Positions 1 through 64,000 of a stretch of 64,000 nucleotides of DNA are shown piece by piece (the stretch's first letter is position 1; the number at the start of each line of letters is the position of its first letter). The notes beneath the pieces were generated by a model that saw nothing but the letters and a program-made list of their open reading frames with translations, made no database searches and was not told the origin of the DNA. A program made the position numbers and the translations under genes. Source of the DNA: Comamonas granuli NBRC 101663 (GTDB taxonomy: Bacteria > Pseudomonadota > Gammaproteobacteria > Burkholderiales > Burkholderiaceae_C); the NCBI RefSeq assembly GCF_000739995.1, contig NZ_BBJX01000004.1, positions 372,001 to 436,000 on the forward strand, given 5' to 3'.

Positions 1-237
1 GGCATTGGGCAGGCGGCAGCGCCCCGAGCGGTAGCAGCTCGTGCCGCGCTCGGCACGCCCGTGGGCCTGCTGGCGTGCCTCTTCGGCGCTGTACACCGGG
101 CCGCTGGGCACGGGGCAGTCCGCCATGCCCGCGGTGACCTGGCCAAACGGGTCGTCGAAGGCATTGCCCGGCACCGGCCCGGCCAGGGCCGGGGCCAGTG
201 CCAGCCAGGCCAGGGCAGCCCACCATGGTTGCGGCAT
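1..237 (-). CDS. Small secreted protein, N-terminal part only (runs off the window)
   Basis: Seventy-nine codons read from an ATG at 237 to the window edge, so the C-terminus is missing. The first twenty residues form a signal peptide (a tryptophan- and alanine-rich hydrophobic stretch ending ALA-GP). The mature part has a cysteine in ADCPVP and a second pair in SCYRSGRCRLPNA. From memory this resembles the start of small periplasmic BON-domain proteins found beside gcvP in Comamonadaceae, but the BON domain itself would lie outside the window. It begins 38 bases after the gcvP stop on the same strand, so it could be the last gene of that operon. Confidence 0.6.
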   Translation of the reverse strand, partial: MPQPWWAALAWLALAPALAGPVPGNAFDDPFGQVTAGMADCPVPSGPVYSAEEARQQAHGRAERGTSCYRSGRCRLPNA

Positions 238-275
238 GACGATGGCCCTCCGGGCGCGGTGGATGGCGTACGCGC

Positions 276-3170
<2,895 letters not shown>

Positions 3171-3188
3171 GGGGCCAATCTCGGGGAA

Positions 3189-3291
3189 GCTATGAAAAAA
3201 GAAGCTGCTGGCGCTTGTTCTGAAAGGGTTTCAGGTAGTTTTTATCCTGAAAGTTCCTTTGAGAAAGCGTGAGCAGCTATTGTTTTAAGAG
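3189..3291. repeat. Intergenic inverted-repeat family, two half-copies between gcvH and gcvP
   Basis: The sequence holds a GAAGCTGCTGGCGCTTG half at the left and a GAAAGCGTGAGCAGCTATTG half at the right, facing each other, with A/T-rich flanks. Related sequences occur at about ten other places in this window. Confidence 0.6.
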
Positions 3292-3300
3292 CAGTGCAGT

Positions 3301-3675
3301 TCAGGCGCTGGCGGCAAAGCTGCCGTAGGCCGTCTCGTCCATCAGGGCGTCGAGCTCGGCCGGGTTGGCCAGCTTGACCTTGAAGAACCAGCCCGCGCCC
3401 AGCGGGTCGCTGTTGGCGAGAGAGGGGTCGGCGCGCAACTGCTCGTTGACCTCCACGACCTCGCCCGTGACGGGCATGTACACGTCGGCGGCGGCCTTGA
3501 CCGACTCGACCACGCCGGCCACGTCGCCCTGGGCAAAGCTCTTGCCCACCTCGGGCAGGTCCACGAAGACCACGTCGCCCAGCGCATCCTGCGCGTGCAC
3601 GGTGATGCCCACCACGGCCGCGCTGGCGTCGGCGGCGTTGACCCACTCATGGTCCTTGGAATACTTGATGCTCAT
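3301..3675 (-). CDS. gcvH: Glycine cleavage system H protein
   Basis: Lipoyl carrier of the glycine cleavage system, shuttling the aminomethyl group between GcvP, GcvT and the L-protein. The reading frame is open far upstream, but the ATG at 3675 gives the characteristic start MSIKYSKDHEW and a 124-residue protein, the normal family length. The lipoylated lysine is in VVESVKAA (about residue 60). It sits 92 bases downstream of gcvT. There is a GGAAGG-type ribosome binding site just upstream of this ATG. Confidence 0.97.
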   Translation of the reverse strand: MSIKYSKDHEWVNAADASAAVVGITVHAQDALGDVVFVDLPEVGKSFAQGDVAGVVESVKAAADVYMPVTGEVVEVNEQLRADPSLANSDPLGAGWFFKVKLANPAELDALMDETAYGSFAASA

Positions 3676-3767
3676 AGGAAGGCTCCAGAAAAGAAGAGAA
3701 AGTTTGCGAGAGAGGCCGAAGGCGCACTGTAGCCGCCCCGGCCGTCCTGGGGAACAGGGGCTTTGCC

Positions 3768-4904
3768 TCAGCCGCGGTGGTAGCGCGGGGGCAGGAAGGG
3801 CGTGGCCGCCACCTCCATGGGCACGGGCTTGCCGCGCACCAGGGCGTTGACGCGCGTGCCCACCGCCGCCAGCGCCGGGGGCAGGTAGCCCAGGGCAATG
3901 GGCTTGTCCACGCTGGGGCCCAGCAGGCCGCTGGTGACTTCGCCCACCGGCTGACCGTCGAGGCTGTGCAGGGCGGTGTGCTCGCGCACCGGCACGCGCT
4001 CGAGCGCCACCAGGCCCACGCGCTTGCGCGCCAGCAGCGCGGGCTGGTCGATCTGTGCGAGCACCTTGTCCGCCCCCGGGAAGCCCCCGGCGCGCGCGCC
4101 GCCCGTGCGGCGCACCTTCTGGATGGCCCAGTTCAGGGCCGCCTCGGGCGGGGTGGTGGTGCTGTCGATGTCGTTGCCGTAGAGGCACAGGCCGGCCTCC
4201 AGGCGCAGCGAGTTGCGCGCGCCCAGGCCGATGGGTTGGACCTCCGGCTGGGCCAGCAGGGCGCGGGCCAGGGCCTCGGTGTGGGCGCCGGGCACGGAGA
4301 TCTCGAAGCCGTCCTCGCCGGTATAGCCGCTGCGCGTGATGAACAGGGTGCAGCCGTTCCAGTCGAAGTGGCCGCCGCTCATGAACACGAGCTGCTCCAC
4401 GCCGGGCACCAGGCGCGCCAGCGCCGCGGCCGCCTGCGGGCCCTGCAGCGCCAGCAGGCCCTGCTCCGGCAGGGGCAGCACCTGGCAGCGCTGGCCGATG
4501 TGCTGCTGGATGTGGGCGATGTCGCCCGCCTTGCAGGCGCCGTTGACGATGACGAACAGCTCGTCCTGCGCCACGCGGAAGAACATCAGGTCGTCGATGA
4601 TGCCGCCTGCGTCGTTGAGCAGCAGGCCGTAGCGCTGCTTGCCCACGGGCAGGTCGATCACGTCCACGGGCATCAGCGTCTCGAAGGCGGCGGCGGCCTG
4701 CGGGCCGACCAGGCGCAACTGGCCCATGTGCGAGACGTCGAACAGCCCGGCCTGTGCGCGCGTGTGCAGGTGCTCGGCCATCAGGCCGGCGGGGTATTGC
4801 ACGGGCATGGAGTAGCCCGCAAAGGGCACCATGCGGGCGCCCAGCTCCAGGTGCAGGGCGTTGAGGGGCGTGGTCAGCAAGGGGGTGGGGGCAGGGGCGG
4901 ACAT
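3768..4904 (-). CDS. gcvT: Aminomethyltransferase (glycine cleavage T protein)
   Basis: T-protein: releases ammonia from the aminomethyl-lipoyl H protein and makes 5,10-methylenetetrahydrofolate. The protein has 378 residues, close to the usual 360-380, with the N-terminal LGARMVPFAGYSMPVQY motif and SHMGQL typical of the folate-binding T fold. An in-frame upstream ATG exists at 4922, but the ATG at 4904 follows a GGAG ribosome binding site and gives the expected N-terminus. It is the first gene of the gcvTHP operon and is directly preceded by a tandem glycine riboswitch. Confidence 0.97.
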   Translation of the reverse strand: MSAPAPTPLLTTPLNALHLELGARMVPFAGYSMPVQYPAGLMAEHLHTRAQAGLFDVSHMGQLRLVGPQAAAAFETLMPVDVIDLPVGKQRYGLLLNDAGGIIDDLMFFRVAQDELFVIVNGACKAGDIAHIQQHIGQRCQVLPLPEQGLLALQGPQAAAALARLVPGVEQLVFMSGGHFDWNGCTLFITRSGYTGEDGFEISVPGAHTEALARALLAQPEVQPIGLGARNSLRLEAGLCLYGNDIDSTTTPPEAALNWAIQKVRRTGGARAGGFPGADKVLAQIDQPALLARKRVGLVALERVPVREHTALHSLDGQPVGEVTSGLLGPSVDKPIALGYLPPALAAVGTRVNALVRGKPVPMEVAATPFLPPRYHRG

Positions 4905-4973
4905 GGCGGTTCTCCAGGGCAAATGCGGACCGTGGCCACCCGCAGGAAGGGCGTGGCCACGGAATCTGCCCTG

Positions 4974-5169
4974 CTGTCCTCTTTACCTGAGAGATTCACC
5001 CCACGGTGGCGGGGCTTGCTCCTTCGGTGGGCGCCCGGCGGGCGCCTCTCTCCAGCAAGGAAACGCCCGCATCGCTGCGGGCGGGCTGCCAGTCCTTTTG
5101 CCTGAGCGTTTGGCAAGCAGCCTGCGCCTTCGGCGGCCCGCGGCGTGCGCGCGGGCTCTCTCCTGACTG
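4974..5169 (-). promoter_or_regulatory. Tandem glycine riboswitch upstream of gcvT
   Basis: Read on the minus strand, the leader shows two glycine aptamers in series. Aptamer 1 starts CAGGAGAGAG, then GCCGAAGGCG, and ends ACGCTCAGGCAAAAGGACTG. Aptamer 2 starts GGAGAGGC, then CACCGAAGGAG, and ends TCTCTCAGGTAAAGAGGAC. These are the hallmark blocks of the gcvT element, in order and correct spacing, 70 bases before the gcvT start. In the known family, glycine binding by the tandem aptamers switches gcv expression on. Confidence 0.95.
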
Positions 5170-5239
5170 TCGCGCATTCTACCCCCCGCCGCACGCCATT
5201 GCGCTAAGCTGCGATCCCCTTTTGAGCAGCAGCAGCACC

Positions 5240-6301
5240 ATGGCAGACACCAGCAGCGACACCCCCGCCGGAGCGCGGGGCCTGGAATTTCCCTGCGGCC
5301 CGGCACCGCACACGGGCAGCGCCAAGGAGGTCGCCCCCGGCGTGTGGTGGATACGCATGCCCCTGCCGTTCGCGCTCAACCACATCAACCTGTGGGCGCT
5401 GCGCGACGGCGACGGCTGGGCGCTGGTGGACACCGGCATCGGCGCGCCCGACACGGCGGCCGCCTGGCAGCAGTTGTTCGCCGGTGCGCTGCCGGGGCCG
5501 GTGACGCGCGTGTTCGTCACCCACATGCACCCGGACCACATCGGCATGGCCGGCTGGCTCACGCGCAAGTTCGGCTGCCGCCTGTGGATCAGCCGGCTCG
5601 AATACCTGAGCTGCCGCGCCCTGGGGGCCGACACCGGGCGCGAGGCGCCGGACGACGCCATTGCCTTCTACCGCCGTGCCGGCTGGGACGAGGAGGCCCT
5701 GGAGACCTACCGCGCCCGCTTTGGCGGCTTCGGCAAGATGGTGTACGCCCTGCCCGACAGCTTCCGGCGCCTGCGCGACGGCGAGGAGATCACGATAGGC
5801 GCGCACACCTGGCGCGTGGTGATGGGCAACGGCCATTCGCCCGAGCACGCCTGCCTGTACTGCCCGGCGCTGCAATTGCTGATTTCGGGAGACCAGGTGC
5901 TGCCCGGCATCTCGTCCAATGTGTCGGTGTTCCCCGCCGAGCCGGACGCCAACCCGCTGGCCGACTGGCTCGCCTCGCTGGACAAGCTTGAGCGCGAAGT
6001 GCCCGCCGGCGTGCTGGTGCTGCCCTCGCACAACGAGCCGTTTCGCGGCCTGCACCAGCGCATTGCCGCGCTGCGGGGCAGCCAGCACCAGGCCCTGGAG
6101 CGGCTGCGCCAGGCCTTGGCGCAGCCGCGGCGCGCCGTCGATGTGTATGGCGCGCTGTTTGCCCGCCCCATCACCGCCGACCACCAGCTCATGAGCATGG
6201 CCACGGGCGAGAGCCTGGCCCACCTCAACTACCTGGTGGCCAGCGGCGAGGCCCGCGCCGCCCTGGGGGAGGACGGCTGCACCTGGTACCGCAGGGCCTG
6301 A
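5240..6301 (+). CDS. Metallo-beta-lactamase-fold hydrolase
   Basis: A 353-residue cytoplasmic MBL-fold enzyme. The metal-binding HxHxDH motif is intact (THMHPDHIG, about residue 98), followed by a third histidine in GNGHSPEH, the bridging aspartate in ISGDQVLP and a final histidine in PSHNEP. The substrate cannot be read from the sequence; relatives hydrolyse thioesters or lactones. The frame is open upstream through the riboswitch region, but the ATG at 5240 is the first one outside the RNA element. Divergent from gcvT. Confidence 0.88.
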   Translation: MADTSSDTPAGARGLEFPCGPAPHTGSAKEVAPGVWWIRMPLPFALNHINLWALRDGDGWALVDTGIGAPDTAAAWQQLFAGALPGPVTRVFVTHMHPDHIGMAGWLTRKFGCRLWISRLEYLSCRALGADTGREAPDDAIAFYRRAGWDEEALETYRARFGGFGKMVYALPDSFRRLRDGEEITIGAHTWRVVMGNGHSPEHACLYCPALQLLISGDQVLPGISSNVSVFPAEPDANPLADWLASLDKLEREVPAGVLVLPSHNEPFRGLHQRIAALRGSQHQALERLRQALAQPRRAVDVYGALFARPITADHQLMSMATGESLAHLNYLVASGEARAALGEDGCTWYRRA

Positions 6302-6307
6302 GCGCGG

Positions 6308-7585
6308 CTATCGGGCAAACACCAGGTCGCGCAGGAACAGCGAGAGCTGCGGCACGTAGGTGATGACCATCAGGCAGGCGAGGATCACGCCCACGAAAGG
6401 CAGCAGGTGGGCCACGATGCGGTCGAGCGAGATGCGCGCGACCGTGCAGGCGGCAAACAGGTTCACGCCGAAGGGCGGGGTGATCATGCCCAGCGCCAGG
6501 TTGACCACCATGATCAGGCCGAAGTGCACCGGGTCGATGCCGAAGTGCTGCGCCACCGGCGCCAGGATGGGGCCCAGCACGATGATGGCGGCGCTGGTCT
6601 CGATGAACATGCCGATGACGAACAGCGCCAGGTTCACGCCCAGCAGGAAGAGGGCGGGCGTCTGCAGCACCTGTTCGAGCCAGCGGCCGATGGCGTCGGG
6701 CACCCCGGCGCGCGTGATGAGAAAGGCGAACAGCCCTGCGTTGGCGATGATGAACATGATCACCGCGGACGACACCGCCGACTTGCGCAGCACGGCCAGC
6801 AGGTCCACCACACCGATCTCGCGGTAGATCAGCATGCCCACCACCAGCGCGTAGAACACCGCGACGGCCGAGGCCTCGGTGGGCGTGAACACGCCGCCAT
6901 AGATGCCGCCCAGGATGATCACGGGCATGAGCAGCGCCCAGCCCGCCTGCCACAGCGCGCGGCCGAAGGGCATGCGCCCGTCGCCGTCGTTCTTGCCCCA
7001 GCCCTTGTACTTGCAATAGCCCCACACGAACAGCATCAGCGCCCCGCTGATCAGCAGGCCGGGGCCGAAGCCCGCGATGAACAGTTCGCCGATGGAGACC
7101 TCGGCGCTCACGCCGTAGAGGATCATGGGGATGGAGGGCGGAATGATCACCCCCAGCTCCGCGCTCGTGGCCTGCAGGGCCGCGGCGTAGCTGGTGGGGT
7201 AGCCGTGCTTGATGAGCGCCGGGATCAGGATGGCGCCGATGGCGAAGGTGGTGGCCACCGAGGAGCCCGACACCGCGGCAAAAATCATGCAGGTGAGCAC
7301 GCAGGTCATGGGCAGGCCGCCCTGCACGCCGCCGACGATGCTCTTGGCGAAATCGACCAGGCGGCGCGAGATGCCGCCCGTCTCCATCAGGTTGCCCGCG
7401 AGGATGAAGAACGGAATCGCCGCGAGCGGAAACTTGTTGATCGCGCCGAACATCTCCTTCACCGAGAGCAGCATGTTGGCGTTGGCCACCTGGATGCCCA
7501 GGATGGAGGCCAGCCCGATGGACACGGCCACCGAGATCGACAGCGCAAAGCACAGCGCCATCGTGAGAATCATCACCGTGCTCAT
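6308..7585 (-). CDS. TRAP transporter large permease subunit (DctM family)
   Basis: Membrane subunit of a tripartite ATP-independent periplasmic transporter that uses an ion gradient to import an organic acid or similar solute. At 425 residues with about a dozen hydrophobic segments it matches DctM/SiaM. The start at 7585 overlaps the stop of the small permease by four bases (ATGA), so the long upstream extension of the frame is not coding. Family motifs such as PFFILAGNLMETGG and IIPPSIPMILYG are present. The substrate is unknown. Confidence 0.95.
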   Translation of the reverse strand: MSTVMILTMALCFALSISVAVSIGLASILGIQVANANMLLSVKEMFGAINKFPLAAIPFFILAGNLMETGGISRRLVDFAKSIVGGVQGGLPMTCVLTCMIFAAVSGSSVATTFAIGAILIPALIKHGYPTSYAAALQATSAELGVIIPPSIPMILYGVSAEVSIGELFIAGFGPGLLISGALMLFVWGYCKYKGWGKNDGDGRMPFGRALWQAGWALLMPVIILGGIYGGVFTPTEASAVAVFYALVVGMLIYREIGVVDLLAVLRKSAVSSAVIMFIIANAGLFAFLITRAGVPDAIGRWLEQVLQTPALFLLGVNLALFVIGMFIETSAAIIVLGPILAPVAQHFGIDPVHFGLIMVVNLALGMITPPFGVNLFAACTVARISLDRIVAHLLPFVGVILACLMVITYVPQLSLFLRDLVFAR

Positions 7586-8076
7586 TGCGCCGTCTCCAGC
7601 TCTTCGCGGCGCGGGTCGAGCAGGTTGCCGATGATGCCCGGAATGCTGAACACGCCGCCCACGGGAATGGCCAGGTAGGCCCAGAACATGGAGAGCGACT
7701 CCAGCCCCGCCATGGTCTGCACGCCGCCGCGGCGCGCGTAGTCCCAGCCCCACCAGATCAGCACGCCCATGAGCGTGAGCGAGGCGAGGCAGACCACCGC
7801 GTCGAGCACGCGGCGCAGTGCCGGCGGGCTCCAGCGGTAGAGCACGTCCACGCTGACCATGGCGCCCTGGCGGAAGGCCACCGGGATGGCGAGGAACACC
7901 ATCCAGATCAGGCTGAAGCGGATCAGCACCTCCGTCCACTCGGCCGGCTCTTCAAAGACGAAGCGCATCAGGATCTGGAACATGCCCAGGCTGGAGGCCA
8001 GCGCCAGCATGGCGCAGGCCCCCGCCAGGGCCAGGCCGGAACTCCAGCGCTCGCAGGTAAGGACAAAGGATTTCAT
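7582..8076 (-). CDS. TRAP transporter small permease subunit (DctQ family)
   Basis: Four-helix small membrane subunit that pairs with the DctM-type permease. The ATG at 8076 gives 164 residues, typical for DctQ; an upstream GTG at 8130 would add a charged segment reading through a hairpin sequence and is less likely. WTEVLIRFSLIWMVFLAIPVAFRQGAM-type family features are visible in the second and third segments. It lies between the binding-protein gene and dctM. Confidence 0.92.
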   Translation of the reverse strand: MKSFVLTCERWSSGLALAGACAMLALASSLGMFQILMRFVFEEPAEWTEVLIRFSLIWMVFLAIPVAFRQGAMVSVDVLYRWSPPALRRVLDAVVCLASLTLMGVLIWWGWDYARRGGVQTMAGLESLSMFWAYLAIPVGGVFSIPGIIGNLLDPRREELETAQ

Positions 8077-8101
8077 GCGCAGCCCACGATCATCATTAGC
8101 A

Positions 8102-8160
8102 TAAAAAAACGCCCGCAGGGCAAGCTCCACGGGCGGTAGCAGCTACAAAAACCGTAGCTT
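8102..8160. repeat. Short hairpin and partial intergenic repeat between dctP and dctQ genes
   Basis: CGCCCG and CGGGCG arms form a hairpin, followed by TAGCAGCTAC, which resembles one end of the inverted-repeat family seen elsewhere in the window. It may reduce readthrough from the highly expressed binding-protein gene into the permease genes. Confidence 0.4.
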
Positions 8161-9131
8161 CACTTGTAGTTGCGGATCTTGTCGAGGTTGGCCTTGCCGA
8201 ACTCTTTCTCGAACTGCGCATTCACCGGCGCCAGCGCGGCGACGAAGCGGGACTTGTCCAGGTCGTCGATCACCGTCATGCCCTTGGCGCGCAGATCGGC
8301 CACGCCCTTGGCGTCGTCCTCGTCCACCTTGGCGCGGTTGGCCCGGGCGCCTTCCTTGGCAGCCTCCAGAAAGGCCTGCTTGTCGGCGGCCGGGAGCTTG
8401 TCGAACACCCCCTTGTTCATCAGGAAGATGCAGGGCGAGTACACATGGCCGGTGAGCGAGAGGTGCTTTTGCACCTGGTCGAACTTGGCCGAGATGATCA
8501 CCGACAGCGGGTTCTCCTGCCCGTCCACCGTGCCCTGCTGCAGCGCAGTGAACACCTCGGGGAAGGCCATGGGCGTGGTAATGATGCCAAAGCCCTTGTA
8601 GGCGGCGATGTGGATGGGGTTCTCCATGGTGCGCATCTTCAGGCCCTTGAGGTCCTCGGGCGCGCGCACGTCGCGCTTGCTGTTCGTCATGTGGCGGAAG
8701 CCGTTTTCCGCCCAGGCCAGGGCCTTGATGCCCTTGCCGTCGAACTTGGTCATCAGCTCCTGGCCGATGGGGCCGTCGAGCACGGCACGTGCATGGGCCT
8801 TGTCGCGGAACAGGAAGGGGATGTCGATGATCTTGGTCTCGGGAACGAAATTGGGAATGGGGCCCGAGGAGGTGAACACCAGCTCCTGCGTGCCCAGTTG
8901 CACGGCCTCGATGGCCTCGCGTTCACCGCCCAGGGCGCCGTTGTAGAACGTCTGGATGCGGTAACGCCCGCCCGTGCGCTTCTCGACCTCCTTGGCAAAG
9001 ACGTCTATGGCCACGCCCTGGTGCGAGGCCTGCGCCGTGGCGATGCTGATGCGCATGGTGGTCTGCGCCGAAGCGGCGAAGGAAATGCCCAGCGCGAGCC
9101 CCAGGCCCAGGGCGAGTTTGGTCAGATGCAT
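8160..9131 (-). CDS. TRAP transporter substrate-binding protein (DctP family)
   Basis: Periplasmic solute receptor of the TRAP system, 323 residues with a clear Sec signal peptide ending ASAQ at about residue 22. Typical DctP features follow, including the segment around residues 140-180 (GLKMRTMENP) that holds the arginine used to bind carboxylates, and the GTVDGQENPL motif. It is the first gene of the dctP-dctQ-dctM set and is divergent from an Lrp-type regulator, which may control it. Confidence 0.94.
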   Translation of the reverse strand: MHLTKLALGLGLALGISFAASAQTTMRISIATAQASHQGVAIDVFAKEVEKRTGGRYRIQTFYNGALGGEREAIEAVQLGTQELVFTSSGPIPNFVPETKIIDIPFLFRDKAHARAVLDGPIGQELMTKFDGKGIKALAWAENGFRHMTNSKRDVRAPEDLKGLKMRTMENPIHIAAYKGFGIITTPMAFPEVFTALQQGTVDGQENPLSVIISAKFDQVQKHLSLTGHVYSPCIFLMNKGVFDKLPAADKQAFLEAAKEGARANRAKVDEDDAKGVADLRAKGMTVIDDLDKSRFVAALAPVNAQFEKEFGKANLDKIRNYK

Positions 9132-9456
9132 GGTGTCTCCTGCAATGGTGCGAATGCGGACGGGCCATTATGGAGACGACGCCGCCTGCGCTGCATCCGG
9201 GTTTTGCCGAGCAAAGAGGAAAATTTCATGAATATTTTGAACGGGGGGCGTGAAATGCCCCGGCCGCCGTCCTGGCCAACCCCCCACCCAGCGGTAACCG
9301 GGTGGGGGCTCGCCCATGCCGCACGCTCCGGTAAGAGCGCCTTGTGGGGAGAAGTATGGCCCGCGGGTGGCAGATGAATTTGCTGAACTTCTTTTGAAAT
9401 TAGATCTTTATAGAAAGATTTTCTGCAAAAAGAAGAATTCATGAATAATCCGGCAC
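9132..9456. other. Divergent promoter region with hairpin and palindrome
   Basis: This 325-base gap between the TRAP receptor gene and the Lrp-type gene has no plausible coding region. A nine-base-pair stem (CCCCCACCC and GGGTGGGGG) lies at 9281-9308. An A/T-rich stretch at about 9385-9450 contains the palindrome ATCTTT-ATAG-AAAGAT at 9404-9419, a candidate regulator site. I recognise no riboswitch here. Confidence 0.5.
9404..9419. promoter_or_regulatory. Candidate operator palindrome upstream of Lrp-type gene
   Basis: A perfect six-base inverted repeat with a four-base spacer lies about 40 bases before the regulator start, within A/T-rich DNA. Lrp-family proteins often bind such sites to control themselves and a divergent gene. 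Assignment is inference. Confidence 0.35.
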
Positions 9457-9918
9457 ATGGACCGCCTTGACAGAAAAATCCTCTCCGTCCTGCAGGCCAA
9501 TGCCCGCGCCAGCCTGCAGGAGATCGGCGCCGCCGTGGGGCTGAGCCCCTCGCCTTGCTGGGGCCGCATCAAGAAGATGGAGGAGGCCGGTGTCATCGAG
9601 GGCTATACCGTGCGCCTGAACCCCCTGGCCCTGGGTCTGGGCGATACCGTGCTCGTCATGGTCACGCTGGACAGCCACTCCGACAACACGCTGGAGAAAT
9701 TCGGCGAAGTGCTGGCCACCATCCCCGAGGTGGTGGAGGCCCACCTCGTCTCGGGCGACTACGACTACCTGCTGCGCGTGGTCGTCAAGGACACGCGCGA
9801 CTATGAGCGCCTGCTGCGCGAGAAGCTCTATAAGATCAAGGGTATACGCCACAGCCGCTCCAGCTTCGTGCTGCGCACGCTCAAAAAGGCCGACCTGCCG
9901 CTGGGCGCGGGCGCATAG
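9457..9918 (+). CDS. Lrp/AsnC family transcriptional regulator
   Basis: A 153-residue feast/famine regulator: N-terminal winged helix-turn-helix (MDRLDRKILSVLQ ... SLQEIGAAVGLSPSPCWGRIKKME) and C-terminal RAM ligand domain with the SGDYDYLL motif. Members sense amino acids or related acids. It is divergent from the TRAP receptor gene, the likely target. Its stop codon overlaps the GTG start of the SulP gene by one base, an unusual coupling. Confidence 0.95.
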   Translation: MDRLDRKILSVLQANARASLQEIGAAVGLSPSPCWGRIKKMEEAGVIEGYTVRLNPLALGLGDTVLVMVTLDSHSDNTLEKFGEVLATIPEVVEAHLVSGDYDYLLRVVVKDTRDYERLLREKLYKIKGIRHSRSSFVLRTLKKADLPLGAGA

Positions 9919-11645
9919 TGGCGCACCACGGCTCCCCCGCGCCGCAGGACAATCCCCCGGTGATCCGCAAGACCGCCTTATTCCCTTTTCTCGCCTGGCC
10001 GCGCCCGGACCGTGCGCTGCTGCGCGGCGAAGCCCTGGCCGGGCTGACCGTGGGCCTCATGGTCATCCCCCAGGGCGTCGCCTACGCGGCGCTGGCCGGC
10101 ATGCCGCTGGTCACGGGCATTTATGCCTCCATGCTGCCCGCGCTGGTGGCCGTGCTGTTCAGCGCGTCGGTGCGCCTGTCGGTCGGTCCCACGGCGCTCA
10201 GTTGCCTGCTCATCGCCTCGGGCCTGAGCCCGCTGGCCCAGCCCGGCTCGCCGCAATGGATTGCGCTGGCCGTGTGGCTGGCCCTGCTGTCCGGCCTGCT
10301 GCAGATCGCTCTGGGCTTCATGCGCTTCGGCTGGCTGCTCAACCTGGTCAACTCGCCGGTGCTCATGGCCTTCACCCAGGCAGCGGCGCTGCTCATCATC
10401 GGCTCGCAGCTCAAGGGCCTGCTCGGCGTGGGCGCCTCCTGGGCGGACTGGTGGGCGGCGCCCCGCGTCCACGGCCCGTCGCTGGCGTTCGGGCTCGGCA
10501 GCCTGGTGCTGCTGTACCTGGCGCAGCGCTGGCGGCCCGCGTTTCCCTCGGTGCTGGTCGTCGTGCTGGCCAGCGCCGGCCTTTCATGGGCCACAGGCTA
10601 CGAAGCGGGCGGCGGCCAGGTCGTGGGCCCCGTACCGGCGGGCCTGCCGGCCCTGTACTGGCCGCGCTGGCCCGGGTTGGAAACCCTGGGCCAGTTGGTG
10701 CTGCCCACGCTGGTGCTCACGCTGGTGAGCTTTCTGGAGACCGCCTCCAGCGCCAAGGTGGACAGCGAGGCCCAGGGCCGCCGCTGGGACCAGAACCAGG
10801 ACCTGATCGGCCAGGGCCTGGGCAAGATCGCCGCGGGCCTCAGCGGCGCCTTTCCCACCAGCTCCTCGTTCTCGCGCTCGGCGCTCAACCTGTATGCCGG
10901 CGCGCAGACGGGCTGGGCCACCATTTTCTCCGTGGCCGTCGTGTTCATGGCGCTGCTCGTCTTCACGCCGGTGCTGCGCTACGTGCCCCAGCCGGTGCTG
11001 GCGGCCATCGTGCTGGTGGCGGTGGTGGGCCTGGTCAGGCCGCGCGGCTTCGTGCGCCTGTGGCGCATCGCGCGCGTCGAGGCCGTCACCGCGCTTGCCA
11101 CGTTCGCCATCACGTTGCTCGCTGCACCCCAGTTGTACTGGGGCGTGCTGGCCGGCGTGCTGATGGCGCTGAGCCACTTCCTGTACCAGCGCCTGCACCC
11201 GCGCATCATCGAGGTCGGCCTGCACCCGGACGGCAGCTTACGCGACCGCCATCTCTGGCATCTGGACGCCCTGGCGCCCGACACCTATGCCCTGCGCATG
11301 GACGCCGCCCTGGACTTCGCCGCGGCCGCGGCCTTCGAGCGCGCCATCCTGGAGCACCTGGCCCAGGCACCGCACACCCGGCACGTGTGCCTGTTCGCCC
11401 AGCCCATCAACCGCATCGACGCCACCGGCGTGGACGCCTTCCTCAAGATCTGCGCCCATTTGCGCGCCCACGGCATCGTGCTGCACCTCAGCGGCCTGAA
11501 GCTGCCCGTGGAAACCACCCTGCGCCGTGCCGGCTGGCCAGGCGCCGGGCCGGGCCTGCACCTGTACCGCACGGAAGCCGACACCCTGGCGGCACTGGCG
11601 CGCCTGCATCCCGAGCCGGGGGATATGGCGGCGGCGATGATCTGA
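9918..11645 (+). CDS. SulP family anion permease with STAS domain
   Basis: A 575-residue inner membrane transporter of the SulP/SLC26 family. The N-terminal sulfate-transporter signature is clear (GLTVGLMVIPQGVAYAALAGMP), followed by hydrophobic segments to about residue 430 and a C-terminal STAS domain (about 445-555, with the RIDATGVDAFLKI helix). The SulP family carries sulfate, bicarbonate or dicarboxylates; the substrate cannot be told here. The GTG start overlaps the stop of the upstream Lrp-type gene (TAGTG), suggesting translational coupling. Confidence 0.93.
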   Translation: MAHHGSPAPQDNPPVIRKTALFPFLAWPRPDRALLRGEALAGLTVGLMVIPQGVAYAALAGMPLVTGIYASMLPALVAVLFSASVRLSVGPTALSCLLIASGLSPLAQPGSPQWIALAVWLALLSGLLQIALGFMRFGWLLNLVNSPVLMAFTQAAALLIIGSQLKGLLGVGASWADWWAAPRVHGPSLAFGLGSLVLLYLAQRWRPAFPSVLVVVLASAGLSWATGYEAGGGQVVGPVPAGLPALYWPRWPGLETLGQLVLPTLVLTLVSFLETASSAKVDSEAQGRRWDQNQDLIGQGLGKIAAGLSGAFPTSSSFSRSALNLYAGAQTGWATIFSVAVVFMALLVFTPVLRYVPQPVLAAIVLVAVVGLVRPRGFVRLWRIARVEAVTALATFAITLLAAPQLYWGVLAGVLMALSHFLYQRLHPRIIEVGLHPDGSLRDRHLWHLDALAPDTYALRMDAALDFAAAAAFERAILEHLAQAPHTRHVCLFAQPINRIDATGVDAFLKICAHLRAHGIVLHLSGLKLPVETTLRRAGWPGAGPGLHLYRTEADTLAALARLHPEPGDMAAAMI

Positions 11646-11720
11646 GGCCCGCAGCGCCGGGACCAGGCCCGGGAATAGGCGGCGGTGGGAGGTGTTTTGC
11701 GATGTGCCGCGGTGCGGCTC

Positions 11721-11797
11721 TGGCCTGCCCGGAGGGACTCGAACCCCCGACCTATAGCTTAGAAGGCTATTGCTCTATCCAGTTGAGCTACGGGCAG
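11721..11797 (-). tRNA. tRNA-Arg (anticodon UCU)
   Basis: Full cloverleaf on the minus strand: acceptor CTGCCCG paired with CGGGCAG, D arm, anticodon stem ATAGC/GCTAT with loop CTTCTAA giving anticodon TCT, a T arm with TTCGAGT, and an encoded CCA end (TGG on the plus strand at 11721-11723). It reads rare AGA codons in this GC-rich genome. Confidence 0.97.
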
Positions 11798-11861
11798 GTG
11801 TGGCGGCGCCAAGGCTGCGCATCATAACCGTGCACGGCACCGGATCGGGCCGCGCGCGCGG

Positions 11862-13643
11862 TTATTCGAGTTCCTCGAACACCAGGCTGGGGGAGGCCAT
11901 CACGCGCATGACGTCTTCGGTGCGGGTGACCAGCCCTGCGCCCAGGTAGCCAAACGGCGTGTCGGCCTCCAGCGCGGCCTCGGCCACGGGGGCCAGGGCC
12001 TGGTTCAGGGGCACGTAGTAGCTACCGGCGGGCACGTCGATGGCGGCGCGCTGCGGGCGCGCATCGCCGTTCTGGGGGCTGGCCTCGGCCAGCACGGCGC
12101 CGGCTTCGGCCACGCGCAGCACCTGCAGGCCGTGCAGGCGCAGGCGCTCCACGGCGGGCTGGGCTGCAGCCGCCAACCAGTAGCCGCAGGGGCGCGCAAG
12201 CTGGCGGACCGGGCGCCACTGCAGGGAGCTGTCCCACTCGACGCGCAGCACCATGTCCTCACCGGTCTGGGGGTTCAGCAGGGTCAGGTCGCGGGTTTCC
12301 GGGGTTGGGGCGGCTTGCACGACGATTTTGCCCTGGCAGGCCAGGGCGCGGGTTTCGCGCTCGACGAAGGAGCGCACCTGCTCGAGCGGTGCAGCGCGTT
12401 CGGCCGTGCTGCGCAGTGCACTGGCGATGGCGTTGACCTGGGTGTGCACGCGGCGCTGGATATGCGTGCGCCCCAGGCCCACGCCGCGGCTGGCCACGCT
12501 CAGGCCCACGGCGTTCTTGAGGCCCTGCAGGTTGCGCAGGCTGTCGGGGTGCACGCCGTCCATGGCCATGCGGCGTTCGCCCGGACGGCCCGCGGGGTGG
12601 TGCGCCCACTCCACGCTCAGGCCGAGCTTCTGCAGGTCCTGCTCCATGGGCTGGTGGAACCATTCGCGCGCAGCCTTGGTGATGAATTCATGCACATTGC
12701 CCGTGGTGGCGTAGAGCAGGTGCGCGTCGTGGCGCTCCAGGCCGCCAAACTCGGTCAGCACGGCGCCTGCGGCGGGGAATTCGCCGCTTTCGAGCACCAC
12801 CGCCGGGCGGTAGTCGCGCACCAGCCGGGCCAGCGCGCGCGCCTCGGGCGTGTGCAGCAAGAGGTGGTCGTGCGCCATGTCGGTGCCGTCGCGCGTGGCC
12901 GGGACGTCCACCTCGGCGCCATCGGGGTTGGCGCGCGGCACCACGATGACGTTGATGCGCTCGAGCAGCGGTGCCAGCAGGCCTTGCGCCAGCTCCTGGG
13001 CCACGACGAGGAGGGCCTCGCTGGCGGCGGGCGCGTTGCCGTGCTGCTGGCCGACCAGGAGCACCGTGAGGCGCTTGCTGTCGGCCAGGGCCTGCGGCTG
13101 GGTGCCTTGTGCCTGCGTCAGCACCAGTGCGTGAATGGGCGCGCCGCGCTGCGAGGGCCCGAGCGCCAGCAGTTCGGCCCGGGTTTGCCTGGGGGCCGGC
13201 TGTTGGGCCAGGCGCTCCAGCCACTGGCCGATTTCCGCATTGGTGGTGAAGGCACGCCGCTCGGTCTGCAGGCCCGGCGTGTGGTACAGGATGGCCGGAT
13301 CGGGAAAGCGCGCCGCCACTGCGGGACCAAAGGGCAACTCGGGCAGGGTGCCCGCTTGCGGGGCCAGGCGCCCTATGGGAGCGGTGCGCGCGGCCTCGGG
13401 CGCGCGCGCCAGCGGTGCGGGTACCACCGTGCCGGGCTGCGCCGCGCGGCCCGGCGGCGGGATGGTGCGCACGGGCGGTGGGCTGCCCGGCGCTCCGCGG
13501 TCCGGCCAAGGGGGCAGCGGTGTGCTGCCGCACGCGGTCAATAGCAGGCTGCCCAGCACGGCGGGCAGCGCGGCGCGCGCCAGGAATGCCCCGCGCGCGG
13601 GTGCACGGACATGGGCACGGGGTGTGAGAGCGGAGGAGGGCAT
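11862..13643 (-). CDS. M14-like lipoprotein with degenerate active site
   Basis: A 593-residue protein with a lipoprotein signal (LLLTAC, cysteine near residue 38), a proline/alanine-rich linker and a fold that follows M14 metallocarboxypeptidases (VGQQHGN, PRANPDGAE, RGVGLGRTHIQRRVHT). The catalytic positions look altered: the HxxE zinc motif reads HGNA, the Asn-Arg substrate pair reads Ala-His (DMAHDH), the third zinc histidine region reads ESGE instead of DxHE, and the usual ETRG glutamate region reads ASRG. If the alignment is right, this is an envelope-anchored pseudoenzyme. The ATG at 13643 is preferred to a GTG at 13670 for the signal peptide. Confidence 0.8.
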   Translation of the reverse strand: MPSSALTPRAHVRAPARGAFLARAALPAVLGSLLLTACGSTPLPPWPDRGAPGSPPPVRTIPPPGRAAQPGTVVPAPLARAPEAARTAPIGRLAPQAGTLPELPFGPAVAARFPDPAILYHTPGLQTERRAFTTNAEIGQWLERLAQQPAPRQTRAELLALGPSQRGAPIHALVLTQAQGTQPQALADSKRLTVLLVGQQHGNAPAASEALLVVAQELAQGLLAPLLERINVIVVPRANPDGAEVDVPATRDGTDMAHDHLLLHTPEARALARLVRDYRPAVVLESGEFPAAGAVLTEFGGLERHDAHLLYATTGNVHEFITKAAREWFHQPMEQDLQKLGLSVEWAHHPAGRPGERRMAMDGVHPDSLRNLQGLKNAVGLSVASRGVGLGRTHIQRRVHTQVNAIASALRSTAERAAPLEQVRSFVERETRALACQGKIVVQAAPTPETRDLTLLNPQTGEDMVLRVEWDSSLQWRPVRQLARPCGYWLAAAAQPAVERLRLHGLQVLRVAEAGAVLAEASPQNGDARPQRAAIDVPAGSYYVPLNQALAPVAEAALEADTPFGYLGAGLVTRTEDVMRVMASPSLVFEELE

Positions 13644-13834
13644 GGTGATGCGGTGGGTCGGTGGGGCCACGGGCTGCGCAGCGCACAGGCCAAAGTGGGC
13701 GGGATATTACCTTGGAGAGCGCTCTGCATGCAGGCGCGCGGCGGCGTGCATGCCCGTTGTTGCGCTGTAGCCGTACCCCTGCTGGTGCCCGGGTTTTATC
13801 TGGATGGCTAGGCGATTCACGGGTTCGTCGTTAT

Positions 13835-13854
13835 GATAGTAATAAGTTACTATC
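13835..13854. promoter_or_regulatory. Candidate TetR operator (20-base palindrome)
   Basis: GATAGTAA and TTACTATC form a perfect eight-base inverted repeat with a four-base spacer, ending 18 bases before the tetR start. TetR repressors normally bind such palindromes at their own promoters, so this is the probable control site for the exporter operon. Confidence 0.65.
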
Positions 13855-13872
13855 TTTTTGTGTGGAGTGAGC

Positions 13873-14481
13873 ATGAGCGAGGCAACACGCTATCTGTCGG
13901 CAGACGAACGGCGCGCGGTCACCGTGGAGGCGGTGGTCGCATTGGCCGCGCAGCAGAACCCGAGCGACATCACCACCAGCGCCATTGCGCAGCACATGGG
14001 GGTGACACAGGGCGCGCTGTTTCGCCACTTTCCGAGCAAGGAGGCCATCCTGGAGGCCGTGATGCACTGGGTGAGCGAGCGCCTTCTGGCGCGCGTGGAC
14101 CGCGCCGCCGAAGCCGCTGCCACGCCCCTGCAGGCGCTGGAAGCGGTGTTCATGGCGCACATCGGCTTCGTGGCGGAGCACCCCGGCGTGCCCCGCATGC
14201 TGTTTGGCGAACTGCAGCGCCCCGGCGAGACCCTGCCCAAGAAGATGGTGCAGACGCTACTGCAGCGCTACGGAACGCGCTTGCACGGCCTGCTGGAGGA
14301 AGGCAAGGCGCGCGGGGACCTGCGCGCCGACCTCGACGTGGATGCCGCCGCCGTGCTGTTCATCGGCAGCATCCAGGGCCTGGTCATGCAGTCTCTGCTG
14401 GCCGGCGGCGTGGAGCGCATGCGCAGCGACGCGCCCCGGGTGTTTGCCATCTATTGCCGCGGCATCAGGAGCCTGCCATGA
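13873..14481 (+). CDS. TetR family transcriptional regulator
   Basis: A 202-residue repressor with the N-terminal helix-turn-helix (ITTSAIAQHMGVTQGALFRHFPSKEAIL) and a helical ligand domain. The ATG at 13873 follows a GGAGTGAG ribosome binding site; the frame's upstream ATG at 13858 would overlap the operator region. It is the first gene of an exporter operon: its stop overlaps the next start by four bases (ATGA). By analogy it should repress the operon until a toxic substrate binds. Confidence 0.94.
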   Translation: MSEATRYLSADERRAVTVEAVVALAAQQNPSDITTSAIAQHMGVTQGALFRHFPSKEAILEAVMHWVSERLLARVDRAAEAAATPLQALEAVFMAHIGFVAEHPGVPRMLFGELQRPGETLPKKMVQTLLQRYGTRLHGLLEEGKARGDLRADLDVDAAAVLFIGSIQGLVMQSLLAGGVERMRSDAPRVFAIYCRGIRSLP

Positions 14482-15632
14482 AGTTTCCCCGCATGCAGCG
14501 CCGCACGCTGGCGCTGGTGGCCGTAATCGTTCCCTTGCTCGTTCTGTTCGTCTACGTGGCGCTGCGCTCGGGGCCGCTGGCGCCGGTGGCCGTGACCGTG
14601 GCACCGGTGCAGGCGCGTGCCGTGGCACCGGCGCTGCCCGGCATAGGCACGGTGCAGGCGCGCTACACCTACCGCATCGGACCGACCTTCGCGGGGCGCG
14701 TCAAGCGCCTGGACGTGCATGTGGGCGACGCCGTGCGGGCCGGGCAGGTGCTGGGCGAGATCGATCCGGTGGACCTGGACGAGCGCATGCTGGCACAGCA
14801 ATCAGCCATCCAGAGCGCCGAGGCCGCGCTGCGCCAGGCCCAGGCGCGCCAGGGCTTTGCCCAGGTGCAGACGAGCCGGTATGAGCAGCTCCTGGCCGTG
14901 CGCGGCACCAGCGAGGAAACCCTGGCCACCAAGCGCCAGGAGCTGGCCCTGGCCGAGGCAGCCCTGGGCGCCGCGCGCGAGGATGTGGCGCGCCTGCGCG
15001 CCGAGGCCCGGGCGCTGCAGGCCCAGCGCGGCAATTTTCGGCTGGTGGCACCGGTGGCCGGCCTGGTGGCGGCGCGCGATGCCGAACCGGGCTCCACCGT
15101 GGTGGCAGGGCAGGCCGTGGTCGAGGTCATAGACCCGGGCAGCCTGTGGGTCGATGCGCGCTTTGACCAGATCAGCGCCCAGGGGCTGGCCGCCGGGCTG
15201 CCGGCGCAGGTCGTGCTGCGGTCACGGCGCGGCGAACCCCTGGCCGGACGCGTGCTGCGCGTGGAGCCGCGGGCCGATGCCGTGACCGAGGAAACCCTGG
15301 CCAAGATCGTGTTCGACACGCCCCCGGCAGCACTGCCGCCGCTCGGCGAGCTGGCCGAAATCACGGTGCAGTTGCCGCAGTTGCCCAAGGCCCCGACGAT
15401 CTCCAATGCCGCCATCCGTACACAGGAAGGGGTGCGCGGCGTCTGGAAGCTGGACGATGGAGGGCTGGCCTTCGCCCCTGTCGTACTGGGCCGTTCCGAC
15501 CTCGATGGCCTGGTGCAGGTGGTCAGCGGCCTGGCCGAGGGGGACAGGGTGGTGGTCTACAGCGAGAAGGCGCTCACGGCCCAGAGCCGCATTCATGTGG
15601 TCGAGCACCTGGCCGGGAGGAAGGCGCCATGA
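14478..15632 (+). CDS. Periplasmic membrane fusion protein (HlyD family) of an ABC exporter
   Basis: A 384-residue adaptor with one N-terminal membrane helix, lipoyl-like halves around a coiled-coil hairpin (about residues 95-185, alanine/glutamine/glutamate rich) and a beta-barrel domain. It would connect the ABC permease to the outer membrane factor. The start at 14478 overlaps the tetR stop (ATGA), and its own stop overlaps the permease start the same way. The order resembles DevB-DevC-DevA and MacAB-TolC systems. Confidence 0.92.
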   Translation: MKFPRMQRRTLALVAVIVPLLVLFVYVALRSGPLAPVAVTVAPVQARAVAPALPGIGTVQARYTYRIGPTFAGRVKRLDVHVGDAVRAGQVLGEIDPVDLDERMLAQQSAIQSAEAALRQAQARQGFAQVQTSRYEQLLAVRGTSEETLATKRQELALAEAALGAAREDVARLRAEARALQAQRGNFRLVAPVAGLVAARDAEPGSTVVAGQAVVEVIDPGSLWVDARFDQISAQGLAAGLPAQVVLRSRRGEPLAGRVLRVEPRADAVTEETLAKIVFDTPPAALPPLGELAEITVQLPQLPKAPTISNAAIRTQEGVRGVWKLDDGGLAFAPVVLGRSDLDGLVQVVSGLAEGDRVVVYSEKALTAQSRIHVVEHLAGRKAP

Positions 15633-16831
15633 TCAGCCTGGCCGGGCGCGACATCCTGCATGCCTGGGGCAAGTTCATCTTCACGGGCATAGGCCTGGGG
15701 CTGCTCATCGGTGTGACGCTGACCATGGCCGGCGTCTACCGCGGCATGGTGGACGACGGCCGCGTGCTGCTGGACAACAGCGGCGCCGACCTGTGGGTGG
15801 TGCAAAAGGACACGCTGGGCCCGTACGCCGAGTCCTCCAGCATTCCCGACGACGTCTGGCGCAGCCTGCGCACCATGCCCGGGGTGGAGCAGGCGGCCAA
15901 TGTCACCTACCTGACCATGCAGGTCGGCCAGGGCGGGCGTGACGTGCGCGCCATGGTGGTGGGCATCGCGGCGGGCGAGCCGGGGCTGCCCGGCTGGCCG
16001 CCCTACCTGGTGGCGGGGCGCCAGATCACGCGCGGGCATTACGAGGCCGTGGCCGATGCGGCTTCCGGCTTTGCGCTGGGCGATGTGCTGAGCATCCGCC
16101 GCAACCACTACACGGTGGTGGGGCTCACGCGCCGCATGGTGTCTTCCAGCGGCGACCCCATGGTTTTCATCCCGCTCAAGGACGCGCAGGAGGCGCAGTT
16201 CCTCAAGGACAACGACGCCATCCTCATGCAGCGCCGGCGCACCGAGGCCAACCCGGCGTTCAACCGGCCGGGCGTGCCGGGCCTGCTCGACGCCGTGATC
16301 GCCGCACAGACGAGCAACCGCTCCGTCAACGCCGTGCTGGTGCGCCTGCGGCCCGGTGCCACGCCCCAGGAGGTGGCCGAGCCCATACGCCGCTGGAAGC
16401 GACTCACGGTCTACGACCGCAGCCAGATGGAGGGCATCCTGGTGGGCAAGCTCATCGCCACCTCGGCGCGCCAGATCGGCATGTTCCTGGCCATTCTGGC
16501 AGTGGTCAGCGCGGCCATCGTGGCCTTCATCATCTACACGCTGACCATGGACAAGATCCGCGAAATCGCCGTGCTCAAGCTCATTGGCACCCGCAACCGC
16601 ACCATCGCCGGGATGATCCTGCAACAGGCCCTGGTGCTGGGCCTGATCGGTTTCGTGGTGGGCAAGATCAGCGCCACGTTTGCCGCACCCATCTTCCCCA
16701 AGTACGTGCTGCTGGTGCCGCAGGACACCATCGCGGGCTTTCTGGCCGTGCAGGCCATTTGCGTGCTCGCCAGCATCGTCGCCATCCGCATGGCGCTGCG
16801 CGTCGATCCGGCCGAAGCCATAGGGGGCTGA
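15629..16831 (+). CDS. ABC transporter permease (DevC/MacB-FtsX type)
   Basis: A 400-residue permease with one N-terminal helix, a large periplasmic domain (about residues 40-265) and three C-terminal helices, the MacB/FtsX layout. Substrates of such systems are usually handled in the periplasm and passed to a TolC-like channel. The start overlaps the preceding stop by four bases; one base separates it from the ATPase gene. Confidence 0.92.
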   Translation: MISLAGRDILHAWGKFIFTGIGLGLLIGVTLTMAGVYRGMVDDGRVLLDNSGADLWVVQKDTLGPYAESSSIPDDVWRSLRTMPGVEQAANVTYLTMQVGQGGRDVRAMVVGIAAGEPGLPGWPPYLVAGRQITRGHYEAVADAASGFALGDVLSIRRNHYTVVGLTRRMVSSSGDPMVFIPLKDAQEAQFLKDNDAILMQRRRTEANPAFNRPGVPGLLDAVIAAQTSNRSVNAVLVRLRPGATPQEVAEPIRRWKRLTVYDRSQMEGILVGKLIATSARQIGMFLAILAVVSAAIVAFIIYTLTMDKIREIAVLKLIGTRNRTIAGMILQQALVLGLIGFVVGKISATFAAPIFPKYVLLVPQDTIAGFLAVQAICVLASIVAIRMALRVDPAEAIGG

Positions 16832-16832
16832 G

Positions 16833-17543
<711 letters not shown>

Positions 17544-17575
17544 GCAGGCTCTGGTGCCCGCACTCCAGGAGATCC

Positions 17576-19078
17576 ATGATGCAGCAGCTTGCCATTTCGT
17601 TCTTGCGTGGGCGCCATGCGCTGGTACTGGCCCTGGCGGCCGCGCTCAGCGGCTGTGCCGCCGGCCCGGACTACCAGCGGCCGGCAGCCCCGGCCGTGCC
17701 AGGCTATACAGCTACCGCGCTGCCGCAGCACACGGCCGCAGCCCCGGGCCTGTTGGGCGAGGCTCAGCACTGGCAGATGGGCGCCGCGGTACCGGCCCAG
17801 TGGTGGCGTGCGCTGGGCGCCCCCCGGCTCGACGCCTGGATCGCACAGGCGCTGGAGGCCAGTCCCACGCTCGCGTCGGCCCAGGCCGCATTGCGCCAGG
17901 CGCAGGAACTGCAGTCCGCGCAGGCCGCGTCCACGCGCTACCCGCAGGTCGATGTGGGGCTGGGCGCGCAGCGCCAGCGTCAGAACGGCAGCGCACTGGC
18001 TCCGGCGGGCGGTGCGGCACCGCTTGCCGATGTGTACAGTGCCAGCCTTGGGGTGCGTTACCGCTTCGACCTCGCCGGCGGCGACCAGCAGGCGCGCCAG
18101 GCATGGGCGGCGCGCGCGGACTACCGCCGCTACCAGCTCCACGCCGCACGCCTGGCGCTGGCCGCCAACCTCACCGGCGCAGCCATTGCACGCGCCCGCC
18201 TGGCGGACCAGCGGGCTGCCATGCAGGCCTTGCTGCAGGCGCAGGACGAGCAACTGGCCCTGGCACACCAGCGCCTGCGCCTGGGCAGTGCGGGGCAGGA
18301 CGAACTGCTCGCGCTGCAGGCACAGGCCGAGCGGACCCGTTCGGACCTGGCCCTGCTGCGCAAGCAGGTGCAGCACAGCGAGAACCTGCTGGCCGTGCTG
18401 GCCGGGCAGGCGCCCGGCGCGGCCGCGGTGCCGGATTTCTCGCTCGCCGAGTTCCGGCTGCCGGTGGAGCTGCCCGTGCGCGTACCCTCCGAGCTGGTGC
18501 GCCGCCGGCCCGACATCCTCGCCGCCGAGGCCTTGCTGCAGGCGGCGACCGCCGACTATGGCGTGGCCGCTGCCCGGCTGTACCCGCAGATCCAGCTCAG
18601 CGCGAGCCTGGGGTCGCAGGCTTTGACGACGGGGGCCTTGTTCAGCGGCGGTTCGGCCGTCTGGGGAGTGCTTGCGCAGTTGACGCAGCCCTTGTTCAAC
18701 CCGGCCCTGCCCGCCGAAAAACGGGCAGCTCTGGCGGCGCTGGACGCAGCGGCGGCCAACTACCAGGTGGTGGTGCTCGACGCGCTGCGCGACGTCGCCG
18801 ATGCATTGGGCGCCGTGGAGCACGATGCCCAGGCGCAGGTGGCGTTAGCGGCCGGCGACGCCGCCGCGCAGGCGGCGCTGCAGTCCGTGGAGCGGCAATA
18901 CGCCCTGGGGGCGGCAGGCTATGTGCAGTTGCTGCTGGCGCGCCAGCAGGCACAGCAAAACCGTCTGGCCCTCATAGCCGCACAGGCTCAGCGCCTGGCC
19001 GATTCCGCCGCGCTGTACCAGGCCATGGGCGGCGGCGACGCCGCCCCGGAAACAGTGGCATCCCGGACCGGCCCCTGA
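17576..19078 (+). CDS. Outer membrane efflux lipoprotein (NodT/OprM family)
   Basis: A 500-residue TolC-like outer membrane factor. The signal ends in the lipobox LSGCAAGPDYQRP, the classic NodT-family start. Two repeats of long helical, alanine/glutamine-rich sequence follow, with VPSELVRRRPDI in the middle, a hallmark of this family. The ATG at 17576 follows an AGGAGAT ribosome binding site. It completes the exporter: TetR, adaptor, permease, ATPase and channel in one operon. The gene is convergent with rhlE. Confidence 0.95.
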   Translation: MMQQLAISFLRGRHALVLALAAALSGCAAGPDYQRPAAPAVPGYTATALPQHTAAAPGLLGEAQHWQMGAAVPAQWWRALGAPRLDAWIAQALEASPTLASAQAALRQAQELQSAQAASTRYPQVDVGLGAQRQRQNGSALAPAGGAAPLADVYSASLGVRYRFDLAGGDQQARQAWAARADYRRYQLHAARLALAANLTGAAIARARLADQRAAMQALLQAQDEQLALAHQRLRLGSAGQDELLALQAQAERTRSDLALLRKQVQHSENLLAVLAGQAPGAAAVPDFSLAEFRLPVELPVRVPSELVRRRPDILAAEALLQAATADYGVAAARLYPQIQLSASLGSQALTTGALFSGGSAVWGVLAQLTQPLFNPALPAEKRAALAALDAAAANYQVVVLDALRDVADALGAVEHDAQAQVALAAGDAAAQAALQSVERQYALGAAGYVQLLLARQQAQQNRLALIAAQAQRLADSAALYQAMGGGDAAPETVASRTGP

Positions 19079-19096
19079 GGGCCGGTGCAAAGGGGA

Positions 19097-20758
19097 TCAG
19101 CGGCCGCGCGGGCCACCACGCATGCCACCGCCGCCCCTGCGGCCACGGTCGGCCATGCTGTCGATGCTGGTGCGCATGGGATCGGGCTCTGCTGCGCGGC
19201 CGGAGTTGCGGCGCACATGCAGGCCCAGGCCGCTGTGCGTGCCCAAGTGGGCGTCGGGGTGGGGGGGCTGGTCCTCGTAGCGCTGCGATCCGCCCTCGCC
19301 GCCACGGTTGCGGCCCGGGGCCGGGCGGTTGCGCGCGGCGTTGGCCGGGCCCTGGCCCTGGCGCTGTGCCGGGCCCTTGCCGTGGGAGGCCGGTTGCGTG
19401 CCGCCGCCATGGCCCGGCTTCTTGCGCTGGCCCTGCGGGGCGGCTGCGCCCTTGCCGGAGGCGCCCGAGCCGGTCTTGTTGGCGCGGATGCGCTCCATCA
19501 TCTCGCTGCGCGCGGCCTTGGCTGCCGCCTGCATCACCTCGCGGCTGGGCGGTTTGCCCGCACCACCCCACAGCGTCTGGCGGCCCATGGCGATGGGCTC
19601 GGCCTGCTCGCCTTCGTCAGGGCCAAAGCCCTCCAGGACCTGGACCGGGATTTCCTGCTTGGTGAAGCGCTCGATCTCCATCATGAAGCCTTCTTCGTCC
19701 ATGCAGACCAGGCTCACGGCCTGGCCCTCGCGCCCGGCGCGGCCCGTGCGGCCGATGCGGTGCACGTAGTCTTCGGGCACGTTGGGGATCTCGTAGTTGA
19801 CCACGTGCGGCAGGTCGTCGATGTCGATGCCGCGTGCTGCAATATCCGTAGCAACCAGCGCACGAATCTGGCCGGTCTTGAAGCCTTCGAGCGCCTGGGT
19901 GCGGGCGCTCTGGCTCTTGTTGCCGTGCAGCGCCATGGCCGTCACACCGTTCTTCTGCAGGAAGTCGGCCACGTTGTTGGCGCCGAATTTGGTGCGCGTG
20001 AACACCAGCACCTGGCTCCAGTTGTTCTGCTGGATGATGTGCAGCAGCACCTGCTTCTTCTTGGCCCGGCCCACCGGGTGGATGACCTGGCTGATGCGCT
20101 GCACCGTGGTGTTGCGCGGCGTGACCTGGATGCTCTGCGGGTTGCGCAGCAGCGAGTTGGCCAGCTCGCGGATCTCGTCGCTGAAGGTGGCCGAGAACAG
20201 CAGGCTTTGCTTCTCGCGCGGCAGCAGCGCGAGGATTTTCTTCACGTCATGGATGAAGCCCATGTCCAGCATGCGGTCGGCCTCGTCGAGCACCAGGACC
20301 TCGACGGTGGAGAGGTCCAGGTGGCCCTGCTGTTGCAGGTCCAGCAAGCGGCCGGGCGTGGCCACGAGGAAGTCCACGCCGCGCTGGATGCGGTCGATCT
20401 GCGGGTTCATGCCGACGCCGCCGAAGATCACCGTGGAGTCCAGATCGAGGTACTTGCCGTAGGTGCGGATGGATTCCTCGACCTGGGCCGCCAGCTCGCG
20501 CGTGGGCGTCAGGACCAGGGCGCGCAGGCCTTTGCCGCCGCGCTTGCTCCGCGGTGCGGGCTGCTGGGCGAGGCGGTGCAGCAGCGGCAACGTGAACGCT
20601 GCCGTCTTGCCGGTGCCGGTCTGTGCGCCGGCCAGCAGATCCTGGCCCTGCAGCACGGCGGGGATGGCTTGCGCCTGGATCGGGGTGGGGTTTTCGTAGC
20701 CTTGCTCGCGCACGGCCTGCAGAATGGCCGGGGCCAGGTTCAGTTCGTCAAATGTCAT
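19097..20758 (-). CDS. rhlE: DEAD-box ATP-dependent RNA helicase RhlE
   Basis: A 553-residue helicase. All core motifs are visible: [10 protein letters not shown] (Q), AQTGTGKT (I), PTRELA (Ia), TPGR (Ib), DEAD (II), SAT (III) and [10 protein letters not shown] (VI). From about residue 400 the tail is low-complexity and rich in glycine, arginine, glutamine and proline, ending [10 protein letters not shown], as in RhlE proteins that act on ribosomes and structured RNA. The ATG at 20758 gives the standard MTFDELNL start. Divergent from ettA. Confidence 0.95.
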
Positions 20759-21003
20759 GAATGGGTTTGCGCCTTCCGGGCGCCGGGGATCGGCCTGCCG
20801 AAGCAACCGCACAAGGGCTGCCGACCAGTATCAGGCTGAAGGGGTTTTCTCGGACAGGACGGCGCAAGCGGGTTGCTGCGTCCCCAGCACATGCTGCTGA
20901 AGCCGGACCCACTGGAAAGCCCGGCGCGGTCGCTATTGTCGCATGAGTCGATAATCGCGGTTTGCCCACGGCACAATTGCCGCTCTTTTGACAGAATCAC
21001 TCC

Positions 21004-22665
<1,662 letters not shown>

Positions 22666-22709
22666 AAGTAGGATAGGAGGCCGTGTAGCAACCTCCCGCG
22701 CGCAACAAA

Positions 22710-25061
22710 ATGCAACAAACCTCCCCCCGTTCCCGGACGGTGTTTCGAGCCTGCGTCGTCAACGCTGTGCGCGAGGGCGAGGCGTTGATGCAGCAGCTGG
22801 TGCAGATCACGCGCGGAGCGCTCACCAGCCAGGAATCCGAGCTGCGCGACCTCGCGCGGCGCGACCTGGCGAGCGATGCGCTGCGCCTGCTCAACCAGCA
22901 CGAAGCGGCCATGCTCAAGGGCTATCCCATGGCCCTGCTGGAGATTTTTGCCGACGGTCCCGAGCCTGCCAAAACCAGCAAGGCCGATGCCACAGGGCTG
23001 GATTTTGGCGAGCTGTCGCTGCTGGACGAGGACGAGGTGCAGGCCCAGGTCGAGCTCTCGCGCGCCCAGCAACTGGCCGTGCATACCACCGAGGCCCAGC
23101 TCGCCGAACTCAATGGCCTGGTCAGTGCCGCCCAGGGGCTGCGCCGTGTACACCCGGAACGCAACCCGCTGCGGCCCGAGAACTACATCCGCGCCTTGCA
23201 GCAGGTGATTGCCGATACCGGCGTGGCGGCCCCCATCCGCGAGGCCTGGATGCAGCCCATGCGCACGCAATTGGGCAGCTTGCTCGTGGACGTGTACAAG
23301 CGTGCGGCGCAAAGCCTGCGCGACCAGGGCATTCAGCCCGTGGGCTATGGCGCTGCACCGGCCGGGGCCGGCCGCAGCGGTGCGGCCAGCCTGCATGGCG
23401 GCGGCTACGGCGCTGCCCCGTCCAGCCAGTGGGCCGGGACGGGGCACAGCGGCTATGCTGCGGCGGGAACAGGCTATGGACCGCCCGCCGGCTACGCGGG
23501 CTCGGGCTGGGCGGGTGACCCCGGCATGAGCGGCCTGGCCCCCGAAGCCGAGGAGGCGCTGCTCACCGTGGGCATACTGCGCCAGATGCTTGCAGGCGCA
23601 GGGGACCCTTACCCGCCGGTGTCCCTCCAGCCCTCGCTCGCCATGCCCGCAGCGCCCAGCCAGCGTGGGCCTGTGTACGGCGCGCCCGTGCCACCGGGCG
23701 GCGCCCACTACACCGACGTGAACGCCGCGGCCGCCGAGGCCATGGATGACATTGCCGAGCTCGAACGCCTCGTGGGGCGTCTGGCGGGCAGCACCCAGCC
23801 CACGGGGGGTTACCTCCACAGCGGCCACAGCGCCCCGCGCAGCCTGTATGGCGTGGTCTACGGACCTGCCGAGGCGGCGTCGCCCGCGCTTGCTGCCGAG
23901 GTCGTGGCCCGCATGGTGGACAACATCGCCCGCGATGCGCGCCTGCTGCCGCCGGTGCAGCGCGCCGTGCAGGGCATGGAGCCCGCCATTCGCAAGCTGG
24001 TGCGCCACGATACGCGCTTCTTCGGCGACGCCCGCCACCCCGCACGCCGCCTGCTCGATGAAGTCACGCAGCGCAGCCTGGCGTTCGCGGAGGAGGGCGC
24101 ACCAGGGTTTCGCAGCTTCATGCGCCTGGTGGAACAGGCGGTGGACCACCTGGCGCAAAAGCAGGACATCACCAGCCCGGCCCCCTTCGAGGCCGTGCTC
24201 AAGGCCCTGGAAAACGCCTGGGAGAAGCAGGAAAAAAAGCGCCAGGCCCACCGCGAGGCCGAGAAGCAGGCGCTGGTGCAGGCCGAGCAGCGCGAGCTGC
24301 TCGCCGAAAAAATCGCCGGCAATATCCGCAAGCTCACGGGCGTGGAGTCTGTGCCGGTCGATATCCTGGAATTCGCCACCGGCCCCTGGGCCCAGGTGGT
24401 GGCCCAGGCGCAATCGGGCGCGGCGGCGGGCGGCGAGGCCGACCCGGGCGGCTACCTGGCGCTGATCCCGGAGCTTTTCTGGAGCGTGCAGCCTGCCCTG
24501 GTCGGAGCCGACAAGGACCGCCTGGTGCACTGCATTCCGGGCATGCTCAGCAAGCTGCGCGAGGGGCTGCGCTCCATCGATCACCCCGCGGCACTCAGCA
24601 GTGCCTTCATCGAGCGTCTGGTGCTGCTGCACCAGCAGGTGCTCGAAGCCGTGCAGTCCCAGCAGGCGGCGCCCGATTCCGTGGCGCCGCCCATCACCCA
24701 CGAGGCCGATCTGGAGCCGCCGGCATCGGCTGACGCGGCGCTCGACGTGAACCTGGAAGAGCCCGGGCCGGCGACGCCTGCGGCGCCGGAGGAAGACCCG
24801 TTCTACATCGGCGCCTGGGTCGATCTGGTGAGCAATGGCAAGGTCGTGCGCACCCAACTCACCTGGGTCAGCCCGCACAACACCCTGTTCCTGTTCACCG
24901 GGGCCGATGGCAGCACCCAGTCGATGACACGGCGCATGCGCGACAAGCTCACCGCCGAGGGCCTGCTGCGCATTCTGCCGCGCCAGCATGTGGTGGACAG
25001 CGCCATTGATGCCATGGCCTCTGCCAGCCGCCGCAAGCGCTCCTCCTCGCGCGGCAAGTAA
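22710..25061 (+). CDS. DUF1631 family protein
   Basis: A 783-residue protein recognised as the DUF1631 family common in beta- and gammaproteobacteria; its function is not established. The N-terminal third is helical; residues about 210-280 are low-complexity, rich in glycine, alanine and tyrosine; the middle has repeated helical segments with a lysine/glutamate-rich stretch (about 505-540); and the C-terminal 90 residues hold the best conserved block (YIGAWVDLV ... TWVSPHNTLFLFT), which resembles a PilZ-like beta domain. No signal peptide is visible. It lies 44 bases after ettA on the same strand. Confidence 0.85.
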   Translation: MQQTSPRSRTVFRACVVNAVREGEALMQQLVQITRGALTSQESELRDLARRDLASDALRLLNQHEAAMLKGYPMALLEIFADGPEPAKTSKADATGLDFGELSLLDEDEVQAQVELSRAQQLAVHTTEAQLAELNGLVSAAQGLRRVHPERNPLRPENYIRALQQVIADTGVAAPIREAWMQPMRTQLGSLLVDVYKRAAQSLRDQGIQPVGYGAAPAGAGRSGAASLHGGGYGAAPSSQWAGTGHSGYAAAGTGYGPPAGYAGSGWAGDPGMSGLAPEAEEALLTVGILRQMLAGAGDPYPPVSLQPSLAMPAAPSQRGPVYGAPVPPGGAHYTDVNAAAAEAMDDIAELERLVGRLAGSTQPTGGYLHSGHSAPRSLYGVVYGPAEAASPALAAEVVARMVDNIARDARLLPPVQRAVQGMEPAIRKLVRHDTRFFGDARHPARRLLDEVTQRSLAFAEEGAPGFRSFMRLVEQAVDHLAQKQDITSPAPFEAVLKALENAWEKQEKKRQAHREAEKQALVQAEQRELLAEKIAGNIRKLTGVESVPVDILEFATGPWAQVVAQAQSGAAAGGEADPGGYLALIPELFWSVQPALVGADKDRLVHCIPGMLSKLREGLRSIDHPAALSSAFIERLVLLHQQVLEAVQSQQAAPDSVAPPITHEADLEPPASADAALDVNLEEPGPATPAAPEEDPFYIGAWVDLVSNGKVVRTQLTWVSPHNTLFLFTGADGSTQSMTRRMRDKLTAEGLLRILPRQHVVDSAIDAMASASRRKRSSSRGK

Positions 25062-25070
25062 AAAGGCGCT

Positions 25071-26084
25071 TCAGGCGCTGCGCTGGCCCCAGGTGGCATC
25101 GCCCAGCCCGGGCAGATGCAGGCCCTGCGGCGTGGTCACACTGCGTGCGGCCTGCACGGCGCGCAGGGTGGCGCGGGCCACGGCTTCGGCGGCCATGGTG
25201 GCGAGCAGCAGCATGCCGGGGTGGCGCCCCGCACGGCCGGTGCCCAGGGCAAACAGGGTGTCGCCATCCAACTGCGTGTGCACCGGGTTGATGCTGCGCG
25301 CCAGCCCGTCGTGCCCGGCCACGGCCAGGCGCTGCGCCTGCGCCTTGGTGAGCACCGCGTCGGTGGCGATGACGCCGATGGTGGTGTTCGTGCCCGCCAG
25401 CAGGGACTGCGCCAGCGCGCCGCGCAGCAGCGCGCGCCGGGTGTCGGCCAGGTGCAGGCCGTCGGCCGTGCGCGCGCCGGCCACGGGGCGTGCGGTATCG
25501 GGGTCGAGCACGTCGCCCACGGCGTTGCAGGCGATCAGGGCGCCCACGGTGACGCCATCGACGCTCACCGAGGCGCTGCCTATGCCGCCCTTCATGGCCC
25601 GCTGCATGCCGAACATCTTGCCCACGCTGGCGCCGGCCCCGGCACCCACGTTGCCCTCCGGCGGGTCGGCCGTGCCCGCCGCGGCGCAGGCGGCATAGCC
25701 GGCAGCGGCGTCGGGACGCACGCGCATGTCGCCCACCATCAGGTCGAACAGCACAGCCGCCGGCACCAGCGGCAGACGGCCGACGCCCACGTCCAGGCCC
25801 ACGCCTTGCTCCTCAAGCCAGCGCACGGCGCCGGTGGCGGCCTCCAGGCCCCAGGCGCTGCCGCCCGCGAGCACTACGGCGTGCACCCGGTCCACCAGAT
25901 GGCAGGGGTCGAGCAGATCGGTTTCGCGCGTGCCGGGCGCCGCACCGCGCACATCGACACCGGCCACGGCGCCCTCGCGCACCACGACCACGCTGCAGCC
26001 CGTGGGTCGGCGTGCATCGGTGAAATGGCCCACCTCGATGCCCGCCACGCGGGTGATGCTGCCCGGGTCGGTGTGCGGATTCAT
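25071..26084 (-). CDS. P1 family (DmpA/S58-type) aminopeptidase
   Basis: A 337-residue N-terminal nucleophile hydrolase of the P1/DmpA family. Features include GSITRVAGIEVGH at the start, LAGGSAWGLEA, KGGIGSAS, and AGTNTTIGVIATDA near residue 240, where family members self-cleave to expose a serine or threonine nucleophile. Relatives release N-terminal amino acids, including D-residues and beta-peptides. The start at 26084 overlaps the stop of the upstream DUF411 gene by four bases, so the two are translationally coupled. A convergent DUF1631 gene ends 9 bases away. Confidence 0.9.
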   Translation of the reverse strand: MNPHTDPGSITRVAGIEVGHFTDARRPTGCSVVVVREGAVAGVDVRGAAPGTRETDLLDPCHLVDRVHAVVLAGGSAWGLEAATGAVRWLEEQGVGLDVGVGRLPLVPAAVLFDLMVGDMRVRPDAAAGYAACAAAGTADPPEGNVGAGAGASVGKMFGMQRAMKGGIGSASVSVDGVTVGALIACNAVGDVLDPDTARPVAGARTADGLHLADTRRALLRGALAQSLLAGTNTTIGVIATDAVLTKAQAQRLAVAGHDGLARSINPVHTQLDGDTLFALGTGRAGRHPGMLLLATMAAEAVARATLRAVQAARSVTTPQGLHLPGLGDATWGQRSA

Positions 26085-26608
26085 GCGCGCGGCTTGCCGT
26101 GGTAGCTGCTGAAAACGCGCGTGCTGCCGTCGCGCGCCACGAGCAGCACATCGTAGGGGTCGCGCCGGTTGCCGTAGACGGGCCCGTCCATGCCCGGCGA
26201 GCCCACGGGCATGCCCGGCACGGCCAGGCCCAGGGCCTGGGGTTTTTGCTGCAGCAGGCGGCGCACATCGGCAGCCGGCACATGGCCCTCGATCAGGTAG
26301 CCCCCCACCAGCGCCGTGTGGCAGGAGCCGAGCTGCGACGGCAGGCCCAGGCGCGCGCGCACCGCCGCATTGCCCGTGGGGTGCACGGTGAAGACGAAAC
26401 CCTGCGCCTGCATGTGCTCGACCCAGTCCTGGCAGCAGCCGCACTGCGGGTCTTTCCACAGTTCCACGGGCGTGGACTGGGGTGCGGCGGCCAGCGCTAC
26501 CGGGCCCAGGGCGGCCAGGGCCATGCCCGCTCCCACAGCAGGAAGGGCGGCGGCCAGCCATTGGCGGCGGCCTGGAATGTGGGGGGAAAGCGTGTGCAAG
26601 GGGCTCAT
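26081..26608 (-). CDS. DUF411 family exported metal-binding protein
   Basis: A 175-residue exported protein with an N-terminal twin-arginine-like signal (GRRQWLAAAL) cleaved after ALAAA. The DUF411 signature is complete: DPQCGCCQDWVEHM, LGSCHTALVGGYLIEGHVPAADVRR-type segment, and VPGMPVGSPGM. The CxCC motif and methionine-rich end suggest copper or other soft-metal binding in the periplasm; relatives occur in metal resistance loci. It is coupled by a four-base overlap to the P1 peptidase gene. Confidence 0.9.
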   Translation of the reverse strand: MSPLHTLSPHIPGRRQWLAAALPAVGAGMALAALGPVALAAAPQSTPVELWKDPQCGCCQDWVEHMQAQGFVFTVHPTGNAAVRARLGLPSQLGSCHTALVGGYLIEGHVPAADVRRLLQQKPQALGLAVPGMPVGSPGMDGPVYGNRRDPYDVLLVARDGSTRVFSSYHGKPRA

Positions 26609-26722
26609 GTCAAGGACTCTGGTGTGCAGGCGCAGCCTGCGGGGGTGGGGCAGGGCAGGGCCCTGCGCGGCAGGGGCCCGTCCGTCTCTTGCGAGGCGGC
26701 GGGGGCGGAAATGGTTCCCTTC

Positions 26723-27391
26723 TCAGGTGCCCGTGTAGCGCCCGGGCCGGTGGTTGAGAGCCAGGATGAGGTTCAAGGCCACGGCGCCAAGCACCGACCA
26801 GGCGACGCGCGCAGGCTCCACCACCGCCAGGGCCAGCAGCACGATACCGCAGTCCACGGCCATCTGCACCTTGCCCGCACGCCAGCCGTAGCGGTCCTGC
26901 AGATACAGCGCGGCGATGCCTATGCCGCCCAGGCTGCAGCGGTGGCGAAACAGGGCCAGAAAGCCCGTGCCCATGGTCAAGCCACCGGCCAGGGCAGCGT
27001 ACAGGGGGTCGATGTGCGCGACCTGCAGGAAACGGGCCTGCACCTCGGTCACCAGCGACAGCAGCAGCACGGCCGCAAAGGTCTTGAGCGTGAACTCGCG
27101 CCCGAGCTTGCGCAGCGCCAGCCAGTAGAACGGCAGGTTGAGCACGAAGAAGACCTTGCCGAAGCCTATGCCCGTGGCGTAGTGCAGCAGAAAGGCCAGC
27201 CCCGCCGTACCGCCCGTGAGCAGGCCTGCGCTGGAGAAAAAGGCCACGCCGACGGAGATCATCAACACGCCCGTGAAGATGGCCACGGTGTCTTCGGTAG
27301 CGCTGTGGGGGGCGGCGGCGGGTGGGGCTGGGGCAGTCATCGGCAGGGTGTTCGGGTGAGCCAGGGATTGGAACACGGGCGGCGTGCTCAT
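26723..27391 (-). CDS. YitT family membrane protein
   Basis: An inner membrane protein of about 205-222 residues with five or six hydrophobic segments, matching the YitT/DUF161 type (LTGGTAGLAFLLHYATGIGFGKVFF and later GTGFLALFRHRCSLGG). The function of the family is not established. Two starts are possible: ATG at 27391, which overlaps the stop of the upstream gene by four bases, and ATG at 27340. Neither has a strong ribosome binding site; I chose 27391 because overlapping starts are common in this genome. Confidence 0.82.
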   Translation of the reverse strand: MSTPPVFQSLAHPNTLPMTAPAPPAAAPHSATEDTVAIFTGVLMISVGVAFFSSAGLLTGGTAGLAFLLHYATGIGFGKVFFVLNLPFYWLALRKLGREFTLKTFAAVLLLSLVTEVQARFLQVAHIDPLYAALAGGLTMGTGFLALFRHRCSLGGIGIAALYLQDRYGWRAGKVQMAVDCGIVLLALAVVEPARVAWSVLGAVALNLILALNHRPGRYTGT

Positions 27392-28008
27392 TCCACCCAG
27401 GCCGCTTCCACATAGACGAGCTCGCAGGCTCCGGCGCCGCTGTCGGTGCGTGACAGCGAGCTGTTCCAGCGCCAGCCGCTGGGGTGCGTGATGTTCACCA
27501 GCTTGCCCTGTAGCCGGATGTAGCGCCCCGCGCGCGCCTGCTCCAGGGCCTGGCGCACGGCGGGGTTGGCCGGGATCATGTGCATATTGGACGAGGTGGC
27601 GATGATCTCGTCCGGCGGAATGGGTGGCCGGTCGGGCCAGGAATAGCGGTACCAGCGCCCGCCCTGGGTGATGTGCAAGGCCTGGTAGACCGCGGGCTCG
27701 GTCATGCGCTTCCAGCCCAGGGCCAGGTCCATGGGCGAGAGCTCCGCCTCGCGGCCCAGGCGGTAATCCTCCCGCCCCAGGATGCGCGCGCGCACGGCGA
27801 ACTCGGCCACGGGGTGCACCTGGTAGGCACCCAGCGGAAAAGGGCGGGCGCTCGTGGGCTCCTGCACCGGCTCGGCGGCAAAGCTCTGCTGCGCCAGCGC
27901 AAGGCCCGAACCGATCCTCTGGGGCGCGGTGCGCGCGCGCCAGGTGTCGGCCGCGAAGAACAGTCCGGTCAGCAGTGCACCGATCACCAGCATGGAGCGC
28001 AATGTCAT
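27388..28008 (-). CDS. Hypothetical membrane-anchored protein
   Basis: A 206-residue protein with a single N-terminal hydrophobic segment (MLVIGALLTGLFFAA) that acts as a signal or anchor. The rest is soluble and presumably periplasmic, with HPVAEFAVRARILGRE, DLALGWKRM and SSNMHMIPAN segments. I do not recognise a catalytic motif. The ATG at 28008 is chosen because it directly precedes the hydrophobic segment. It is divergent from the MerR gene and overlaps the YitT-family gene start. Confidence 0.8.
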   Translation of the reverse strand: MTLRSMLVIGALLTGLFFAADTWRARTAPQRIGSGLALAQQSFAAEPVQEPTSARPFPLGAYQVHPVAEFAVRARILGREDYRLGREAELSPMDLALGWKRMTEPAVYQALHITQGGRWYRYSWPDRPPIPPDEIIATSSNMHMIPANPAVRQALEQARAGRYIRLQGKLVNITHPSGWRWNSSLSRTDSGAGACELVYVEAAWVE

Positions 28009-28084
28009 GGCGGCGATTGGACCACGATGCTGGCATGATGGCCGGGCCTTTGCCGCCAGTCCACCCCGCCATTCCACCGTGAGC

Positions 28085-28543
28085 ATGTCCCTTTCTGCCC
28101 CCAGCCTGCGCATCGGCGACGCCGCCCGCCTCTCGGGCGTGACGGCCGCCAACATCCGCTACTACGAGCGCGAAGGGCTGCTGCCGCCCGGCGCACGCAG
28201 CAGCAACCGCTACCGGCTCTACAGCCAGGCCGACGTGCACCGGCTGCGCCTGATCCGGCTGTGCCGGGCCATGGACATGTCGCTGGACGAGGTGCGCACG
28301 CTGCTCGCCCTGGACCTGCGCTCCCAGGCCGATTGCGACGCGGCCTGCGCCGCCATCGACGGGCATCTGGAGCATGTGCGCGAACGGCTGGCGGAGCTGC
28401 AGGCCCTGGAGCGCAGCCTGCTCGCGCTGCGCAACTCCTGCGACGGCACTGGCACCCACTGCGGCATCATCGAAGCGCTGCACGCCCAGGCGGATGCGCA
28501 GGACGCCCCGGCACGCCCCGGCCAGCACCTGCGGCATGTGTGA
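28085..28543 (+). CDS. MerR family regulator (CadR/PbrR-like)
   Basis: A 152-residue MerR-type activator: N-terminal winged helix (LRIGDAARLSGVTAANIRYYEREGLLPP), dimerisation helix and a C-terminal metal loop. Cysteines in ADCDAAC near residue 80 and in SCDGTGTHCGII near residue 118 fit the three-cysteine pattern of cadmium/lead sensors. No cognate efflux ATPase lies next to it; the divergent neighbour is an unknown membrane-anchored gene. A DUF411 gene is two genes away. Confidence 0.85.
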   Translation: MSLSAPSLRIGDAARLSGVTAANIRYYEREGLLPPGARSSNRYRLYSQADVHRLRLIRLCRAMDMSLDEVRTLLALDLRSQADCDAACAAIDGHLEHVRERLAELQALERSLLALRNSCDGTGTHCGIIEALHAQADAQDAPARPGQHLRHV

Positions 28544-28544
28544 T

Positions 28545-28606
28545 GCTATTTATTTGCTAGCTGCCAGCGCTTACCAGTCAAGCGCTTGAGTCGTATTTTT
28601 GCCTTG
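28545..28606. repeat. Intergenic inverted-repeat family copy
   Basis: TGCTATTTATTTGCTAGCTGCCAGCGCTT, a short spacer and AAGCGCTTGAG followed by T-rich DNA. This is one of the clearest copies of the family and lies between the MerR gene and the MlaE-type permease gene. Confidence 0.65.
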
Positions 28607-28624
28607 AAACTCCATGCTGCCGCT

Positions 28625-29437
28625 ATGATGCGCCCCATGCCCTCTCGCCGCGCATCGCCCGACCTGCCTACCCGCCTGTGGCGGTCCGTGCAGCGCTGGG
28701 TGCGGGCCTGGGGCCGCATCGTGTACCTGGGCGCGGTGGTCCTGGTGCTGGCGCTCTCGCCGTCGAGCTACGCGGGTGCGGCGCGCAGGCCGCTGCTGCG
28801 CCACCTCTACTTGGAGACCGCGCCCATCCTCCCCGGGTTCACCGTGCTGGCGGCGCTGCTGAGCCTGGTGCTCACGCGCATCGTCGTGGTCACGGCGCTG
28901 AGCTATGGGCTCACGGCCTATGCGCTCGAGATGGTGATCCGCGTGCTGGTGCTCGAGCTCATCCCGCTCACGGCGGCGCTGTTCGTCGCCCTGCGCTGCA
29001 CCATCCCGGCCGGCGCGCAGCTCGCGGCGCTGCGCCGGGCGGGCCGCTTCGACGCCCTGCGCCGCGCCGGGGCCGACCCCGTGCGTGTGGAGCTGCTGCC
29101 GCGCGTGGCAGCGGGCATGTTCGCGTGCATCACGCTCGCCGCGCTGTCGTGCGTGGTGGCCCTGGCCATGGCCTACCTGGGGGTGTATGGCTTCAACCTG
29201 GCCGGACTGCCCAGCTACACGCGCATGTTCGGCCATGTGTTCTCCCCCGCGGTGACGCTGGTCTTCGGCATCAAGACCCTGCTGTCGAGCCTGGCGGTGG
29301 CGCTCATCCCCACGGCGTCGCGCATGGACGGCGACGCGAGCGTACCGGAACAGGAGAGCGAGCTCGGCGGCCTGGCGCGCATGTTCGCCGTGCTGCTGCT
29401 GATCGAGGTCGCCTCGCTCGTGGGCAACTACTATTGA
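28625..29437 (+). CDS. MlaE family ABC permease
   Basis: A 270-residue inner membrane permease of the MlaE type, with five or six hydrophobic segments and the family core (about residues 85-250). MlaE with MlaD-type MCE proteins moves phospholipids or other lipids between membranes. Starts are clustered at 28625, 28628 and 28637; an upstream start would lie inside the repeat copy. The next gene encodes an MCE protein, but no MlaF-type ATPase is encoded in this cluster. Confidence 0.88.
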   Translation: MMRPMPSRRASPDLPTRLWRSVQRWVRAWGRIVYLGAVVLVLALSPSSYAGAARRPLLRHLYLETAPILPGFTVLAALLSLVLTRIVVVTALSYGLTAYALEMVIRVLVLELIPLTAALFVALRCTIPAGAQLAALRRAGRFDALRRAGADPVRVELLPRVAAGMFACITLAALSCVVALAMAYLGVYGFNLAGLPSYTRMFGHVFSPAVTLVFGIKTLLSSLAVALIPTASRMDGDASVPEQESELGGLARMFAVLLLIEVASLVGNYY

Positions 29438-29442
29438 CGGCG

Positions 29443-30426
29443 ATGACGAACCGCTCCGACACCCCGGCGCCCGACACCGATGCCGCCCTGCTGCGGCCCG
29501 TGGCGCACCTGGAACTCAAGGCCGCGGCGCTGCTGCTGTTCACGCTGGCGCTGATCGTGGGCTCGGCCCTGTACCTGCTGTATGCGCGCGGCGCCTTCGA
29601 GCCCACCCAGACCCTGGTGCTCGTGGCCGACGACTCCGAGGGCGTGGTGGTCGGCATGGACATGACGTTTTCCGGCTTCCCCATCGGGCGGGTGCGGCGC
29701 ATCGAGCTGGCCGACGAGGGCAATGCGCGCATTGTCATCGACGTGGCGCGCAAGGATGCGCACTGGCTGCGCGTCTCCAGCGTGTTCACACTCGTGCGCG
29801 GCATCGTGGGCGGTACGGCCATCCGCGCCTACTCCGGCGTGCTCGACGACCCGGCGCTGCCCGATGGCGCCGTGCGGCCGGTGCTGCGCGGTGATGCCAC
29901 GGCCGAGATCCCGCAGCTCATGGCCACGGCACGCGAACTGCTGGCCAACCTCCAGGCCTTGACGGCCCAGGACGCGGCCCTGGCCTCCAGCCTGGGGCAG
30001 GTGCGCCAGCTCACCGAGCGCCTCAACGGCCCGGGCGGCGCGCTGCAGGTGCTCATGGGCAACGCGCAGGATGCCCGCAAGATCGTGCTCGCCCTCGAGC
30101 GCGCCAATGCCGTGCTGGCCCGCCTGGACGGCCTGGCCGCCAAGGCCGACACCCAGGTGTTCGGCGCCACAGGCCTGCTGCCCGAAATGCAGGCCACCGT
30201 GGCGCAGCTCGGCAGCCTGCTGGGCGACACGCGCGCCAGTCTCAAAAAGGTCGATGCCGTGCTGGCCGAAGCCCAGGCCGTGGGCGCGAATGTGCGCGAG
30301 GGCACGGCCGACCTGGGCGCCCTGCGCGCCGAGGTGGAGGCCAACCTGCGCAAGATCGACCAGTTGGTGGGCGACATCCAGCGCAAGTGGCCGTTTGCCA
30401 GCGATACGGAGCTGCGACTGCCATGA
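29443..30426 (+). CDS. MlaD/MCE domain lipid-binding protein
   Basis: A 327-residue protein with one N-terminal membrane helix (about residues 25-47) followed by an MCE domain (about 55-135, SEGVVVGMDMTFSGFPIGRV) and a long alpha-helical tail to the C-terminus. Such proteins form hexameric rings in the periplasm that carry lipids. It lies 5 bases after the permease and its stop overlaps the next gene by four bases. Confidence 0.9.
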   Translation: MTNRSDTPAPDTDAALLRPVAHLELKAAALLLFTLALIVGSALYLLYARGAFEPTQTLVLVADDSEGVVVGMDMTFSGFPIGRVRRIELADEGNARIVIDVARKDAHWLRVSSVFTLVRGIVGGTAIRAYSGVLDDPALPDGAVRPVLRGDATAEIPQLMATARELLANLQALTAQDAALASSLGQVRQLTERLNGPGGALQVLMGNAQDARKIVLALERANAVLARLDGLAAKADTQVFGATGLLPEMQATVAQLGSLLGDTRASLKKVDAVLAEAQAVGANVREGTADLGALRAEVEANLRKIDQLVGDIQRKWPFASDTELRLP

Positions 30427-31124
30427 GACACGACCCGCCCGCCACGGCATGGGGCCGGCGCCTGGCACGCGCTGCCGGGCTGGCGGGCTGCGCGCTGCTC
30501 GCCGCCTGTGCCAGCCGGCCTGCTGTGCCGGACTGGCAAACCCAGGCCCATGGTGCGGCGCAGCGCGCGGTGCAGGCCTACCTCGATGGCTCCGAGCGCG
30601 TGGCCCGGCAGGAGTGGAGCCGCGCCCGGGAACAGGTGGCCCGCACCGGCGATCCCGGCCTCATGGCGCGGCTCGAACTGCTGCACTGCGCCGCCCAGGC
30701 CGCCAGCGTGGTACCCGAGGCCTGCAGCCGCTTCGAGGCGCTGCGGGCCGACGCCGCGGCGCCCGAAAAGGCCTATGCCGCCTATCTGGCAGGGCAGCCG
30801 CTGGGCGCCGGGGCGGTGGCGCTGCTGCCGCCCGCGCAGCAGGCCGTGGCCCGCGCCGCTCCCGGACAGGCGGATGCCCAGGTGGCCGCCCTGGAGGACC
30901 CGCTGGCGCAACTGGTGGCCGCGGGCGTGCTGCTGCGCCGCGGGCAGCTCACCCCGCATCTGGCGCAGATAGCCGTGGATACCGCCTCGCGCCAGGGCTG
31001 GCGTCGCCCCCTGCTGGCCTGGCTGGGGGTGCAACTGCGGCTGGCAGAGCAGGGCGGCGCGGCAGAGCAGGCCGCGCGCGTGCGCCGCCGCATGGATGTC
31101 GTGGAGCAGGGGGGACACCCGTGA
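30423..31124 (+). CDS. Hypothetical lipoprotein in the MCE operon
   Basis: A 233-residue protein with a lipobox (LLAACAS, cysteine near residue 30) and an alanine-rich, mostly helical mature part resembling a tetratricopeptide-like arrangement (AVQAYLDGSERVARQEWSRAREQ, then short repeats). I see no catalytic motif. It could be the outer membrane partner of the MCE system. ATGA overlap with the MCE gene and GTGA overlap with the next gene indicate tight coupling. Confidence 0.8.
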   Translation: MRHDPPATAWGRRLARAAGLAGCALLAACASRPAVPDWQTQAHGAAQRAVQAYLDGSERVARQEWSRAREQVARTGDPGLMARLELLHCAAQAASVVPEACSRFEALRADAAAPEKAYAAYLAGQPLGAGAVALLPPAQQAVARAAPGQADAQVAALEDPLAQLVAAGVLLRRGQLTPHLAQIAVDTASRQGWRRPLLAWLGVQLRLAEQGGAAEQAARVRRRMDVVEQGGHP

Positions 31125-32344
31125 AGGCCCGGCAAGACCCGCCGCCGCATCCACCCCTGCCGGGCGCACGCGCCGACGCCAGCGCGTACGCCTACGTCCC
31201 GCCGCAGCGGGCCGGCTGGCTGCGGCTGCGCTTTGCCGACCGCGCGCTGGAGACCGATTTCCGCCACTACCACCAGCAGCAGTTCCTGTCGCGCATGCGC
31301 CGCTCGGTGGCGGTGGCGCTGGTGCTGTTCGTGCTGTTTGCCGTGCTGGACGCGGCCAGCCTGCCGCCCGGGGTGCGCGAGGGCGTGCTGGGCCTGCGCC
31401 TCGGGGTGATCGTGCCGGCCCTGGCCCTGACCTGGATGGCCTCACGGGTTCCCCGGGTGCATGCCTACCTGCAATGGATCGTGGGCGCTGCCGCCCTGGT
31501 GTGCGGGCTGGGTATCGTGGGCATCATCTGGGTGGCACGGGCCCACACCTTCGCCTTGCCGTACGAGGGCATCATCCTGGGGACGTTCTTCTCGTACTTT
31601 CTGACCGGCCTGCGCTGCGTGCCCGCCGCGGTGTGCGGCTGGCTGACCTTTGTGGCCTATGTGGCCATGGAGCTGCACATGGGCCTGCCCGGCGATGTGC
31701 TGCTGTACAACGCCTTTTTTCTCGGAACCGCCAACGTCATCGGCAGCTTCGGCGCCCACTTCCTCGAACAGGCCACGCGCCAGAATTTCGTTGCCTTCCT
31801 GCAGTTGCAGCAGCGCGCGGACAGGGACTTCATCACCGGCCTGCTCAACCGCCGGGCATTCAGCGACCGCGCGCAGCACATCTGGCGCCATGCCGTGCGC
31901 GAGCGCCAGCACCTGGCCGTGGCCATGATGGATGTGGACCACTTCAAGCGCTACAACGACCACTACGGCCACGCCGCCGGCGACGAGAGCCTGCGCGCGG
32001 TGGCGCAAGTCATCGCCCACCACGCACGCCGTCCGCTGGACGTGTGCGCGCGCTACGGGGGAGAGGAGTTCATCGTCGTCTGGTACGGGGTGGACGCCTG
32101 CCAGGCGCAGGCGCTGGCCGAGAAGGTGCGCGCCGCCGTGTCGCACCGGGCACTGCCGCACGCAGCGTCGCCCACGTCTTCCTGCGTCAGCATCAGCATC
32201 GGCCTGGCCAGCCTGCTCCCGGAACGCGACTGTGGCCTGGACGAGGCCCTGCGCCAGGCGGACATGGCCCTGTACCAGGCCAAGGCGCAGGGCCGCGACC
32301 GCGTGCACCTGTTCGCTCCGGCGGCGTGCACACAGCAGTCCTGA
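31121..32344 (+). CDS. Membrane diguanylate cyclase (GGDEF)
   Basis: A 407-residue enzyme that should make cyclic di-GMP from GTP. Six hydrophobic segments (about residues 60-225) are followed by a GGDEF domain (about 240-395) with the active motif RYGGEEF and an inhibitory RxxD site (RPLD) five residues before it, so product inhibition is expected. The GTG start at 31121 overlaps the preceding stop by four bases; the frame's long upstream extension is not coding. It is the last gene of an operon with lipid-transport genes. Confidence 0.93.
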   Translation: MKARQDPPPHPPLPGARADASAYAYVPPQRAGWLRLRFADRALETDFRHYHQQQFLSRMRRSVAVALVLFVLFAVLDAASLPPGVREGVLGLRLGVIVPALALTWMASRVPRVHAYLQWIVGAAALVCGLGIVGIIWVARAHTFALPYEGIILGTFFSYFLTGLRCVPAAVCGWLTFVAYVAMELHMGLPGDVLLYNAFFLGTANVIGSFGAHFLEQATRQNFVAFLQLQQRADRDFITGLLNRRAFSDRAQHIWRHAVRERQHLAVAMMDVDHFKRYNDHYGHAAGDESLRAVAQVIAHHARRPLDVCARYGGEEFIVVWYGVDACQAQALAEKVRAAVSHRALPHAASPTSSCVSISIGLASLLPERDCGLDEALRQADMALYQAKAQGRDRVHLFAPAACTQQS

Positions 32345-32567
32345 CACGCCCGGCGCGGGCCATGGCAGAGCAGGGCGGCCGCCTCCGGCGGTCGCTCGGG
32401 CGGACCTGTGCACCGGTGCGCTGACAGGGTTTCCTCCAGTGGCGGGAAGAGAGACGGCCCCGGATACTGCGAATGGCACGGTCGTTCGTTTTTTGTGCCC
32501 ACGCCATGGGCGCGCCGTTCTGGCGCAGCCGTATTCCAATACCAGCCAACGAAGAGAGGGGATTTTG

Positions 32568-33479
32568 ATGCGCGCTGTCCGTTCGATTCTTCACGCAAAA
32601 GCCGGCCCCCGCTGGGCGGCAGCGGCCCTGGCCCTGCTGGGCGCGCTGGCCACCGGTGTGTATGCCACGAATTATTCCTTGTGGATCAATGGGCGCACCG
32701 GCGGCGGCAAGCCCGGCAACCACGCCGATTTCACGTACTGGGGGCCTGCGACCGCCGATGCCGGCGTGAACAAGAAATCCGTCAACTGGGATGGCTACAA
32801 CCGCATTGCCGACCAGAACTTCCGCATCCGCGACGCGCTCGATTGCTACTGCACCGGCACCAACTGGTGCTATGTGGCGGCGCACAGCGCGGGCAACCTG
32901 CAGATTGGCTACGCCCTGTCTCTGTACGGCGGCACGGCGCGCTACAAGAAGAACGCAACGCCCAATTCCGCGGGCGTGTGCGGCAATACCGATGGCAGCA
33001 CCCAGACCGGCTGGAACATCAAATGGGTGGACGTGGCCGCCGGGGCAGGGGGCGGCAGCGAGCTGGCGGACGTGGGCAGCTGGGCGGTATCCGACCCCTT
33101 GACCTCCGACCTCAAGACCACCACGGCGCGTGCGATGTACGACCACAACCAGACGCGCGCCAAATGGTTCTACATGTACGCGGGCGCCAAGGGCACCCTG
33201 TATTCCGGCATTCTTCCCGGCCAGGACGATGAAGCCGTGGCCTACCACTCGGCCGGCGGCGTCTCGGGCAGTGGCGGGGCGGGCTTTTGCAACCCTTCGG
33301 ACTGGCTGTGCAACGACCTGACCCTGGGCACGGCCGCCAATGAAGGCGGGCGCACCAAATGGAGCTACCACAGCGTGCAGTTCCGCGACGACAAAGAAGC
33401 CTTCAACCATTACACCAATGGCAACTGGGGCGGGGTGGTCTCCAAAGTCCGGGCCGACATGGCCGCCAATGCCCGGTAA
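32568..33479 (+). CDS. Exported protein of unknown function with a lipase-like AHSAG motif
   Basis: A 303-residue secreted protein. The signal peptide covers about residues 1-33. The mature protein opens with NYSLWINGRTGGG and has six or more cysteines (CYCTGTNWC, CGNTD, CNPSDWLC) likely paired outside the cytoplasm. AAHSAGNLQIGYAL resembles the nucleophile elbow of alpha/beta hydrolases (GxSxG with alanine at the first position); a later DDEAVAYHSAGG and a histidine near the end (WSYHSVQF) could complete a triad. The ATG at 32568 follows GAAGAGAGGGG. It is followed by another exported protein. Confidence 0.78.
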   Translation: MRAVRSILHAKAGPRWAAAALALLGALATGVYATNYSLWINGRTGGGKPGNHADFTYWGPATADAGVNKKSVNWDGYNRIADQNFRIRDALDCYCTGTNWCYVAAHSAGNLQIGYALSLYGGTARYKKNATPNSAGVCGNTDGSTQTGWNIKWVDVAAGAGGGSELADVGSWAVSDPLTSDLKTTTARAMYDHNQTRAKWFYMYAGAKGTLYSGILPGQDDEAVAYHSAGGVSGSGGAGFCNPSDWLCNDLTLGTAANEGGRTKWSYHSVQFRDDKEAFNHYTNGNWGGVVSKVRADMAANAR

Positions 33480-33503
33480 CGGCTTGCCCCTGCAGGAATC
33501 GGC

Positions 33504-34733
33504 GTGAGGCCTGGGGCATGGATGGCGGCGGCCGCCGCCGCTGTGGGCGTGGCTGCCATGGTGTGGTGGACGGGCGCGCTCGATCCCTCCGGCGCCCGTG
33601 CGGGTGAGTCCGCCGCGGCTGGCGCACCAATTGCCGGCGCGGCCTCCCACGAGGCACCGGAGCAGGCCGCCGAGGCCGCGTCCCCCGGCCCCGGCCGCGC
33701 CCCTCTGAGCGCCCAGGGGCTGCGCGCGCAGGCGGAGAAGCTGCGCCTCTGGCAGGCCCGCTACGAGCGGGCCGAGCAGGTATATGCCAGCTACCGCGAC
33801 GCCACCCGCTATCCGCATGAGTCACGGCCCTTGAGCGAGCACCCGGACCAGATCCATCCGTTCGATCCCATCACGGAAGAGAAAACCCTGCGCGATGCCC
33901 GCGGTGAGGCCATACAGGGCATACGGCTGCGCACCACGCAGGACCGCGTCTTCCTCAGCGCGGCCGATACCGTGCGCTTCTCCATCGAAGCCCTGGACGA
34001 GCAGGGCCAGCGCACCGCCCTGATCGTGCGCTCGGCCGCGGCGCAATCGATCGCCGATACGCGCACCCCCGTGCCGGTGATTGCCACCAACCTGGCATTT
34101 GCGGACAACGGCACGGGCGGCGACCCGCAAGCCGGTGACGGCATCCACACGGCGCTGCTGGCGCCTGCCCAGCAGGGTTTTGCGCACTACGACGGCACCA
34201 TCCGGGTGCTGGCACAGGTGGCGGTCAAGGGCTTGCAGGGCGTGGTGCACTTCGATGTCATCTATGCACCGGGCGTGCCTGCCACCTGGCTGGGCGTGCG
34301 CGAGGCGGTTGAAGGCGGTTCGCTGAATTTCTACCTGAAGGCGCAGGTGAACGCCCCGGGCCGCTACGTGGTCAGCGGCCGGGTCGACGATGCCCAGGGA
34401 CAGCCTTTTGCGCTGGTGCAATTCAACCAGGAACTGCCCCCCGGCGAGCAGGAGATGCGCCTGCAGGTTTTTGGCGCCCTGATCCGGGACAAGGCGCCCG
34501 CGTTTCCGCTGCGCCTGCGCGATGTGGAGGGCTTCATCCTGTACCCGGACCGTTTTCCGGACCGTGCGCTCATGCCACGCTGGAGCGGCGTGGTGCACCA
34601 GAGCGCCCGCTATTCCACCGAACGGTTTTCCAGCGACGAGTGGAGCAGTGAAGAGCGCGAACGCTACCTGGCCGAATACGCGCGCGACGCGGACGAGGCG
34701 CGCCGCCAGGTGGAAGAACTCCTGCCGCGCTGA
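33504..34733 (+). CDS. Exported protein, choice-of-anchor X domain type
   Basis: A 409-residue protein starting with GTG and an N-terminal hydrophobic signal or anchor, then an alanine/proline-rich linker. The core from about residue 110 to 370 is predicted beta-rich with ADNGTGGDPQAGDGIHT, a block I associate with choice-of-anchor X domain proteins, which resemble extracellular Ig-like modules. The tail is charged and helical. The function is unknown. It follows the AHSAG-motif protein after 24 bases, suggesting a functional pair. Confidence 0.72.
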   Translation: MRPGAWMAAAAAAVGVAAMVWWTGALDPSGARAGESAAAGAPIAGAASHEAPEQAAEAASPGPGRAPLSAQGLRAQAEKLRLWQARYERAEQVYASYRDATRYPHESRPLSEHPDQIHPFDPITEEKTLRDARGEAIQGIRLRTTQDRVFLSAADTVRFSIEALDEQGQRTALIVRSAAAQSIADTRTPVPVIATNLAFADNGTGGDPQAGDGIHTALLAPAQQGFAHYDGTIRVLAQVAVKGLQGVVHFDVIYAPGVPATWLGVREAVEGGSLNFYLKAQVNAPGRYVVSGRVDDAQGQPFALVQFNQELPPGEQEMRLQVFGALIRDKAPAFPLRLRDVEGFILYPDRFPDRALMPRWSGVVHQSARYSTERFSSDEWSSEERERYLAEYARDADEARRQVEELLPR

Positions 34734-35147
34734 TCAGCGCAGCCCGGTGCCCTGGCTGGCGTCGTTGCGCTGGATGAGCTCGATCTTGTAGCCGTCCGGG
34801 TCCGTCACAAAGGCGATGACGGTGCTGCCGCCCTTGACGGGGCCCGGCTCGCGGGTGATGGCACCGCCAGCGGTGCGGATGCGCTCACAGGCAGCATAGG
34901 CATCGGGAACACCGATGGCGATGTGCCCGTAGGCACTGCCCAGGTCGTAGCTCTCCACGCCCCAGTTGTAGGTCAGCTCGATCTCGGCCTGACCAGGGTT
35001 GCCGCCGTCGAAACCGAGAAAGGCCAGCGAGTACTTGTACTCGGGATTGTCCGAGGTGCGCAGCAATTGCATGCCCAGCACCTGGGTGTAGAAGTCGATG
35101 GAGCGCTGGAGGTTGCCCACGCGCAGCATGGTGTGCAGGATTCTCAT
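34734..35147 (-). CDS. gloA: Lactoylglutathione lyase (glyoxalase I)
   Basis: A 137-residue VOC-fold enzyme that converts the methylglyoxal-glutathione adduct to S-lactoylglutathione. It follows GloA closely: [20 protein letters not shown], then the nickel ligands histidine 5, glutamate in EIELTYN, histidine in YGHIAIGV and glutamate in GYKIELIQ. The ATG at 35147 gives the standard start. It is convergent with the preceding gene (no gap) and adjoins the dif-like element on its upstream side. Confidence 0.95.
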
Positions 35148-35202
35148 GCGCCGTATTGTGCCCGCAGTGAGCTCCGGGCGTGTGGCGCGCACAGGCACAT
35201 TG

Positions 35203-35230
35203 ACTAGATGCGATGTATAGGTCATTATCT
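35203..35230 (+). other. dif-like site with degenerate XerD arm (left end of element)
   Basis: ACTAGATGCGA (XerC-arm position), TGTATA (centre) and GGTCATTATCT (XerD-arm position). Arm and centre match the site at 36857 in 16 of 17 bases, in the same orientation, but the XerD arm is degenerate. That is the form expected for a hybrid site left by a TLC-type element whose own XerD arm is weak. Confidence 0.65.
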
Positions 35231-35252
35231 TTCCGCCTCCAGATAATAATCT

Positions 35253-35507
35253 TCATTCGCTCTTAAAAAAAGAGGGCGAGGGGTTTTCGATAATGTTGTC
35301 CACATAATCAACGTCCTGTTTGACAGGGCGCGAATACGCATCATCGTTTGCAGCGGGAGCGCCACGCGAACGTCCGAGCGCGGGCGCAGGCGTCCTGGTC
35401 CCCATGGGGGGCACACCCCCCATACCCCGATTTGGGGAGCGACGGGGGACATAGCTGCCGTTGCGGGCGAGCCAGCTGCGGTAGAGGTCATCGGTGAAGC
35501 GGCTCAT
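35253..35507 (-). CDS. Hypothetical small protein of the dif-integrated element
   Basis: An 84-residue hydrophilic protein beginning MSRFTDDLYRSWLARNG, with an arginine/proline/glycine-rich middle and an acidic end. I do not recognise the family. The ATG at 35507 follows a GGGAGG ribosome binding site and overlaps the stop of the previous gene by four bases. It is the last gene of the element's operon and ends close to the left dif-like site. Confidence 0.7.
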   Translation of the reverse strand: MSRFTDDLYRSWLARNGSYVPRRSPNRGMGGVPPMGTRTPAPALGRSRGAPAANDDAYSRPVKQDVDYVDNIIENPSPSFFKSE

Positions 35508-35758
35508 CGCACCACCTCCCCAAGGCCATCGCGCACGCGCAAGGCAGCGACATGGGCCACATCCGCCGCAAGGCAAGCCCGGTTGGCCATGCGCTGCAAG
35601 GGAAAGATCAGGGGAGAAGCCGGTGCGGAGTCGTCTTTGGCACCAGACAGGGCATCCAGCAAGGTTTGAAGCTCGAGCGCCAACTCATACGCCGCTTCAG
35701 CTTGTGTGACCGCTTGCCGTGCAAGATCAAGCGGAGTGAGAGAATTCGAATCAGCCAT
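35504..35758 (-). CDS. Hypothetical small helical protein of the dif-integrated element
   Basis: An 84-residue, mostly alpha-helical protein (LDLARQAVTQAEAAYELALELQTLLDAL ... NRACLAADVAHVAALRVRDGL split over two long helices). It has no signal peptide. It faintly recalls small DUF3077-type proteins of pseudomonads, but I cannot confirm this. It lies 27 bases after the 50-residue gene and overlaps the next gene. Confidence 0.7.
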   Translation of the reverse strand: MADSNSLTPLDLARQAVTQAEAAYELALELQTLLDALSGAKDDSAPASPLIFPLQRMANRACLAADVAHVAALRVRDGLGEVVR

Positions 35759-35785
35759 TTTCAGTTCCTTGTTAACTGGTTTTGG

Positions 35786-35938
35786 TCAGGGGCGCCAGCT
35801 GCTAGTGACAGCGAAGCGCCCCGATTTATTTGCGCCATCTGGCCCAGGCGGCCCGCAGATCGAAGGCAGGGCGGTCGAGCCCTGGCAAGCCAGCCAGGCG
35901 GCCAGCAGCGGAAGCGAGAGAGCGAAGGCCCGCAGCAT
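35786..35938 (-). CDS. 50-residue secreted or membrane-associated small protein
   Basis: A short gene whose ATG at 35938 overlaps the stop of the helix-turn-helix gene by one base (TGATG), which argues that it is translated. The product starts with a hydrophobic signal-like segment (MLRAFALSLPLLAAWLAC) and has a glycine/proline-rich remainder, ending in VTSSWRP. The LAC cysteine could be a weak lipobox. I do not recognise the family; small hydrophobic proteins of this kind occur in filamentous-phage-like elements. Confidence 0.55.
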   Translation of the reverse strand: MLRAFALSLPLLAAWLACQGSTALPSICGPPGPDGANKSGRFAVTSSWRP

Positions 35939-36198
35939 CACGCACCCCTTTTCCCCGGCATGGGGATGACAGGCCGACGTTCATAGAAGCGGGCAGTAGA
36001 AGGGCGTGAACCTGGACCACGTTGACCAGGCGAGATGTCGGGCAGCACAGGCACGCTCCAACGGCCATCCGGCCCCTTGATGGCACCCAGGATGCGGCCA
36101 TCGTTGAGCAGCCTGGAAGCCCGCTGACGAGACACGCCGAGCTGCTTGGCCAGGTAGCTCACCGGGTGCGATACGAGAGGTGCAACAGTTTTAACCAT
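35938..36198 (-). CDS. Small helix-turn-helix DNA-binding protein of the element
   Basis: An 86-residue protein with an N-terminal helix-turn-helix resembling excisionase/MerR-type folds (VSYLAKQLGVSRQRASRLLNDGRILGA), followed by a wing-like GPDGRWSVP and a basic, proline-rich tail. It probably acts as a regulator of the element or as a recombination directionality factor. It starts three bases after the stop of the XafT-like gene. Confidence 0.75.
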   Translation of the reverse strand: MVKTVAPLVSHPVSYLAKQLGVSRQRASRLLNDGRILGAIKGPDGRWSVPVLPDISPGQRGPGSRPSTARFYERRPVIPMPGKRGA

Positions 36199-36201
36199 TG
36201 C

Positions 36202-36786
36202 TCAAGCCTCCCGAATCGCCCGGTAGCCCGCGCCAGCATTGGCTTTGCCGTCCCCCGTGCTGCCGTGGTTTTTCCCGAATCCGGGACTGTCAGGCGGTGC
36301 TACCACGCCCGCCTGACGAAGCCGGGGCGCGGAGAAAACGGGCGAATTTGAGGGGAGTTGCTGCGCCGAATACAAGGCCGTGGAGGCAGGCGCAGCGGCA
36401 CTGTAGCGCGCATTCATCGACACGTCTAGAGCACTAGGCGCTCGGCCTGCCGCAGGGCCGCGCTCCGCTTGCGTCCCAGCGGCTGTCCGAGCGCCACGGC
36501 GCCCGTAGAGTTCATCGAACATTGCGGCGCGACGTACCAGCAGCGACCACCAGGAACTGTCCGTTCCGGCGATCGAGCGGCCCTCAGGGGTCCACAGTTT
36601 GCCACCGTGAAAGCACCAGCCAGCCCAGGCCTCGCCAGGCAGCTCCATGCGGTTGAGCAGGCGCAGAAGCCGATAGGCCGAGTACGGGATGTCGTGCTTG
36701 CCGGACTGCCAGTTATGCAAAGTCCGTTCAGTCACGTGAAGAAGCTTCGCGCAGCCGGGCAGATCGAGGCCCAGGTTGCGGTACAT
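36202..36786 (-). CDS. VC1465/XafT-like Xer recombination activation factor
   Basis: A 194-residue protein. The first 95 residues carry a helix-turn-helix (CAKLLHVTERTLHNWQSGKH) followed by YSAYRLLRLL, LPGEAWAGWCFHGGKLWTPEG and WWSLLVRRA, blocks I recognise from the VC1465 family. VC1465 (XafT) of Vibrio phage TLC is known to activate Xer recombination at dif without FtsK. The C-terminal half is low-complexity, rich in alanine, serine, proline and glycine. Position next to a dif-like site supports the call. It is the promoter-proximal gene of the element. Confidence 0.8.
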   Translation of the reverse strand: MYRNLGLDLPGCAKLLHVTERTLHNWQSGKHDIPYSAYRLLRLLNRMELPGEAWAGWCFHGGKLWTPEGRSIAGTDSSWWSLLVRRAAMFDELYGRRGARTAAGTQAERGPAAGRAPSALDVSMNARYSAAAPASTALYSAQQLPSNSPVFSAPRLRQAGVVAPPDSPGFGKNHGSTGDGKANAGAGYRAIREA

Positions 36787-36856
36787 GGCCCGGAACCGAA
36801 ACGCAAGCTGGGCGCGGGTTTCCGGGTCATGGCGGCGCAGCTTGCCGCTCCTTTTA

Positions 36857-36884
36857 ACTAGATACGATGTATATTATGTTAAAT
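36857..36884 (+). other. dif-like site with canonical XerD arm (right end of element)
   Basis: ACTAGATACGA, centre TGTATA, and TTATGTTAAAT. The right 17 bases are, as I recall it, identical to the centre and XerD arm of E. coli dif. The left (XerC) arm differs from the usual GCGCATAA-type arm but matches the left site of this element. It may be the chromosomal dimer-resolution site or a hybrid of it. Confidence 0.75.
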
Positions 36885-36931
36885 AACTGATGCGCAGATG
36901 GCGCCAGCGACGTGGATGCATCCCCTTGCGC

Positions 36932-37270
36932 TCATTCCTGGGAAAAGATGGCCTGCTGGCTGCGTGCGGTGCGCTCGTACTGGCGCACGATGTTGCCGCA
37001 CACCAGGTCGCACAGGGCGTAGACCGATTCGTCGGCGATGCTGTAGTACACGCTGGTGCCCCGGCTTTCGCGCTTGACCAGGCCCTGCTGGGTCATCAGC
37101 GACAGATGGCGGGAGATGTTGGCGGCGGTGTAGCCGCACAGCTGGGCCAGCTCGCCCACGTTGTGCTCGCCGTCGCGCAGGTAGTTGAGGATGCGCAGCC
37201 GCGTGGGCTCGGCCAGGGTCTGAAAGTAAGAGGCTACCTGTTGCAGCGCTTCGGGCGGGAGGTTTTTCAT
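36932..37270 (-). CDS. ArsR family transcriptional repressor
   Basis: A 112-residue winged-helix repressor (LAEPTRLRILNYLRDGEHNVGELAQ, then NISRHLSLMTQQGLVKRESRGTSVYY). Cysteines at about residues 44, 86 and 90 (QLCGY, ALCDLVCG) could sense a thiol, persulfide or metal. It is divergent from a sulfur-handling operon (DUF2892, rhodanese, OsmC, DUF2892), which suggests a reactive-sulfur-responsive repressor in the manner of BigR/SqrR, although cysteine positions differ from those proteins as I remember them. Confidence 0.9.
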   Translation of the reverse strand: MKNLPPEALQQVASYFQTLAEPTRLRILNYLRDGEHNVGELAQLCGYTAANISRHLSLMTQQGLVKRESRGTSVYYSIADESVYALCDLVCGNIVRQYERTARSQQAIFSQE

Positions 37271-37352
37271 GGCAGTCGCAGGGCAATGAAGCGCTGGGGC
37301 ACCAACACTTCCGGTGGCTGGAACGGGTCTTGATGATACATCATTTGACTAA

Positions 37353-37368
37353 TTAGCTGTTTGGCTAA
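37353..37368. promoter_or_regulatory. Candidate ArsR operator between divergent genes
   Basis: TTAGC, a six-base spacer and GCTAA form an inverted repeat 48 bases before the DUF2892 gene; a second one (ATGAT-AC-ATCAT) lies at 37333-37344. The region is A/T-rich unlike its surroundings. These are plausible binding sites for the adjacent ArsR protein. Confidence 0.45.
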
Positions 37369-37415
37369 ATAATTCATCAATCAATGGCTTTGCACCCCGT
37401 ACAAAGGAGAAACAC

Positions 37416-37625
37416 ATGACCTCTTGGCAAGTCGTCCGCCTGCTGGCGGGCACCTTTATTCTGCTGTCGCTGGCCCTGGGCATTCCGGGCAGCCCGCTGT
37501 TCGTGAGCCAGTGGTTTCTGGCCTTCACCGCATTCGTCGGGGCCAACCTGCTGCAAAGCGGCCTGACCAAATGGTGCATGCTGGAGAACATTCTGCGCAA
37601 GCTGGGCATCCAGCCCGGTTGCTGA
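37416..37625 (+). CDS. DUF2892 (YgaP-type transmembrane) protein
   Basis: A 69-residue protein with two hydrophobic helices and LGIPGSPLFVSQWFLAFTAFVGANL, the DUF2892 pattern found at the membrane end of YgaP rhodaneses. Two cysteines flank the end (KWCMLENILRKLGIQPGC). Here the membrane and rhodanese parts are separate adjacent genes. The ribosome binding site AAAGGAG is strong. It is the first gene of the operon divergent from the ArsR-type gene. Confidence 0.85.
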   Translation: MTSWQVVRLLAGTFILLSLALGIPGSPLFVSQWFLAFTAFVGANLLQSGLTKWCMLENILRKLGIQPGC

Positions 37626-37643
37626 ACACGGAGCAGGCACGCC

Positions 37644-37946
37644 ATGGACAACACTGCCAGCGCTCCGGGCACACCCACCCTGGTCGATGTGCGCTCGCTG
37701 GGGGAATACCAGTCGGGCCATGTGGATGGCGCGGTGCATTTGCCGCTGGAGCGCCTGCTGGACGACGCCCCTGCCCTGCTGCCGGACCGCTCGGCCGAGC
37801 TGCTGCTCTACTGCCTCTCGGGCGCGCGCTCCCAGATGGCGGTGCAATGGCTGCAGCAGATGGGTTATGCCCGGGCGCGCAATGGCGGCTCGGTGGGCAT
37901 GGTGGCCCTGCAGACTGGGCGTACCATTTGCCGCAACGTCCGATGA
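37644..37946 (+). CDS. Rhodanese-like sulfurtransferase
   Basis: A single-domain rhodanese of 100 residues. VDVRSLGEYQSGHVDGAVHLP opens the domain and the catalytic cysteine is in LLYCLSGARSQMA (about residue 57), so it should be able to carry a persulfide. It probably works with the DUF2892 membrane protein beside it, splitting the YgaP layout into two chains. Confidence 0.9.
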   Translation: MDNTASAPGTPTLVDVRSLGEYQSGHVDGAVHLPLERLLDDAPALLPDRSAELLLYCLSGARSQMAVQWLQQMGYARARNGGSVGMVALQTGRTICRNVR

Positions 37947-37964
37947 ACCCTTGAAAGGATTGGC

Positions 37965-38411
37965 ATGAGCGAGAGCAATGAGCGCATCACCCTGCGGCAG
38001 CGGCAGGACTACAGCTTCGATGTGGATTTCGGGCCCGGCATTCCGGTGCTGCTCGCTGACGAGCCGGCACCGCTGGGCACCGGCCAGGGGCCCTCGCCCG
38101 TGCAGTTGCTGGCCGCGGCCGTGGGCAATTGCCTGTCGGATTCGCTGCTGTTTGCACTGCGCAAGTTCAAGCAGGCCCCCGAGCCCCTGCAGTGCAGCGT
38201 GGAGGCCGAGGTTGGCCGCAACGAGCAAAAGCGCCTGCGGGTCCTCAAGATGACGGCGGCGCTGCACCTCGGGGTGCCCGCAGCCGCCCTGGAGCACCTG
38301 GACCGTGTGCTCGAGACCTTCGAGGCCTACTGCACCGTGACGCAGAGCGTGGGCCAGGGCATACCCATCGAACTGCAGGTTTACGACAGCACGGGCCAGC
38401 GCCTCAAGTAG
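37965..38411 (+). CDS. OsmC family protein
   Basis: A 148-residue protein of the OsmC/Ohr fold. The motif VQLLAAAVGNCLSDSLLFALRK contains the first catalytic cysteine; the second is in EAYCTVTQSV. Family members reduce organic peroxides or persulfides by thiol chemistry. Its place after a rhodanese and before a second DUF2892 gene suggests persulfide or redox stress defence. AAAGGA precedes the start. Confidence 0.88.
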   Translation: MSESNERITLRQRQDYSFDVDFGPGIPVLLADEPAPLGTGQGPSPVQLLAAAVGNCLSDSLLFALRKFKQAPEPLQCSVEAEVGRNEQKRLRVLKMTAALHLGVPAAALEHLDRVLETFEAYCTVTQSVGQGIPIELQVYDSTGQRLK

Positions 38412-38488
38412 GCACGGCACACCCGCTTTACCACCCCGGTCCGCTCCCCGCGGGGACGGCCGCCACGCCCTAGGGCAAAGGAGTCACC

Positions 38489-38680
38489 ATGAAATTCAAC
38501 GTAGGTTCCATCGATCGCGTGCTGCGCATCGTCGTCGGTCTGGTGCTGGTAGGCCTCGCGGCCACGGGCACGGTGGGGGTATGGGGCTGGATCGGCGTGG
38601 TGCCGCTGGCCACCGGGCTGTTCGGCTTCTGCCCCGCCTACACGCTGCTGGGCATCAATACCTGCCCAATGAAAAAATAG
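38489..38680 (+). CDS. DUF2892 (YgaP-type transmembrane) protein
   Basis: A 63-residue protein with two hydrophobic helices (VLRIVVGLVLVGLAA and WIGVVPLATGLFGF) and the signature MKFNVGSIDRVLR ... FCPAYTLLGINTC, a typical short DUF2892. It is the last gene of the small sulfur operon and is followed by a strong hairpin terminator. AAAGGAG precedes the start. Confidence 0.9.
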   Translation: MKFNVGSIDRVLRIVVGLVLVGLAATGTVGVWGWIGVVPLATGLFGFCPAYTLLGINTCPMKK

Positions 38681-38693
38681 GCATGTAAAGCAA

Positions 38694-38742
38694 AAATAGC
38701 TTCCAGCGCCCTTTTCACGGGCGCTGGAAGCTATTGTTTTTA
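38694..38742. terminator. Bidirectional hairpin terminator between the DUF2892 gene and bioB
   Basis: AGCTTCCAGCGCCC and GGGCGCTGGAAGCT form a perfect 14-base-pair stem (38698-38711 with 38719-38732) extended by A/T pairs and flanked by A-rich and T-rich runs on either side. It lies between convergent genes and is itself a copy of the intergenic repeat family, so the repeat appears to serve as a terminator here. Confidence 0.85.
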
Positions 38743-38752
38743 TAGCAATCGC

Positions 38753-39826
38753 CTACCCGCACTGGCAGCCACCGCCGCAGCCTTGCACCGCGCTGGGCGC
38801 GGGGGCGGCGCCCTCTTCCTGCGTCTGGCGGCTGCGCAGGCCCAGCTTGCGCAGCAATTGCAGGTCGGCCCCGGCGTCGGGATTGCCGGTGACCAGCAGT
38901 TTGTCACCGTAGAAAATGGAATTGGCCCCCGCCAGGAAGCACAGCGCCTGCACGGCCTCGCCCAGTTGCTCGCGCCCGGCCGAGAGGCGCACGCGCGCCT
39001 TGGGCATGGTGATGCGGGCCACGGCAATCATGCGCACGAAGTCCAGCGGGTCTATGGGCGCGCTGTCGGCCAGCGGCGTGCCGGGCACGCGCACCAGTTG
39101 GTTGATGGGCACCGAGTCCGGGTAGGGGTCGAGATTGGCCAACTGCGCGATCAGCCCGGCGCGGTGCACCGGCGCTTCGCCCATGCCCACGATGCCGCCG
39201 CAGCACACGCGCAGGCCGGCGTCGCGCACATGCTGCAAGGTGTCGAGCCGCTCCTGGTAGTGGCGTGTGCTGACCACGTCCCGGTAGTACTCGGGGGCGG
39301 TGTCCAGGTTGTGGTTGTAGTAGTCCAGCCCGGCCGCCTTGAGCGCCTGGGCCTGCTCGGGCTGCAGCATGCCCAGGGTGGCGCAGGTCTCCAGGCCCAG
39401 GCCTTTGACGGCGGAGATCAGGCCCGCCACCTTCTCGATGTCGCGGTCCTTGGGTGCGCGCCAGGCAGCGCCCATGCAAAAGCGCGTGGCGCCCGCCTGC
39501 TTGGCAGCCTGCGCGGCCTGCAGCACCTCGTCCACCTCCAGCATTTTTTGGGCTTTGACGCCGGTGTCGAACTCGGCGGACTGCGGGCAGTAGCCGCAGT
39601 TTTCGGGGCAGCCGCCGGTCTTGACGGACAAGAGCGTGGCCAGCTCGATGTCGCCGTCCGGCCAGTGCTGGCGGTGCACGGTCTGGGCCTCGAAGACCAG
39701 GTCGAGCAAGGGGCGCTCCAGCAAGGCCTGGACGGCCGCCACGGACCAGCGCTGCGGCGCAGGCGCGGGCGGCGCGGGGGGCGGGACATGCACATGCACC
39801 GGGTGGGTGCCAAGGGCCTGGGTCAT
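38753..39826 (-). CDS. bioB: Biotin synthase
   Basis: Radical SAM enzyme inserting sulfur into dethiobiotin. The cluster-binding CxxxCxxC is in [24 protein letters not shown] and [10 protein letters not shown] are further BioB motifs. It has 357 residues; the ATG at 39826 follows a GGAGG site. The N-terminus carries a proline-rich extension of about 25 residues and the C-terminus ends in a cysteine/glycine cluster (GCGGGCQCG), beyond the usual end of the protein. Biotin made here is needed by the biotin carboxylase encoded 1 kb away. Confidence 0.97.
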
Positions 39827-40226
39827 GCAAAAACCTCCATGGAGTGGGCGCCCGCCCGGGCGGGGCCCCGGCAGGCATTCAGGTAACAAATTGCGCCACG
39901 CAATGCTGCGTGGCACAGAACGCTCTCTGAAGATTCTGCCTCACAAAAATGCGCCGCATCCCGTCTTGCGACTCACATTTTGCGCCAATTCATAGCCAGT
40001 TCAAAAACCGGCATCTGCAGGTAAAAATACGCGCGGATGCAGTGTTTTGCCTGGCACTTGGCGGCCTTTGCCGCAACAGACCGCTTTCCCGGCCCCAAAG
40101 GCGGGCAAATGCGCAATCTGCTGGCAACGCGGCCCCGCATGGGCGCGCCGGATCGCAGTGCCGGCATGCGGGCGCCGGTGCAATCGACGCTGCGGAGCGC
40201 CCTGCCGGGCGCTTGGCGCCGCCGGC
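39827..40226. other. Gene-free region upstream of bioB
   Basis: No plausible gene in 400 bases. A perfect eight-base-pair hairpin (GCCACGCA-ATGC-TGCGTGGC, 39895-39914) lies about 70 bases upstream of bioB on the transcribed side. A/T-rich DNA at about 39930-40040 probably holds the bioB promoter. I found no clear BirA-type operator. Confidence 0.5.
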
Positions 40227-40688
40227 TCAGCCCAGCGCGGCGATCACCTCGGGCGGCGCCTGCACCAGCTCGATCAGCACGCCTTCTCCGGCAATGGGGA
40301 ATTCCTCGTTGCTCTTGGGGTGCAGAAAGCAGATGTCGTAGCCCGCTGCGCCCTTGCGGATGCCGCCGGGCGCAAAGCGCACGCCCTGGGCGGTGAGCCA
40401 TTCGACGGCGGCGGCCAGGTCGTCGATCCACAGGCCGATGTGGTTGAGCGGCGTGGTGTGCACGGCGGGTTTCTTGTCGATGTCGAGCGGCTGCATGATG
40501 TCCACCTCGACCTTGTGCGCACCCTGGCCCAGGGCCAGGATGTCCTCGTCGACGTTCTCGCGCTCGCTCTGGAAGCTGCCGGTCTGCGTGAGGCCGAGCA
40601 TGTCCACCCACAGGCGTTTCATGCGTGCCTTGTCGGTGCCGCCTATGGCCACCTGTTGCACACCCAGGACTTTGAAGGGCCGGTTCAT
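40227..40688 (-). CDS. VOC family protein, probable methylmalonyl-CoA epimerase
   Basis: A 153-residue vicinal-oxygen-chelate protein with two half-domains ([35 protein letters not shown]). FLHPKSNEE and GVLIELVQ near the end resemble methylmalonyl-CoA epimerase. Gene context supports this: it follows the biotin carboxylase in a set that otherwise holds propionyl-CoA carboxylase, mutase and MeaB but no other epimerase. It could instead be a glyoxalase of other specificity. Confidence 0.72.
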
Positions 40689-40689
40689 T

Positions 40690-40745
40690 TTTGCTCCTAC
40701 GTTGATAGCTGCCAGCGATTGCTCCACAAGCGCTGGAGGCCCATT

Positions 40746-40746
<1 letters not shown>
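40690..40746. repeat. Intergenic inverted-repeat family copy
   Basis: TTGATAGCTGCCAGCGATTG, a spacer and CAAGCGCTGGAGGCCCATTT, filling almost the whole gap between the VOC gene and pccA. Confidence 0.65.
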
Positions 40747-42794
<2,048 letters not shown>

Positions 42795-42834
42795 TTTTTC
42801 TCCGTTGTCTTGTGCGCAATGGACCGGGTCGGGC

Positions 42835-43455
42835 TCACTGCAATCCCAGTTCCTTGCGCATGGCAAGGTTGCGTGCCATGGCGCGCTGGTAGGCCGGCCG
42901 TGCATTCAGGCGGTCGACATAGGCCTGGAAGTCGGGCGTGGGTTCGAGCAGCTTGAATTCCAGCATGTAGCGCAGCGTGCCGCCGAACACCACGTCGGCC
43001 ATGGAAAACGCCTCGCCCAGCACGAAACTCCTGCCGGCAATGGCGCTGTGCGCCGCGGCCAGCATCGAGGCGTGGTTGCCCCAGCCGGCGGAGACCTCGC
43101 GCACCTCCCAGTGGCCGGCCTTGGCCATCACGGCGGGCTCGATCACGCCGGGCGCGAAGAAGGACCAGCGCAGGTAGGCGCCGCGCCGCGGGTCGTCCAG
43201 CGCAGGCGCCAGGCGAGCCGGGGCGTAGCGATCGGCCAGGTAGAGCGCGATGGCGGCGGCCTCGGTGACGACGACCTCGCCATCGACCAGCGTGGGCAGC
43301 TTGCCCATGGGATTGAGGGCCAGCAGCTCGGGGCCCTTTTGCTCGCCCTGCAGGAGGTCGAGCACCTTGAGCGTGTAGGCCACGCCCGCCTCCTCCAGCG
43401 CCCACAGCGTTCCCGCGGCGCGGGAATAGGGGTGGTAGTACAAAGTGATGGACAT
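42835..43455 (-). CDS. Glutathione S-transferase family protein
   Basis: A 206-residue cytosolic GST: thioredoxin-like N-terminal domain (SITLYYHPYSRAAG, then MGKLPTLVDGE and TEAAAIALYLAD, the glutathione-binding blocks) and a helical C-terminal domain with MADVVFGGTLRYML. The second ATG (43455) has GGAG at good spacing; the first (43461) does not. It lies inside the propionate gene set, between the two carboxylase subunit genes, although no role for a GST there is known to me. Confidence 0.9.
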   Translation of the reverse strand: MSITLYYHPYSRAAGTLWALEEAGVAYTLKVLDLLQGEQKGPELLALNPMGKLPTLVDGEVVVTEAAAIALYLADRYAPARLAPALDDPRRGAYLRWSFFAPGVIEPAVMAKAGHWEVREVSAGWGNHASMLAAAHSAIAGRSFVLGEAFSMADVVFGGTLRYMLEFKLLEPTPDFQAYVDRLNARPAYQRAMARNLAMRKELGLQ

Positions 43456-43493
43456 GGCCATGCTCCTTTCTCAGTACCCGTGGGTGGACCCCA

Positions 43494-45026
<1,533 letters not shown>

Positions 45027-45047
45027 GGCTATCGTCCTTGGTGTGAA

Positions 45048-45110
45048 TCGTTTTTGCTATGTATTTGAGAGCTTCTAGCGCTTACCCAGATTGGGCTGCA
45101 AGCAAATTTC
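45048..45110. repeat. Intergenic inverted-repeat family copy
   Basis: TTTTTGCTATGTATTTGAGAGCTTCTAGCGCTTAC followed by GGGCTGCAAGCAAATTTCTTGCTGCA. The copy overlaps the 3' end of meaB and fills the gap to pccB. Confidence 0.5.
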
Positions 45111-46089
45111 TTGCTGCAGTGCTGGCGGCGATGCGGCCCGCGGCCACGTCGCTTTGCATCTGCGGCAGCAGCGCCCGCACCGCCGGGTGCTGGCGAAAAG
45201 CCTGCTTGAGGCCGTAGTCGATGCGCTCCCACATCCAGGCCAGGGCCTGGCGTTCGCGCCGCGCGGCCAGGCGGCCGTTGGCGGTCTGCAGGCGGCGGAA
45301 CTCGCACACCGCCTCCCAGAAGGCGTCCATGCCCTGGTGCTGCAGCGCGCTGATCTGCAGCACGCGCGGATGCCATTGGCGCGCGTCGTGCGGGTTGTGC
45401 TCGGGGTTGCCGTGCAGGCCCAGCAGGCGCAGGCTGGAGGTGATTTGCGCCTGCGCGCGCGTGGCGGCGGCCGGGTCGATGTCGGCCTTGTTGATGACCA
45501 CCAGGTCGGCCAGCTCCATCACGCCCTTCTTGATGGCCTGCAGGTCGTCGCCCGCATTGGGCAGTTGCAGCACGCAGAACATGTCGGTCATGCCGTGCAC
45601 GGCCGTCTCGCTCTGGCCCACGCCCACGGTCTCGACGATGACCACGTCGTAGCCCGCCGCCTCGCAGACGAGCAGGCTCTCGCGCGTCTTCTCCGCCACG
45701 CCGCCCAGCGTGCCGCCGCTGGGGCTGGGGCGGATGTAGGCGCGCTCGTGCATGGAGAGCTGCTCCATGCGCGTCTTGTCGCCCAGGATGGAGCCGCCCG
45801 AGACGGAGGAGGATGGGTCTATGGCCAGCACCGCCACCTTGAGCCCCTGCCCCACCAGGTACAGGCCCAGCGCCTCGATGAAGGTGCTCTTGCCCACGCC
45901 GGGCACGCCGCTGATGCCCAGGCGCAGGGCCTTGCCGGTGTGGGGCAGCAAGGCGGTCAGCAGCGCATCGGCCTGCGCGCGGTGGTCGGCGCGGGTCGAC
46001 TCCAGCAGGGTGATGGCCTTGGCCATGGCGCGGCGCCGCGCTGCGGGCGCGCCCTGCAGGATGCCTTGCAGCCACTGCGCCGGGATCAC
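45082..46089 (-). CDS. meaB: Methylmalonyl-CoA mutase-associated GTPase MeaB
   Basis: G3E-family GTPase chaperone that protects and loads cobalamin into methylmalonyl-CoA mutase. Its 335 residues show the P-loop [13 protein letters not shown](S)[22 protein letters not shown] and NKAD. The GTG at 46089 overlaps the mutase stop by four bases, fixing the start; the upstream open frame is inside the mutase gene. Confidence 0.95.
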
Positions 46090-48257
46090 TGGGCCACAGC
46101 CTTCTTGATCTGCTCCAGCACATCCTTGGCGCTGGCCGGTATCGGCGTGCCGGGGCCGTAAATGCCCTTGACGCCTGCGTTGTAGAGGTATTCGTAGTCC
46201 TGCTGCGGGATCACGCCGCCCACGAAGACGATGATGTCGTCCGCGCCCTGCGCCTTGAGCGCCTCGATGATGGCCGGCACCAGCGTCTTGTGGCCCGCCG
46301 CCAGGGTGGAGACGCCCACGGCGTGTACGTCGTTCTCTATGGCCTGGCGCGCGCATTCCTCGGGGGTCTGGAACAGCGGGCCGATGTCCACGTCGAAGCC
46401 CAGGTCGGCAAAGGCGGTGGAGACGACCTTGGCGCCGCGGTCGTGGCCGTCCTGGCCGAGCTTGGCGATCATCACGCGCGGGCGGCGGCCCTGCTGGGCG
46501 GCGAAGGCCTCGATCTCGGACTTGAGTTTTTCCCAGCCTTCGGCCGAGTCGTAAGCGGCAGCGTACACACCGGTCACCTTTTGCGTATCGGCGCGGTGGC
46601 GCCCAAAGACTTTTTCCAGCGCGTCGGACACCTCGCCCACCGTGGCGCGCAGGCGGATCGCGCGGATCGACAGGTCGAGCAGGTTGCCCTGGCCGGATTC
46701 TGCTGCGAAAGTAAGAGCAGCCAGCGCTTGCTCCACGGCGCTTTGGTCGCGTTTTGCCTTGATGGCGCCCAGGCGCGCGATCTGGTTCTCGCGCACCTTG
46801 ACGTTGTCCACCTCCAGGATGTCCACCGGGTCTTCCTTGGCGAGCTTGTACTTGTTCACGCCGACGATGACTTCGCGCCCCGAGTCGATGCGCGCCTGCT
46901 TCTCGGCGGCGGCGGCCTCGATCTTGAGCTTGGCCCAGCCGCTGTCCACGGCCGCCGTCATGCCGCCCATGGCCTCGACTTCCTCGATGATCTTCCAGGC
47001 GGCATCCGCCATGTCCTGGGTGAGCTTTTCCATCATGTAGGAGCCGGCCCAGGGGTCGATCACGTTGGTGATGTGGGTCTCCTCCTGGATGATGAGCTGG
47101 GTGTTGCGCGCAATGCGGGCGCTGAACTCCGTGGGCAGCGCAATGGCTTCATCCAGCGCATTGGTGTGCAGCGACTGCGTGCCGCCGAACACCGCCGCCA
47201 TGGCCTCGATGGTGGTGCGCACCACGTTGTTGTACGGGTCCTGCTCGGTCAGCGACCAGCCGGAGGTCTGGCAGTGCGTGCGCAGCATCAGGCTCTTGGG
47301 GTTCTTGGCGTGGAAGCCCTTCATGATGCGGCACCACAAGAGGCGCGCGGCGCGCATCTTGGCGATTTCCAGGTAGAAGTTCATGCCGATCGCCCAGAAG
47401 AAGGACAGGCGGCCGGCGAAATCGTCCACGTCCATGCCCTTGGCAATGGCGGTCTTCACGTATTCCTTGCCGTCGGCCAGGGTGAAGGCCAATTCCAGGG
47501 CCTGGTTGGCACCCGCCTCCTGCATGTGGTAGCCCGAGATCGAAATCGAGTTGAACCTGGGCATGTTCTGGCTCGTGTACTCGATGATGTCGCCGATGAT
47601 GCGCATCGACGGCTTGGGCGGGTAGATGTAGGTGTTGCGGACCATGAACTCCTTGAGGATGTCGTTCTGGATGGTCCCGGACAGCTTGTCCTGCGGCACG
47701 CCCTGCTCCTCGGCCGCCACCACGTAGCCCGCGAGCACCGGCAGCACGGCGCCGTTCATGGTCATGGAGACCGACACCTTGTCCAGCGGAATGCCGTCGA
47801 ACAGGATCTTCATGTCCTCCACGCTGTCGATGGCCACGCCGGCCTTGCCCACGTCGCCCGTCACGCGCGGATGGTCGCTGTCATAGCCGCGGTGCGTGGC
47901 CAGGTCAAAGGCCACCGACACGCCCTGCCCGCCCGCGGCCAGGGCCTTGCGGTAGAAGGCGTTGGACTCTTCGGCCGTGGAAAAACCGGCGTACTGGCGG
48001 ATGGTCCAGGGGCGCACGGCGTACATGGTGGCCTGCGGGCCGCGCAGGTAGGGCTCGAAGCCCGGCAGCGTGTTGGCGTAGGGCAGGCCCTGCGTGTCTT
48101 CGGCCGTGTACAGCGGCTTGACGGTGATGCCGTCGGGCGTGCGCCAGTTCAGGGCGCTCACGTCGCCGCCCGGGGCCGATTTGGCGGCGGCCTTGGCCCA
48201 GTCTGCCAAGGTGGCGGGCGCGAACAAGGGCTCGGTGGAGGGGTGCTGGTCGCTCAT
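46086..48257 (-). CDS. scpA: Methylmalonyl-CoA mutase (single-chain)
   Basis: Adenosylcobalamin enzyme interconverting (R)-methylmalonyl-CoA and succinyl-CoA. At 723 residues it has an N-terminal TIM-barrel domain ([18 protein letters not shown]) and a C-terminal cobalamin domain with the axial histidine in [10 protein letters not shown]. An unusual patch at 46701-46760 encodes [17 protein letters not shown] with codons (CTT ACT TTC) unlike the surroundings and resembles the intergenic repeat family. It is the first gene of the mcm-meaB pair and divergent from a GntR-type regulator. Confidence 0.97.
46701..46760. repeat. Repeat-family-like sequence inside the methylmalonyl-CoA mutase gene
   Basis: AAGTAAGAGCAGCCAGCGCTTGCTCCACGGCGCTTTGG matches the shape and half-sites of the intergenic repeats (compare 40690-40746), but lies within coding sequence and keeps the reading frame. 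Confidence 0.5.
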
Positions 48258-48376
48258 GTCGGGGATTCTCCGGGGGGATGCGGGGGACGGTGGCAGGGCA
48301 ATCCCTGTTGTTACCGCAAGTTTACATCATTCATAATTATTCATTCAAAATATTCTCTGCAGCTTACAATCACTCC

Positions 48377-49012
48377 ATGTCTGCCGTCACCCTCACCCCC
48401 CGCGCCCTGTACGAAGACGTGGCCGAGCTGCTGCGCCAGCGCATCTTCCGGCGCGAGCTCGAGCCGGGCAGTTGGATTGACGAGCTCAAGATCGCCGAGG
48501 AACTGGGCATCAGCCGCACGCCCCTGCGCGAGGCGCTCAAGGTGCTCGCCGCCGAAGGCCTGGTCACCATGAAGGTGCGCCGCGGCGCCTACGTCACGGA
48601 GATGTCGGAAAAGGACTTGCGCGACGTCTACCACCTGCTCAGCCTGCTCGAGAGCGACGCCGCCGCCGTGGTCGCGGCCCAGGGCAGCGACGCGGATTTG
48701 CAGTCCCTGCAGGCGCTGCACGAGGAACTCGAAGCCGCCGCTGGCGAGCGCGACCGCTTCTTTGCCATCAACGAGCGCTTCCACATGCGCCTGCTGGAGC
48801 TGGCCGACAACCGCTGGCGCAGCCAGATGGTGACGGACCTGCGCAAGGTCATGAAGCTCAACCGCCACCACTCCCTGCTCAAGCAGGGGCGCATCGTCGA
48901 CTCGCTGGCCGAGCACCGCCGCCTGATGCAGGCGCTGCACGCGCGCGATGCCCAGGCCACGCGCCTGGCCATGCAGGAGCACTTCCGCCAGGGGCTGGAA
49001 GCCGCCACCTGA
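48377..49012 (+). CDS. GntR family regulator (FadR/FCD type)
   Basis: A 211-residue regulator: N-terminal winged helix (YEDVAELLRQRIFRRELEPGSWI, then ISRTPLREALKVLAAEGLV) and a helical FCD ligand domain with metal-binding histidines (NERFHMRL, EHRRLMQAL). Divergent from the mutase gene across an A/T-rich 119-base gap containing ATTCAT-AATT-ATTCAT repeats, so it is the likely regulator of the propionyl-CoA pathway here. Confidence 0.92.
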   Translation: MSAVTLTPRALYEDVAELLRQRIFRRELEPGSWIDELKIAEELGISRTPLREALKVLAAEGLVTMKVRRGAYVTEMSEKDLRDVYHLLSLLESDAAAVVAAQGSDADLQSLQALHEELEAAAGERDRFFAINERFHMRLLELADNRWRSQMVTDLRKVMKLNRHHSLLKQGRIVDSLAEHRRLMQALHARDAQATRLAMQEHFRQGLEAAT

Positions 49013-49107
49013 GCGGCGCGGCGCTGCCGCGGGCCTGCGGCGCTATGATTTCAGGGTTTTCCCTGATGTGCACCCCCTCGGCGCGCATCACTCCGGAGCC
49101 CGCCACC

Positions 49108-50958
49108 ATGATCTCTGCCCCTTCCAGCCTGGCAGCAGTGCAGACCCTGCCCGAACTGCTGGCCCTGCGCGCTGCACACACCCCCGCCGGCGAGGCCTAC
49201 CGCGCCTTCGACCCCGCCAGCCAGACCTGGCGCAGCCTGAACTGGGCGCAGACGGCCGAGCGCGTGGAGCGCTGGCGCAGTGCCCTGGCCGCCATGGAGC
49301 TGCCGCGCGGCGCGCGCATCGCCATCCTGCTGCCCAACGGGCTCGACGCCATGAGCATGGACCAGGCCACGCTGGCCTGCGGCCATGTGCCCGTGCCGCT
49401 GCACGCCATCGACAACCCGGGCAGCATCGCCTACATCCTGGCCGATTGCGAGGCCGCGCTGCTGGTGCTGGAGACCGCGGAGCAATGGGAGCGCATCCAG
49501 GCCGTGGGCACCGCCCTGCCCCATCTGCGCGGCGTGCTGCTCACCCAGCCCGCGCAGGCCGGCCCTGCCCGCAGCCGCGCGCCCGCCGGGGTGCCCTGCT
49601 GGGCGCTGGCGGACTGGCTGGCGCATGCCGACGGCGCAGCCGCGCCGGCCACGCCGCCCACGGCCGACGACCTGGCCGCCATCGTCTACACCTCGGGCAC
49701 CACGGGCAAACCCAAGGGCGTGATGCTGACGCACCGCAACGTGGTCTCCGACGTCCAGGCCGTGCTGCAGCGCATCACCCCCACGCCCGAAGACGTGTTC
49801 CTCTCTTTTCTGCCGCTGTCGCACACCTTCGAGCGCACCGCGGGCTACTACCTGCCCCTGGCCGCGGGCTGCTGCGTGGCCTACGCCCGCTCGGTGGCGC
49901 TGTTGTCCGAGGACCTGCGCAGCGTGCGCCCCACGGTACTGATCTCGGTGCCGCGCATCTACGAGCGCGTGCACGCCAAGGTGCTGGAGTCGCTGGCCCC
50001 CTCACGCCTGCGCACCCGCCTGTTCGAGGCCGCCGTGGCCGTGGGCTGGCGGCGCTTTTGCGCGGCGCAGGGCCTGCCCGCCCCCAGGCCGCAGGATGCC
50101 CAAGCCGCGGGGGCCTGGGCCGCCCTGCCCTGGCCGCTGCTGCAGCGCCTGGTGGCGCGCCCGCTGCTGGCGCAGTTCGGCGGGCGCGTGCGCGTGGCCG
50201 TGAGCGGCGGCGCGCCGCTGTCGGCGAGCATCGCGCGCTGCTTCCTGGGGCTGGGGCTGCCGGTGCTGCAGGGCTACGGCATGACGGAGACCTCGCCCGT
50301 GGTGTCCGTCAATGCGCTGGACGACAACCACCCCGCCAGCGTGGGCCGGGCGCTGCCGGGCGTGGAGGTGCGCATCGGCGACAACCGCGAGCTGCAGGTG
50401 CGCGGCCCCATCGTGATGCAGGGCTACTGGAAGCGGCCCGAGGACACGGCGCGCACCCTCTCGCCCGAGGGCTGGCTGGGCACGGGCGACCAGGCCGAGA
50501 TCATCGACGGGCGCATCCATATTCGGGGTCGCATCAAGGAAATCATCGTCACCTCCGCCGGCGAGAAGGTGCCGCCGGCCGACCTGGAGCTGGCTGTAAC
50601 CGCCGACCCGCTGTTCGAGCAGGCCTTCGTGGTGGGCGAGAACCTGCCCTTCATCGCCTGCGTGGCGGTGGTGCACCCCGAGGAATGGCAGCGCGTGGCG
50701 CGCCACCTGGGGCTGGACCCCAAGGACCCGGCCAGCCTCGACCACCCGGCCGCGCGCCAGGAGGCGCTGGCACGCATCGCCCGCCACACGGCAGGCTTTG
50801 CGCGCTACGCCGTGCCGCGCGCCGTGCACCTGGTGCAGGAGCCCTGGACCATAGAGAACGGGCTCATGACCCCCACGCTCAAGCTCAAGCGCAGCAACCT
50901 CATGGCGCGCTACGCCGCCCCCATCGAGGCCCTGTACCAGCGAGCCACAGGCCGCTGA
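49108..50958 (+). CDS. AMP-dependent acyl-CoA synthetase (long-chain fatty acid type)
   Basis: A 616-residue ligase forming acyl-CoA from a carboxylic acid, ATP and CoA. The P-loop is YTSGTTGKPKGVMLTH, followed by FLPLSHTFER, the adenylate motif GYGMTETSPVVS and the hinge GRIKEIIVTSAGEKV. These are typical of long-chain (FadD15-like) synthetases. The ATG at 49108 follows a GGAG site. The substrate cannot be fixed. No signal or membrane segment. Confidence 0.92.
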   Translation: MISAPSSLAAVQTLPELLALRAAHTPAGEAYRAFDPASQTWRSLNWAQTAERVERWRSALAAMELPRGARIAILLPNGLDAMSMDQATLACGHVPVPLHAIDNPGSIAYILADCEAALLVLETAEQWERIQAVGTALPHLRGVLLTQPAQAGPARSRAPAGVPCWALADWLAHADGAAAPATPPTADDLAAIVYTSGTTGKPKGVMLTHRNVVSDVQAVLQRITPTPEDVFLSFLPLSHTFERTAGYYLPLAAGCCVAYARSVALLSEDLRSVRPTVLISVPRIYERVHAKVLESLAPSRLRTRLFEAAVAVGWRRFCAAQGLPAPRPQDAQAAGAWAALPWPLLQRLVARPLLAQFGGRVRVAVSGGAPLSASIARCFLGLGLPVLQGYGMTETSPVVSVNALDDNHPASVGRALPGVEVRIGDNRELQVRGPIVMQGYWKRPEDTARTLSPEGWLGTGDQAEIIDGRIHIRGRIKEIIVTSAGEKVPPADLELAVTADPLFEQAFVVGENLPFIACVAVVHPEEWQRVARHLGLDPKDPASLDHPAARQEALARIARHTAGFARYAVPRAVHLVQEPWTIENGLMTPTLKLKRSNLMARYAAPIEALYQRATGR

Positions 50959-51073
50959 ACCAGCTGCGGCCGTGGCGCGCGGACCGCAAGGCGGCGGAAA
51001 CAAGCGGAAACATCTGGCCGGATACCTGCGCCTGCCCTATGCTATGGGCAGGTCAGCCATCGAACGCACCCGC

Positions 51074-51766
51074 ATGAAAACCACCGACAAGCCCGTCGTG
51101 TACGGCATCGAAGACATCCTCACCAGCCTGTGCAACTCGGTCACCCGGGTGCTGAACAAGGCCACGCAGAGCGACATCCGCTACTCGGGCATGGTGCAGC
51201 GCATCACGCGCACCTGCCTCAAGCCCGACATCGGCTGCTTCGTGCTCTTCGATGGCGGGTTCTCGGGCCTGGTCATCATCAACTTCTCGGCCCAGGCGGC
51301 CATGGAGCTGTATTCCAAGTACATGCTGCACATGGGCATGGCGCGCGAAGACCTGGCGGGCTCGTTCACCGCCGACGAGGTGGGCAACGTCATGGGCGAG
51401 CTGATGAACCAGGTGCTGGGCGACTTCACCAGCAAGGTGCACCGCGAGCTGCAAACCCACATCACCCAGAGCCAGCCCAAGATGATGGCGCTGAACAAGC
51501 AGGTGCTGCTGAGCGTGGACGCCAACCTCGACCAGCCCGAGGCGCGGCGCGTGACCTTCTACACCGCGGCCAACCACCTGTTCTACCTGGAGATGGCGAT
51601 CGACCGCACGGAGTTCATCCAGCTCTACGACTTCGCGCCGCAGGAGGCGCCGGACCCCGACGCCCTGATCGCCCAGGCGCACGCCCAGGGGGCAGCGCCC
51701 CGGGCCGAAGCCGCCGCGTCGGCCTCCAGCGACACCGACGACCTGCTCAAATCCCTGGGCATGTAG
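51074..51766 (+). CDS. DUF3334 family protein (CheX-like)
   Basis: A 230-residue cytoplasmic protein recognised as DUF3334. The segment ADEVGNVMGELMNQVLGDFTSKV resembles the active helix of CheC/CheX phosphatases (E-x-N pattern partly present), and the fold may be related, but the role is unknown. The C-terminal 35 residues are low-complexity, ending TDDLLKSLGM. The ATG at 51074 is chosen; upstream in-frame starts at 51041 and before lack family similarity. Confidence 0.82.
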   Translation: MKTTDKPVVYGIEDILTSLCNSVTRVLNKATQSDIRYSGMVQRITRTCLKPDIGCFVLFDGGFSGLVIINFSAQAAMELYSKYMLHMGMAREDLAGSFTADEVGNVMGELMNQVLGDFTSKVHRELQTHITQSQPKMMALNKQVLLSVDANLDQPEARRVTFYTAANHLFYLEMAIDRTEFIQLYDFAPQEAPDPDALIAQAHAQGAAPRAEAAASASSDTDDLLKSLGM

Positions 51767-51802
51767 GGCGCCCGCCCGCAGCGCCCAGCAGCGCCCAGCG
51801 GC

Positions 51803-52915
51803 TCAGGCGGCACAGGCTTCGGCGCGCGCCTCGGGCTGCGTGGCGTACACGGCGCCGAAGCGGTTGGCCAGGAAGTCCGCGAGCCGCACCTGCTCCTGCC
51901 CCACAAAGCCCTGCTGCGGCAGGGCCCCCTGGGCCACCAGGTCCAGGGCGGCGCAAATGCCGGCGGCCGTGGTGCGCTGGATGGCGCTCAGGCGGTGGCC
52001 TTGCACCTCGCAACCCAGGATGCGCGCCGAGTGCGACTCCTGCACCAGCCGGCCGCCCTGCAGGCCCGTGCTGCTGGCGAAGACGACGATCACGTCCTGC
52101 TCGGTGGTGGGAATGGCGGCCTCGAAAATCTCCTTGAGCAGATCGCGCCGGTCGCGCAGGCGCAGGTCGTTGAGCAGGAGCTTGAGGATGGCGCAGTGGC
52201 CGGGGTAGCGGATGGACTTGTAGTCCACCTGGCGCGCGCGGCCTGCCAGGGTCTCGGTCAGCGTGCCCAGGCCGCCCGAGGTGTTGAAGGCCTCGTACTC
52301 CACACCGTCCAGCGCAAAGGTCTCCAGCCCATCGAGCGCGGCCACGGTGGTCTTCACCCCGTCCACGATGGCCTCGCAGGGGTTGCAGTACTCGTTGATC
52401 AGGCCTTCCGTGCTCCAGGTCAGGTTGTAGCGCAGCGCGCCCTGCGGGTAGCGCGGCAGCGCGCCCACACGCATGTGCAGCCGGTGCAGCTCGTCAAAGC
52501 GCCGCGCCAGGTCGTGCCCCACGATGCCGATGAAGCCCGGCGCCAGCCCGCACTGGGGCATGAGCACGCTGCGCGCATCGCGCGCCAGCGCGCGGATCGC
52601 CTGGGTGCTTTGCACGTCCTCGGTCAGGTCGAAATAGTGCACCCCGGCGCGGGCGCACTGCGTGGCCACGCCCACGGCGCAGTGGAAGGGCAGCGCGTTG
52701 AGCACGGCGTAGCGCCCGGCGATGGCGCGCGCCAGCGCTGCGTCGTCGCCCGCGGTGCAGGTGGCGACGCCCAGCGCGGCCACGGCCTGGAGGCGCAGCG
52801 GGTCGCGGTCGGCAACGAGCACGTCGTAGTCGCCGCTGCGCGAAAGCAGCAGCGCCATGGCAAAGCCGATGTGGCCGGCGCCCAGGATGGTGATGGAACG
52901 GCGGGGGGTGGTCAT
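51803..52915 (-). CDS. Saccharopine dehydrogenase family oxidoreductase
   Basis: A 370-residue NAD(P)-dependent enzyme with an N-terminal Rossmann motif (ITILGAGHIG), GVHYFDLTED and MPQCGLAPGF, a set typical of saccharopine dehydrogenase-like proteins that act in lysine or related amino acid metabolism. The ATG at 52915 follows AGGAG. It is divergent from an Lrp-type regulator that probably senses the substrate. No lysine aminotransferase gene is nearby, so the exact reaction is open. Confidence 0.87.
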   Translation of the reverse strand: MTTPRRSITILGAGHIGFAMALLLSRSGDYDVLVADRDPLRLQAVAALGVATCTAGDDAALARAIAGRYAVLNALPFHCAVGVATQCARAGVHYFDLTEDVQSTQAIRALARDARSVLMPQCGLAPGFIGIVGHDLARRFDELHRLHMRVGALPRYPQGALRYNLTWSTEGLINEYCNPCEAIVDGVKTTVAALDGLETFALDGVEYEAFNTSGGLGTLTETLAGRARQVDYKSIRYPGHCAILKLLLNDLRLRDRRDLLKEIFEAAIPTTEQDVIVVFASSTGLQGGRLVQESHSARILGCEVQGHRLSAIQRTTAAGICAALDLVAQGALPQQGFVGQEQVRLADFLANRFGAVYATQPEARAEACAA

Positions 52916-53003
52916 GGCAGGTCTCCTCGGTTCTTGGATGGGGCTGTCGGGCAGCACCCTTGCATGCTAGGCGCGGGTGCTGTCAATGTGTAGCGTGCAA
53001 TGC

Positions 53004-53028
53004 GACGAATACCGCTTTAATATTCGTC
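53004..53028. promoter_or_regulatory. Candidate Lrp-type operator
   Basis: GACGAATA and TATTCGTC form a perfect eight-base inverted repeat with a nine-base spacer, midway between the divergent dehydrogenase and Lrp-type genes. Spacing and location fit an autoregulated Lrp-family site. Confidence 0.6.
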
Positions 53029-53054
53029 ATTCCGTCGAAAAGCACCGACACAGC

Positions 53055-53504
53055 ATGCACCCCACCCTGGACGAGACCGACCGCCAGCTCCTGAGCCTGC
53101 TGCAGGCCAATGCCCGCGAGAGCACCGCCACCCTGGCGCGGCGCCTGGGCCTGGCGCGCACCACCGTGGTCGCGCGCATCGCCCGGCTGGAGCGTGCGGG
53201 CGTGGTGGCGGGCTATGGCGTGCGCCTGGGCACGCGCATGGACCAGGCCACCGTGCGCGCCTGGTGCAGCCTGAGCGTGCTGCCGCAGTCCGCGCCGCAG
53301 GTGCTGCGCGCCCTGGCCGCCATGCCCGAGGTGGAGGAGGTGTCGGCCGTGAGCGGGCCGTTTGACTACCTGGCCTTTGTGCGCTGCCCCAGCCACGAGC
53401 GCCTGGACGCCCTGCTCGACCAGATCGGCCAGACCGACGGCGTGCACCGCACGCAGACCAGCATCGTGCTCAGCCGCAAGATCGACCGGCGGGGGATTGG
53501 GTAA
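53055..53504 (+). CDS. Lrp/AsnC family transcriptional regulator
   Basis: A 149-residue regulator: winged helix (LDETDRQLLSLLQANARESTATLARRLGLARTTVVARIARLE, split by the turn) and RAM domain (VSAVSGPFDYLAFVRC). Divergent from the saccharopine dehydrogenase-like gene with a palindrome between them. The ATG at 53055 matches the family start; further upstream ATGs lie within the operator region. Confidence 0.94.
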   Translation: MHPTLDETDRQLLSLLQANARESTATLARRLGLARTTVVARIARLERAGVVAGYGVRLGTRMDQATVRAWCSLSVLPQSAPQVLRALAAMPEVEEVSAVSGPFDYLAFVRCPSHERLDALLDQIGQTDGVHRTQTSIVLSRKIDRRGIG

Positions 53505-53508
53505 CACA

Positions 53509-53645
53509 CCCCCCTGTGGCGCTGCGCGCCTTCCCCCCGCTCTCGCAGCGCTGCGCGCTGCGGGCAGGGGGACACCCCCGGCGCGGCGGAGCGGCCCTTG
53601 CGCGGGGGCCGCTGGGCTGGGATGCGCCCATTTCAGACGCCGTGC
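53509..53645. repeat. GC-rich dispersed repeat, about 140 bases
   Basis: A run starting ACACCCCCCTGTGGCGCTGCGCGCC and ending near CATTTCAGACGCCGTGC, with internal GC-rich inverted segments. I recall very similar intergenic sequence in many Comamonadaceae genomes. Nothing coding is apparent. Confidence 0.5.
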
Positions 53646-53660
53646 ATCGCCCGGTGATCG

Positions 53661-53720
53661 CTCTATTTTTTATAGCTACTGACGCTTTCTCAATAAGCGC
53701 TGGAAGCCAATTTCATTCAA
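53661..53720. repeat. Intergenic inverted-repeat family copy
   Basis: GCTCTATTTTTTATAGCTACTGACGCTTTC, a spacer and AAGCGCTGGAAGCCAATTTCATT. It lies between convergent genes and could serve as a terminator. Confidence 0.65.
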
Positions 53721-54306
53721 CATCAAACTGGTCCGCATTCTTGCCCTGGATGGGGGCATAAAACGCCTTGATGCGGGCCATGTCGGCCTCCACGTCGCCC
53801 GTGGGCTGGAACAGCGGGCCCAGGCCGCCGACCTTGCGCCCGAAGTCCACGAACGCCAGCACGATGGGCACGCCCGCCTGCTGGGCGATGAAGTAAAAGC
53901 CCGTTTTCCAGTGCCGCGTGCGCCCGCGCGTGCCTTCGGGCGGGATGATGAGCTGCATGGGGCCCTCGGCCGCGCGCATGGCCTGGGCTGAGCTCGCGAC
54001 CAGGTTGCTGCTCTGGCTGCGGTTGACCGGAATCCCCCCCAGCCAGCGCATCAACCCGCCGAACGGCGCCCGGAAGATGCTCTGCTTGCCCATCCAGTAC
54101 ACGCGCAGGCGCAGGGCAAAGGCCAGCATCAGGGTGTAGGGCAAGTCCCAGTTGCTGGTGTGCGGCGCAGCAATCAGCACGCTCTTGGCCGCCTGCGGAG
54201 GCAGCGCGCCCTCCACCTTCCAGCCGCCGAGCTTGAGCAAGGCCAGCGACAGGCCGCGCAGCAGGGTGTTGACGATGGGCGTATCAAAAATGGTGCGGTG
54301 GCGCAT
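53713..54306 (-). CDS. Lysophospholipid acyltransferase family protein
   Basis: A 197-residue PlsC-type acyltransferase. The catalytic HxxxxD is in APHTSNWDLP and the second substrate motif in IIPPEGTRGR. The protein is shorter than PlsC (about 245), close to small glycerolphosphate acyltransferase-like proteins. There is a hydrophobic stretch near the N-terminus (LLRGLSLALLKLGGW). The 3' end abuts a repeat copy. Confidence 0.88.
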   Translation of the reverse strand: MRHRTIFDTPIVNTLLRGLSLALLKLGGWKVEGALPPQAAKSVLIAAPHTSNWDLPYTLMLAFALRLRVYWMGKQSIFRAPFGGLMRWLGGIPVNRSQSSNLVASSAQAMRAAEGPMQLIIPPEGTRGRTRHWKTGFYFIAQQAGVPIVLAFVDFGRKVGGLGPLFQPTGDVEADMARIKAFYAPIQGKNADQFDVE

Positions 54307-54419
54307 GGAGACTCAGGCTGTGCATGCACCAAGGGCGGTCTTGATACTTCTTGCAACAAACGGGCGCGAGTGTAGCAGCGCCACCCCGCCCGGCTGGGAC
54401 TGCGCCTGCCCCAAAGCAA

Positions 54420-54448
54420 AGCGCCGCAGGGCAAGCCCTTGCGGCGCT
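54420..54448 (-). terminator. Hairpin terminator after the OmpA-domain gene
   Basis: AGCGCCGCA and TGCGGCGCT arms, extended by GGG/CCC around a CAAG tetraloop with a one-base bulge, lie 48 bases past the OmpA-domain stop. On the minus strand the hairpin is followed by TTTGCTTT, a modest T-rich tail. Confidence 0.6.
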
Positions 54449-54495
54449 GTGGGCGGTGGGTGCTCCGCCAGCCAGTTGCTGGGAGCGCCTGGGGC

Positions 54496-54996
54496 TCAGA
54501 CGCCTGCGAGCACCACCTCGACGCGGCGCGCCTCGGCGTTGCTGCCGCTGCCCTGGGTGGCTTCGGGCTTCTTCAGTTCGATGCGGTCTTCGGCCACGCC
54601 CAGGGCCTGGAGGGCGTCGCGCACGGCCAGCGCGCGGTTCTTGGCCAACTCGGCGTTCAGCGCGGCGTCGCCCGTGGCGTCGTGAAAGCCCGAGACCACG
54701 GCCTTCTGCCCTGCGGCCACGCCCTGGACGATGTCGGCCAGGGCCTCGTTGGCGCCCGCGGCCAGGTCGGCCTTGCCGGTGGCGAAATAGAACTTGACCA
54801 CGCCGTTTTCCACGCGCACGCTGGCGCCATCGTCCGTTGCGGCCGCTGTGGCCGCCGCAGGCGCCTTGGCGCCGCCCATGCCGCGCTGGACCACCACCGT
54901 GCCCACCACGCTGGCCACCACCAGCGCAATCAAGGCGAACACCAGGCCCAGGGCAAAGCGCTGCTGGCTGTCATCATCGGAACTGCTGAACGACAT
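54496..54996 (-). CDS. OmpA family protein with N-terminal membrane anchor
   Basis: A 166-residue protein with one membrane helix (about residues 15-37, FALGLVFALIALVVASVVGTVVV split) and a C-terminal OmpA-like peptidoglycan-binding domain (VKFYFATGKADLAAGANEALADIV ... NAELAKNRALAVRDALQALGV). It should tether the inner membrane to peptidoglycan. The ATG at 54996 directly precedes the short cytoplasmic tail. Confidence 0.87.
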   Translation of the reverse strand: MSFSSSDDDSQQRFALGLVFALIALVVASVVGTVVVQRGMGGAKAPAAATAAATDDGASVRVENGVVKFYFATGKADLAAGANEALADIVQGVAAGQKAVVSGFHDATGDAALNAELAKNRALAVRDALQALGVAEDRIELKKPEATQGSGSNAEARRVEVVLAGV

Positions 54997-55071
54997 CTTG
55001 GAAACTCCGTGAAAAAATGAGGGGGAGAGCGCACTTGAACCGCCCATTGTAAATTGCCCCGTCACGCCGCC

Positions 55072-55674
55072 ATGCCCGCCTTTTCCCCCTCCACCCGCGA
55101 CCCTGCCCCGCTCCTGGAACGCACCCTGCAGCACTGGGGCGGGCGCGGCGACGTATGGATTTTTGGCTACGCCTCGCTCATCTGGCGGCCCGACTTCGAG
55201 CACGCCGAGCGCCGGCCGGCCCGCGTGCATGGCTGGCACCGCGCGCTCAAGATGTGGAGCCACGTCAACCGCGGCACGACCGAGCGGCCCGGCCTGGTGT
55301 TTGCCATGCTCTCGGGCGGCAGTTGCCAGGGCATGGTGTTTCGCGTGCGCGAGCGCCAGGCCCATGCCGTGCTGCAGACGCTGTGGCTGCGCGAGATGCC
55401 GGTGGCCGTGTACGACCCGCGCTGGCTCACCTGCCAGACACCGCAAGGCCCGGTGCAGGCCCTGGCGTTCACGCTCTCGCGCCGCAGCCCGCATTTCACG
55501 GGCACGCTGGCCGACGAGGAGTACCGCCGCATCTTCGCCCAGGCCCGCGGCCGCTATGGCAGCACGCACGACTACGCGCAGGACACCTACCACGGCCTGC
55601 GCCAGGTCGGCATCGACGACCGCGCGCTGGGGCGGCTGCTCCAGCGCACCGCGCCTGAAGCGGCCCGGGCGTGA
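55072..55674 (+). CDS. Gamma-glutamylcyclotransferase (ChaC-like)
   Basis: A 200-residue protein of the ChaC family, which cleaves glutathione to 5-oxoproline and Cys-Gly. The opening VWIFGYASLIWRPDFEHAER is the family nucleotide-loop-like motif, followed by RALKMWSHVNRGTTERPGLVFAML and, near the end, YGSTHDYAQDTYHGLRQVGI. The ATG at 55072 is preferred to one at 55054. Confidence 0.88.
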   Translation: MPAFSPSTRDPAPLLERTLQHWGGRGDVWIFGYASLIWRPDFEHAERRPARVHGWHRALKMWSHVNRGTTERPGLVFAMLSGGSCQGMVFRVRERQAHAVLQTLWLREMPVAVYDPRWLTCQTPQGPVQALAFTLSRRSPHFTGTLADEEYRRIFAQARGRYGSTHDYAQDTYHGLRQVGIDDRALGRLLQRTAPEAARA

Positions 55675-55768
55675 CTTAGTACCGCGTCCGCCATTCCGTA
55701 TCGGGCCCGCGGGGGCGGGCGGCCCTTAGAGTGCGGTGCTTCTTAACCCGCATCAAGGAATTTCTGCC

Positions 55769-56287
55769 ATGAAACTGCACTACCCCCTGTTCGCCGTCGC
55801 CGCTCTCGCCCTGGCGGGCTGCTCGGCCTTCTCGTCCGGCCCCTCGGCGCGCGCCGCACTGGAGCCCACGCGCGGCAATGCCGTGGCGGGCACGGTGCGC
55901 TTTGTCCAGACGGGCGAGGTAGTGCAGGTCAGCGGCCAGATCAGCGGCCTCAAGCCCGGCGCCGAGCACGGCTTCCACATCCATGAAAAAGGTGACTGCT
56001 CCAGCGGCGACGGCATGAGCACGGGCGGCCACTTCAACCCCGGCGGCCATGCGCACGGCCGCCATGGTGCAGGCATGCACCACACGGGCGACCTGCCGCC
56101 CCTCCGGGCCGATGCCCAGGGCGTGGCGCAGTTCAGCTTCACGTCGCGCAGCATCCGCCTGGACAGCGGCAGCAACGACATCGTGGGCCGGGGCCTGATC
56201 GTGCACCGCGACCCCGACGACTACACCACCCAGCCCACCGGCAATGCCGGCCCGCGCCTGGCCTGCGCCGTCATCCGCAAGGATTGA
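55769..56287 (+). CDS. sodC: Cu/Zn superoxide dismutase (lipoprotein form)
   Basis: Periplasmic superoxide dismutase of 172 residues. The signal ends in the lipobox LALAGCSA, so it is probably anchored to the outer membrane. Copper and zinc ligands are complete: [32 protein letters not shown] and [15 protein letters not shown], with the disulfide partner in RLACAVI. The ATG at 55769 directly precedes the signal peptide. Confidence 0.95.
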
Positions 56288-56328
56288 CGCCACCGCCTGC
56301 CCGGTGGCCGCCGGGCAGAATAGAGGGC

Positions 56329-56976
56329 ATGAGCAGCCCTTCCACTTCCATCGCCGACCTGCGCAAGAGCTACGAGCGCGCCGAACTCAACGAAGACGCC
56401 TCGCATGCCGACCCCATGCAGCAATTCGACCAGTGGCTCAAGGAGGCCCTGGCCGCCCAGGTGCCCGAGCCCAACGCCATGACCGTGGCCACCGTGGGCA
56501 GCGACCTGCGCCCGAGCACGCGCGTGGTGCTCATCAAGGGCTACGACGCGCGCGGCATCGTCTGGTACACCAATTACGAGAGCCGCAAGGGTCGCCAACT
56601 GGCGGGCAACCCCTATGCGGCGCTGCAGTTCCACTGGGTGGAGCTCGAGCGCGTGGTGCGCATCGAGGGCCTGGTGGAGAAGGTCAGCGACGCCGAGAGC
56701 GACGAGTACTTCCACAGCCGCCCGCTGGACTCGCGCATCGGCGCCTGGGCCAGCCCGCAAAGCCAGGTGATCGCCGGGCGCAGCGTGCTGGTGGCCAACG
56801 CCGCCCGGTACGGCGCGCAGTTCATGCTCAAGCCGCCGCGCCCGCCGCACTGGGGCGGCTACCGCCTGGTGCCCGACCAGTGGGAGTTCTGGCAAGGCCG
56901 CAAGAGCCGCCTGCACGACCGCCTGCGCTACCGGCAGGAAGGCGGCGCCTGGGTGCGCGAGCGCCTGGCGCCTTGA
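56329..56976 (+). CDS. pdxH: Pyridoxamine 5'-phosphate oxidase
   Basis: FMN-dependent oxidase making pyridoxal 5'-phosphate, the cofactor of GcvP and many other enzymes. Its 215 residues match E. coli PdxH (218). Motifs include [54 protein letters not shown] and the ending [21 protein letters not shown]. The ATG at 56329 gives the standard N-terminus. Confidence 0.96.
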
Positions 56977-57008
56977 GCCCCTTCCCCCGCCACGCTTGAG
57001 GCCCGGCC

Positions 57009-57410
57009 ATGCTGCAAACCTACCAAGGCTCCTGCCATTGCGGCGCAGTGCGCTTCGAGGCCGACCCCGACCTTGCCCAACCCACCTACCGCTGCAACTG
57101 CTCCATCTGCCGGCGCACACGCTTCTGGCCCGCCGTAGCGCGCGCAGGCGGCTTGCGGCTGCTGGCGGGCGAGCAGGAGCTGACCCAGTACCTGTTCAAC
57201 AGCCGCAAGAACCAGCATTACTTCTGTCGCCACTGCGGCGTGCGCCCCTTCGGCATCGGCACCGAGACGCCCATCGGCATGATGTACGGCGTCAACATCG
57301 GCTGCCTGGAAGGACTGTCGGAAGAGGACCTCTCAAAGCTGGCCGTCGTGCATGTGGACGGCATGCACGACCGCTGGGACAGCGCCCCGGCCTTCTGCAG
57401 CCACCTCTGA
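57009..57410 (+). CDS. GFA family zinc protein
   Basis: A 133-residue protein of the glutathione-dependent formaldehyde-activating (GFA) fold. Zinc-binding cysteines are present in GSCHCGAVRF, CNCSICRR and FCRHCGVRPF. The actual reaction of most GFA proteins is not established. It lies 32 bases after pdxH and convergent with the patatin-like gene. Confidence 0.9.
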   Translation: MLQTYQGSCHCGAVRFEADPDLAQPTYRCNCSICRRTRFWPAVARAGGLRLLAGEQELTQYLFNSRKNQHYFCRHCGVRPFGIGTETPIGMMYGVNIGCLEGLSEEDLSKLAVVHVDGMHDRWDSAPAFCSHL

Positions 57411-57430
57411 CCGTGTTCTGACCGGCGCGC

Positions 57431-58486
57431 TCAGGGCCGTTCGCAGGAGCTATCCAGCCCCACCGTGCCCGCCAGCTTCTGCAGGCGCGAGCGGCTTTCC
57501 AGGCAGGCCTGGTGCTCGGCCTCGGCCGCCTTCTGCTGCGCCAGGCGCGTGGCCTGGGCGCGCTCGGCCTGCAGCCGGGCCACGCGCTCGCGCAGTTGCG
57601 GCATCGCGGCCAGGGCGGCTTTTTCACCCTCGACGATGGCGCTGGCACGCTGGGTGAAGTCCGCCGGGCCCATGTCCAGCACCTGCGGGCGGATGATGAC
57701 GTCGGCCCGCGCCAGTTCGGCCTGCCCCAGCTTCTGGCCCATGATGGCGATGGACTGGTTCAGCGCGCCCAGCATGTGGCTGGGCGCCTGGCCGCGCGCC
57801 TTGCTGGAGATGTCCACCGCCACCACCACGTCGGCGCCCAGTTGCCGCGCCGCGTCCACCGGCACCGGGCTCACGATGCCGCCGTCCACGAAGTGGTACT
57901 TGCCGATGGTGACCGGCTGGAACACGCCGGGCACGCTGCTCGACGCCCGCACCGCCTGCCCCGTGTTGCCGCGCGCGAACACGGTGCGCTCGCCGTCCTC
58001 CAGCCGCGTGGCCACCGCCACGAAGGGCTTGGCGAGCTGCTCCAGCGGCTTGCGGTGCACCTGCTCGTTCACGTAGTCCTCCAGCTTCTGGCCCAGCACC
58101 AGCCCACCGGAAGAAAACTGCAGGTCGCGGATCCTGGCTTCGTCCAGCGCCACGGCCTTTTCCTGCAGCTCGAACGCATTCATGCCGCTGGCATACAGCG
58201 CCCCCACCACACTGCCCGCGCTGGTGCCCGCCACCACGGCGGGCGCAAAGCCATTGGCCTCCAGCATCTTGATGACGCCAATGTGCGCAAACCCCTTGGC
58301 CGCGCCGCCGCCGAGGGCGACGCCGATCTTGATGGGGGGTGCAGAGGTGGTGCCGGCCGCCGGCTCCGGGGCAGCAGCGGGCGCGCTCGGCGGTGTGCTG
58401 CCGCAGGCGGCCAGGGTGGCGACCCAAAGGCAGGCCAGAGTGCGCGGCAGGACGCCAAGGCGAATGCAGGGGGATGGAACAGTCAT
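57431..58486 (-). CDS. Patatin-like phospholipase lipoprotein (RssA/NTE type)
   Basis: A 351-residue protein with a lipobox (ATLAACGS, cysteine near residue 28), then a patatin domain (about 50-260): oxyanion hole GGGAAKGFAHIG, nucleophile elbow GTSAG and the catalytic aspartate in VDGGI. The C-terminal 60 residues form a charged coiled coil (RLQAERAQATRLAQQKAAEAEHQ). It should hydrolyse lipids in the periplasm. Confidence 0.93.
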   Translation of the reverse strand: MTVPSPCIRLGVLPRTLACLWVATLAACGSTPPSAPAAAPEPAAGTTSAPPIKIGVALGGGAAKGFAHIGVIKMLEANGFAPAVVAGTSAGSVVGALYASGMNAFELQEKAVALDEARIRDLQFSSGGLVLGQKLEDYVNEQVHRKPLEQLAKPFVAVATRLEDGERTVFARGNTGQAVRASSSVPGVFQPVTIGKYHFVDGGIVSPVPVDAARQLGADVVVAVDISSKARGQAPSHMLGALNQSIAIMGQKLGQAELARADVIIRPQVLDMGPADFTQRASAIVEGEKAALAAMPQLRERVARLQAERAQATRLAQQKAAEAEHQACLESRSRLQKLAGTVGLDSSCERP

Positions 58487-58867
58487 GGGGGCCTGAAGTT
58501 TAGCGGCGGGTAACGGCCTGTTGGTGTCGGTGCACAGCGCAAGATTCCACGACCTGCGCGCTGTCCCCCGGTTTTCTGCTGCACCGGCGGCCCGGCGAAC
58601 CCGCGGCGGCCCCGCCCGCAGGGCCCACGGCGCCGTTCACGGGGTCGGTCACGCCTTTTTAAAACTTGCAAGAATATTAAATTGCACTCAAATCAAATTG
58701 AGTTATAATTTGCGCTGTTGCAGTCATTGCAACTGCCTGCCCAGGGGCGCCAGCCTCTCCCCGCAGGACGCCTTTTGCGATCTTTGTCGCCCAGTGGATC
58801 TGTAGAGCTGCAGCCCACTGCGTCCCTTGATGCTCCCGCAGGCCGATCTCAAAGCCCGCGATCCTGA
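58487..58867. other. Leader and promoter region upstream of a small protein and an RRM protein
   Basis: No gene in 381 bases apart from possible overlap at the ends. An A/T-rich patch at about 58660-58712 contains the promoter described separately. The following 150 bases would be transcribed as a leader with potential hairpins: GTTGCA-GTCAT-TGCAAC at 58717-58733 and CAGTGG pairing with CCACTG around 58792-58819. Confidence 0.55.
58682..58709 (+). promoter_or_regulatory. Strong sigma-70 promoter with internal palindrome
   Basis: TTGCAC at 58682, a 16-base spacer and TATAAT at 58704. The spacer contains CTCAA-ATCAAA-TTGAG, an inverted repeat that could bind a regulator. It is the best -35/-10 match I saw in the window and reads toward the small protein and RRM genes. 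Confidence 0.7.
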
Positions 58868-59107
58868 ATGTCCCCCATTTCACAGACCGCCATATCCATG
58901 GGCCGCTACGTCGTTTCGCCCGCGACACACCCGACCGACTGCGGCCGCTTTCGCGCCTCCTTCTCGGTCCATCGCTCCCAGGGCAACGGCAGCTACTGCC
59001 GCGTGTTCCGCTTCGACAAAGCCTTTGCCTCGCGCGAAGCCGCCCGGCTCTTTGCCATCACCCAGGGCTGGCTGCAGACGAGCATGACGCACCCTCCCGT
59101 GTGCTGA
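58868..59107 (+). CDS. Small conserved-looking hypothetical protein
   Basis: A 79-residue basic protein (or 69 residues from the ATG at 58898, MGRYVVSPATH). The body reads as a compact domain: CGRFRASFSVHRSQGNGSYCRVFRFDKAFASREAARLFAITQGW. From memory a similar protein lies before RNA-binding protein genes in related bacteria. The function is unknown. It is preceded by a strong promoter and long leader, and followed by the RRM protein gene. Confidence 0.65.
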   Translation: MSPISQTAISMGRYVVSPATHPTDCGRFRASFSVHRSQGNGSYCRVFRFDKAFASREAARLFAITQGWLQTSMTHPPVC

Positions 59108-59223
59108 CCCGGTCAGCCCGGCTCCCCTTCATCCCATCCCCTCGCGGCGGCCCCCCCGACCCGCACGCCCGGACCCCAACGGTGCACCCTTCATTGCGCA
59201 CCATATTTCAGAAAGGCTCTTTC

Positions 59224-59574
59224 ATGAGCAGCAAAATCTACGTGGGCAACCTGCCCTACTCCGTGACCGATTCCAGCCTGGAAAGCAACTTCGCCGAATT
59301 TGGCGGCGTGGCCTCCGCCAAGGTCATGATGGACCGCGACACCGGCCGCTCCAAAGGCTTTGGCTTTGTGGAAATGAGCAGCGCCGCAGAAGCCCAGGCT
59401 GCCATCAGCGGCCTGAACGGCGTGTCGGTCGATGGCCGCGCCATCGTCGTGAACCTGGCCCGTCCCCGTGAAGACAACCGTGGCTCGGGTGGCTACAGCG
59501 CCAACGGCTATGGCGGCAACAAGCGCTCGGATGTGGGCTACGGCTCCGGCGGCTTCGGCGGCGGCCGTTACTGA
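59224..59574 (+). CDS. RNA-binding protein with RRM domain
   Basis: A 116-residue protein with one RRM (residues 1-82): RNP2 IYVGNL and RNP1 KGFGFVEM are both exact, with DRDTGRS between them. The remainder is a glycine-rich tail ending GGFGGGRY. Such small bacterial RRM proteins (Rbp type) are often cold-induced. The ATG at 59224 gives the family start MSSKIYVGNLP. A hairpin terminator follows. Confidence 0.95.
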   Translation: MSSKIYVGNLPYSVTDSSLESNFAEFGGVASAKVMMDRDTGRSKGFGFVEMSSAAEAQAAISGLNGVSVDGRAIVVNLARPREDNRGSGGYSANGYGGNKRSDVGYGSGGFGGGRY

Positions 59575-59594
59575 ATCCAGTAGCGTCCATGAAG

Positions 59595-59622
59595 AACCGG
59601 CTCTGAGGAGCCGGTTTTTTTT
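59595..59622 (+). terminator. Rho-independent terminator after the RRM gene
   Basis: AACCGGCTC and GAGCCGGTT form a nine-base-pair stem with a TGAG loop, followed by eight T residues (overlapping the stem end), 20 bases past the stop codon. Confidence 0.92.
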
Positions 59623-59649
59623 CGCTCCGCATCCATGGGTTGGCAAAGC

Positions 59650-59720
59650 CTTATTGCTATCAATACGATAGCTGTTTGCGCTTATTGGTAAAGCGCTGGA
59701 GGCCAAAAATAGCCTCAAAT
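59650..59720. repeat. Intergenic inverted-repeat family copy
   Basis: TTATTGCTATCAATACGATAGCTGTTTGCGCTTATTGG followed by AAGCGCTGGAGGCCAAAAATAGCCTCAAAT; it lies between the RRM terminator and the toxin-antitoxin pair. Confidence 0.65.
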
Positions 59721-59850
59721 ATTGGCCGACGAGGGCGCCACCAGCGCCCACAGCCCGCGCCGCAGGCTTGCCCGCATCTCCAGCGAAAAACATCATGCAA
59801 TTATTAAGCGTTGATGCTATATTCTTTCTGAAGAAGCACAGGAGCCCCTC

Positions 59851-60225
59851 ATGCAACCCCATGTGGCCCCCGCCCCGGACAAAGCCATGGTGCTGGGCAA
59901 GGCAACCATCCGTGCCGCCCAGGAGCTGCGCCTCTCCAACGCCGCCCTGGCGCGTGTGATTGGCCTGAGCGAGCCCACCATCAGCCGCATTGCCGGCGGT
60001 GCGCGCGGCATCGCCCCGGAATCGAAGGAAGGCCAACTGGCCCTGCTGGTGGTGCGCCTGTTCCGCTCGCTCGATCCGCTGGTCGGCTCCGACGCACAAA
60101 AGCGGCACGACTGGCTGCGCAGCCACAACAAGGCGCTCAACGGCACACCCGCCGCACTCATCGAAAACCCCACCGGCCTGGTCAACGCCCTGGCCTACCT
60201 GGACGGCATGCGGGCTGCCGCCTGA
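59851..60225 (+). CDS. Xre/MbcA/ParS-type antitoxin
   Basis: A 124-residue protein with an N-terminal helix-turn-helix (LRLSNAALARVIGLSEPTISRIAGG) and a C-terminal toxin-binding domain (RSLDPLVGSDAQKRHDWLRSHNKALNGTPAALIENPTGLVNALAYLD, shown by its WLRSHN and PAALI blocks). It should neutralise the RES toxin encoded next and repress the pair. Its stop overlaps the toxin start by one base (TGATG). Confidence 0.92.
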   Translation: MQPHVAPAPDKAMVLGKATIRAAQELRLSNAALARVIGLSEPTISRIAGGARGIAPESKEGQLALLVVRLFRSLDPLVGSDAQKRHDWLRSHNKALNGTPAALIENPTGLVNALAYLDGMRAAA

Positions 60226-60923
60226 TGGCCGCCACGGTGTGGAACCCCGGCTGGGTGCAAGAGCACACCCAGCCCCTGGCCATGCACGCGTTTCGCATGG
60301 TCGAAACACAGCACATCGCCGCCACCATGCGCCTGGTGGACACCGCCGCCGAGCAAGACCTGCTGGAGCAAATGCTGGACGCCAGCAAGCCGCCCCTGCC
60401 CCCCGAGGCGCAGGGTATCCACTACCTGCTGGCGGCGCCCTTTCGCTACCTGCCGCCCACGGGCTCGCGCTTTCGCAGCGCGCACATGCCCGGCATCTGG
60501 TACGGCGCAGACGACCCCTACTGCGCCTGTGCCGAAATCGCCTACTGGCGCCAGCGCTTTCTGCTCGACAGCGCAGGCCTCATCACCCAGCACCTGCTTA
60601 CCGACCACTCCCTGTACGAAGCCGCCGTGCAAGGCCGCGCCATCGACCTGCAATCCCCCCCCTGGTCCCAGGCCGAAGCACACTGGCAGCACCCCAGCGA
60701 CTACACCGAAACCCAGAAACTTGGCGCCCTGGTACGCGAGGCGGGCGACGTGGCGTGGATCCGCTACGCCTCGGTCCGCGCCCCAGGGTATGCGTGTGCC
60801 GCCGTCTTCGACCCCCACAGCCTGACCATGCTGACCCCGGAAGGGCGGTACGAGCAATGGCATTGCCACACGACACGCGACCGGGTCACGTTGTCGAACG
60901 GGCGGGTGCGGTTTGATTTTTGA
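60225..60923 (+). CDS. RES domain toxin (NAD+-degrading)
   Basis: A 232-residue RES-domain protein. The arginine, glutamate and serine that name the domain are visible in GSRFRSAHMPGIWYGADD, CAEIAYWR and WIRYASVRAPG. Known RES toxins degrade NAD+ and stop growth. The start overlaps the antitoxin stop (TGATG). The gene order antitoxin-toxin and the sizes fit the type II RES-Xre module. Confidence 0.92.
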   Translation: MAATVWNPGWVQEHTQPLAMHAFRMVETQHIAATMRLVDTAAEQDLLEQMLDASKPPLPPEAQGIHYLLAAPFRYLPPTGSRFRSAHMPGIWYGADDPYCACAEIAYWRQRFLLDSAGLITQHLLTDHSLYEAAVQGRAIDLQSPPWSQAEAHWQHPSDYTETQKLGALVREAGDVAWIRYASVRAPGYACAAVFDPHSLTMLTPEGRYEQWHCHTTRDRVTLSNGRVRFDF

Positions 60924-61017
60924 TGGGTGGGATGCAGACAAGCGCCCACTGGGCACGCGCGGAGCCCGCAAGCGGGGCCTGACCATGCCGACGCCAACCG
61001 GCACCAACAACCAAGGC

Positions 61018-61293
61018 TCAACGATCCTTGTCAGAGTCGAGTACGAACACCATGCCCAAAAAGCCGACGGAGACGGTCTTGTCTTGGACTCTGGTGTAAG
61101 ACGCCACCCCCAGCGAGTGGTAGTTGCTGACAAAAGCGGTCAATGCCCCGACACCCAAAAGCCCCGCCAATGGACTGCGCTCCGCAATCGATTCCTTGAT
61201 CTGGCTGCGGTGCCGTTCTGCCGATGGATTGAGGGCGATGGCTGCGACAAAGATGGCGCTCGTTATCACGGCCGCTTTTACTGCTGGTTTCAT
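61018..61293 (-). CDS. DUF4359 family exported protein
   Basis: A 91-residue protein with an N-terminal hydrophobic signal (AAVITSAIFVAAIAL) followed by the DUF4359 pattern NPSAERHRSQIKESIAERSPLAG and FVSNYHSLGVASYT. The function is unknown. The ATG at 61293 follows GGGAG. It lies between the toxin-antitoxin pair and a diguanylate cyclase gene. Confidence 0.82.
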   Translation of the reverse strand: MKPAVKAAVITSAIFVAAIALNPSAERHRSQIKESIAERSPLAGLLGVGALTAFVSNYHSLGVASYTRVQDKTVSVGFLGMVFVLDSDKDR

Positions 61294-61395
61294 GAATGCT
61301 CCCAAAGCCTGGGTTTCAAAGGGGCCTGGCGAACCGGTGATGGCGATGGAATCGCACCGGGAATCGTGAAGGCCGGTGGGTCGGAGTTGCGCTGC

Positions 61396-63018
61396 TTACT
61401 GAAACACGCACACGCCCAATGACTGACTTTTGGCCCGGTACATGGCGGCGTCTGCGGCGCGCAGGTAATCGTCCACCGTCGCCAGCCGGGATGCGCTGCT
61501 GACCAATCCAATACTCGCGCCGCTGATCACGGTGTGTTCGCCGATCACATAAGGCGCTGCGAGGGCGGCGCCAATCTGCTGGGCGCGTTGGCGGGCTTCC
61601 GCGGGATCAATGGACTCCAACAGCACATTGAACTCGTCGCCACTCATGCGGGCGACCAGATCCACCGCCCGCACGCAGGATTCGAGCCGCCGCGCCACCA
61701 GCTGCAACAGCAGGTCGCCCACATGGTGCCCGTAGCTGTCATTGACGGCCTTGAACCCGTTGAGATCCAGCAGCAGCACGGCGAACATCGTGGCTCCAGC
61801 GCGCGCAGGCACGCCATCATCGTTCGCCGCCTCGTTCTGCTGCAGCGCGATGAGTTGCGCCAGGCGATCGCGGAACAACGGCCGGCCCGGCAAGTTGGTC
61901 AGCGCATCGTAGGAACTGCCACGCTCTGCCAGATCGCTGAGCGACCCCGCCATGCGCACGGGAACGCCGTCCTCGAACTCGGCGAGCCCGCGCCAATTGA
62001 CCCACACCAGCCGCCCTGCTCCGTGGAGCGCGCGGAAATCCACCGAAAAGTTCGGGCTGAGCCCCGCCAGGTGCCTGCGGTAGGCCGCCTGCACGCGAGC
62101 GCGATCCTCGGGATCGATGAGCCGCTCCAGAAAGCGCCAGCCTCCGTCATGCACAAGATCGGAGCTGCCCAGCCCGACGATCTGGTGAAAACGCCCGGAC
62201 ACATGCAGGGCGTCGGTGCGCAAGTCCCAACACCAGATGCCGTCGTTGGATCCGCGCGTGGCCAGCGAATAACGGTTTTCGGAGCGCAACAGCTCCAGTT
62301 CGGTGTTCTTCTGCTGGGTGACGTCGATCATCAGGCCGATCATGCGGTTCGGCCGCCCCGGCTCGACCACCGCGCGGCACAGGTCACGCACCCACACCAC
62401 CTTGCCGGACTTGGCAATCAGCCTGTAACTCATCTCGTAGGCATGGCTGTGCGTGGCGTTGTAGGCGGCATCGTCGATCAGCAGGGCCTGCTCCAGATCA
62501 TCGGGATGCACATGCGCCCGCCAAAAGCCCGGGTCAGCCCGCCACTCTTCCACGGAGTAACCGAACAAGCGTTCCACCTGCGGGCTCAGGAAGGTATTGC
62601 CCACGCCGATTTCGGCTTCCCACACCACGCCATCGATGGTCTCCAGCAAGCGCAGAAAGCGCTGGCGAATCTCCACCAGCACCTGCTCGGTGACCTCGGT
62701 GATCTCGATCAGCACACCCTGGCGGCTGATCACCCGCTCCGCTGCATCCGTCTCTGGGTGAAGCTCCAGCCGCACCCAGCGGTAGTCCGCATCGGCAAAC
62801 TGCATCCGAAACACCGGCATGCCCGAGCGCATGGTGCCGATGTCGTCGGGATGCACGAATTCAAGCAGGGACCTGCCGAGCGCCGCCTCCACCGAATGGC
62901 CGGTGAGCTTCTGCCACGCCGGATTCAGATAAGTGATCTGCCACAGCGCATCGGTTTGCACCACCGCCTCGGGCAGCAGTTGCAGCAGTTTTGCGGACGG
63001 CGTCGGGGTGGTGGGCAT
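61396..63018 (-). CDS. PAS-domain diguanylate cyclase (GGDEF)
   Basis: A 540-residue cytoplasmic signalling protein with three PAS-type sensor domains (about residues 10-125, 130-255 and 260-370) and a C-terminal GGDEF domain (about 380-538). The active motif reads RMSGDEF, with serine for the first glycine, a variant found in many cyclases; the inhibitory RxxD site (RAVD) is present. No EAL domain. The ATG at 63018 is preferred, because sequence upstream of it is A/T-rich and promoter-like. Confidence 0.9.
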   Translation of the reverse strand: MPTTPTPSAKLLQLLPEAVVQTDALWQITYLNPAWQKLTGHSVEAALGRSLLEFVHPDDIGTMRSGMPVFRMQFADADYRWVRLELHPETDAAERVISRQGVLIEITEVTEQVLVEIRQRFLRLLETIDGVVWEAEIGVGNTFLSPQVERLFGYSVEEWRADPGFWRAHVHPDDLEQALLIDDAAYNATHSHAYEMSYRLIAKSGKVVWVRDLCRAVVEPGRPNRMIGLMIDVTQQKNTELELLRSENRYSLATRGSNDGIWCWDLRTDALHVSGRFHQIVGLGSSDLVHDGGWRFLERLIDPEDRARVQAAYRRHLAGLSPNFSVDFRALHGAGRLVWVNWRGLAEFEDGVPVRMAGSLSDLAERGSSYDALTNLPGRPLFRDRLAQLIALQQNEAANDDGVPARAGATMFAVLLLDLNGFKAVNDSYGHHVGDLLLQLVARRLESCVRAVDLVARMSGDEFNVLLESIDPAEARQRAQQIGAALAAPYVIGEHTVISGASIGLVSSASRLATVDDYLRAADAAMYRAKSQSLGVCVFQ

Positions 63019-63450
63019 GCAGGGCTGTCGCAAAAAAGGGGGGGCAGATATATCCAAAGGAAAGGAAAACCAACCACACAAATTAAGTATGGCACGGGTT
63101 TCGGGCATATGAGCCCCCCGGCATCGGTGGTTTGGGGCAGCGAAGATGTACAAGCCAGCAGCCCCTCCCTCGCCGCTGACTCACTCACACCACAGCATCG
63201 CCCCTCAGAGCGCCACCCTTACCCCCAACCGTCACGATGAGCCCATCAAAGGCTCGGCAGTCTTGATGAGCGAGGCGCGCGCACAAACCAGCTGGTCCGT
63301 CAGCTTATGGGCCTTCAGGTACACCTGCCGGGGCCACGCCCATGCCGTGATCACGAATAAAATCCGCCTCCAGCGCTTTCCAGTAAAGCGCTACCAGCTA
63401 TCAATTTAGGAGTGATTGCGTCGCGGCGCCGCGAACGGGAGCCGCCCGAG
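63019..63450. other. Gene-free region upstream of the PAS-GGDEF gene
   Basis: A/T-rich sequence at about 63030-63105 probably holds the promoter of the PAS-GGDEF gene. A small open frame at 63146-63409 is not convincing. A copy of the inverted-repeat family occupies 63355-63410. Confidence 0.5.
63355..63410. repeat. Intergenic inverted-repeat family copy
   Basis: AATAAAATCCGCCTCCAGCGCTTTCCAGTAAAGCGCTACCAGCTATCAATTT: arms CAGCGCTTT and AAAGCGCTA around a short spacer. It lies 41 bases past the end of the chromate transporter gene. Confidence 0.7.
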
Positions 63451-64000
63451 TCAGCCCCACCATGCCCCGGCGGCCCCGCAGGCCAGCACCACCGCCCAGG
63501 GCGGCACGCGCCCCCACACCAGCGCCGCAAACGCGGCCAGGGCGAGGGCCGCGTCGGCGGGGCTGTGCAGGGCGCTGCGGCCCACCGGGTCGATGAGTGC
63601 GGCCAGCAGCAGGCCGACGACGGCGGCGTTCACCCCCGCCAGCACGCCGCGCGCCCCGGGCCGCTGGCGCAGGCGCGCCCACAGCGGCAAGGCGCCCGCC
63701 ACCAGCAGGGCGGCCGGCAGGAAGATGGCCAGCAGGCACACCAGGGCCAGGCCGGCGCCCGCCCAGCCCGGCGCCATGGCCGCGCCCAGAAAGGCCGCAA
63801 AGGTGAACAGCGGCCCCGGCACCGCCTGCGCCGCGCCGTACCCGGCGAGAAAGGCGTCGGCCGGGACCCAGCCCGGCGCCACCACGGCCGATTGCAGCAG
63901 CGGCAGCACCACATGCCCGCCGCCGAACACCAGCGCGCCCGCGCGGTAGAAGGCGTCGAACGCCGCCAGCACCCTGCCCGGCCAGGCCAGCAGCACCAGG
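63451..64000 (-). CDS. chrA: Chromate transporter ChrA, C-terminal part (runs off the window)
   Basis: The last 182 codons of a CHR-family membrane protein; no start lies in the window. The second CHR domain is clear: FGGGHVVLPLLQSAVV, GYGAAQAVPGPLFTFAAFLGA and five or six hydrophobic segments. Two-domain ChrA proteins export chromate; the missing N-terminal half should lie just beyond position 64000. Confidence 0.9.
   Translation of the reverse strand, partial: LVLLAWPGRVLAAFDAFYRAGALVFGGGHVVLPLLQSAVVAPGWVPADAFLAGYGAAQAVPGPLFTFAAFLGAAMAPGWAGAGLALVCLLAIFLPAALLVAGALPLWARLRQRPGARGVLAGVNAAVVGLLLAALIDPVGRSALHSPADAALALAAFAALVWGRVPPWAVVLACGAAGAWWG

Follow-up and report, generated by a model that had tools for sequence, protein, structure and literature searches.

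The window (the whole stretch of 64,000 nucleotides of Comamonas granuli NBRC 101663 DNA that was analysed) contains a gene predicted to encode a catalytically dead M14 carboxypeptidase-type lipoprotein that is conserved as a pseudopeptidase, a reading to which we assign a probability of about 0.75. Six of the seven key M14 positions were found to be replaced in the window protein, counting the general base at its inferred position, and H201 alone was kept. Among the zinc ligands (His-x-x-Glu and His), E204 was changed to Ala and H287 to Gly, and the residues corresponding to the substrate residues R127, N144 (which we take to be a key M14 residue) and R145 were P248, A257 and H258. Position 384 was Ala in the window protein and Glu in 56 of 56 complete orthologue rows, its equivalence to the base E270 being read from the sequence alone. 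A first-pass annotation of this DNA had reported the motifs HGNA, DMAHDH, ESGE and ASRG, all of which were present in the translation, and had concluded that apparently all catalytic residues were replaced; this holds for six of the seven, but the first zinc His remains, and the replacement of the R127-equivalent Arg by P248 had been missed. These replacements support the prediction that the window protein is without a usable M14 zinc or catalytic site.

The reading frame runs uninterrupted from ATG to stop in the translation (Table 1). Pfam Peptidase_M14 (PF00246) matched residues 140-246 with a bit score of 37.4, where the cut-off is 21.6 (E 2.9e-9), and it also matched all 38 complete orthologues of the alignment A1 described below. 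The window protein had no match in NCBIfam, and a phmmer search of the PDB with this protein as a single sequence gave no match. A lipobox-like LLLTAC at residues 33-38 (Cys38), followed by GSTPLPPWP, was recognized by inspection; on this basis the protein is most likely lipid-anchored in the outer membrane, and the surface-anchored placement proposed in the first-pass annotation would be no likelier than that of a periplasm-facing outer-membrane lipoprotein. The pattern C..[ST][PA]L[PA][PA]W occurred in 55 of the 93 orthologue rows (21/32 dead rows and 34/61 others). By this loose pattern the STPLPPWP-type motif recurs in complete as well as dead rows, yet the linker after it varies. Besides, a 470-codon open frame (12132-13544, plus strand) is antisense to the pseudopeptidase gene; such a frame is expected in DNA this rich in GC and is probably not a gene.

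Table 1. Positions of the features in the window, with the evidence or remarks for each.
Feature	Position	Strand	Evidence or remark
tRNA-Arg(tct)	11721..11797	-	adjacency scan; 3' neighbour in many orthologous loci
M14-type pseudopeptidase lipoprotein gene (predicted), 593 codons	11862..13643	-	open frame; Pfam PF00246, E 2.9e-9
C-terminal loop region, shortened to 27 aa (residues 508-534)	12042..12122	-	median 49 aa in complete orthologues
M14-type domain, approximately residues 105-420 (our own bounds)	12384..13331	-	Pfam match residues 140-246; Foldseek, low-confidence models
A384 (ASRG) replacing inferred general-base Glu	12492..12494	-	position inferred; ETRG in most complete orthologues
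ESGE, E285-E288: G287 replacing second zinc His	12780..12791	-	orthologue, 4a37 and L002-type alignments
A257-H258 (in MAHDH) replacing Asn-Arg (N144/R145)	12870..12875	-	orthologue, 4a37 and L002-type alignments
P248 replacing R127-equivalent Arg	12900..12902	-	orthologue and 4a37 alignments
HGNA, H201-A204: H201 retained as first zinc His, zinc Glu changed to A204	13032..13043	-	sequence and alignments
STPLPPWP motif after lipobox	13503..13526	-	pattern C..[ST][PA]L[PA][PA]W
Signal peptide with lipobox, through Cys38	13530..13643	-	by inspection, predictor-free
Five-gene block: TetR regulator, HlyD-type adaptor, MacB/FtsX-type permease, ABC ATPase, outer-membrane efflux protein (OEP)	13858-19078	+	
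Helicase gene	19097-20812		in the window; order relative to ABC-F gene as in related loci
ABC-F-type ATPase gene	21004-22665		in the window; order relative to helicase gene as in related loci

Complete and dead orthologues

At E 1e-5, an orthologue match was obtained for 22 of the 26 genomes from the genus and for 39 of 149 relatives; in the family, where the limit was E 1e-20 and five candidates were scored per genome, 72 of 250 genomes had a match. At E 1e-30 there were 97 different proteins, and subtraction of four second pieces of the same loci (L049-L052) left 93 rows; the distant M14 protein L048, which was above the 1e-30 cut, was left out, and identical proteins were counted once (e.g., L054 stands for G220). 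A row was called dead if at least one of H201, E204, H287 and E384 was lost. By this definition the rows were divided into 56 with all seven residues, 32 dead, four changed only at the Arg or Asn-Arg positions and one fragment. Most dead rows (23 of 32) lack at least four of the seven residues; L030 and L091, dead by definition with one ligand changed each, could be active. The first zinc His was replaced by Q, R or E in 11 rows (L006, L008, L013, L018, L062, L073, L078, L079, L091, L096, and L099).

The three close relatives of the window protein (L004-L006), which are 69-72% identical to it, have most of its substitution pattern in common, with H201 lost as well in L006. The idea that the substitutions might be common to the orthologues was thus borne out for these closest ones, but not for the set at large, since the site is complete in 56 of 93 rows; that most orthologues are complete and that the loss is recurrent had been overlooked. 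Whether an active paralogue exists had also been raised, and L002, a complete M14 type with intact HGDE, NRN and IH motifs, was found in the same genome as the sole other PF00246 match at E 0.001, but it belongs to a different subfamily, and the pseudopeptidase gene itself is single copy in a search up to E 1. Regulation of L002 by the pseudopeptidase was weakened as a candidate role, L002 being of a distant subfamily, with matches to its type confined to 23 of 60 family genomes. Among the L002-type matches, L158 (G078) and L168/L169 (G031) contain in-frame stops and are either broken genes or matches overrunning gene ends.

Co-loss was scored over 129 columns conserved in at least 95% of the 48 crown complete rows, a column being lost by a group when all group members differed. 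The 16 groups used, which are not 16 independent losses, comprise 30 of the 32 dead rows (without L030 and L091), and the fragment L107 was left out here and in the contrast analysis below. The columns most often lost were E384 and L382 (14 groups each), N257 (13 groups) and H287 (11 groups), followed by R248 and V528 (10 groups), G363 and D356 (nine), T349, K298 and R258 (seven), G389, Y347 and G293 (six), D457 and E204 (five), and M361, H201 and R112 (four). E384, H287, E204 and H201 carry no weight in this comparison because they define the groups. The substrate positions N257, R248 and R258, which do not define the groups, ranked 2nd, 4th and 9th among 125 (p 0.0002 by permutation, with columns treated as exchangeable).

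The loop at residues 508-534 showed a median length of 49 aa in complete and 34.5 aa in dead rows. It was shorter than 39 aa in 24/32 dead and 0/56 complete rows, at a cut-off chosen after the lengths had been seen, and the earlier cut-off of 46 aa gave 26/32 and 6/56. Phylogenetic contrasts of loop length against loss gave r = -0.55 (91 contrasts, p ~1e-8, the yes/no trait being treated as continuous) and r = -0.45 without the two largest products, and an independent-pairs test at 46 aa was not significant (median p 0.25), being underpowered with six pairs on supported branches. A loop of at least 39 aa was seen in eight dead rows, including L078 and L079, in which it is lengthened to 68 aa and, in L078, alanine-rich. 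Shortening of this C-terminal loop accompanied the loss in most dead rows, and the loop may contribute to the active site.

Of the 129 columns, 59 were lost by none of the 16 dead groups. The residues E209, D259, E288, D306, R386, R397 and R398 were present in 32/32 dead and 56/56 complete rows, H260 in 32/32 and 55/56, and C436 and C486, which perhaps form a disulphide, in 32/32 and 52/56. A re-purposed enzyme, in which D259, H260, E288, D306 and R386 form a novel active or metal site for other chemistry, would agree with the retention of these residues in every dead row, but they are equally fixed in the complete copies (55-56 of 56), which fits a structural role, and the models are too poor to reveal a site; we consider such an enzyme unlikely.

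Selection on the predicted pseudopeptidase and its dead orthologues was estimated with a pairwise codon model on close pairs (11 dead and 11 intact) that were picked by us and of which some have a row in common. For the catalytic domain, omega was 0.037-0.112 in dead and 0.019-0.110 in intact pairs (medians 0.063 vs. 0.048), and omega = 1 was rejected in every pair (likelihood ratio at least 89). For the C-terminal part, the ranges were 0.037-0.197 and 0.024-0.136 (medians 0.101 vs. 0.055; likelihood ratio at least 17), and the omega values for both parts are rough in the several pairs with dS >1.5. Catalytic-domain omega was 0.047 in the pair L004/L005 and 0.083 in the pair L001/L006, again with omega = 1 rejected. 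The window protein thus has an open and selected frame despite its lost catalytic residues, and the earlier statement that the gene is intact over 593 codons and not decaying is upheld by the uninterrupted translation and by strongly purifying selection. Dead rows are also the faster ones, with a median root-to-tip distance from the crown root of 1.14 substitutions per site vs. 0.73, and together with their somewhat higher omega this indicates that some relaxation or change of function goes with the loss.

The longer branches and slightly raised omega of dead rows are what would be expected of a decaying gene, whose site was lost since the whole protein was no longer needed, and the gene was unmatched at the above thresholds in 4/26 genus genomes (three of these four being <90% complete) and in 178/250 genomes of the family sample (E 1e-20, five candidates scored per genome). 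Decay is nevertheless very unlikely, as no internal stop was found in any listed orthologue match from the genus, the relatives or the family sample, neutrality of the catalytic domain was rejected in 11/11 dead pairs, and both the columns lost by no dead group and the lipobox-proximal motif in 21 of 32 dead rows speak against it.

The locus and the number of losses

Where flanks are readable, complete and dead copies occupy the same locus and are orthologues. When 60 loci were scanned, the tRNA-Arg(tct) gene was seen adjacent to 23 of the orthologues (10 dead, nine complete, and four intermediate), misses being expected with the short flanks, and on the opposite flank 41 of 107 loci, duplicates of one another among them, carry a DEAD-box helicase gene. 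At the locus of L036, the complete orthologue of Acidovorax sp. MR-S7, the helicase gene lies directly before the orthologue and in the same direction. In the window, the five-gene block separates the pseudopeptidase gene from the DEAD-box helicase gene, its neighbour in related loci; tblastn with four of the five block proteins against the other orthologous loci (short flanks) gave only weak ABC matches. The ABC-F-type ATPase gene presumably encodes EttA. An operon partner among the neighbours was rejected, as the helicase, the tRNA and the ABC-F-type ATPase look housekeeping.

For the loss counts, the key columns and those next to them were masked before the gene tree was built, loss was taken as irreversible and the fragment L107 was scored as not dead. 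The best (careful maximum-likelihood) tree showed nine losses, and 1000 bootstraps showed 7-11 with a mode of nine; unordered parsimony allowing reversals on a quick gene tree showed eight. An rpoB tree of 37 genomes was rooted on G295 (G259 is absent from it), and its best topology, taken as a single tree, showed 11 losses over the 36 genomes left after pruning of G013, which is without the gene. Complete and dead copies were found within one genus in three cases: L068/L073 in g126 (end branches 0.045 and 0.32), L095/L099 in g175, and L009, L010 and L024 against many in the genus of the window. Apparent intermediates were present as well, with only the inferred base lost in L011, the base and a zinc His in L014, the base and the substrate Arg in L023, and nearly all residues in the window clade.

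The gene tree placed the window clade together with L007, L008, L011, L014, L023, L025 and L029 in an all-dead set of 11 rows (support 96/87). On this tree the loss in the window protein may be older and shared, and may have begun with the base, the only residue missing from L011. The rpoB tree sets the window clade apart from the genomes of these other seven rows, a conflict that could stem from the dead gene having been transferred, from recombination at rpoB or from long-branch effects, and because the two trees disagree on the place of the window clade, the number of losses is given as a range. That one ancient loss was spread by gene transfer would account for the supported all-dead set that rpoB splits, but we regard it as highly improbable, since at least seven losses were obtained in all 1000 gene-tree bootstraps, the replacement residues differ among groups and the locus is unchanged where readable. 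The site thus appears to have been lost several separate times among the orthologues, on 7-11 occasions.

Equivalence of the catalytic positions

Alignment A1, consisting of 38 of the 56 catalytically complete orthologues, was searched against the PDB and matched 4a37, a Pseudomonas metallo-carboxypeptidase, with E 1.8e-8; in the printed alignment HxxE, R, NR and DxH pair motif by motif, and all four are invariant across the A1 rows, which were picked as complete. A separate profile-profile alignment (hhalign) with 22 L002-type sequences paired the same motifs and left the base unplaced. The comparison with active M14 homologues that the first-pass annotation had in view thus confirmed these positions as equivalent to those of both 4a37 and the L002 type. 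Besides 4a37, the active bacterial M14 enzymes 4b6z and 3k2k (Burkholderia) and MpaA (5hxd) match the sequence profile of the catalytic half; all four are filed as peptidases with complete sites, which was checked for 4a37 in the printed alignment. The complete orthologues have the zinc, Arg and Asn-Arg motifs in common with 4a37, whereas the window protein keeps one zinc His. Csd4 is named as another active bacterial M14 enzyme for comparison in the part of the literature available to us.

The base was assigned to position 384 from the order of the motifs, the Glu in all 56 complete rows and the co-loss. AlphaFold models of the window protein and of a complete orthologue, built from eight sequences, showed mean pLDDT values of 59 and 60, and in both the stretch bearing the base was below 50; structure-based placement of the base was abandoned, both models being too weak there, and its mapping rests on sequence. 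The best Foldseek match of these low-confidence models was carboxypeptidase D (E 2.6e-6 for the window model and 4.1e-8 for the complete orthologue), and M14 carboxypeptidases made up 44/50 and 50/50 of the rows listed, at a query TM of 0.2-0.3. That the true zinc ligands lie elsewhere and the protein is an ordinary peptidase is extremely unlikely, for although the inferred base lies outside every structural alignment and the middle of the model is poor, the other motifs align to 4a37 and separately to the L002 type, are invariant in the complete A1 rows and, in the case of R and NR, disappear together with the other key residues.

Proposed role and relation to known pseudoenzymes

The complete orthologues are putative enzymes, as predicted from their intact motifs, and the pseudopeptidase would descend from an envelope-located zinc peptidase or amidase. 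What selection maintains would be the scaffold with its fixed polar residues (E209 to R398 above), and the lipid-anchored outer-membrane protein would bind a peptide, a peptidoglycan fragment or a partner protein in the way of dead LytM amidase regulators; the binding or regulatory role suggested in the first-pass annotation would be of this kind. Where hydrolysis is unneeded or harmful, the catalytic residues and the loop would be shed and the binding kept. On a wider reading, selection in this family would act on the scaffold, to which catalysis is an expendable extra, and the envelope lipoprotein would repeatedly and independently turn from a zinc hydrolase into a pure binder, in most cases also shedding a C-terminal loop that makes up part of the active site, while living intermediates would show the order of loss; we hold the chances for and against this wider interpretation to be about equal.

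LytM (M23) belongs to a peptidase family and fold other than M14, and NlpD is presumably an outer-membrane lipoprotein. The degenerate LytM factors NlpD and DipM have dead envelope metallopeptidase domains that regulate cell-wall enzymes, according to the available text of PMC10336132, PMC8416486 and PMC5533458; amidase regulation is reported for these factors, which offer the nearest bacterial analogy to the window protein. Some pseudoenzymes called from sequence prove to be active, as stated in the available part of PMC12037411.

M14 pseudopeptidases are already known from vertebrates (CPD domain III, AEBP1/ACLP, CPXM1, and CPXM2) and yeast (Ecm14), in which zinc, substrate or base residues are replaced, as here (available text of the review PMC11266112). 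This text gives H69, E72, H196, R127, R145 and E270 as the key M14 residues, and the pattern tabulated for CPD-III (H69, A72, D196, Q127, T145, and Y270) is much like the H, A, G, P, H, A of the window protein (PMC11266112). Unlike these proteins, the window protein is a bacterial lipoprotein with its own C-terminal part and loop, and the loss has recurred among orthologues that share a locus with complete sister copies. Within the same available text the stem 'bacteri' turns up twice (PMC11266112), on both occasions among the references, and a full-text search of the open-licence literature found neither a bacterial M14 pseudoenzyme or pseudopeptidase nor recurrent loss in a bacterial lipoprotein peptidase. 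As far as this literature shows, the present case would be the first bacterial M14 pseudopeptidase described.

Pseudoenzymes are usually studied as old paralogues in which the loss happened once. A family in which complete and dead orthologues share a locus, and which shows several losses along with apparent intermediates, would allow a direct test of a selected non-catalytic function of a peptidase fold, and the same set of orthologues could show which residues, and which loop, serve catalysis only and what goes first.
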